Positions 1-35,324 of a DNA stretch of 35,324 bases are shown here, piece by piece. The notes under the pieces are model-generated. The model saw nothing but the letters and a program-made list of their open reading frames with translations. It was not told the origin of the DNA and did no database searches. The position numbers and the translations under genes were made by a program. How positions within the stretch are numbered: the first letter of the stretch is position 1; each line of letters starts with the position of its first letter. The stretch comes from Saprospiraceae bacterium (GTDB taxonomy: Bacteria > Bacteroidota > Bacteroidia > Chitinophagales > Saprospiraceae), in NCBI GenBank assembly GCA_022841745.1, contig JALHQW010000076.1:1-35324 (forward strand), given 5' to 3'.

Positions 1-59
1 CCGGCTTCTTCGAATTTTGCAATTAACAGAGGTATGTCCTCTACCAGTTCTACTTTCAT
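1..59 (-). CDS. 5' end of a minus-strand gene, possibly IS transposase (partial)
   Basis: An ATG at 59 on the minus strand opens a frame that runs off the left window edge with no stop, giving 19 residues starting MKVELVEDIPLLIAKFEEA. From memory, this opening (Met-Lys/Arg-Val-Glu, then D-I-P) resembles the N-terminus of IS1634-like DDE transposases with a DUF4277-type start. Only 19 residues are visible, so the family is a guess. It diverges from the next gene at 130, and the 70-bp gap between them holds no obvious promoter. If it is an IS, its terminal inverted repeat should lie between 60 and 130. Confidence 0.35.
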   Translation of the reverse strand, partial: MKVELVEDIPLLIAKFEEA

Positions 60-129
60 CCCGCTAGTTTAACCAATTCTGGAAAACGGCAGCGGAAATA
101 GTCGAAATGTCAGTTATAAATAACTTAAC

Positions 130-3100
130 ATGAACAAACGACAATTGAACTTACGGAGAAGGCTGGAAGTAAGTCAAAATTACTTCGTTGTAGTGCTTAT
201 TTTAGTTGTCACCCTACTAAGCACTGATTTAAGCCTTTTAGCCCAAACAGGTTGCTACACCCCGCAGGGACCTGATTGTGTAGGGTACGACCCTCAACTT
301 AATTTACCTAATAACAATGAGTACCGTTTAAGTGTCTATTTTCATGAAATAACAAGGGGCGATGGAACAGGAGGTGTTGGACAGGCAGCGGCTGAAACTA
401 TTCTTGCGAGTCTAAACAGCCACTTTAATGAGCATGGGATATATTTTGAATGGAGTGATTGTACCCTTATCCCATTGCCTAATGATAATTTTTTTGAAAA
501 TACCTTTAATGAAAGATGTAATATATATACGGCAAATACCCAGCAAAATGGATTCAATATTTACTTGGGGCCAATAGAATCCGGATTTGGCGGTGGCTTT
601 TCTTCGGGGATACCTGGCACAGCAATGGTTTTGATGGGGCAATTGAATACACAAAGCCCTGATGGATGTGACCCTTTCACACAGGTATCTGTTTACGATA
701 CTAGAACAGCAGTACACGAAATGGGGCACATGTTAGGGCTGTATCATACGTTTCACGGCACCAATTCACTTGACAATTCCAATATTGTTTGTGGAACACT
801 TTATTCTGACCCAGGGGCCTGCTCAGAATGTGTTAGTGGTATTAATGGTGAAATATGTGGAGATTATGTTCTTGATACAAGAGCCAATCCTGATGCCAGT
901 GGAAACGAATTTAGTCCAACCTCCTGTATTTGGACAGGAAACAGCGTAGATTCATGTGAAGGAAGAAGATTTGATCCGCCTACAGACAATATAATGAGCT
1001 ATGGCCCAGAAGAATGTGGAACAGTATTTACGCCAGGACAAGGCCGAAGGATGAGGAATGTTTTGCAGTATTACCGAACAGGGAATGGGCCTGGAGGTTT
1101 TTTGCCCACTAACAAATGCATTTTAGATATTAGGGTAGGCTGTACGGTTCCAAATGGCCCATGCCCGGGTGCTACTTTCAACATCATTTACAATATTTGT
1201 CAAATTGCCTCAAGCCAAACTACTTCTTTGGATTTGCAAATAGCACTTACAAGCATTCCTCTAATTTTTGGTGGCGATTTTTCAAGTACTGGATTTCTTG
1301 ATAATTTGAATTTGCCGCCAGGGTGCACTGAAGCCACTTTGTCTGTGACGATTCCACCCTCTGTGCCATTTGGGACAAATTTTGAAATAGAACTTGAGAT
1401 TACCCCTTCGGAACCACTTAAAACTTGTCTCAATATTGGCGATAACGATTGTTCCGTAGTCAATCAATTTTCAGTTGGGACCCCTGAAGCTGATTTCGAA
1501 TTTCAACAGTTGGGCTGTGAGGTTCAATTTCAAAGTGCCCAGAAGTATGGTGTTCATAATTGGGATTTTGGAGATGGAAATAGTTCTTCGCTTATCAACC
1601 CTGTTCATGAGTACACAGTTGGCGGGAATTACGACGTCACACATACGGTAACCTATGAGAATTGTAATGCAGTTTCAATTACAAATTCAGTAAGTGTTGA
1701 TGGCTGTGGATTTGGTTGTCCCTGTGCTGAACCCGGCTCTAATTTAGGGATTCCAGGAGAAACTACCTTTGCAACCGATTATGATTTTACTTGTTTACCT
1801 GGTGGTATAACAGCTTCGGGTTGTATTTCAATAGCTGGAAATTTTGTCATAAATGTACCCTCCCTTGCATTTGTTCGGGCCGATATACACATGGAACCTA
1901 ATTCGTCTATTGAGGTGCCAAGTACAAGTTTACTTTTTATTAGTGATTCATATCTTCACGGGTGTGAAAGGATGTGGAACGGTATCAATGTAACAGGTAG
2001 GTTGACAATAAGTAGTGGAACATTGATAGAGGATGCATTTGAGGCAGTTCATGCAAATGCCGGTTCAACCATTTCTGTAAATAATGCTATATTCAACCGA
2101 AACAATATCGGGATATTTTCAGATGGACCATTCGCATTAATCCAAAGAGGAACTACATTTGATTGCACAGCGCCTTTGTTCCCACCAATGGACGGTCAAT
2201 TTTCAGCGGCAGGGGTTAGTGTAGCAAATGGCAACACAATCACAATTGGTATCCAAGGGCAGATTCCCAACACCTTCCGCAACCTCAACAACGGCATCAT
2301 CGCCAACAACAACAGCTTAACCGTTGTGAACTCAAATTTTGAGAATATCAGCGCAAAGGGTGGTGGAAATTTGCCAATAGCAGGCTTCGGCATAAATGCT
2401 TCGGCAAATGCCTTGAATGGTGTTAAGCATTTTGTTCAAACTGGGAATGGGCTATCATCACGTTCCTTTTTTAATTGTACCTATGGAATCTCGATAGTCG
2501 GCATGTCGGCTAATATCAAAAATAACTACATGAGGGAAATGTTTGATGGGATATTGGTTAGGAATGGGAGGCAAAATGTCGCAATTGAAAGAAACTATGT
2601 GTATAGATGTCGGAATGGCATTGGGTTAATCTTGTCCGACCCAAATGCGTCGAGGTATATTGACCGAAACAAAATACATGTATTTGGCGAAGGTAACGGA
2701 ATTGTCGTGCAAGAGCCAACCGTGCCCAATAAAATGGGCAGCTTAGGCTTGGTGAGTAGAAATACTGTATATTTAATGGATAGTGGTGAAGATATGGTCG
2801 GCATTAGTTTGATAACCGCCGCAAGGCTGGAAGTCAAGGATAATACCATTGAATCCATTGGTGAAGTCGGCGAGAAATTTGGCATCTACATGTTCGGGGG
2901 CTTGGCCAATTCCGTGATAGGCAACCAAGTAGAAGGAGCAAGTGCCAACAATGACGATATAGGCATCTCAGGTTGGGGAGCCCCCCAAATGCTGTGGTCA
3001 GGTAATATGGTAGAGAAAATGACCGAAGGCTTCCAGTTCAACCTTTCCTGCACGACCAAGGACGGGTTTCGCTGCAACTCAATGGAAAATCACGACAGAC

Positions 3101-3219
3101 AGGAACTTACACAGGACAAGATGAACGCTGTTTCGCTGCAACTCAATGGAAAATCACGGCATAGGACTTCACCTCAACGCTGGTGCTTCCCTCGGCACAC
3201 AAAATGGTACAGGGAATAA
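130..3219 (+). CDS. Secreted M43-like metalloprotease with PKD and beta-helix region; 5' part of a frameshifted gene
   Basis: Residues 1-39 form a signal peptide: a basic start, a hydrophobic core from about residue 18, and likely cleavage near LLAQ. A zinc protease domain follows with the extended motif HEMGHMLGLYH (His196, Glu197, His200, His206). A Met-turn NIMSY (Met289) lies 83 residues on in a Cys-rich stretch, which fits the pappalysin-like M43 family. A PKD domain with WDFGDG lies at about 452-523. From about 570 to 977 there are repeats rich in Asn, Gly and Ile typical of a right-handed parallel beta-helix. The frame is lost after residue 979: a 64-bp insertion between 29-bp direct repeats pushes translation into an unrelated tail that stops at 3219. 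Without the insertion the protein would join the next ORF, giving about 1399 residues ending in a T9SS sorting domain. As it stands it lacks that signal, so it should reach the periplasm but not the cell surface. The GC content rises after about 2230. Confidence 0.85.
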   Translation: MNKRQLNLRRRLEVSQNYFVVVLILVVTLLSTDLSLLAQTGCYTPQGPDCVGYDPQLNLPNNNEYRLSVYFHEITRGDGTGGVGQAAAETILASLNSHFNEHGIYFEWSDCTLIPLPNDNFFENTFNERCNIYTANTQQNGFNIYLGPIESGFGGGFSSGIPGTAMVLMGQLNTQSPDGCDPFTQVSVYDTRTAVHEMGHMLGLYHTFHGTNSLDNSNIVCGTLYSDPGACSECVSGINGEICGDYVLDTRANPDASGNEFSPTSCIWTGNSVDSCEGRRFDPPTDNIMSYGPEECGTVFTPGQGRRMRNVLQYYRTGNGPGGFLPTNKCILDIRVGCTVPNGPCPGATFNIIYNICQIASSQTTSLDLQIALTSIPLIFGGDFSSTGFLDNLNLPPGCTEATLSVTIPPSVPFGTNFEIELEITPSEPLKTCLNIGDNDCSVVNQFSVGTPEADFEFQQLGCEVQFQSAQKYGVHNWDFGDGNSSSLINPVHEYTVGGNYDVTHTVTYENCNAVSITNSVSVDGCGFGCPCAEPGSNLGIPGETTFATDYDFTCLPGGITASGCISIAGNFVINVPSLAFVRADIHMEPNSSIEVPSTSLLFISDSYLHGCERMWNGINVTGRLTISSGTLIEDAFEAVHANAGSTISVNNAIFNRNNIGIFSDGPFALIQRGTTFDCTAPLFPPMDGQFSAAGVSVANGNTITIGIQGQIPNTFRNLNNGIIANNNSLTVVNSNFENISAKGGGNLPIAGFGINASANALNGVKHFVQTGNGLSSRSFFNCTYGISIVGMSANIKNNYMREMFDGILVRNGRQNVAIERNYVYRCRNGIGLILSDPNASRYIDRNKIHVFGEGNGIVVQEPTVPNKMGSLGLVSRNTVYLMDSGEDMVGISLITAARLEVKDNTIESIGEVGEKFGIYMFGGLANSVIGNQVEGASANNDDIGISGWGAPQMLWSGNMVEKMTEGFQFNLSCTTKDGFRCNSMENHDRQELTQDKMNAVSLQLNGKSRHRTSPQRWCFPRHTKWYRE
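3066..3158 (+). repeat. 29-bp direct repeats, offset 64 bp, causing a frameshift
   Basis: Bases 3066-3094 and 3130-3158 are identical and contain ctgcaactcaatggaaaat. Between them lie 35 unique bases. The period is 64 bp, which is not a multiple of three. Reading the first copy in the upstream frame and the second in the downstream frame gives the same peptide, FRCNSMENH. Removing one period restores a single frame from 130 to 4393. The structure is therefore an insertion or partial duplication inside a once-continuous gene, unless it is an assembly error. Confidence 0.85.
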
Positions 3220-4393
3220 GTGGGAACCGAATACGTTTAGCGATATTGGGATTCGTGCGGAGGATGGTGCAAATGCAGTTAACCAAACTCGTTTTAGGAC
3301 TGACCAAACAGTTCCAGAACTCTGGCCGACTGCTTTCCCATCAAATATATTATTGCCTGGCCCAACCATTGTCAACTGTTCTGGCACTCCACCAGAGGAG
3401 GATTTTGGTGGGGAGGACGGAACCGACAAGCAGATTTCCGAAAACACCTCTTCGACTTTCAATACAGTTCGATATTTGTCGGAGCGATATTTGTACAGGA
3501 AGTTGAGCGAGCAGCCCAACCTTTTGTCAGCGGATCCTTCCTATGGGAGTTTCCTCAATTCACAAGGTTCGACACCTGTAGGAAGGCTTCACAACATGGA
3601 GGAAGCAATCGGCAACCTGATGCAAATAGACAATAGCACAACGCAATCAATGGAAGCAACCCATCTCCAATACCTTTCCACCAACGAGTCGTTGCTTGAA
3701 ACCGACTCCTTGCTCGTGCTTGCCACTGGACAGGATAGCATAAACCTGATGGTCGCACGGACGCAACTCCTGCAACAACTCAGCCAATTGGAACAGTCCA
3801 TGTCCACTACTTGGGCCAATGTGCAGTCGCAAAGGGTGTCAGCCACGGCCAATTTGAAGACGGCGAACAATGGAATTGCCACGTCTTATGTTTTTGAGAC
3901 GAACGACAAAGCCGTCAATAGCCTATACTTGGATTGGATAGAAAACGGACAGGCTGCCTTGACCAACGCCCAGGTGACAACCCTCACCAATATCGCCAAT
4001 CAATGCCCCAGCACGGGCGGCAATGCCGTTTTCAGGGCAAGGGCCATGCTTTCATTGGTTGACCTTCAGTATTATGGCAACGATTTGAACTGCATTGGAC
4101 AATATGCTCCTACGCCTAAGCCGGAGGTGGCGGCCAACAAGCAATTGAACAAGGTATTGGTTTATCCAAATCCTGCAAGCGATGTGGTGAACTTCAGTTG
4201 GAAAGCCATGGAAGGAAATGGAACTTTAGTACTTTCCGACTTGATGGGTAAGCAAGTTTTTAGCAAAACGCTGGATATGACGGTGGGAAGTACCCAGGTT
4301 TATACCAAGGCCCTTCCACCAGCCATGTACGTTTGCAAGCTGGTACAAGGCAACGAGATATTGCTTTCTGAAAAACTTGTAATTATCAAATAA
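3146..4393 (+). CDS. 3' part of the frameshifted gene: beta-helix end, coiled coil, T9SS sorting domain
   Basis: This frame has no signal peptide, and its first ATG lies inside the second copy of the direct repeat, so it is almost certainly not an independent gene. It continues the beta-helix protein at 130. The start, MENHGIGLHLNAGASLGTQ, is a normal beta-helix rung with an asparagine-rich follow-on. Residues about 140-235 are rich in Gln, Ser, Leu and Thr and look helical, possibly a coiled coil. A short helical Cys-containing segment follows (ANQCPSTGG, then FRARAMLSL), which is shared with the truncated gene at 6275. The last 75 residues or so are a T9SS type A sorting domain: VLVYPNPASD, a LSDLMGKQVF strand, and KLVIIK at the end. 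An intact T9SS would use this domain to export the protein and attach it at the cell surface. A strong terminator follows 10 bp after the stop. Confidence 0.8.
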   Translation: MENHGIGLHLNAGASLGTQNGTGNKWEPNTFSDIGIRAEDGANAVNQTRFRTDQTVPELWPTAFPSNILLPGPTIVNCSGTPPEEDFGGEDGTDKQISENTSSTFNTVRYLSERYLYRKLSEQPNLLSADPSYGSFLNSQGSTPVGRLHNMEEAIGNLMQIDNSTTQSMEATHLQYLSTNESLLETDSLLVLATGQDSINLMVARTQLLQQLSQLEQSMSTTWANVQSQRVSATANLKTANNGIATSYVFETNDKAVNSLYLDWIENGQAALTNAQVTTLTNIANQCPSTGGNAVFRARAMLSLVDLQYYGNDLNCIGQYAPTPKPEVAANKQLNKVLVYPNPASDVVNFSWKAMEGNGTLVLSDLMGKQVFSKTLDMTVGSTQVYTKALPPAMYVCKLVQGNEILLSEKLVIIK

Positions 4394-4403
4394 TCGTAAA
4401 ATT

Positions 4404-4440
4404 GGTGCAGGCAGTTTTATACTGTCTGCACCTTTATTTT
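4404..4440 (+). terminator. Rho-independent terminator
   Basis: The arms are ggtgcaggcagt (4404-4415) and actgtctgcacc (4421-4432). They pair over 12 bp with one G-T wobble around a 5-base loop, and are followed by tttatttt. It ends the gene at 3146-4393 and lies just upstream of the next start at 4447. Confidence 0.85.
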
Positions 4441-4446
4441 TGTACT

Positions 4447-6252
4447 ATGAAACAGTACTATTTCTCAGTCTATCTCCTTTTGGTAACTCTAACAGTTTGT
4501 GGTCAAAAAAGAGACAATATTTGGTTGTTAGGCTATTACAATAACTTAAATGACCCAAATTTTGGTGGTATGGCCTTAGACTTCAATACCATGCCACCAG
4601 AAATATACCCTGTTGACAACGATATGTTCATGTTCGATACGAATGCTAGTATTTGTGACGAAGAAGGCAACCTTTTGTTTTATACAAATGGCCAAACAAT
4701 TGGCAATGCGGTGTTCGACACCATGCAAAATGGAGGCGGGTTAAATCCTGGTGATTTTGCTGAATCAAATGGAGAATGGGGTTATTGGCTTCCACAGGGT
4801 GCTTTTATATTGCCAAAGCCAGGAAATCCAACTAGCTATTATTTAATTCATGAAGACATCCAATATGCTACATACAATGCCCTTGGATTGCTATTACTTG
4901 CGGAATATTCAAAGCATCTTTATTTTTCTGAAATTGACATGTCATTGGAAAATGGGTTAGGTGCTGTAGTTAAAAAAAATCAAATATTGCGAATCGACAC
5001 TTTGAGCCCAGGCCAGCTAACGTGCACGAGACATGCAAATGGAAGAGATTGGTGGATGGTAGCACATGAATTGACCTCAAAAAATTATTTTCGGTTTTTA
5101 ATATCGCCCGAAGGGATCACTGAAGTAGGCAAGGACAGCACAGAACATGACCTATTTAAAGCAGGATATGGACAAGCTGCTTTTTCCCCAGATGGAACTG
5201 TGTATGCAAGATTAGCCTCCTATGAATTTAGCCAGCCACCAACTATGGATGTTTATAAATTTGATAGGTGTAGCGGATTTTTGAGTGACCATCAACAAAT
5301 ACACATAGGGGAACTCAACGTAGTTGTCACCAGTCTTTCCATCTCTCCAAACTCAAGGTATCTATATGCAGCTACCCAAGATAAAGTTTTTCAGTTTGAT
5401 TTGGAAGCACCAGTCATTGCTTATAGCAAGAAATTAGTGGCAGAATTTGATGGTTTCTACGATACTTCTCCACCATTTACAACATTGTTCTTTTACCAGC
5501 AACTTGCGCCAAATGGCAAGATTTATATGTGCACGGCCAATGGAACTCGATACCTGCATGTCATCCACCAGCCTAACCTTCCCTACCCCAACTGCAATCT
5601 GGAACAGCACAGCATCACTTTGCCAAGGATAAACGGCCAATCCCTCCCCAACTTCCCCAACTACCGCCTCGGCCCTTTGGACGATTCCCCCTGCGACACC
5701 CTCGGACTTGACAACCACCCCGTTGCCTTGTACCGTTATGGTCAGGACGTGAACGACTACCTCACCATTGAGTTCACCGACCTGAGCTATTACGAGCCTA
5801 TTGATTGGCATTGGGACTTCGGCGACAATACCACCGATACTAACCCTAACCCCATCCATGAATTCCCCAGCGACGGCACCTACGAGGTCTGCCTGACGGT
5901 GAGCAACCAGTACGATACGAGCACCTATTGCCGTATGCTCATCATCGGCACTGGCATCAGCGCTACTGCCGAGCCAAACCAGCCAGCCGACCTCGTCAGC
6001 GTCTTTCCCAATCCCGCTCAGTCCGCCACCAATTTCCGACTGGGGGGCGACTACCTGCCACGGGAGGCCATGCTCACCCTCTACTCGGCCACTGGCCAAC
6101 CCGTACACACCCAGCGCCTGATGGCAGGGTGGAGCGTGGTGGGCCTGGAGGGGCTGGCGAAGGGGATGTACTTTTGGGAGGTGCGGGACGCTTGCCTGCC
6201 GGGGCAGGGCGATAGGCAGTTGGGAGCGGGGAAATTGGTGAAGGTGGAGTGA
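4447..6252 (+). CDS. T9SS cargo: propeller-like protein with PKD domain (paralogue of 7216-8961)
   Basis: I start it at the ATG at 4447, because the 15 residues read upstream lie across the terminator and the signal peptide begins MKQYYFSVYLLLVTLTVCGQ. Residues about 20-400 show repeated blade-like strands, such as FSPDGTVYARL and SISPNSRYLYAATQDKVFQF, like TolB/WD40-type propellers. The N-terminal block (NIWLLGYYNN, FYTNGQTIGN) is shared with its paralogue. A PKD domain with WDFGDN follows near residue 460-500. The C-terminus is a T9SS type A sorting domain from VFPNPAQSAT to KLVKVE. It should be exported by T9SS; no enzymatic site was recognised. The 5' two-thirds is AT-rich and the rest, from about 5560, is GC-rich. 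The sorting domain carries an 18-nt in-frame insertion (6190-6207) absent from the paralogue. A TATTTTTG sequence at 4435-4442 resembles a -7 box but lacks a well-placed -33 element. Confidence 0.8.
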   Translation: MKQYYFSVYLLLVTLTVCGQKRDNIWLLGYYNNLNDPNFGGMALDFNTMPPEIYPVDNDMFMFDTNASICDEEGNLLFYTNGQTIGNAVFDTMQNGGGLNPGDFAESNGEWGYWLPQGAFILPKPGNPTSYYLIHEDIQYATYNALGLLLLAEYSKHLYFSEIDMSLENGLGAVVKKNQILRIDTLSPGQLTCTRHANGRDWWMVAHELTSKNYFRFLISPEGITEVGKDSTEHDLFKAGYGQAAFSPDGTVYARLASYEFSQPPTMDVYKFDRCSGFLSDHQQIHIGELNVVVTSLSISPNSRYLYAATQDKVFQFDLEAPVIAYSKKLVAEFDGFYDTSPPFTTLFFYQQLAPNGKIYMCTANGTRYLHVIHQPNLPYPNCNLEQHSITLPRINGQSLPNFPNYRLGPLDDSPCDTLGLDNHPVALYRYGQDVNDYLTIEFTDLSYYEPIDWHWDFGDNTTDTNPNPIHEFPSDGTYEVCLTVSNQYDTSTYCRMLIIGTGISATAEPNQPADLVSVFPNPAQSATNFRLGGDYLPREAMLTLYSATGQPVHTQRLMAGWSVVGLEGLAKGMYFWEVRDACLPGQGDRQLGAGKLVKVE

Positions 6253-6274
6253 GGTAAATTGTTATTTCAAAACC

Positions 6275-7159
6275 ATGAAAATGAATCGCTTGCATTATAT
6301 GCCTGTACCCTTTACTTGTCCAGTGGCAGTCACTGCTTCTGCCAAGTGCCTGCGCATGCAAGTTGCAAACTTGCATGAACTAAAAGGGGGAAACTTGAGA
6401 CAACGGGTTGCCTTGGAGCAGGCCATGGAAGCCAAGCTGACCGAAATCGCTGGGATAGACGAGCAGTTGCCCGCCGCCATAGGAACGCCCAGCTATGCCC
6501 AGTTGCTTGCCCAACGGGCCTTGGCCTCAGATGCCTTGAACACTGCCAACAGCAGTTACCAGACGCTGATGAACAGCATCAACACTGCCCAGAATGCCCA
6601 GGCCGACAACCTGCTGGCTTCCAATGAGGCCATCATGACCACCAAGGTCTATGAGCAGAACGAGAAGACCGTGAACCGGGTCTATCTGGCCACTATCGGG
6701 AAAGGAGTTTACAGCCCGAACGCTACCCAACAACCCGACCTGGAAGCCGTGGCCAACCAATGCCCCTACACGGGCGGCAAGGCCGTGCTGCGTGCGCGTG
6801 GCCTGTTGACCATGCTGGGGGTCGAAGCATACTACGACGATGCGACCAACTGCCAGCCCTTGCAACAGTTCGGCGGGAACCAGGCCCCAGCGGCCATTTC
6901 GGGCCAGCAAATGGTGGCCAAGGTCTTCCCTAACCCAACCAAGGAGCGCTTCAACCTGTTGCTGGATGCGCCCTTGGAATCGGATGCGGAACTGGTGCTG
7001 ACGAACGCTTATGGCCAGACGGTGGCCGTGCATAGCCTCGACGCCGGGCTGTTGAGTTACGAATTTGGTACTTCCAACCTGACGGAGGGCATCTATTTCC
7101 TTTCTGTTAAGGAAGGGGAAAGGCAACTGTTCTCCACTCGTTTGGTGGTGCAGAAATAA
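6275..7159 (+). CDS. Truncated T9SS sorting-domain protein, remnant of a relative of the 130-4393 gene
   Basis: The frame encodes 294 residues without a convincing signal peptide. The first 30 or so residues look like non-coding sequence read through and include a 10-bp-arm inverted repeat. From about residue 35 it is an Ala/Gln/Leu-rich helical region. Next comes a segment that matches the C-terminal half of the broken upstream gene: VYEQNEKTVNRVYL against VFETNDKAVNSLYL, and ANQCPYTGGKAVLRARGLLTM against ANQCPSTGGNAVFRARAMLSL. The last 75 residues form a T9SS sorting domain (KVFPNPTKERFN to RLVVQK). Without a signal peptide it cannot enter the Sec pathway, so it is probably a decaying duplicate. 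A remote upstream start is unlikely, since the previous gene ends at 6252. The reading frame itself is intact and uses codons like its neighbours. Confidence 0.6.
   Translation: MKMNRLHYMPVPFTCPVAVTASAKCLRMQVANLHELKGGNLRQRVALEQAMEAKLTEIAGIDEQLPAAIGTPSYAQLLAQRALASDALNTANSSYQTLMNSINTAQNAQADNLLASNEAIMTTKVYEQNEKTVNRVYLATIGKGVYSPNATQQPDLEAVANQCPYTGGKAVLRARGLLTMLGVEAYYDDATNCQPLQQFGGNQAPAAISGQQMVAKVFPNPTKERFNLLLDAPLESDAELVLTNAYGQTVAVHSLDAGLLSYEFGTSNLTEGIYFLSVKEGERQLFSTRLVVQK
6355..6377. repeat. Short perfect inverted repeat
   Basis: The arms catgcaagtt (6355-6364) and aacttgcatg (6368-6377) pair perfectly around gca. It lies in the 5' part of the truncated gene at 6275, where the protein has no recognisable homology. 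This supports the idea that this part was originally intergenic. Confidence 0.6.
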
Positions 7160-7166
7160 TAGTAGA

Positions 7167-7200
7167 GAGGCTGGCAAGCAATTTGCCAGCCTCTTGTTTT
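7167..7200 (+). terminator. Rho-independent terminator
   Basis: The arms gaggctggcaa (7167-7177) and ttgccagcctc (7183-7193) pair perfectly over 11 bp, followed by ttgtttt. It sits 7 bp after the stop of the truncated gene and just before the paralogue at 7216. The arrangement mirrors the terminator at 4404. Confidence 0.88.
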
Positions 7201-7215
7201 ATCATCTCTATCCTT

Positions 7216-8961
7216 ATGAAAAAGCTGCCATCGTCTTTGCTATTGTCTTTGCTATTTCCATTTATCTGTTTGGCTCAGGGCCACGACCATGTATGGATGT
7301 ATGGTTACAGTGCTTGGGCTGTTGAAGATTATTTCGGAGGTAGTGTGATTGATTTCAATGCAGAGCCTCCAACAATATTTAGGCAAGATAAAGAGATGAA
7401 TTTTAATACTACGCATGCTGTCATGTGTGACTCTTTCGGTGTGCTTAAATTTTATACAAATGGGATAGCAATTAATGATGCAACCCATAATACAATGGTG
7501 AACGGGAGTGGGCTGAGCCCCGGTGAATATGCTACTCAATACGAGAGTGAAGGTTATTTTACGCTCAACAGTGCGATGGCATTACCTGTTCCTAATAAAC
7601 CTAATTTGTATATGTTGTTTCATTTAAAGATTGAGCATCATCCAATTTACATATTGGCCAATACAACGTTATACCTGACTGTAGTGGACATGGATAAAAA
7701 TGATGGTTTGGGGGAAGTTGTTGCCAAGAACCAAGAGCTACTTACAAATGGCAGGTTTGGGATTGTTAATGCTATTAAACATGGAAACGGCAGGGATTGG
7801 TGGGTATATATAACACATGAAGTTGAGAATAACTATAGTTATTTCCTTTTGACACCTGACGGTTTGCAAGGCCCGTTTTATTATTCTGCAACTCCAAGTT
7901 TTTGTTGCCCTCTAAGCGTTGGTCAGGTTATATTCTCTCCAGATGGCAATAAAGCAGCAAGGTACAATGTCCAACTCGGCGTTTATTTCTATGATTTCGA
8001 CCGCTGTACTGGTGAGTTCAGCAATCCTGTGTTTATACCTCTTCCAAACGGCGATCTTGGTGGTGGTATCGCATTCTCCCCAAATTCGAGGTTTTTCTAT
8101 TTGGTTCATGACCCTGAGAATATTTATCAGTATGACCTATGGGCAAACGACATAGAAAATTCAAAGGTTATCGTGGCCAAATGGGATGGTTTTTTTTCGA
8201 TAGTAGGTTTACGGACTTCTTTCTTGGAATTGCAGCTTGGCCCTGATGGCCGCATCTACGGCAACTCACCCAATAGTGTTGCCCATCTTCATGTAATAGA
8301 CCAGCCCAATAAAAAAGGACTGGATTGCAAGGTATTGCAGCATAGCCTGGAATTGCCCACGCTTAACGGCTTCACCTCCCCCCACTTCCCCAACTACCGC
8401 CTCGGCCCCAAGGACGGCAGCCCCTGCGATACCTTAGGCTTGGACAACCACCCCGTGGCCAAGTTCCGCTGCTCGCAAGACAGCACAGACTACCTTACCG
8501 TGGAGTTCACCGACCAGAGCACCTATGAGCCTAACAGTTGGTCGTGGTTCTTCGGCGACGGCAGCATGAGCCAAGACACCAGCCCCGTACATACCTACGC
8601 CCAGCCGGGCATCTACGAGGTCTGCCTCGTGGCCAGCAACGACAACAGCAGCAGCACCTACTGCAAGGTGCTGGAAATCGCCACCAGCGCCACCACAGCG
8701 CCTAACCAGCCTGCCGACCTCGTCAGCGTCTTCCCCAACCCCGCCCAGTCCGCCACCAATTTCCGGCTGGGGGGTGACTACCTGCCCCGTCAGGCCATGC
8801 TCACCCTCTACTCGGCCACTGGCCAGCCCGTGCTCACCCAGCGCCTGATGGCGGGTTGGAGCGTGGTGGGCTTGGAGGGGCTGGCGAAGGGGATGTATTT
8901 CTGGGAGGTGCGTGACGGTGATAGAAGGTTGGGAGCGGGGAAGTTGGTGAAGGTGGAGTAG
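7216..8961 (+). CDS. T9SS cargo: propeller-like protein with PKD domain (paralogue of 4447-6252)
   Basis: The start at 7216 places a signal peptide (MKKLPSSLLLSLLFPFICLA, cleavage near LAQ) at the N-terminus; an earlier in-frame ATG at 7183 lies inside the terminator stem. The order of parts matches the gene at 4447. There is a blade-like region (HVWMYGYSAW, LKFYTNGIAI, FSPDGNKAARYN, FSPNSRFFYLVH), a PKD domain with WFFGDG near residue 450, and a T9SS sorting domain from VFPNPAQSAT to KLVKVE. From FPNYRLGP onward the two paralogues are very similar in protein and DNA, while their N-terminal halves have diverged. As in its partner, the sequence turns GC-rich at about 8330. Function beyond surface export is unknown. 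A weak hairpin follows the stop. Confidence 0.8.
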   Translation: MKKLPSSLLLSLLFPFICLAQGHDHVWMYGYSAWAVEDYFGGSVIDFNAEPPTIFRQDKEMNFNTTHAVMCDSFGVLKFYTNGIAINDATHNTMVNGSGLSPGEYATQYESEGYFTLNSAMALPVPNKPNLYMLFHLKIEHHPIYILANTTLYLTVVDMDKNDGLGEVVAKNQELLTNGRFGIVNAIKHGNGRDWWVYITHEVENNYSYFLLTPDGLQGPFYYSATPSFCCPLSVGQVIFSPDGNKAARYNVQLGVYFYDFDRCTGEFSNPVFIPLPNGDLGGGIAFSPNSRFFYLVHDPENIYQYDLWANDIENSKVIVAKWDGFFSIVGLRTSFLELQLGPDGRIYGNSPNSVAHLHVIDQPNKKGLDCKVLQHSLELPTLNGFTSPHFPNYRLGPKDGSPCDTLGLDNHPVAKFRCSQDSTDYLTVEFTDQSTYEPNSWSWFFGDGSMSQDTSPVHTYAQPGIYEVCLVASNDNSSSTYCKVLEIATSATTAPNQPADLVSVFPNPAQSATNFRLGGDYLPRQAMLTLYSATGQPVLTQRLMAGWSVVGLEGLAKGMYFWEVRDGDRRLGAGKLVKVE

Positions 8962-8977
8962 CCCTTTCATGAACTCC

Positions 8978-8998
8978 CGCAAAGTTCTTAGCTTTGCG
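8978..8998. other. Small hairpin between the cargo gene and ruvA
   Basis: The arms cgcaaag (8978-8984) and ctttgcg (8992-8998) pair perfectly around a 7-base loop, then cctcgtttt follows. It could be a weak terminator for the gene ending at 8961. The tail is poor in T, so this is uncertain. Confidence 0.35.
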
Positions 8999-9024
8999 CC
9001 TCGTTTTACCAAACCTATCGAACA

Positions 9025-9615
9025 TTGATAACCCATATCCGAGGCAGCATCACCCATAAGACGCCCACCTATATCGTGGTGGAGGCCGGGGGCATCGGCT
9101 ACCACGTCAACATCAGCCTGTTCACTTACGCCAAGGTGGAGAAATTGGAGCAGGTGAAAATCCTGACCTACCTGCACATCAAGGAGGATGCGCACACGCT
9201 CTATGGCTTCGCCGAGGACGAGGAGCGCATCCTCTTCGTCCACCTGATTTCGGTTTCCGGCATCGGCCCCACGACGGCGCAGGTGATGCTCTCACAGATG
9301 CACCCAGACGAAATAAGGGCGGCCATCATCGGCGAGAACGAGGCGGTGCTTCGCAAGGTGAAGGGCATAGGCCCCAAGGCGGCCAAGCAGATCATCCTTG
9401 ACCTGAAGAGCAAAATGATGAAAACTGGCGGCGATGTGTCGCCTTCTTTGCTCCCGGCGGACAATACCATCCGGCAAGAAGCGTTATCTGCGCTATTGGC
9501 TTTGCAAGTGAACAAAATCCAGGCGCAAAAAGCCCTGAACAAGGCACTTGACGAGCAGCCCGGCGTGAAGACGGTGGAGGACTTGGTCAGGTTGGCATTG
9601 AAACAGCTTTCGTGA
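9025..9615 (+). CDS. ruvA: Holliday junction branch-migration protein RuvA
   Basis: RuvA is the tetramer that binds Holliday junctions and loads the RuvB motor during recombination repair in the cytoplasm. The 196 residues match the family's usual length. The N-terminal OB-fold starts ITHIRGSI and includes GGIGYHVNIS and TYLHIKEDAHTLYGF. Two helix-hairpin-helix motifs follow: LISVSGIGPTTAQVML and LRKVKGIGPKAAKQIILDLK. A flexible linker (about 140-150) leads to a C-terminal three-helix domain (EALSALLALQVNKIQAQKAL) that contacts RuvB. The start is a TTG at 9025, chosen because RuvA proteins begin directly with the OB strand (MI-x-x-I-x-G) and no ATG lies nearby. ruvA next to sprA is a known arrangement in Bacteroidota. 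Confidence 0.96.
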   Translation: MITHIRGSITHKTPTYIVVEAGGIGYHVNISLFTYAKVEKLEQVKILTYLHIKEDAHTLYGFAEDEERILFVHLISVSGIGPTTAQVMLSQMHPDEIRAAIIGENEAVLRKVKGIGPKAAKQIILDLKSKMMKTGGDVSPSLLPADNTIRQEALSALLALQVNKIQAQKALNKALDEQPGVKTVEDLVRLALKQLS

Positions 9616-10037
9616 TTGCGGATTTACGATTGCGGATTTCGGATTGGGCTCAACCCCAAAATCCTTAATTGTTAAATCCCGCCGCTAACAAAGGCCAAAT
9701 GCCAATCCATCGTTTTACACCCAACTTTGGCACAGCGAGCACAGGATTTTTGGACGTTTTACGGAAATAATATTTGCAAGGAATCCCAACTATTCACTTT
9801 CCTTTTCGTAAACCTGCCCTTGGCCGTCATTGGCTATCACCAATCCATTGTTCGTTTGCCACTTTCAAACAGTACTGCTGTCGTTGCTACTTGGCGAAGG
9901 TTGTTTTTTAAGGGATTAGAAGAAATTCCAGCGGAACAACCATAAAAACTGGGGGGCGGGAAGCAAGGAAAAACAGTTTTTTCTTCCCATCTCCCATACC
10001 TGCTTGCTAAGTAACACAAGATGCGGATAACTCCACC
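9616..10037. other. Non-coding spacer between ruvA and the hairpin element
   Basis: No convincing gene is present. The first 40 bases carry a short degenerate direct repeat (gattgcggatt, repeated three times in shortened forms) that resembles the gtgattcgtgattgg repeats near 19700. A 72-codon open frame at 9727-9945 has no recognisable features. The sprA promoter probably lies in this spacer or past the hairpins, but I see no clean TAnnTTTG box. Confidence 0.5.
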
Positions 10038-10152
10038 TAAATCTCTTTTTCGGCGGCGGAGCCGCCGAAAAAGAGATTTAACCCGAGTTTTTGTGGGCCG
10101 GAGGCCCACAAAAACTCGGGTTTGAAGAAAAGCTAAGGTGCTCCGCAACTTG
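10017..10152. repeat. Palindromic element: two tandem perfect hairpins inside an imperfect outer inverted repeat
   Basis: Hairpin 1 spans 10038-10080, with 20-bp perfect arms (ttttcggcggc / gccgccgaaaa at the tip) and a GGA loop. Hairpin 2 spans 10080-10122, with 20-bp perfect arms (tttgtgggcc / ggcccacaaa at the tip) and again a GGA loop; the two share base 10080. Outside them, caagatgcgga (10017-10027) pairs with the complement of tccgcaacttg (10142-10152) with one mismatch, and cacct (10034-10038) pairs with aggtg (10136-10140). The layout looks like a small MITE-type insertion in the sprA upstream region. It could also attenuate transcription from ruvA. Confidence 0.8.
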
Positions 10153-10216
10153 AGCTAATTAGTTATCAACTGTCTTTCTAAGGAATTTGAAGTTTTTGCA
10201 CATGCACATGCATCTT

Positions 10217-13200
10217 ATGAAGAAGAGAATAAATTTACCCACTGTTTTGATTGTTTTTGGGCTTTTTGCACTCACCAGCCCGCTGTTTGGAAGCAACAAA
10301 CCGGAGAACCCCTATTCCATGGAATACGTGCTGGCGGATGCCCCAGCCGAACCTGTGGCCCAGCCCAAGGCCGAGCAGACGGTGCTCATCGTACCGCCGC
10401 TGGCACCAAGGTACGTGACCGTGCCACAGGACACCATCCCGCTGGAAGACCGTACGGGCGATTTCCTGAGCAGCCCAACCTTCAATCCCTTCGACCTGAA
10501 AGACCCCGCCACTGTCACCAAGTCCGTTGAATACGACCCGATTACGAACCAGTACATCATCACCGAGCGTATTGGCGAGGACTACTACCGTCCGCAGAGC
10601 TACATGACCTTCGACGAGTACCTCGATTACCAGTCAAAGAAGCAGGAGCAGGACTATTTCAACGAACTCAATGCATCTGGCGGCAGGAGCGCCTCGGGCA
10701 GGATAGACCCCATCACCAAGATTGATGTCAAGAACCAACTCATAGAGCGGCTTTTCGGCGGCACCAAGGTGGACATACAGCCGCAGGGCAATATTGACCT
10801 CACCTTCGGGGCGGATTATTCAGAGGTGGAAAACCCCAGCTTGCCCCGCCGCCAACAGCGCAGGGGGGGCTTCGACTTCGACATGGACATCCAGATGAAC
10901 GTGGAAGGCTCCATCGGCGAGAAGCTCAAGCTGAGCACCAACTACAACACGCAGGCGACCTTCGACTTCGACAACACCATGAAGCTCGACTACAACACGG
11001 ACGCCTTCGGCGAGGACGATATTTTGAAGAAAATAGAGGCGGGCAACGTGAGCCTGCCGCTCAAAGGCACCCTCATCCAAGGCAGCCAGAGCCTTTTTGG
11101 CTTGAAGACGGAGCTGCAGTTTGCCAAGCTGAAACTGTCGCTCATTGCTTCGCAACAGCGCTCCGAACAAGAGAACATTACCTTGAAGGGAGGTAGCCAA
11201 TTGCAGCAGTACCAAGTGTTTGCGGATGCTTACGATGAGAACCGCCACTTCCTGCTCACCCATTACAACTTCAACAATTTTGAGGAGGCGCTAGAGAACT
11301 TGCCCGTCATCAAGTCCCTCTTCAAAATACAGCGGATTCAGGTTTGGGTGACCAACGACCGCAACGAGACAAACAATGCCCGTGACATCGTGGCCATTTC
11401 CGACCTTGGTGAGACCACCCGCATGACCAATACCACTCCGGCCATGCAGCCACCGTCAGCGCCGCTCTATAGGGACAACCAAGGCGAGGCGCTGCCCGAC
11501 AACCATGCCAACCCTATTTACCCCACCATTCTCTCCGACCCCCGCACCAAACAGGTGGAGCGAGTCGTGACCGTGCTGAAAAATGCGCCGTTCAACCTCC
11601 AGCAAGGTCGTGATTTTGAAAAAGTTTCGGCTCGTCTGCTTTCCCCAACAGAGTTCACTTTCCACCCACAACTGGGCTTTATCTCGCTCAATACCAATAT
11701 CCAACCGGATCAGGTAGTGGGCGTTGCGTTTGAATACACCTACAAAGACAGTGTCTATCAGGTAGGCCAAATGGCCGAGGACGTTGCACAGAACTCTGGT
11801 ATTTCCGATAGGGATACGACGGAAACCTCCGTTCCAATTCAAAGCGTGCTCTTCGTGAAGATGTTGAAGAGTACCGTTCAGCCCGTCAACTTGCCCACTT
11901 GGGACCTGATGATGAAGAACGTTTACAATATTGGGGCATACAATGTGGCAGCCCAGGATTTCAAGCTCGATATTTTTTATGACGACCCCGGCTTCGGTAA
12001 GAAGCGGTTTTTGCCGACCAGCAATATCGCACAGATTCCGCTCATCAATGTCTTCAACCTCGACCAGTTGAACGTGCAGAACGACCCCCAGCCTGATGGC
12101 GTCTTTGACTTTGTGGAGGGCCTCACCATCCAGACCAGGTCAGGACGTATCATGTTCCCTGTATTAGAGCCGTTCGGCAGTGCCTTGGAAAAGCAGATTG
12201 ACGACCCCGTTCAGCGTAAGAAATACGTTTACAACCAGCTTTATGACCTGACGCTTTTCAATGCAAGGGAATTCCCCGAACTGAACCGTTTCACCATAGA
12301 AGGCTCCTATAAGTCGAGCGTATCCAATGAAATCTCCTTGGGTGCATTCAACATCCCGCCCGGCTCGGTGCGGGTGACGGCCGGTGGCCAACAATTGATA
12401 GAAGGAAAAGACTATGAAGTGGACTACTCCATCGGCAAGGTGCGCATCCTCAACGACGCTATCCTGAACTCGGGAACCCCCGTGCAGGTGGGCTTTGAGG
12501 ACAATACACTGTTTGGGTTCCAGCAGAAGGCCATGATCGGCATGAGGGCCGATTACGAGGTGAACAAGCACCTGACCATCGGCGGCACCTACCTGCGCCT
12601 CTTCGAGCGGCCCTATACCCAGAAGGTGAACATCGGCGACGACCCCATCAACAACCGGATGTTCGGCCTCGACATGAACTATAGTAACGAGGTGCCCTGG
12701 GTTACCCGCATGGTGGACAAATTGCCGTTCATTTCAACGAAAGCCCCGTCCAATTTGACGTTTTCTGCCGAGACAGCGGCCATCAAGCCGGGCCACGCAA
12801 GGGCCATCAACGAAAACTCGGAGGACGACGACAAGGGCGGCGTTGTTTATATTGACGATTTTGAGGGCAGCTCGCTGCCCATTCCGCTCAATACCAGGGT
12901 CATTGGCAACAACGGCTGGGTAATGGCCAGCGTGCCAAACAACGAGATGTTCCCCGAATCGGCCTTCAAGGACACCACCTTGGCTGGCGTGAACCGTGCC
13001 CATACCTCTTGGTACCGGATTGACTTCACAGACGCCTCCCTTACGAGTGACGAAGATAGAAACAACCCTTACGCCCAGATCATCAACCAGGTGGAGATAT
13101 TCCCGAATTTCAGGCCACCAAACCAACTTGGCGGCACTGGTGCGGCCTTTGCCCAAATCCTGGATGTTCAATACGACCCAACCCGCCGGGGCAGCTATAA

Positions 13201-16200
13201 TTTCGACCTGCCCAACGGCGGTACTGCGTATTCGGCGGGCCTGAACAACAACGGTAGGCTGAATGCCCCAGAAACCCGTTGGGGCGGAATCATGAGCGAG
13301 CTGACCACCAACGACTTCCAAACAGCTAACGTTGAGTTCCTGGAGTTTTGGATGCTCAGCCCCTATCTTGATACCACAGGTGCCGTAGGGGCCAATCCAA
13401 ACGCCATCAATGGCAACATGGATGGCCATATCTATTTCAATTTTGGCAATATCTCAGAGGACATCCTGCCCGATAGCCGGAAAATGTTTGAGAATGGACT
13501 CCCAGGCCCTGCGACCCAAGGCCGCCGTGCCATCGAGACAGGGTGGGGCATGGTGCCGCTTACCCAGCAAATCACAGCCGCCTTCGATACCAACAAGGAA
13601 AACCGCCCTGCGCAGGACGTAGGATTGGATGGCCTGCCGAGCGTACCGCTACCAAGCGACCCGGACGCACTTAGCGAGCAGACGAAGTTTAAGTTCTATC
13701 TTGACGCCATTGAAAGTACGCCCGGATTCGACCCAGATGCCAAGGACATGATAATTGCCGACCCCTCCAATGATGATTTTGTACACTTCCGTAGGGGCTG
13801 GCCTGATGGCACCTCGCTGATAAAGCGTTATGACCGCTTTTTTGGCACCGAAAACAATACCCCCATCAATGACGGTGCTGACCGCTTTGCTACTGGTGCT
13901 ACCACCTTGCCCGATGCCGAGGACATCAACAGGGACTTTACCCTGAACGAAACGGAGGGGTATTTCCAGTACCGGGTGCCCATTAAGCATGATGGTAATG
14001 GTGGCATTCGGCGGGAAGACAACCCTTTCATCACGGACGTGGTACAAGGTGAAGGCAACCGTATCTGGTACCGTTTCCGGGTACCCCTCGAACTGCCTGA
14101 TGACGACGAGAACTTCAGCCGGATCGGCGGCATACAGGACTTCCGCTCCATCCGCTTCATGCGCATGTATTTCAAGGATTTTGAGGCCCCGGTGCATTTC
14201 CGCTTCGCAACGCTCGAACTCCAGCGCAACCAATGGCGCCGCTACAAGCAAGACCTCGGTGAGGCTTGCTTGGCCCAGGACGCTGTCAGCCCAGAGTTTG
14301 AATTGAACAGGGTTAACATCGAGCAGAACGCACGTCGTGAGCCGTTCAACTATGTGCTACCTCCTGGCATTAGCCGTGAGCAGTCGTTGGGCGTGAACCT
14401 CCAGGCACTACAGAATGAGCAGGCCGTCACCATGCGGGTTTGCGACCTCGCCGATGGCGACGGGAGGGGCATGTTCAAGAACCTCAACCTCGACATGCGC
14501 TTTTTCACCAAGATGAAAATGTTCGTCCATGCCGAACCCACCATCTGCGATGTAACCGAAGACCCCATCCAGAATGGTGACTTGAGCGTATTCGTCCGGT
14601 TTGGTAGCGACTTCAAGAACAACTATTACGAGTACGAGATACCGCTCACCCTCTCCGACCCGGATGACCCTACGCCCCGCAACGACGACCAGTACCAACG
14701 GGTGGTTTGGCCAAGGGCCAATGATATCAGCATTGATTTCAAAAAGCTGATAGAACTGAAAATAGACCGAAACAACAGCAGCGTGCCAGTGGGGCAAGTG
14801 TTCAGTACCACGGAAGAGAGGGATGAAGGTGGCGATGCCATCTATAAAATAAAGGGCGCTCCCAACCTTGGCAACGTGAAGGCACTGATGATTGGCATTC
14901 GCAACCCAAAGCAAGGCATTGACTGCGACCCCAACGATGAAAAAAGCGTGGAGATTTGGGTGAACGAGCTTCGGGTATTTGGCCTTGACGAGAAGGGCGG
15001 CGTGGCTGCCACGGCCCGTGCCGATATACAGTTGGCCGATCTCGGCAACCTTTCGTTGGCGGGCAAGTTCAGTGGCTACGATTTTGGTGCCCTCGACCAA
15101 CAGCTGTTGGAGCGCAGCCGGGAGCGCATTACGCAGTACGATGTTGCTACGCAATTGTCTTTGGACAAATTCCTGCCCTCGGACTTGGGCTTGAAACTGC
15201 CCTTCTATTTCCAGATTTCCAACGAGGTGCGCACACCCAAGTTCAATCCCTACGACTTGGACATTTTGCTGAAGGACAGCGATGACTCCATCCGTAATAT
15301 TGCCAATACCAGCACGAAAATCAAGAGCTATAACTTCACAAACGTGCGTTGGGACAAGCAGAACCCCAGCGGCAAGGTGATGCCCTGGAGCCTCTCCAAT
15401 TTCAGCTTCACGTATGGTTTTGATGAAACGACCCGCCGTGACCCGCTCATCGAAAGCGATGTGCAGGAGCGCCGCCGTGGAGCGGTTGACTATGGTTGGC
15501 AGCGCAATGTGAAGTACATTGAGCCTTTCAAGAAGTTGATCAAAAAAGACAAATACCTCAAGTTCATCAAGGAAATCAACTTCAACCCACTGCCCAATTC
15601 CATCAGCATCGCCACCGACCTCGACCGCCGGTTCAACACGACGAAGTACCGTTTCTCGGGCGATGACCCTGAGTTCAATACCTACTACAACAAGCAGTTT
15701 CTTTGGAACCGCCGCTACGACATGCAATGGGACCTGACCAAGAACCTCAAGTTCAGGTTCAATGCCGACAACGTTGGGGTGATTGATGAACCGGATGAAA
15801 AGGTGATGATTCGGCGTAACAAATTGCCTGAAAACGACGCGCTTTATATTGCCAATATCAAAGATTATCGCAGGGATTCTATCCGGACTAATTTAAGGAA
15901 CTTTGGCCGTACCAAGAACTACAAGCACCAGTACTCGGTCACGTACAATGTGCCGTTGAAGGCGCTACCGTTCATGGATTGGACCAGCGTGAAACTCAGC
16001 TACGATGCCGATTATTCATGGTCTGCGTCGAGCCTTGCCACAGAAGCGCAGTTACTTGGCAACGTCATCACCAACGGCCAGCGCCGCCAGATTGAGGGCG
16101 ATTTTGATTTTGAGAAGCTGTACAATTATTCAAAATACCTTAAAAAAATCAACTCTAAGCCAAAGCCGGGTGCGGGGGGTAGAGGTGCCGACAAAGATTC

Positions 16201-17926
16201 CAAGGAAGAAAAGAACAGCAAAGACAGTCGGAAAGATAAAAAAGGCAAGGGCAAAAAAGGCAAGGATAGCGGCGACGCCAAAGACACCGACGCCCCCGAC
16301 CCAAGCAAGGATACCGACAGCCAAGGCAAGGATAGGATTGCGGACAAGAAAGGTGGCAAGGATACTGACAAGGGGCGGGAGAAAAACAAGGATTCTGCCA
16401 AAGCTAAAGACGATAACAAGAACAAAGATCGCCAACCTACCATTGTCGAACGGGCCATCATACGGCCACTGATGACTGTGCGCAAGTTGAAAGTCCGCTA
16501 CACGGAGGACTTCAGTACGGTGATTCCGGGTTATATGCCAGATTCCAAGCTGTTCGGCATGGAAAAGTTCACGGCACCAGGCTGGGACTTCGTGGCGGGC
16601 GCACAGCCGAATATCAACCCCGATGATTACTACACCGACAAGGATTGGCTGCACAAGAACTGGCAATGGATTACCTCTGACCTGGAGTACGCCCTGCCTA
16701 GGAACATCAACCAGACCTACGAGCAAGTGATGGACGGCAGGTTGGAACTGGAGCCCTATTCCGATTTCCGGGTAACGGTGGAGGCCAAGCGTTCCAAGTC
16801 CACCAACCATACGGAGGACTTCCGCCGCTTCGACGACGAGCCGGGCCCTGACTTCCAACAGAAGGAATGGAGGCACGCCAACGCCACCGACTATGGCCAA
16901 TTCAACGTCTCCTATTCGGCCCTCAACACCCTGTTCGAGAAGGATTTGGAAGGCTTGTTCCAGCAATTTGAGGACAATAAACTCCTTGTGGCGAATCGCC
17001 TCAGCGACGGTAAGCACGACAATCCCGACTCGTCCTATGCGGAATACCCGAAAGGCTACGGCCCCTTCCACCAGAACGTGCTGCTGCCTGCCTTCATCGG
17101 TGCCTACACTGGCCAAAAAGTCAGTGACATGAATATCACGGATAATTTCTTGGGCGATGTCATCCTCAAGACCATGCCCCGCCCCAACTGGCGGATGACC
17201 TACAGTGGCTTGTCCAAGTTGGGCAATCTGGGCGATATTTTCCAAAACATCTCCATCACACATGGCTATCAAGGTAAAATGGTGGTGAACAGTTTTGATA
17301 CCGACCGCCAGTACGACCCTGAAGACCTCACCAAGCAGAAGGAGACGAACTTGGACTACTATTCCCGCTTCGAAATCCCCGACATCCAGATTGACGAACA
17401 GTTCAGTCCGTTGCTCGGTATTGACGTGCGGTTGAAGAACAGCATGTCCTTCAAAACGGAGTACAAAAAGAGCCGGCAATTGCGCCTGGAGTTGATTGGT
17501 ACGGGCCGCCTGCATGAAAGCAAGGGCGAGGAGTTCACGGTCAATTTTGGCTATACCTTGAAGGAGGCGAACCTGTTCAAGCCAAAAAAGCGGAAGAAAG
17601 AAGACCCAAAGAAGGAAAAGAAGAGCCCCATTGGCGGTGGCAGGCAGGGTTCCCGTGCCAGCCAGAACAGCCCCGGAGACATGATCTTCAGCTTCGACAT
17701 GTCCGTAAAGGATGACGTGACAAACATCCGGGAATTGGTCACTGGCCTCGTGGAACCCAACCGTGGTGCCCGTCGGGTCTCGATTGCCCCAGCCGTCCAG
17801 TACCAGTTGAGCGACCAGCTTTCGCTCCGCTTCTTCCTTGACTACAACAAGAACACGCCGAAAACCTCGCAAGGCTTCCCCACCACCAATATTCGGAGTG
17901 GGGTAACGGTTAGGTTCACGTTGTAA
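10217..17926 (+). CDS. sprA: T9SS outer-membrane translocon protein SprA
   Basis: SprA is the giant outer-membrane beta-barrel that forms the type IX secretion channel and is needed for surface export and gliding. From 10217 the protein has 2569 residues, in the family's usual range. The start MKKRINLPTVLIVFGLFALT gives a normal signal peptide; the frame also opens at 10187, which adds a His-rich tail and seems less likely. SprA_N-type regions are recognisable, for example GTKVDIQPQGNIDLTFGADY, IQMNVEGSIGEKLKLSTNYN, and VYIDDFEGSSLPIPL, a motif typical of the family. The C-terminus ends in a barrel strand with a final aromatic residue (GVTVRFTL). Residues about 1975-2075 form a very Lys/Asp-rich low-complexity insertion, and a second Lys-rich patch lies near 2453-2485. 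The gene follows ruvA and ends at a strong terminator facing a convergent gene. Confidence 0.97.
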   Translation: MKKRINLPTVLIVFGLFALTSPLFGSNKPENPYSMEYVLADAPAEPVAQPKAEQTVLIVPPLAPRYVTVPQDTIPLEDRTGDFLSSPTFNPFDLKDPATVTKSVEYDPITNQYIITERIGEDYYRPQSYMTFDEYLDYQSKKQEQDYFNELNASGGRSASGRIDPITKIDVKNQLIERLFGGTKVDIQPQGNIDLTFGADYSEVENPSLPRRQQRRGGFDFDMDIQMNVEGSIGEKLKLSTNYNTQATFDFDNTMKLDYNTDAFGEDDILKKIEAGNVSLPLKGTLIQGSQSLFGLKTELQFAKLKLSLIASQQRSEQENITLKGGSQLQQYQVFADAYDENRHFLLTHYNFNNFEEALENLPVIKSLFKIQRIQVWVTNDRNETNNARDIVAISDLGETTRMTNTTPAMQPPSAPLYRDNQGEALPDNHANPIYPTILSDPRTKQVERVVTVLKNAPFNLQQGRDFEKVSARLLSPTEFTFHPQLGFISLNTNIQPDQVVGVAFEYTYKDSVYQVGQMAEDVAQNSGISDRDTTETSVPIQSVLFVKMLKSTVQPVNLPTWDLMMKNVYNIGAYNVAAQDFKLDIFYDDPGFGKKRFLPTSNIAQIPLINVFNLDQLNVQNDPQPDGVFDFVEGLTIQTRSGRIMFPVLEPFGSALEKQIDDPVQRKKYVYNQLYDLTLFNAREFPELNRFTIEGSYKSSVSNEISLGAFNIPPGSVRVTAGGQQLIEGKDYEVDYSIGKVRILNDAILNSGTPVQVGFEDNTLFGFQQKAMIGMRADYEVNKHLTIGGTYLRLFERPYTQKVNIGDDPINNRMFGLDMNYSNEVPWVTRMVDKLPFISTKAPSNLTFSAETAAIKPGHARAINENSEDDDKGGVVYIDDFEGSSLPIPLNTRVIGNNGWVMASVPNNEMFPESAFKDTTLAGVNRAHTSWYRIDFTDASLTSDEDRNNPYAQIINQVEIFPNFRPPNQLGGTGAAFAQILDVQYDPTRRGSYNFDLPNGGTAYSAGLNNNGRLNAPETRWGGIMSELTTNDFQTANVEFLEFWMLSPYLDTTGAVGANPNAINGNMDGHIYFNFGNISEDILPDSRKMFENGLPGPATQGRRAIETGWGMVPLTQQITAAFDTNKENRPAQDVGLDGLPSVPLPSDPDALSEQTKFKFYLDAIESTPGFDPDAKDMIIADPSNDDFVHFRRGWPDGTSLIKRYDRFFGTENNTPINDGADRFATGATTLPDAEDINRDFTLNETEGYFQYRVPIKHDGNGGIRREDNPFITDVVQGEGNRIWYRFRVPLELPDDDENFSRIGGIQDFRSIRFMRMYFKDFEAPVHFRFATLELQRNQWRRYKQDLGEACLAQDAVSPEFELNRVNIEQNARREPFNYVLPPGISREQSLGVNLQALQNEQAVTMRVCDLADGDGRGMFKNLNLDMRFFTKMKMFVHAEPTICDVTEDPIQNGDLSVFVRFGSDFKNNYYEYEIPLTLSDPDDPTPRNDDQYQRVVWPRANDISIDFKKLIELKIDRNNSSVPVGQVFSTTEERDEGGDAIYKIKGAPNLGNVKALMIGIRNPKQGIDCDPNDEKSVEIWVNELRVFGLDEKGGVAATARADIQLADLGNLSLAGKFSGYDFGALDQQLLERSRERITQYDVATQLSLDKFLPSDLGLKLPFYFQISNEVRTPKFNPYDLDILLKDSDDSIRNIANTSTKIKSYNFTNVRWDKQNPSGKVMPWSLSNFSFTYGFDETTRRDPLIESDVQERRRGAVDYGWQRNVKYIEPFKKLIKKDKYLKFIKEINFNPLPNSISIATDLDRRFNTTKYRFSGDDPEFNTYYNKQFLWNRRYDMQWDLTKNLKFRFNADNVGVIDEPDEKVMIRRNKLPENDALYIANIKDYRRDSIRTNLRNFGRTKNYKHQYSVTYNVPLKALPFMDWTSVKLSYDADYSWSASSLATEAQLLGNVITNGQRRQIEGDFDFEKLYNYSKYLKKINSKPKPGAGGRGADKDSKEEKNSKDSRKDKKGKGKKGKDSGDAKDTDAPDPSKDTDSQGKDRIADKKGGKDTDKGREKNKDSAKAKDDNKNKDRQPTIVERAIIRPLMTVRKLKVRYTEDFSTVIPGYMPDSKLFGMEKFTAPGWDFVAGAQPNINPDDYYTDKDWLHKNWQWITSDLEYALPRNINQTYEQVMDGRLELEPYSDFRVTVEAKRSKSTNHTEDFRRFDDEPGPDFQQKEWRHANATDYGQFNVSYSALNTLFEKDLEGLFQQFEDNKLLVANRLSDGKHDNPDSSYAEYPKGYGPFHQNVLLPAFIGAYTGQKVSDMNITDNFLGDVILKTMPRPNWRMTYSGLSKLGNLGDIFQNISITHGYQGKMVVNSFDTDRQYDPEDLTKQKETNLDYYSRFEIPDIQIDEQFSPLLGIDVRLKNSMSFKTEYKKSRQLRLELIGTGRLHESKGEEFTVNFGYTLKEANLFKPKKRKKEDPKKEKKSPIGGGRQGSRASQNSPGDMIFSFDMSVKDDVTNIRELVTGLVEPNRGARRVSIAPAVQYQLSDQLSLRFFLDYNKNTPKTSQGFPTTNIRSGVTVRFTL

Positions 17927-17949
17927 AGCGGAGCAAATGCCTGTAAAAT

Positions 17950-17995
17950 AGAAGCGGGCGGTGCAGCGAAAGTTGCACCGCCCGCTTCTTGTTTT
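17950..17995 (+). terminator. Strong terminator after sprA, possibly bidirectional
   Basis: The 16-bp arms agaagcgggcggtgca (17950-17965) and tgcaccgcccgcttct (17974-17989) pair perfectly around gcgaaagt and are followed by tgtttt. In the reverse direction the stem is followed by attttac, so it may also stop the convergent gene that ends at 18028. Confidence 0.92.
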
Positions 17996-18027
17996 GGGTA
18001 GGTAATTTTTAGTGTTCTACGAAAACC

Positions 18028-19692
18028 TTACCGCACCACCCCCACCGTCATCTTCCCATCGTACTGCCCCTTAATCACGGGCGATTGGCGGTTCATCGTA
18101 TAAGCCCGCACGTTTTCGTCCACGTAGTCGAAAAGCTCTTGCACGGTCACGATTTTGTTGGCATCCTTGTCGGCCTCGCCCTTTAGGCCACGGATGAGAA
18201 AGTGGCTGAAAACACCTTGGCGGAGGCCACTGCTTTCAAGGGAGGTTTCTTCGCCCTTGGAGGACATGATGAGTGCCGTGCCAGCCTCGGCCTCGGCCAA
18301 GGTTTTATAGTAATCTTCCAATACGTTGCGGATGGTTCCACTCTTTTCGGCCATGGCCAACAGGCTGCCAGAGTGGCATGCATCGGCGATGCAGAGCTTG
18401 TATTTGGCGGGGCTGCTTTCCAGCATTTTCTTGATGTCTTCGTGGTCGAGTTTTTTGTTGAAGCCATCAAAATCAATGGGGAGGAACGAGCCGGGCAGGC
18501 CGTGGCCGGAGAAATAGACCATCACGAGGTCTTCCTTGCCGGCTTTGCTGAACACGTCGTTCATGGCGGCCAGAATCTTTTCGTGGGTGGCGTCCTCGTC
18601 AATGAGGATGCGAATTTGGTTGTCGGTCAGTGCACCGCCTTCGGGGCTTTTCAGGAAGGCGTACATGCGGTAGGCGTCGTCATCGGTGTAGCGCAGCGTG
18701 GGCATGTGGTCGTAAGCGGAAATGCCGACCACCACGGCCCAAACCTTCATCTGGCTGGCCTGGCGGATGGCAATATAGTCGTCGGCAGAGAGCGTGGATG
18801 GGGCGGCGTCCTGGATGAGGTCGGCAGGTGCAGATGTGCCCATGTAGGAACCTTCTTTCCAAAAGCCCGTGACCTCGGTGCCGTCGGTCAGGAAGAGCGA
18901 ACCCTCGCCGCTAAATGCGCCGAGCGCCCAGTCGCCTTTGTAGCGCTCTCCATTGGCGTAGTAGATGACGCCATCTCCATCGGGCATTCCGTTCTCGAAC
19001 TCGCCGACGTACTTGGCTACGCCATCTTTATAAACATAAGTGCCACGGCCATTGGCGCAGTCGCCTTCGATGCAGCCTTCTTTGCCATGTTCGATTTGGG
19101 AATTGCCGAGGTACTCGCCCTCCCGCCACTCGCCAGAGGTTTGGGTGTTGTCGGCGTAGTAGAAAATGCCTTTGCCTGCCTTTAGGCCCGCCTTGAAACT
19201 GCCTGTGTAGCGGTCGCCGTTGGTGTAGGTAAAGGTGCCAGTGCCTTCGGGCTTGCCATCCTTGAACTGGCCTTCGTACTTGCTCCCGCCAGGGTAGGCG
19301 TAGGTGCCCGCGCCGTTCTCGCAGTCACCGGCAAGGCAGCCCGTTTGTACTTCAGGTTCTTTGTTGGGGAAGAGGTTGGCGATGGGTTGGCCAAGGGAAT
19401 CAATTGGCAGGCCCATTTTCCAAAGGCCCTCCCAAGTGCGGCCATCGGCATTGGTTTTTTTGCCCTTCCCCTCTTGGAAACGGTGCGCCCACTCGCCTCG
19501 GTAGGTGCTGCCGTCGGTATATTGGCAGGTACCGATGCCGTGGATTTCGCCATCCTTGAACTGGCCAATGTACTTGGCCCCGCTAGGGAAAAGATAGATG
19601 CCCGTGCCATTCTTACAGTCGCCAGAGATGCACTGGGCAGCCAAGGCATTTGCGAAGCAAATGAATAGGGCAATGATAATGGGTTGTTTCAT
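18028..19692 (-). CDS. Secreted MORN-repeat protein with caspase-like (C14) protease domain
   Basis: The start at 19692 gives a signal peptide (MKQPIIIALFICFANALAAQ) and 554 residues; a longer frame from 19743 would add 17 residues read from repeat DNA. Residues 21-285 hold three modules, each opening with a CxxGDC pair (Cys21/26, Cys119/124, Cys207/212). Several MORN repeats follow each pair, for example GAKYIGQFKDGEIHGIGTC and GERYKGDWALGAFSGEG. Residues 316-554 are a caspase-like domain beginning KVWAVVVGISAYDHM, with catalytic His397 in YFSGHG and Cys439 in IADACHSG. This is the clan CD dyad of orthocaspases/metacaspase-like proteins; such enzymes usually cut after basic residues, though specificity cannot be read here. 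The signal peptide and paired cysteines point to a periplasmic or surface role. It has no T9SS sorting domain and is convergent with sprA. Confidence 0.92.
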   Translation of the reverse strand: MKQPIIIALFICFANALAAQCISGDCKNGTGIYLFPSGAKYIGQFKDGEIHGIGTCQYTDGSTYRGEWAHRFQEGKGKKTNADGRTWEGLWKMGLPIDSLGQPIANLFPNKEPEVQTGCLAGDCENGAGTYAYPGGSKYEGQFKDGKPEGTGTFTYTNGDRYTGSFKAGLKAGKGIFYYADNTQTSGEWREGEYLGNSQIEHGKEGCIEGDCANGRGTYVYKDGVAKYVGEFENGMPDGDGVIYYANGERYKGDWALGAFSGEGSLFLTDGTEVTGFWKEGSYMGTSAPADLIQDAAPSTLSADDYIAIRQASQMKVWAVVVGISAYDHMPTLRYTDDDAYRMYAFLKSPEGGALTDNQIRILIDEDATHEKILAAMNDVFSKAGKEDLVMVYFSGHGLPGSFLPIDFDGFNKKLDHEDIKKMLESSPAKYKLCIADACHSGSLLAMAEKSGTIRNVLEDYYKTLAEAEAGTALIMSSKGEETSLESSGLRQGVFSHFLIRGLKGEADKDANKIVTVQELFDYVDENVRAYTMNRQSPVIKGQYDGKMTVGVVR

Positions 19693-20027
19693 AGAAAATG
19701 GTGATTCGTGATTGGTGATTCGTGATTGGGCGGGGTAGGCCATATCAACGTGAATTGGTGGATAAAAGTTATGTTGGTACCCAAACTTGTTTACCCCTTT
19801 TAAGAATTAGTCCTTTTGCAATTTTTGTGCTAATCCAAGAAATCATCAATATAGGTTGGAGGTGGGATGGTGCTCAATGGTGGGGGAGGTGTAAGGTTGT
19901 CGCAACTAAATAGCTTTGGCGTTTTTGGGGAAGAAATTCCATAGCAATTGATGACAATAGCATCGAATTAGGCAGCGATCATTGCCATGCAAAAATAGTG
20001 TGCCTCGACAGTTGCGGCTCTGGCCGT
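19693..20027. other. Intergenic spacer with short direct repeats
   Basis: Just upstream of the MORN-caspase start, the unit gattcgtgattggt is repeated about twice (19699-19728), so the longer reading frame from 19743 is built on repeat DNA. The rest has no credible coding frame, hairpin or TAnnTTTG box that I can see. Confidence 0.5.
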
Positions 20028-20333
20028 TCAGTTCATCGAGAAAACCGGGGCATCTGCATTGGCACCAGTGTAGAAGGTCAGTAGGTTGATTTTGTACTGC
20101 ATGAAACGTGACAGGGGCAGTTGCGAGACCAGTTCGAGCACATCCAGTTCTGAGTTGGCGTTGATGGTCGCCCAAATCTTTGAATTGTCGAGGGAAAGGG
20201 CATAGTTAACTAGCTTGCCGTCACGGAACAGCTTGTTGACTTTGGCCCGCTGGTGCGGTATCTGGCGCAGGAAATCTTCTGACAGCACTTTCGGAAGCGT
20301 GAAATCTACCATGAATTGGTATTCTTGCGTCAT
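20028..20333 (-). CDS. Small muconolactone-isomerase-like (ferredoxin-fold) protein of unknown role
   Basis: The frame encodes 101 residues beginning MTQEYQFMVDFTLPKVLSED. The pattern is a beta strand (YQFMVDFTLP), a helix with IPHQRAKVNKLFRDGKL, a strand pair (VNYALSLDNSKIWATINA), a second helix (ELDVLELVSQLPLSRFMQY) and a final strand (KINLLTFY). This is the alpha+beta barrel layout of muconolactone delta-isomerase and related dimeric ferredoxin-like proteins. There is no signal peptide. No aromatic catabolism genes lie nearby, so isomerase activity is not supported; many Bacteroidota homologues are annotated this way from fold alone. A good -33/-7 promoter lies about 100 bases upstream, with a hairpin at the start of the leader. 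Confidence 0.7.
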   Translation of the reverse strand: MTQEYQFMVDFTLPKVLSEDFLRQIPHQRAKVNKLFRDGKLVNYALSLDNSKIWATINANSELDVLELVSQLPLSRFMQYKINLLTFYTGANADAPVFSMN

Positions 20334-20403
20334 GTCAAAATAAAAATTAGGCAGTTAGGAAATGTAGGTCTCAATAGTGTATGTTGATGGTTTTCGTCTA
20401 ACT

Positions 20404-20461
20404 CCTCAAAAGGGTAAATTTTTTGAGGTTGCAAAGGTATTAGAAATTTTTATTCAACAAA
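20404..20461 (-). promoter_or_regulatory. Candidate Bacteroidota promoter with 5'-leader hairpin
   Basis: On the minus strand a TTTG (20461-20458) is followed after 18 bases by TACCTTTG (20439-20432), which matches the Bacteroidota -33/-7 pattern TTTG / TAnnTTTG. Transcription would begin near 20425, leaving a leader of about 90 bases before the ATG at 20333. The first bases of that leader can fold: cctcaaaa (20404-20411) pairs with ttttgagg (20421-20428). Confidence 0.5.
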
Positions 20462-20507
20462 GGGTTTGTGGAAAAAATCCAGGGTGGCAAACAATCAATA
20501 CAGTTTA

Positions 20508-20661
20508 TAGATGAACGCATTTGAAATTGATAGCAGTCACCAACGAGAGGAGGGGTTATCAAACCCCGATGTTCCGGAACATCGGGGTTTGATAACCCCT
20601 CCTCTCGTTGGTGACTGCTGTTGGCTAAATTTTGTTCATCAATTTTAAATTAGACTATCTA
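20508..20661 (+). mobile_element. 154-bp palindromic MITE-like element, copy 1, flanked by TA
   Basis: The element begins tagatgaacgcattt and ends agactatcta, with TA directly outside each end (20506-20507 and 20662-20663). Its core is a perfect 88-bp palindrome (20532-20619, arms of 44, no loop) centred on gttccggaac. Nested inside each arm is a smaller palindrome, ggggttatcaaacccc. A second copy of the same length in inverse orientation lies at 26397-26550. The palindrome centre is off the element's middle in both copies and in mirror-image fashion, which fixes the relative orientation. No transposase is encoded, so movement would need an enzyme supplied elsewhere. The TA duplication is the habit of the IS630/Tc1-mariner group. 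Confidence 0.85.
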
Positions 20662-20674
20662 TACTGCGCACCGC

Positions 20675-20774
20675 CAAGTTTTGGGCATCAGCAAACTGTG
20701 CTGTTGGCTTTTAGCAATTGGCTGTTGGCCAACAGCCAATTGCTAAAAGCCAACAGCTTTATGCACAAAACTTG
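20675..20774. repeat. Second palindromic element abutting MITE copy 1
   Basis: A perfect 58-bp palindrome (20700-20757, arms of 29) is centred on ttggccaa. It is bracketed by an outer inverted pair, caagttttgggcat (20675-20688) and atgcacaaaacttg (20761-20774), with one mismatch. It starts within a dozen bases of the end of MITE copy 1 and shares no core sequence with it, so it looks like a different element family. Confidence 0.75.
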
Positions 20775-20956
20775 ACGGCGTTAGCTATATAATAGGTATC
20801 GAAGCGATAACGGACTCATCGAATGGCTTGGGGCTTTTACTCATTAATCGTGGCATTGTTTTTGGCTGCTAGTAATTATTCCCTTCCTGCGTAGCTCCCC
20901 ATTGTATTAAATTCATATCAAGCGACAACTAAAGATGCTTGGATTCGTTACAGCTT

Positions 20957-20989
20957 TTTGACAAATTAAATCACTACGCCTTATTTTTG
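20957..20989 (+). promoter_or_regulatory. Candidate Bacteroidota promoter for the 20998 gene
   Basis: TTTG at 20957-20960 is followed after 21 bases by TATTTTTG at 20982-20989, matching the TTTG / TAnnTTTG pattern. The ATG at 20998 follows within 9 bases, so the transcript would have almost no leader. Confidence 0.5.
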
Positions 20990-20997
20990 TGCCCGCA

Positions 20998-21390
20998 ATG
21001 CAATTCATCCGGCAACATATCATCTTCAAATACTTCTGGCTGCTGATGACCGCTATGTTCATCAACAGCAGTGTTGACCCCATTGACCCCAATGGGGAGT
21101 GGGTGGCCGAAGACTTATCGGTGAACGAGATGGAAACCATAACGGAGATTGTTGCGGAGCATTTATTGGATATTGAAAACTGCTTCAAAGAAACCAACGA
21201 CGACGACCCCGATAGCAGCACGGCAGTCAAAGTTTTGAAAGATGTTTCCCAATATATTCCGGTCAAAATAACAGCGCCCAAACTGGGCTTAGCCTTGACC
21301 GATGCATTGACCACCCCAGGTTATTTCAAGCGATTTAATTCGCAATTCATCTCCGAAATAAACGCACCGCCGCCCAAACAGGCAGCCTAA
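20998..21390 (+). CDS. Small protein of unknown function with N-terminal hydrophobic segment
   Basis: The product has 130 residues from ATG 20998; a GTG at 20989 would add three but overlaps the -7 box. It begins MQFIRQHIIFKYFWLLMTAM, a hydrophobic stretch with a basic start that may be an uncleaved anchor or signal peptide. The rest is acidic, with ENCFKETNDDDPD and a likely helix at VNEMETITEIVAEHLLDIEN. I do not recognise a family. It has its own candidate promoter and is separated from the efflux genes by about 320 bp containing a weak terminator-like hairpin, so it is probably not part of that operon. Confidence 0.6.
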   Translation: MQFIRQHIIFKYFWLLMTAMFINSSVDPIDPNGEWVAEDLSVNEMETITEIVAEHLLDIENCFKETNDDDPDSSTAVKVLKDVSQYIPVKITAPKLGLALTDALTTPGYFKRFNSQFISEINAPPPKQAA

Positions 21391-21708
21391 CCTACGCTTC
21401 GCACGGTATTCGCCCTGCGGCTTTTCAACTTTTTTTTCCTTTAAAAACTTTTGGTTGGTTGCCCCTTCGCAACTGCCGAGCCTCATTGATTTATCGCTGA
21501 TTTTTCAGGAGCGATTTTTCCGGCTTGCCGCTGGGAAACGCACTTCGGGGAAACCTTGCGACGCATCCGTGCAGCAAAGCAAACGTGTAGCGTCCACTTG
21601 CCACAAAGGCTTTTTGCCAATGGCCAATAGCAAACGGCCAACTCAATCCCCCGTTGTGCGGACTTGCTCCGTTTCAACCGTTAACCATTTCATTAAATTC
21701 ATACAACC
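21391..21708. other. Spacer upstream of the efflux operon
   Basis: No gene is supported here. A weak hairpin, atcgct (21493-21498) with agcgat (21510-21515), is followed by ttttc and may terminate the 20998 gene. An open frame from 21455 continues into the adaptor gene in another frame and looks like a chance ORF. I found no clear promoter for the operon. Confidence 0.4.
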
Positions 21709-22857
21709 ATGTTTAAAAATAATCGCTTTAATTTCCTTTCGCTGGCCATGCCCAGCCTTTTTGCAGCGCTTATGCTCACAGCCTGCGCTTCCGATAAAAC
21801 ACCCGGCGAAACCATTGCCGAAACCCAATCTTACCCCGTCACCCAGCCGCTCGTGATGGACACCACTTATCAAAAGGAGTACGTCGCCGACATCCAGTCG
21901 CCGCAGCACGTCGAGCTGCGGGCAAGGATACAGGGCTTCCTCGAAAAAGTGCATGTGGACGAAGGCCAAGCGGTGCGGGAAGGGCAGGTGCTTTTCACCA
22001 TCAGCAACCAGGCTTTGCGGGAAGAACTCAAAAAGGCAAACGCCCTGCTGAACAGCGCCATTGCGGAGGCAAAAGTTGCGGAGGTGGAGGTACAGAATAC
22101 CCGCATCCTCGTTGAGAAAAACGTCGTCTCCAAGTCCGAACTGGCCATGTCGGAGGCGAAGCTGGAGGCGCTCCGGGCGAAGATTGAGGAGGCAAAATCC
22201 GATGTGTCGGCGGCTCAGTTGAACATCTCGTTCGCACAGGTGAAGGCCCCGTTCAGCGGCATCATCAACCGCATACCCAACAAGCAGGGCAGCCTCATCG
22301 AAGAGGGCACGCTGCTTACCGCTTTGTCCAGCAACCACGATGTTTTTGCCTATTTCAACGTCTCTGAAAAAGAGTACCTCGAACTGGAAAAACAAAAGAA
22401 TACCGACTGGAAAAAAAGTGCCTCGCTCATGCTCGTCAACGGCCAATTGCACCCGCACAAGGGCCGTGTCGAGACCGCCGAAACGGTCATTGACAAGGCC
22501 ACCGGCAGCATCGCCTTCCGTGCCCGTTTTCTCAATCCAGGGCATTTCCTCAAGCATGGTTCCAGCGGCAAAGTGCTTATCGAAAACGAGTTGAAGAACG
22601 CCATCGTCATCCCACAGAAATCCACTTTCGAGGTACAGGACAAGCTCTATGTCTATGTGCTCGGCGAAGGCAACAAGGTCGAAATGCGGGCCATCGTGCC
22701 CAAGCTGCGCCTTTCGCATTTGTACGTCATCGAAAGCGGTCTTTCGGTCAATGACAAGTTCATTTACGAAGGCATACAGACTGTTAAACAAGGGGATATG
22801 GTAACGCCTGAATTTAAGCCGATGGGGGAATTTATGTCAATGCTGGCGATGCGGTAA
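21709..22857 (+). CDS. RND efflux periplasmic adaptor (HlyD/MFP family lipoprotein)
   Basis: This is the membrane-fusion subunit that links an RND pump to its outer-membrane channel. The 382 residues begin with a lipoprotein signal ending LMLTAC, so Cys26 should be lipidated. A lipoyl half-motif lies at about 67-95 (LRARIQGFLEKVHVDEGQAV). An alpha-helical hairpin at about 100-170 is rich in Ala, Glu and Lys. The second lipoyl half (FAQVKAPFSGIINRIPNKQG), a beta-barrel domain (YFNVSEKEYLEL) and a membrane-proximal domain follow. The pump gene starts 219 bp downstream; the spacer is filled by an AT-rich inverted repeat and a GC-rich hairpin. The substrate cannot be inferred. Confidence 0.93.
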   Translation: MFKNNRFNFLSLAMPSLFAALMLTACASDKTPGETIAETQSYPVTQPLVMDTTYQKEYVADIQSPQHVELRARIQGFLEKVHVDEGQAVREGQVLFTISNQALREELKKANALLNSAIAEAKVAEVEVQNTRILVEKNVVSKSELAMSEAKLEALRAKIEEAKSDVSAAQLNISFAQVKAPFSGIINRIPNKQGSLIEEGTLLTALSSNHDVFAYFNVSEKEYLELEKQKNTDWKKSASLMLVNGQLHPHKGRVETAETVIDKATGSIAFRARFLNPGHFLKHGSSGKVLIENELKNAIVIPQKSTFEVQDKLYVYVLGEGNKVEMRAIVPKLRLSHLYVIESGLSVNDKFIYEGIQTVKQGDMVTPEFKPMGEFMSMLAMR

Positions 22858-22862
22858 TTTTT

Positions 22863-23001
22863 TTGATTTAAGATATAAGATAGACGATTTTAGATTTTGC
22901 GAGACAATGCCGTTGATTATAGGTGTTTCTATAAATCTTAAATCATTTAATCGCCAGTTAGATCTAAAATCTTATATCGTCTATCTTATATCTTAAATCA
23001 A
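22863..23001. repeat. AT-rich inverted-repeat element, copy A (uninterrupted)
   Basis: The 26-bp ends are perfect inverted repeats (22863-22888 and 22976-23001), beginning ttgatttaagatataagat. Copy B at 26303-26604 has the same ends and a related middle (gcgagacaatgcc against gcgggacgatgcc). The TA at 22948-22949 corresponds to the site where the MITE inserted into copy B, so copy A is the empty-site reference. It lies between adaptor and pump genes of the operon. Confidence 0.88.
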
Positions 23002-23026
23002 GAAAGAATCTACATTAAACCCAATG

Positions 23027-23050
23027 CTGGTGCGGCCTCCCCGCACCCAG
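23027..23050 (+). other. GC-rich hairpin upstream of the RND pump gene
   Basis: ctgg-tgcgg (23027-23035) pairs with ccgcacccag (23041-23050) with one bulged base, followed by ttactctttt. It could act as a partial terminator or protect the downstream mRNA, changing the ratio of adaptor to pump. Its role is inference. Confidence 0.45.
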
Positions 23051-23076
23051 TTACTCTTTTCCCTAAATCAAAAATA

Positions 23077-26000
23077 ATGACCGTCAAATTCATACATCGC
23101 CCCATTCTCTCCATTGTCATATCCACCTTTATTACCATTTTAGGCGTACTGGCGCTGACGCAATTGCCCATGACGCAGTTCCCCAGCGTGGCACCGCCGG
23201 AGGTGAACGTGACCGTGGAATACACCGGTGCCAATGCCGAAACCGTGACCAAGGCTGCCCTCGTGCCGCTCGAACGTGCCATCAATGGCGTACCGGGCAT
23301 GAAGTACATGTCATCCGATGCCGGGAACGACGGCGTGGGCGTGGTGCAGGTCATCTTCGAGGTGGGCACCGACCCCGACGTGGCCGCCGTCAATGTGCAA
23401 AACCGGGTGACGGCCGTCATGGGCGAGCTACCCACCGAGGTGACCCGCAACGGCGTGAAAATCGCCAAGGAGGAGAACGCCATGCTGATGTACCTCAATA
23501 TCTTCAGCCGGGACTCGATACTGGACGAAAAATTCCTCTACAATTTCGCCGACATCAACGTATTGGCGGAACTGAAACGGGTCAACGGCGTCGGCTTCGC
23601 CGATATTTTGGGGGCAAAAGAGTACGCCATGCGCATCTGGCTCAAGCCTGATAAACTGCTGGCCTACAACCTCTCCACCGACGATGTCCTTGAAGCCCTC
23701 GACGAGCAGAACATCGAGGCAGCGCCCGGCAAAGTGGGCGAGAGCAGCGACAAAACCGCCCAGTCGCTCCAATACGTCATCAAGTACACAGGCAAGTACA
23801 ACACCGAGGAGCAGTACGCCAATTTGCCCATAAAATCCACGCCCGACGGGCAGATTCTGCGGATAAAGGACGTGGCGGACGTGGAATTCGGCACCACCTA
23901 TTTCGACGTGGAAGCCAAGCTGAACGGCAAGCCCTGCGCAGCTCTCATGCTCAAGCAATTGCCCGGCTCCAACGCCAGCGAGGTCATCGCCAACGTGAAA
24001 AAACGCATGGCGGAAATTAAGCAAAGCACCTTCCTCGAAGGCATGGACTACGAGGTGAGCTACGACGTGTCCCGCTTCCTCGATGCCTCGGTGCGGGAGG
24101 TCATCAGGACGCTCATCGAGGCGTTCCTGCTGGTTTCGCTCGTGGTTTTCATCTTCCTGCAAGACTGGCGCTCGACGCTCATCCCGGCCATCGCCGTGCC
24201 TGTTTCGCTGGTCGGCACCTTCCTGTTCATGCAGCTTTTCGGCTTCTCGCTGAACCTCGTCACGCTGTTCGCCCTCGTGCTGGCCATCGGCATCGTGGTG
24301 GACAATGCCATCGTGGTCGTCGAAGCCGTCCATGCCAAGATGGAGGGCGCCCCCCGCATCACGCCCATGCAGGCCACCGAGCAGGCGATGCACGAAATCA
24401 GCGGGGCCATCGTCGCCATCACGCTCGTCATGTCGGCGGTGTTCATCCCCGTGGCGTTCATGTCGGGGCCGGTCGGCATTTTTTACCGACAATTTTCGGT
24501 CACAATGGCCATTTCCATCGTGCTGTCCGGCGTGGTGGCGCTCACGCTCACACCTGCACTTTGCGCCATTCTGTTGAAAAACAGCCACGGCAGCCATGCT
24601 GGCAAAAAGTCATTGACCGCCCGTTTTTTCGCAAGTTTCAACCGCTGGTACGATGGGCTGGCCAACCGCTACCAGCGCCTGCTCGGCACGCTGGCCAGCC
24701 GCCGGGTCGTAACCTTTGCCATGCTCGTTGCCTTCTTTGCTGGCACGGGCTTTTTGGGTAAAATATTGCCGACAGGCTTCATCCCCAACGAAGACCAGGG
24801 CACGTTCTACGCCAGCATCACCACGCCTTCCGGCTCCACGCTGGAGCGCACGAAGGAGGTCGTCAACGAGATACAACGGGTGAGCAAAGGCATAGAAGCC
24901 ATCGAGTCGGTGTCCACTTTGGCAGGCACGAACATCCTCTCCGACGGCACGGGCGCTACCTACGGCACCTGTCTCGTGAACCTGAAACCGTGGGAGGCGA
25001 GGAAGGAGACGGTGGACGAAGTGATTGGCATTTTGGAGGAGAAAATCGGGCATATCAAGGATGCCAAAATCGAGCTGTTCCCGCCGCCCGCTGTGCCGGG
25101 TTATGGCAACGCCAGCGGCTTCGAGCTGCGGCTGTTGGACAAGACGGGCAAGGGCGATTTCAAGGCGATGGAAGGCGTCGTGCAGCAGTTCGTCGCCGAC
25201 CTGCAAGCCCGACCGGAGATAGCCTCGGCCTTCACCATTTTCGATGCCAGCTACCCGCAGTACATGGTGCATATTGACAACGACAAGGCGGCGCAAAAAG
25301 GCGTGACCGTGAACAATGCGATGGGCGCTTTGCAGACCCTGCTTGGCTCGGAGTACGCCACCAACTTTATCCGTTTCGGTCAAATGTACAAGGTGATGGT
25401 ACAGGCGCTGCCGGAGTACCGTGCCAAGCCGGACGACATTTTGAAGCTCTATGTGAAAAACGACGAGGACGAAATGGTGCAGCTTTCGGCGTTCATGTCC
25501 ATCGAAAAAATCTATGGCGTGGACCAAGTGACCCGCTACAATATGTACCCCTCTGCCGAGTTGAACGGCGAGGCAGCACCGGGCTATAGTTCCGGTTCTG
25601 CTATCGCTGCCGTGCAGGAAGTGGCCAAGGCCAAATTGCCGAAAGGCTACGATATAGACTGGGCGGGCATCACCCGTGACGAGGTGGCGACGGGCAACCA
25701 AGCTGTCTATATTTTCCTGATTTGCCTGCTGTTCGTCTATTTGTTGCTTGCTGCGCAATACGAGAGCTTCCTGCTGCCCATGCCCGTCATACTCAGCCTC
25801 CCGACGGGGGTGTTCGGCGCTTTTGCGCTGCTGGCAGCAATGGGCTTGGAGAACAATATCTACGCCCAGATTGCCATGGTCATGCTCATCGGCCTGCTGG
25901 GCAAGAACGCCATCCTCATCATCGAGTTCGCCGCCATGAAACACAAGGAGGGCCTGACGCCGTTCCGTGCTGCCGTCGAAGGGGCAACGCTGCGATTGCG

Positions 26001-26277
26001 CCCCATCCTGATGACCTCGTTCGCCTTCATCGCTGGCCTGTTGCCGCTGCTTTTCGCCAACGGCGCAGGTGCCATCGGCAACCGCACCATCGGCGCTGCG
26101 GCAGCGGGCGGGATGCTGTTCGGGACGGTGTTCGGGGTCGTGCTCGTGCCGGGGCTGTACGTGATTTTCGCCACGCTGTCGGAGTTTTTTGTGAAAAAAG
26201 CGAAGGAAGAGCAGGTGGAGATTACGGAGGAGGTGCCGCTGACGGAGGAGATGGAAGGGGTGGAAATTGGAAATTGA
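23077..26277 (+). CDS. RND efflux pump, AcrB/HAE1-type inner-membrane transporter
   Basis: This is the proton-driven trimeric pump subunit of a tripartite exporter. The 1066 residues match the family. It begins MTVKFIHRPILSIVISTFIT (TM1), followed by a porter domain (QFPSVAPPEVNVTVEYTGAN). TM2-TM6 lie at about 340-500, a second periplasmic domain follows, and TM8-TM12 run from about 875. The proton-relay region in TM4 reads GIVVDNAIVVVEA: the first Asp (Asp409) is kept, but the partner, Asp408 in E. coli AcrB, is Asn410. Lys943 (LLGKNAILIIEFA) and Arg973 (LRLRPILMTSFAF) match the other relay residues. It follows the adaptor gene and precedes the outer-membrane factor, with repeat elements in both spacers. 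The substrate range is not readable from sequence. Confidence 0.95.
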   Translation: MTVKFIHRPILSIVISTFITILGVLALTQLPMTQFPSVAPPEVNVTVEYTGANAETVTKAALVPLERAINGVPGMKYMSSDAGNDGVGVVQVIFEVGTDPDVAAVNVQNRVTAVMGELPTEVTRNGVKIAKEENAMLMYLNIFSRDSILDEKFLYNFADINVLAELKRVNGVGFADILGAKEYAMRIWLKPDKLLAYNLSTDDVLEALDEQNIEAAPGKVGESSDKTAQSLQYVIKYTGKYNTEEQYANLPIKSTPDGQILRIKDVADVEFGTTYFDVEAKLNGKPCAALMLKQLPGSNASEVIANVKKRMAEIKQSTFLEGMDYEVSYDVSRFLDASVREVIRTLIEAFLLVSLVVFIFLQDWRSTLIPAIAVPVSLVGTFLFMQLFGFSLNLVTLFALVLAIGIVVDNAIVVVEAVHAKMEGAPRITPMQATEQAMHEISGAIVAITLVMSAVFIPVAFMSGPVGIFYRQFSVTMAISIVLSGVVALTLTPALCAILLKNSHGSHAGKKSLTARFFASFNRWYDGLANRYQRLLGTLASRRVVTFAMLVAFFAGTGFLGKILPTGFIPNEDQGTFYASITTPSGSTLERTKEVVNEIQRVSKGIEAIESVSTLAGTNILSDGTGATYGTCLVNLKPWEARKETVDEVIGILEEKIGHIKDAKIELFPPPAVPGYGNASGFELRLLDKTGKGDFKAMEGVVQQFVADLQARPEIASAFTIFDASYPQYMVHIDNDKAAQKGVTVNNAMGALQTLLGSEYATNFIRFGQMYKVMVQALPEYRAKPDDILKLYVKNDEDEMVQLSAFMSIEKIYGVDQVTRYNMYPSAELNGEAAPGYSSGSAIAAVQEVAKAKLPKGYDIDWAGITRDEVATGNQAVYIFLICLLFVYLLLAAQYESFLLPMPVILSLPTGVFGAFALLAAMGLENNIYAQIAMVMLIGLLGKNAILIIEFAAMKHKEGLTPFRAAVEGATLRLRPILMTSFAFIAGLLPLLFANGAGAIGNRTIGAAAAGGMLFGTVFGVVLVPGLYVIFATLSEFFVKKAKEEQVEITEEVPLTEEMEGVEIGN

Positions 26278-26302
26278 GAAATCGAAGATTTACGCCAATT
26301 AA

Positions 26303-26604
26303 TTGATTTAAGATATAAGATAGACGATTTTAGATTTAAGATTTAGCGGGACGATGCCAGCATTTACTGGTATTTTCATAAATCAAAAATCATTTATAGA
26401 TAGTCGCAATTGAAATTGATGCTTGGGTTGGGCAATTTAGCAGACCCTTTCGAGAGGGGGGGTTATCAAACCCCGGTGTCCGGAACGCCGGGGTTTGATA
26501 ACCCCTCCTCTCGAAAAGGGCCTGCCATCAACTTTAAATGCGTTCATCTATAATCCCCAATTAAATCTAAAATCTTATATCGTCTATCTTATATCTTAAA
26601 TCAA
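26303..26604. repeat. AT-rich inverted-repeat element, copy B, split by a MITE
   Basis: It has the same 26-bp perfect inverted ends as copy A (26303-26328 and 26579-26604). The inner part matches copy A apart from about 7 extra bases (aagattta region), but is interrupted after cattta by the 154-bp element at 26397-26550, and resumes with taatcccc. It fills the spacer between the pump gene and the outer-membrane factor gene. Confidence 0.88.
26397..26550 (-). mobile_element. 154-bp palindromic MITE-like element, copy 2 (inverted), flanked by TA
   Basis: It is the inverse-orientation partner of the element at 20508-20661. It begins tagatagtcgcaattg and ends gcgttcatcta, with TA on each side (26395-26396 and 26551-26552). 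Reverse-complementing its right end gives tagatgaacgcattt, the left end of copy 1. The core is the same palindrome (gagaggnggggttatcaaac, mirrored), but with several mismatches and a one-base loss, so this copy has decayed. It sits inside AT-rich repeat copy B, whose unsplit relative in copy A has a single TA at the same point. Confidence 0.87.
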
Positions 26605-26623
26605 AAAAAATCAAGAATTAAAA

Positions 26624-28060
26624 ATGCAAAATATCAAATCATATATCCCTCATATTGCCATCATCACAATAATGGGCATATTCAGTTGCAAGCCCGTCGA
26701 AGTCCTCCGCACGGACACCCTGCTGCCCAGTCCGGACGCTTTCGCCGATGCCACCGCCGACACCACCAACTCGGCCACCCTCAACTGGCGGGAATACTTC
26801 AATGACCCCTACCTCGAAGGGCTGATTGACACCGCCCTTGCCAACAACCTCGACCTTAAAATGGCCGTGCAGCGCATCGAGGCGGCGAAGGCGGGCGTAC
26901 TGGCAGCGAACGGGGCGCTGCTGCCCACCGTGGAGGCGGCGGGTGCTGCCGGAATGACCAAGTTTGGCCGCTACACCATGGACGGCGCTGGCAACCGCAA
27001 CACGGAAATGATAAACGGCAAAGACATCCCCGTTCACCTGCCCGATTTTTTCGTCGGCCTGCAAAGCAGCTGGGAGATTGACGCTTGGGGCAAATTGAAA
27101 AACCGCCGTCAAGCCGCTGCCAACCGATTTTTGGCGAGCGTGGAGGGCAGGAATTTCATACAAACCAGCCTCGTCGCCGAAATCGCCGCCGCCTACTACG
27201 ACCTCTTGTCGCTCGATGCCAGCCTGCGCATTGTTGACGAGAATATCGGCATCCAGCAAAACGCACTAGAACTGGTGCGGGTGCAAAAAGAGGCGGGCAT
27301 GGCCAACGAACTGGCCGTGGAGCAGTTCGAGGCGCAATTGCTCGGCCTGCGGGGGCAGCGCATCGAGATGGAGCAAATGATAGTGGAAAACGAGAGCCGC
27401 ATCAACTACCTGTGCGGCAGGTACCCGCAGCCCGTGCAGCGCAGCAGCCTTGATTTGTTGGAAATGTCGCCGCCGTCGTTGGTGGCCGGTGTGCCAGCCC
27501 AGTTGCTCCGCAACCGCCCTGACATCCGGGCGGCGGAACTGGAACTGGCCGCCTCCAAGGCCGACCTGAACGCCGCCCGTGCGCTGTTTTACCCAACCGT
27601 GGAAATCAACGGCCTGCTGGGCCTGCAAGCCTTCCGCCCCGATTTGTTGGTGACAAAACCTGCCTCGCTGGCCTACGGGCTGCTTGGTGGCCTGGCTGCC
27701 CCGCTCATCAACAAGCGGGCGATACAGGCAGAGTTCAACGCTGCCGATGCTTACCAGTTGGAGGCGCTCTACGCTTACCAGCAAGCCATCCTCGGTGGCT
27801 ACGTGGAGGTCCACAACGGGCTGGCGGGCCTCCGCAACCTCCAGCGTTCCCTCGACCTAAAACGCTCTGAGGCGGAGGTGTTTACCCGCTCCATTGCTAC
27901 CTCCAACGACCTGTTCCGCACGAGCCGGGCCACCTATTTGGAGGTGCTGTTTGCGCAGCAAAACGCCCTGAGCACGAGGCTGGAACTGGTGGAGATGAAG
28001 CAGCGGGAATTGATGATGGGCGTGGGGGTTTATCGGGCGCTGGGGGGTGGGTGGCGGTAA
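26624..28060 (+). CDS. RND efflux outer-membrane factor (TolC/NodT family lipoprotein)
   Basis: This is the outer-membrane channel of the efflux pump. The 478 residues begin with a lipoprotein signal ending GIFSC (Cys22). Two OEP repeats follow, each with long helices and barrel strands: LIDTALANNLDLKMAVQRIE with SSWEIDAWGKLKNRRQAAAN in the first half, and RNRPDIRAAELELAASKADL with YGLLGGLAAPLINKRAIQAE in the second. These are typical of the NodT subfamily. It is the third gene after adaptor and pump in the same direction. The 346-bp gap from the pump gene, filled by nested repeats, could lower or uncouple its expression. A likely terminator follows. Confidence 0.94.
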   Translation: MQNIKSYIPHIAIITIMGIFSCKPVEVLRTDTLLPSPDAFADATADTTNSATLNWREYFNDPYLEGLIDTALANNLDLKMAVQRIEAAKAGVLAANGALLPTVEAAGAAGMTKFGRYTMDGAGNRNTEMINGKDIPVHLPDFFVGLQSSWEIDAWGKLKNRRQAAANRFLASVEGRNFIQTSLVAEIAAAYYDLLSLDASLRIVDENIGIQQNALELVRVQKEAGMANELAVEQFEAQLLGLRGQRIEMEQMIVENESRINYLCGRYPQPVQRSSLDLLEMSPPSLVAGVPAQLLRNRPDIRAAELELAASKADLNAARALFYPTVEINGLLGLQAFRPDLLVTKPASLAYGLLGGLAAPLINKRAIQAEFNAADAYQLEALYAYQQAILGGYVEVHNGLAGLRNLQRSLDLKRSEAEVFTRSIATSNDLFRTSRATYLEVLFAQQNALSTRLELVEMKQRELMMGVGVYRALGGGWR

Positions 28061-28069
28061 GGGTGGAAA

Positions 28070-28114
28070 TTGAGGGGTACATTTTGATAGTTAGCTCAAA
28101 AGACCCTCAATTTT
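28070..28114 (+). terminator. Probable terminator of the efflux operon
   Basis: ttgaggg (28070-28076) pairs with ccctcaa (28104-28110) and, after a small internal loop, ttttga (28082-28087) pairs with tcaaaa (28096-28101). The sequence then continues tttt. It lies 10 bases after the stop of the outer-membrane factor gene. Confidence 0.55.
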
Positions 28115-28194
28115 CGGTTTGAACCGCTGCCATTTTTGGCGTCTTATGGGTTTTCCCTATTTTCGATTTCTTTTTCACTCAAAATACAGCGCAC

Positions 28195-28782
28195 ATGAGC
28201 AAAATTCTCGAACTCGACATCACACTAAAAGACAGCAAACCCAAAATCTGGCGGCGGGTGCTCGTGCCCGAAGACATGAACTTCCACGAGCTGCACTACG
28301 TCATCCAGTTTGCGATGGGATGGACGCACAGCCACTTGCACCAGTTCATCGTGGGCAGGTACCAGGAGCGCATCGGGATACCCTTTGAGGATGATGAAGA
28401 AATGGAGGACAGCCGCAATATTAAAATCAACACCATCCTGAATGCGCCCAAAGCCAAAATCGTTTACGAGTACGATTTCGGCGATGGCTGGAAACACCTC
28501 GTGGAGGTTAAAAAAATGCACGAACCTGAAGCCGGCAAAAACTACCCCGTGTTGATTGGCGGGGCAATGGCTTGCCCGCCAGAGGACTGTGGCGGCATCT
28601 GGGGCTACTTCGATTTAGTGGAAAAAATGAAACAAAAAGGCACCGAGGAATACGAAGAACTGGTCGAGTGGCTCGGTGGGGAATTCGACCCGGCGGAATT
28701 TGACATGGCCGAAATCAACAAGGCGCATTTCAAGAACTTCAAAAAAGAGATGAAGGATTGGGATAAGCTGGCGGGGTATTGA
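28195..28782 (+). CDS. pRiA4b ORF-3-like family protein
   Basis: The 195 residues span a PRiA4_ORF3-type fold, named after a gene on Agrobacterium plasmid pRiA4b. Family marks are LKDSKPKIWRRVLVPEDMNF at about 11-30, LHYVIQFAMGWTHSHLHQF, YEYDFGDGWKHLVEV, and a CPPEDCGGIWGY motif near 125, followed by an acidic, Lys-rich C-terminal helix. There is no signal peptide, so it should be cytoplasmic. The family's biochemical role is not established; homologues are common on chromosomes and mobile elements alike. It stands alone between the efflux operon and the thioredoxin gene. I chose the ATG at 28195 because the family motif begins within ten residues of it. Confidence 0.88.
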   Translation: MSKILELDITLKDSKPKIWRRVLVPEDMNFHELHYVIQFAMGWTHSHLHQFIVGRYQERIGIPFEDDEEMEDSRNIKINTILNAPKAKIVYEYDFGDGWKHLVEVKKMHEPEAGKNYPVLIGGAMACPPEDCGGIWGYFDLVEKMKQKGTEEYEELVEWLGGEFDPAEFDMAEINKAHFKNFKKEMKDWDKLAGY

Positions 28783-28861
28783 TTTCAAAAAAAAGGTTTT
28801 GAAAGAACACTCAAACAAGTTTTTTGCTTCCAACTTACATCTCATTTTTAAATAGTTTTTC

Positions 28862-30280
28862 ATGGCAAAATTCATTTCAGTACTAACCTTTTTATTTCTC
28901 CTCGCCACCTCCCTCCCTGCCCAAACCACTTGCGACATCCGTATCAAAATGTCCGGCTACACCGCCGACACCCTCTGGTTCGGCAGCACCTATGGCAAGC
29001 GGGCCGAGCCTGACTTCCATGCGCTGAAAGGGGCCGATGGCTATTTCCACCTCGCCACCGACAAACCTTTGGCGCCGGGGCTTTATGCCATTATTTTCAA
29101 AAAAGGCGGCAGCCAACAGTTTATGTCGTGCTGGCTGGCGGAGGGGCAGCGCAGCTTCACCATCGAGACGGATTTCTTCCGCATGGCCTCGTCCACCACG
29201 GTGAAGGGGTCGGAGGAGAACGAGGCGCTGTACGACTACTTCCGCCGCTACTATGCCCTCACCGATAGCCTCGACGACCTGACCAACCATTGGAAATCCA
29301 TGCAGGACGAGCCGTCGTTCCGTGCCTACGTGCAGGGGCAGGAGGCGCTGCGGCAATACCAGGAGGCGTTTTTGAAAAAACACCCAAACTCGCTCACGGC
29401 GGAACTGGTGCGCCAGACGCTGCTCCTCACCCCGCCCCAACAGCCGGAACTGCACGCCGACTGGCAGTCGGAAGCCGCCGAACGGCACGCTTTTTTGCGC
29501 CAGCACTATTTCGACCGCATGGACTTGTCGGGCGAGCATTTCCTTAAATACCCGCTCTGGGTGGACCGCACGGACTACTATTTCTCCAAGCTACCCCCGC
29601 CCGTGCCAGACAGCCTGGCGGCAATGGTCGAGGACGTACTGAACCGCCTCCAACCCAACGTGGAAGCCTATCAATACTACGTTGGTTACGTGATGAACTC
29701 GCTTGCCAAGCTAAGTCGTTTCCGCACCGACGAGGCTTTCGTGCGCCTCGTGCGCACCCACTTGGACGGCGGCAAATGGGGCTTCCTTTCCGAAGACCGC
29801 CAGCGCCGCTACCGGGACGACGCCGACCGCATGGAGCCGCTTTTTGTGGGCAAAAAATGCCCCGCCGTGACGCTCTACGACCGGGAGGCCAAGTCCGTGC
29901 CCATCCTTGATGTACCTGCCGACTACACGCTGCTGCTGTTCTGGCTCTACGACTGCGGGCATTGCAAAAAGGAAATCCCGGTGGTGAAAAACCTCTACGA
30001 AAAGTACAAGGAGAATGGCCTGAAAGTGCTCTCCGTGTGCGGAAAAAGCGGCGAGGAGGAAAACCCCAAATGCTGGGAATTTGCGGAGCGGATGGAGATG
30101 CCTGCCGATTGGTACATCCTGAACGACCCGCAGCGCAAGTCCCGTTTTTCGACCCTGCTCAACGTGCGCTCCTATCCTCGCATGATTCTACTTGACAAGG
30201 AAAAGAACATCGTTTACAAGCAGATTGGGGAGGTGCCAGAGATGGTGCTGGAAAGGGAATTGGGGAGGGTGGTGAGATAA
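28862..30280 (+). CDS. Periplasmic TlpA-like thioredoxin with N-terminal DUF4369/DUF5106-type region
   Basis: The 472 residues start with a signal peptide (MAKFISVLTFLFLLATSLPA, cleavage near PAQ). An N-terminal beta-rich part with DTLWFGSTYGK and GYFHLATDKPLAPGLYAI resembles DUF4369. A helical middle (about 100-300, with YDYFRRYYALTDSLDDL) resembles DUF5106. The C-terminal thioredoxin fold carries the redox site CGHC (Cys365 and Cys368) in WLYDCGHCKKEIP, and the cis-Pro appears in NVRSYPRMILLD. Such proteins reduce or exchange disulfides in periplasmic partners, but the partner here is unknown. The next gene starts 38 bp after its stop, so the two may be cotranscribed. A weak AT-only hairpin (28783-28804) precedes it. 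Confidence 0.88.
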   Translation: MAKFISVLTFLFLLATSLPAQTTCDIRIKMSGYTADTLWFGSTYGKRAEPDFHALKGADGYFHLATDKPLAPGLYAIIFKKGGSQQFMSCWLAEGQRSFTIETDFFRMASSTTVKGSEENEALYDYFRRYYALTDSLDDLTNHWKSMQDEPSFRAYVQGQEALRQYQEAFLKKHPNSLTAELVRQTLLLTPPQQPELHADWQSEAAERHAFLRQHYFDRMDLSGEHFLKYPLWVDRTDYYFSKLPPPVPDSLAAMVEDVLNRLQPNVEAYQYYVGYVMNSLAKLSRFRTDEAFVRLVRTHLDGGKWGFLSEDRQRRYRDDADRMEPLFVGKKCPAVTLYDREAKSVPILDVPADYTLLLFWLYDCGHCKKEIPVVKNLYEKYKENGLKVLSVCGKSGEEENPKCWEFAERMEMPADWYILNDPQRKSRFSTLLNVRSYPRMILLDKEKNIVYKQIGEVPEMVLERELGRVVR

Positions 30281-30318
30281 TGCACATATTTGCGACTTAA
30301 TAATAAATCAACAGTCCT

Positions 30319-31602
30319 TTGGAACTCCTAATCATCCTCCTTTTCAACTTCATCAATGCCATTTTCGCCCTGTCGGAAATCGCCCTTGTCTCCGTCAAAA
30401 AGCAGCGCATGGTGCAGCTTGCCGAGGCCGGCAACGCCAAGGCCAAGACCGTGCTCGAACTGCTGAAAAACCCGGAAGGCTTCCTCTCGGCAGTGCAAAT
30501 CGGCATCACGCTCATCGGCATCGTCTCCGGCGTATATGGCGGTGCCACCCTCACCGATAATTTCCGCCCGGTGGTGGAGCAGGTGGAAGTGTTGCGGACC
30601 TACGCCCACACCATCGCTTATGTGTGCGTGGTGGCGCTCATCACCTACCTGTCCATCGTCATTGGGGAGCTGATACCCAAGACCTTGGCCATGAAGTTCG
30701 CCGAGCCGGTGGCATTGGCCATGGCGGGGTTCATCAAAGTGTTCAGCCGCATCACCCGCCCCTTCGTTTGGCTACTGACGGCGAGCACGGCAATCGTCTT
30801 CAAAATATTTGGCATCAAGCCAGCCGACGAGGAAAAAATCACGCAAGAGGAATTGCGCTACGTCATCAAGACCGCCGGGCGGCAGGGCCTGCTCGACAAG
30901 GACGAAACAGAAATACACGGCAACGTACTGTCTTTCAGCGACTTGCGGGCCAAGACCCTGATGACCCACCGCCTCGAAGTGGAATGGGTGGACGTGACCG
31001 ACCCCCTTGAAACGATTGAAAAAATGCTGCGCCAGAGCCACCGCACCCATTTCCCCGTAGGCGATGGCAGCTACGACCGCATTTTGGGCTACCTGCACGC
31101 CCGTGATTTTTTTGCCATGAAAAACGAGGCGGACTTCAACATCAAGAGCATCGTGCGGGAGCCACTCTTTGTGCCAGAGAACCAGTTTGCCATTGACGTG
31201 CTGCACCATTTCAAGAAAAAGCGCTGCTATTTCGGTATTGTGATTGACGAGATGGGCGCCTTTGAGGGCGTGGTCACCCTGCACGATATCTCCGAGGCGC
31301 TCGTAGGCGACCTGCCCGATACCGATGACGAACCAACGGGCATCCTCCGCCGGGACGATGGCTCCCTACTCATCAGCGGCCACGTGTCGGTGGCCGACCT
31401 CAACCATTTTTTGCAGGACGAACTCCTGGCGGAAAACAACCCGTTTTACAGCACAGTGGCGGGCTTCATCTTCCATAAATTGGAGCGCTTACCAGAGGTT
31501 GGCGAAGTATTTGAACACCACGGGCACCAGTTCGAAATCGTGGACAGGGACGGGGCGAAGATTGACAAGGTGATTTTGAAGCGGGTAGTAGAGGAGCTAT
31601 GA
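30319..31602 (+). CDS. CNNM/CorC-family membrane protein with CBS pair (HlyC/CorC type)
   Basis: The 427 residues begin with a DUF21/CNNM membrane domain: TM helices at about 1-25, 55-80, 95-120 and 130-160, with SEIALVSVKKQRMVQ after TM1. A CBS-domain pair follows at about 200-325 (VMTHRLEVEW-like AKTLMTHRLEVEWVDVTDPL, then DFFAMKNEADFNIKSIV, and IDEMGAFEGVVTLHDISEAL). A C-terminal CorC_HlyC transporter-associated domain ends the protein (FYSTVAGFIFHKLERLPEVG). The family includes Mg2+/Co2+ export-linked proteins, and in Bacteroidota also the gliding protein GldE; this one is not clearly GldE. The start is a TTG at 30319, the only start that keeps the first TM helix. It follows the thioredoxin gene by 38 bp. 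Confidence 0.88.
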   Translation: MELLIILLFNFINAIFALSEIALVSVKKQRMVQLAEAGNAKAKTVLELLKNPEGFLSAVQIGITLIGIVSGVYGGATLTDNFRPVVEQVEVLRTYAHTIAYVCVVALITYLSIVIGELIPKTLAMKFAEPVALAMAGFIKVFSRITRPFVWLLTASTAIVFKIFGIKPADEEKITQEELRYVIKTAGRQGLLDKDETEIHGNVLSFSDLRAKTLMTHRLEVEWVDVTDPLETIEKMLRQSHRTHFPVGDGSYDRILGYLHARDFFAMKNEADFNIKSIVREPLFVPENQFAIDVLHHFKKKRCYFGIVIDEMGAFEGVVTLHDISEALVGDLPDTDDEPTGILRRDDGSLLISGHVSVADLNHFLQDELLAENNPFYSTVAGFIFHKLERLPEVGEVFEHHGHQFEIVDRDGAKIDKVILKRVVEEL

Positions 31603-31926
31603 TGCAAAATGGAGGTGTCGGTAAGGTCAAGTGTCAATCTTCAAAGGCAAGGCTATGACATTTCAAAAAACCACCATTACTTAGCGGCGATTTCGCAACC
31701 ATACGGAGCGAACTACCTTGGGAATACACCGCCTTGCTTATGTGCAGGGTGCACTAGCCTACGAAGCCGGGTAGGCTGTAAAACTTGTCGGCTAGGTTGA
31801 CGCCCCTTGTGTAGCCGGCGAGAATTCGATGCGGAAGGTTAACTTGCTGGTTTTCAGGGAAGTTTCATTCTGTGAGTTGAGACAACCCTTGTTACAGCCA
31901 ACCAAAAAGAATTAAAAAATGAAATT
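31603..31926. other. Intergenic spacer with stem-loop-rich GC block
   Basis: No convincing gene. A 63-codon frame (31609-31800) has no recognisable feature. Between 31752 and 31820 there is a stem, agcctac with gtaggct, and repeated agccg/cggct words that can pair. They could form a structured RNA leader of the DUF1800 gene or be the remnant of a mobile intron. I do not recognise a known riboswitch or intron core here. Confidence 0.35.
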
Positions 31927-33558
31927 ATGCCATATTTAGACCCATACACAGGAAGTTGGACGGAAACTCAAGCTCGGCATTTATTGAGGAGGACTATTTT
32001 TGGCCCTTCGCCATCCATGGTCAACAACGCAGTGAGCATGGGGCTGGCCGGTACACTTGATGCCCTATTCGCCACTTTGCCAACGCCGACCCCTCCGGTG
32101 AAATATCTCTTCGATGGCAACGGAGCAGGGGCCTTGAACGACCCAGGGGCATCCTATGGCGCAACTTGGGTGTACTCAGAGCCTTACCCAAACAATGTGG
32201 ATGCCAACACAAGAAACAAGATACTGGCTGCCAGGAGTAGTTCACTCTATGCTTGGACGTTCTTGCAAATGCATAATACGGGCATCTCTTTGCAGGAAAA
32301 AATGGCCCTGTTTTGGCACAACCATTTTGTGGTGGCGGACACTACCATCCCGCATAGGGAATACCTTTACTATAAACTGATCCGCAACCGATCGCTCGGC
32401 AATTTTAAAACATTGACCGAGGAAATTACGGTTGATACCAGCATGCTGCTCTACCTGAGCGGCTCGTCGAACACCAATTCCGCTCCGAACGAGAATTATT
32501 CAAGGGAATTGTTGGAGCTGTTTGCCATTGGAAAAGGCCCCATTGCAGGAGCAGGCGACTACACGAATTATACCGAGGAGGATGTTGTGACAATGGCAAA
32601 GGTGCTGACAGGCTGGAGGGTTTCCGGCGTGACAAATCCCAATACGCTCACTGCCACGTTTAACCAAAACCTCCATACGTCTGGGAGCAAAACGCTGTCT
32701 TACCGCTTCAACAACCAAGTCATTGCCCAAAATGGGGCACAGGAATACAAGGATTTAATTGATGTTATTTTCCAGCAACAAGAATGCTCCCGGTTTATCA
32801 TGCGGAAGCTTTACCGCTGGTTTGTTGCTTCCGACATAACCCCTGCAATTGAAACAAACGTTATAGAACCGCTTGCGGAAACAATCCGGGACAATAATTA
32901 TGAAATTGCACCTGCATTAATGGTGCTGTTTGCATCCCAGCATTTTTTTGAGATGGTAGCCTGCATGATAAAAAGCCCAGTTGACCTGATCATGTCGGTG
33001 ACCCGTGGGCTTGAAATCATGCCTCCCGTTCCCAGCAGTGGCGTTAAATACCAATATGAGCACGCCTACAATTTCTATGTCATGTGCAGCGACATGGACC
33101 AGGCGTTGTTTCATCACCCAAATGTGGCAGGATGGAGAGCTTATTACCAAGCACCGCTGTTCTATAAGCAATGGATAAACAATTTCCATTTGCCAAAAAG
33201 ACATGAGTATTGCAGATTAATGGTGGAGGGAGGCATCACGAGAATCAACAATCAAGATTATATTATATCTTCATTGGTCCCTGTGCTGCAAATCGTGAAC
33301 AATATCTCGAATGCCAATGACCCGAATATCCTGATCGAAAAATTGGCTAAAATGCTTTTCAATTACCCAATCACCTCCAACCAGTTGGACAGCCTAAAAG
33401 ATATATTGATTCCAGGTTTGCCTGATTTTGAATGGACAGTGGAATATGTTTCCTACCAGAATGACCCAACCAACGCCGCCTTGCAGCAATCTGTTGAAAA
33501 TAAATTGCGAAACCTGTTTTCTGTCATGGTGAGAATGTCAGAATTCCAAATCATGTAA
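31927..33558 (+). CDS. DUF1800 family protein
   Basis: The 543 residues match the DUF1800 layout: TQARHLLRRTIFGPSPSMV near the start, MALFWHNHFVVADTTIPHRE at about 125-145, NYSRELLELFAIGKGPI near 187-203, EEDVVTMAKVLTGWRVSG, and a C-terminal helical part. There is no clear signal peptide at this start; no alternative upstream start gives one. Function of the family is unknown, though its genes are very often paired with DUF1501 genes, as here with only 4 bp between the two. The pair probably forms one transcript and works together at or beyond the inner membrane. Confidence 0.92.
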   Translation: MPYLDPYTGSWTETQARHLLRRTIFGPSPSMVNNAVSMGLAGTLDALFATLPTPTPPVKYLFDGNGAGALNDPGASYGATWVYSEPYPNNVDANTRNKILAARSSSLYAWTFLQMHNTGISLQEKMALFWHNHFVVADTTIPHREYLYYKLIRNRSLGNFKTLTEEITVDTSMLLYLSGSSNTNSAPNENYSRELLELFAIGKGPIAGAGDYTNYTEEDVVTMAKVLTGWRVSGVTNPNTLTATFNQNLHTSGSKTLSYRFNNQVIAQNGAQEYKDLIDVIFQQQECSRFIMRKLYRWFVASDITPAIETNVIEPLAETIRDNNYEIAPALMVLFASQHFFEMVACMIKSPVDLIMSVTRGLEIMPPVPSSGVKYQYEHAYNFYVMCSDMDQALFHHPNVAGWRAYYQAPLFYKQWINNFHLPKRHEYCRLMVEGGITRINNQDYIISSLVPVLQIVNNISNANDPNILIEKLAKMLFNYPITSNQLDSLKDILIPGLPDFEWTVEYVSYQNDPTNAALQQSVENKLRNLFSVMVRMSEFQIM

Positions 33559-33562
33559 ATCT

Positions 33563-35062
33563 ATGAAAAACGTATCTAGAAGGAATTTTATCAAGACATC
33601 CTTGTTGGCTTCGGTCCCATTGGCTTTAAATGGGTTCCCGCTATATGCGTATGCGAAGCCAAGGGTCAATTTTTTTGATGAAAACAATGACAAAATATTG
33701 GTATTGGTGCAATTGCAGGGTGGAAATGATGGATTGAACACCCTTTTCCATGCAGGACAGTATTCCAATTTGAATGCAGTGAGGGGAAACATCTTGGTGC
33801 CTTCAAATTCCATCATTAATTTCAGCGGCGGCTACGGCCTTCATCCATCCATGCAAGGATTAAAGGCACTATGGGATATGGAGAACCTGTGTGTCATACA
33901 AGATGTTGGCTACCCAAACCAGAACCGTTCTCATTTTCGTTCAACGGACATTTGGCATGCTGCTTCGAGTGCCGAGGATATTGTGTCAACAGGATGGATA
34001 GGCCGATTTTTTGACCTGAACTACTCGGACTTCCCGCTTGGATACCCCAACAACGAACATCCCCACCCATTTGCATTGACAATGGGGAAAATAATATCCG
34101 AGACTTGCCAAGGGATAAATTCCAATTATAGTATGTCGCTAATAGACCCATTTAATCCCGGCACGGCCTTGATCAGCGCAGCAGGGGATATACCTTCCAA
34201 CTGCTATGGCGATATGCTCCAATACGTCAATGATACGATAGGCCAGACAAATGCTTATGCGGAGGTAATCAGCGAAGCGGCTAATTTGGGAAACAACCTC
34301 TCCCCAAAATACAACGGGTTGACATCTTCGCTTTCCAAGCAGTTAAAAAACGTGGCAAGATTGATATCGGGGGGGCTTCAAACCAAAATATACATCGTGC
34401 AAATCGGTGGGTTTGACACGCATGACAATCAGGTTGTATCAGGAGCCACCACAACGGGCAACCACAGCAACTTGCTGAGACAATTGTCCGATGCAATATG
34501 TGCCTTTCAGGACGACTTGCAGCTTTTGGGTGTCAGCGACCGGGTGATCGGCACGACCTATTCCGAGTTTGGAAGGCGAATCCGCTCCAATTCTGGGTTT
34601 GGAACTGACCATGGCACTGCCGCCCCGATGTTTCTGTTTGGTGCCTGCGCAAACAATCAAATATTGGGCGATGCGTACGCCATTGATCCACAAGTGGGCA
34701 TTGAAGACGGTGTGCCCATGCAATTTGATTTCAGGAACGTTTACGGTACCATCTTGTCACAGTGGCTGGGTGCCAGCGAAACCGATGTCAGGAACATCAT
34801 TTTCCCGGAATTCCAATCCTTGCCCATGTTTAAGCAGGGCTGCTTGCCAACGGCTTGTCCGCCCCCGCCCATCATAGCTGGAGATTCAGCGGTCTGTGAA
34901 GATGGAACGAACACGTATGCTGTCCCTTCCTTGCCGGGAGCCAATTTCCAATGGGAAGTGGTGGGAGGCACTATATTGGCCGGGCAAGGAACGAATACCA
35001 TCACGGTGAAATGGAACAACGGCACTGCTGGCTCAGTGAAAATAATCCAAACCACCCAGTAG
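33563..35062 (+). CDS. DUF1501 family protein with Tat signal and C-terminal PKD-like domain
   Basis: The start MKNVSRRNFIKTSLLASVPL carries a twin-arginine motif (SRRNFIK), so it should be exported folded by Tat. The DUF1501 region (about 40-430) shows VLVQLQGGNDGLNTLFH, QNRSHFRSTDIWHAA, QIGGFDTHDNQ and TTYSEFGRRIRSNSGFGTDH, in line with the alkaline-phosphatase-like fold suggested for this family. From about residue 433 a Pro-rich joint (CPPPPIIAG) leads into a PKD/Ig-like domain (FQWEVVGGTILAGQGTNTIT). It ends without a T9SS sorting domain, and simple repeats begin about 30 bp after the stop. So it may once have been longer. It follows the DUF1800 gene at 4 bp. Confidence 0.92.
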   Translation: MKNVSRRNFIKTSLLASVPLALNGFPLYAYAKPRVNFFDENNDKILVLVQLQGGNDGLNTLFHAGQYSNLNAVRGNILVPSNSIINFSGGYGLHPSMQGLKALWDMENLCVIQDVGYPNQNRSHFRSTDIWHAASSAEDIVSTGWIGRFFDLNYSDFPLGYPNNEHPHPFALTMGKIISETCQGINSNYSMSLIDPFNPGTALISAAGDIPSNCYGDMLQYVNDTIGQTNAYAEVISEAANLGNNLSPKYNGLTSSLSKQLKNVARLISGGLQTKIYIVQIGGFDTHDNQVVSGATTTGNHSNLLRQLSDAICAFQDDLQLLGVSDRVIGTTYSEFGRRIRSNSGFGTDHGTAAPMFLFGACANNQILGDAYAIDPQVGIEDGVPMQFDFRNVYGTILSQWLGASETDVRNIIFPEFQSLPMFKQGCLPTACPPPPIIAGDSAVCEDGTNTYAVPSLPGANFQWEVVGGTILAGQGTNTITVKWNNGTAGSVKIIQTTQ

Positions 35063-35070
35063 CTTTATAG

Positions 35071-35166
35071 GAGGGTTAGAGGGTTAGAGGGTTTATAAGG
35101 TTTATAAGGTTTATAAGGTTTATAAGGTTTATAAGGTTTATAAGGTTTATAAGGTTTATAAGGTTT
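35071..35166. repeat. Tandem repeat: gggttaga and ggtttataa units
   Basis: Two to three 8-bp gggttaga units (35081 region) grade into eight complete copies of the 9-bp unit ggtttataa (35090-35161), with a further partial copy. Units are identical, which points to slippage or recent expansion. Confidence 0.9.
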
Positions 35167-35181
35167 AAACCTAGCCCTCAT

Positions 35182-35324
35182 AAACCCCAAAACCCCAAAA
35201 CCCCAAAACCCCAAAACCCCCAAACCCCCAAACCCCCAAACCCCAAAACCCCAAACCCCCAAAACCCCAAAACCCCAAAACCCCAAAACCCCAAAACCCC
35301 AAAACCCCAAAACCCCAAAACCCC
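35182..35324. repeat. C4A4 tandem array running off the window edge
   Basis: Eighteen C-runs separated by A-runs follow with a period of 8 from 35185 to the end. Most are ccccaaaa, with a few cccccaaa and compensating 7/9-base units. The other strand carries G4 runs at 8-bp spacing and could form G-quadruplexes. The true end of the array lies outside the window. Confidence 0.95.

Follow-up and report, generated by a model that had tools for sequence, protein, structure and literature searches.

A family of palindromic, TA-flanked miniature inverted-repeat elements in Saprospiraceae, with one copy nested inside a second repeat

The closest described counterparts of the elements reported here are the Correia (NEMIS) repeats of Neisseria, which, as set out in the accessible portion of PMC2229807, occur in forms of about 107 and 155 bp with 24-bp inverted ends and TA termini, yield a stable stem-loop transcript, differ in length by an internal block, and, in the 155-bp form, are almost exclusively intergenic. 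The same portion of that source describes RUP of Streptococcus pneumoniae (107 bp, at TA, intergenic), for whose mobilization by IS630-Spn1 there is indirect evidence in the form of matching ends, and ERIC (also termed IRU or RU-1; 127 bp), which has TA termini, inverted ends, and a stem-loop transcript (PMC2229807). Within the Bacteroidota, the BrickBuilt MITE of Porphyromonas gingivalis is presented, in the excerpted text of PMC4596501, as an end-bearing leader and tail with an internal tandem repeat. REP sequences and the GTAG- and CGTC-tagged palindromes, as outlined in the available part of PMC3733652, are 20 to 40 bp long, carry a tetranucleotide tag, and reach high copy numbers in prokaryotes.

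The window, by which we mean the whole 35,324-nucleotide stretch of DNA that was analyzed (contig C76 of a Saprospiraceae assembly of 8.43 Mb in 178 contigs), contains two copies of a 154-bp palindromic element (Table 1) whose tested features make it a member of a TA-inserting MITE family of the Correia/RUP/ERIC kind. The family resembles Correia/NEMIS in size, ends, TA, and stem-loop (a likeness of description, not of sequence, and limited to the accessible account of the latter) but occurs in a different phylum and has its interior replaced wholesale between sister species. Its end match extends over ~24 bp, against 7 bp in ERIC, and no copy was seen inside an open reading frame (ORF), whereas ERIC is described in the same partial source as having gene-fused open frames. 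Tandem half-cores in some copies (L194, L216, and C108) recall BrickBuilt, but single hairpin cores dominate. Short, high-copy palindromes are shared with the REP sequences as characterized in the available text; the Saprospiraceae family, however, has long inverted ends and TA flanks, and the long ends argue against REP/RAYT membership. No name for the family was found in the open-access literature (mainly titles and the starts of abstracts), in keeping with the original prediction, which did not recognize it as a described one.

Table 1. Repeat copies, target-site bases, and adjacent efflux genes, in window coordinates
Feature	Position	Strand	Remarks and basis
Inner MITE copy 1, 154 bp	26397..26550	+	Inside outer repeat B; sequence and repeat analysis
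Left TA of target	26395..26396		Sequence; empty sites in two paralogues (copy A and C37)
Right TA	26551..26552		Sequence
Palindromic core, copy 1	26445..26519		35-nt arms, 91% complementary
Inner MITE copy 2, 154 bp	20508..20661	-	Orientation opposite to copy 1
Palindromic core, copy 2	20532..20619		44-nt arms, 100% complementary, without spacer
Outer repeat copy B, split by inner MITE	26303..26604	+	Sequence, repeat analysis, alignment
Outer repeat copy A, unsplit (paralogous empty site)	22863..23001	+	Sequence, repeat analysis, alignment
HlyD-type gene	21709-22857		Pfam
AcrB-type gene	23077-26277		Pfam
Outer-membrane efflux protein gene	26624-28060		Pfam

Copy 1 has its long-arm end at the left (TAGATAGTCGC) and its short-arm end at the right (..GCGTTCATCTA), and copy 2 is bordered by TA at 20506-20507 and 20662-20663. 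Both outer repeats are AT-rich with inverted ends, whose outermost 26 bases were judged by eye to be a perfect match; when the repeats were recomputed, the arms were 93% complementary over 40 nt in A and 43 nt in B. The junction in A reads catTTAAtcgcc and that in B reads catTTA, the 154 bp, and then TAAtcccc; from this comparison, the gain in B amounts to 154 bp (26397-26550) plus one TA, a TA–element–TA arrangement being indistinguishable from an element with A...T ends that has been inserted bluntly between a T and an A. Among 12 aligned outer copies from the source genome, the insert is present in B alone, and the copy on C37 (TCATATAATCG) has a single TA at the insertion point, where most of the other copies are too diverged for a base-by-base comparison. 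The outer repeat is itself a multicopy family, with 120 aligned pieces when both strands and both arms are counted, and copies A and B lie in the two successive spacers (22858-23076 and 26278-26623) of an efflux gene set encoded on one strand. The original prediction of a 154-bp palindrome nested in a second repeat with 26-bp perfect inverted ends, of an empty site preserved in the same window, and of a second, equally long inner copy flanked by TA is thus borne out by the junctions, the 12-copy alignment, and the sequence itself.

Repeats of other kinds occur elsewhere in the window. The contig ends in a (AACCCCAA)n array (35183-35324) beside a 9-bp TATAAGGTT array (~35089-35167), both of them simple, telomere-like repeats at the end of a bacterial contig. 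In addition, the stretches at 5605-6250 and 8338-8959, which lie about 2.71 to 2.73 kb apart and are 72 to 89% identical, suggest duplicated genes.

Beyond the window, the element is dispersed through the source genome, where the best nonself copy matches at 95% identity across 154 bp (E = 4.9e-64). A 205-base query returned at least 90 aligned pieces at no fewer than 42 places, 2 of which hold the outer repeat only; this leaves at least 40 related places, a lower bound, as 40 of 159 candidates were scored. The end motif TAGATnnnCGCATTTnAAATTGAT, at up to 3 mismatches, was found 24 + 23 times (47 in total), against 0 + 0 for the reversed pattern, and the half-core GGGGTTnTCnAACCCCG, at up to 1 mismatch, was found 52 + 52 times, against 2 + 0 for its control. 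Because of the 47 ends set against a control of zero, together with the 95%-identical copy, we regard the palindromic family as real and not a product of chance; a genome-wide search, which the original prediction had proposed as a check with the 154-bp sequence, did recover dispersed copies with shared ends.

Some end match was obtained in 36 of the 60 genomes searched, the source genome included. Among its genus-mates, matches are most numerous in G006 (16 + 16), followed by G007 (6 + 7), G008 (5 + 6), G011 (4 + 7), and G013 (2 + 2); of the other eight, four (G003, G005, G010, and G012) have no end match and four have one to three. Genomes outside the genus have at most 4 matches each, every listed one carrying 2 or 3 mismatches; in such genomes, matches to the reversed control were obtained as well. 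Clear copies were seen only within the same genus among these 60 genomes. One copy in the source genome (L063, C49:58581-58724) is missing between the same pair of genes in all seven sister genomes read at that position (G001, G004, G006, G007, G008, G011, and G012), whose orthologous spacers are too diverged to show a single TA.

To describe the ends and flanks, end pairs were assembled by script (at most 7 mismatches per end and 9 in total, the better end having at most 4, at a spacing of 48 to 340 bp), yielding 58 distinct pairs at the examined loci, 25 in the source genome and 33 in genus-mates; because these limits are loose, some pairs are probably false. Sizes range from 52 to 324 bp, with most falling between 82 and 187 bp. 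The flank consensus is TTA[..]TAA: the three bases preceding the element are T in 47, T in 47, and A in 41 of the 58 pairs, and the three following it are T in 47, A in 48, and A in 45. Of the 58 pairs, 27 have TA at both borders, as do 14 of the 19 pairs with the best-preserved ends (≤2 mismatches per end). The original prediction named copies not flanked by TA as evidence against it, and such copies do exist (among the 19 best-preserved pairs, 5 have no TA at one border or at both; among all 58, 10 have none at either border; and a 52-bp copy is without TA flanks), but they are outweighed by the flank consensus and the empty sites. The TA target and the common ends are upheld by the genome-wide copies, that consensus, and the absence of one insertion from sister genomes. 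No ORF of ≥90 aa among the nonoverlapping longest ORFs kept by the script extends across any of the 58 pairs; of the 25 copies of the source genome, 10 lie in tandem, 7 in divergent, and 6 in convergent gene gaps (2 undetermined). Several features of bacterial MITEs are present: the elements are short and noncoding, with common inverted ends and a TA duplication whose empty state is seen in two paralogues (copy A and the copy on C37).

The ends are constant, and the hairpin middle is variable between relatives. In a list of source-genome copies fetched by their likeness to the core itself, most have a long palindrome of the form CGAGAGG(A/C)GGGGTTATCAAACCCCGG..GTTCCGGAAC.. as their core. Among source-genome copies found through their ends, one of 52 bp has almost no interior and one of 121 bp encloses a different hairpin, and further interiors occur between the same ends in relatives. 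As TAGAT-ended elements with another core, or almost none, exist, the ends appear to move without the core, and the interior seems dispensable for movement. Conversely, the same core lies within a second set of ends (TAGTGnGn..TTTTAACTGATGAAAACG-type) in six source-genome copies (L066:6970, L068, L069, L070, L072, and L116), and half-cores form tandem arrays at C108, L194, and L216. A third set of ends in the same layout surrounds a TA-flanked palindrome adjoining copy 2 (~20662-20791; ends TATAGCTAACGCCGTCAAGTTTTGTGCAT), with 29-nt perfect arms (GCTGTTGGC..) at 20700-20757, and, among the examined loci, similar ends enclose another hairpin interior at L008 and L067.

Within the variable cores, many paired positions of the two arms change together. 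In a set of 53 cores (41 from the source genome and 12 from genus-mates) picked by two half-motifs at fixed spacing, bases at position 7 from the center are paired in 36 copies versus 20.0 expected with one side shuffled, at position 25 in 49 versus 30.8, and at position 37 in 34 versus 15.6; positions 1 to 4, 40, and 42 are among those barely above expectation. After removal of three tandem-array rows (two from L017 and one from L029), arm identity over ten variable stem positions, which lie outside the selecting motif and were chosen after the per-position results were known, is 0.716 within copies versus 0.465 between copies (n = 50). Permuted identities average 0.470, with 0.542 the highest of 2,000; because the copies share kinship, these permutations serve as a guide and give no strict probability. 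Predicted RNA folds of parts of copy 1 (26397-26534) and copy 2 (20508-20657) have z scores of -10.5 and -17.5, respectively, against shuffled sequences, and an Rfam search of the window returned no match at the gathering score. In a single orthologous case (C33:65496-65616 and its counterpart on G011:C113; 88% identity over 1,204 aligned bases), the hairpin has ATCAAC/GTTGAT in one genome and GTCAGC/GCTGAC in the other, such that two pairs have changed on both sides; in G011, this copy has a decayed left end. The co-variation fits either homogenization by template switching, a process able to create and maintain such hairpins according to the available text of PMC8794818, or selection for the hairpin.

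Neither a transposase nor a full-length relative bearing the family's ends was found in the source assembly or at the genus-mate loci; a multicopy partner could be missing, however, because the assembly, many of whose 178 contigs end in repeats, breaks at repeats. The source assembly has two PF13358 matches: one lies in a complete IS630-type element of 1,336 bp on C39 (ends TAGTACACTG..), whose ends receive scores of -6.3 and -6.9 on a matrix built from the family ends (family members score ≥17.3, and 17% of shuffles do as well as the C39 ends), and the other, on C19, is a fragment without definable ends. The IS630-type element with TAGAT ends that the original prediction proposed to look for was not found in the source genome as assembled, and the proposed IS630/Tc1-mariner-type mobilization, to which the TA target is suited, found no support in the C39 ends or in any matching partner. 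RUP and IS630-Spn1, as reported in the accessible portion of PMC2229807, are a precedent for such mobilization, but no end-matching IS was found for the Saprospiraceae family.

Several candidate partners were rejected. At C13:135756-137277 (L108:2257-3778), ends 1.5 kb apart belong to an ordinary copy whose core is interrupted by an IS256-family (PF00872) element and which by eye closely resembles the copy at 20508, and at C33:65496-66829, ends 1.33 kb apart belong to two short copies flanking a 301-aa gene with no Pfam match. Three loose pairs in relatives (L202, 2,284 bp; L175, 2,757 bp; and L173, 1,666 bp) contain ORFs of ≥120 aa that by eye are not transposase-like, and C26:155 borders a repeated element that occurs in high copy at the ends of contigs. 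On C8 and C9 of G007, a MITE-like end abuts a repeated element that is found at six contig ends with other flanks. A Pfam search with 30 residues gave no match for this element, whose last residues may be those of an IS110-type transposase. Two of the six end copies (L239 and L243; C8 and C9) abut the MITE-like end exactly at AGTTGATG, a word found both in the terminus of the element and in that of the MITE, and site-specific insertion into the MITE is possible. The exact outer motif TATAGATnnnCGCnTT revealed no added partner in G000, G007, G008, or G011, and the end pattern had no exact match in viral contigs.

We consider it very likely that the family consists of nonautonomous miniature inverted-repeat elements inserted at TA by a trans-acting DDE-type transposase, with a dispensable interior and arms kept matched afterward. 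Such a transposase would recognize the ~24-bp inverted ends (TAGATnnnCGCATTTnAAnTTGAT) and target intergenic TA sites, with a preference for TTAA; after insertion, the arms would tend to stay matched, probably through replication template switching between them, with a possible contribution from selection on the hairpin as RNA or DNA. That the enzyme belongs to the IS630/Tc1-mariner superfamily is, in our judgment, evenly balanced. Its source may instead be another TA-using DDE family, a variant that we hold to be possible, if on the doubtful side: it is favored by the mismatched ends of the one complete IS630-type element, but no other candidate with matching ends was seen, and both the IS256-family element and the G007 repeated element have inserted into copies or next to them.

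Two further explanations were weighed. Were the hairpin core the mobile unit (REP-like and moved by an IS200/IS605-type tyrosine transposase), the TAGAT ends would be its habitual landing site or passengers; the core GAGAGG-GGGGTTATCAAACCCC does occur between different ends in the six copies noted above, other core copies have by eye no recognizable TAGAT end, and the half-core arrays point the same way. This is nonetheless very unlikely, given the TAGAT-ended elements with a different core or almost none (52, 82 to 103, and 121 bp), and, judged by eye, the two sets of ends share the pattern TAG....CGC.TTT..A.TTGATG, so that the second may have diverged from the first. It is also unlikely that the copies, instead of being transposons, function as hairpins between genes (as terminators, RNase III sites, or mRNA-stability sites), having been dispersed by recombination and retained through selection. 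The extreme fold energies, the co-varying arms, and the two compensatory changes in an orthologous copy with a decayed left end would all suit such a role, but the mixture of gene gaps gives no consistent placement at gene 3′ ends, insertion at TA within another repeat also counts against it, and template switching, as described in the available text of PMC8794818, can produce the same co-variation without selection.

Building on the TA-inserting MITE that we favor, we tentatively suggest a broader and rather less probable picture, namely, a modular miniature transposon in which fixed TA-inserting ends would carry interchangeable hairpin cassettes: different cassettes would be amplified in each sister species and traded between end families, and template switching would homogenize the arms in each copy, even after the ends have decayed. 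The kind of element is ordinary, and it is the exchangeable hairpin and the homogenization of its arms that merit more work. The family adds a palindromic, TA-type MITE to those known, here for the Saprospiraceae, and the nested insertion bears on the relative ages of two repeat families. Hairpins in the spacers of the efflux gene set could alter transcript levels, and the many copies with variable stems offer a natural set for asking whether palindromes are kept by selection for the hairpin or by template switching during replication.
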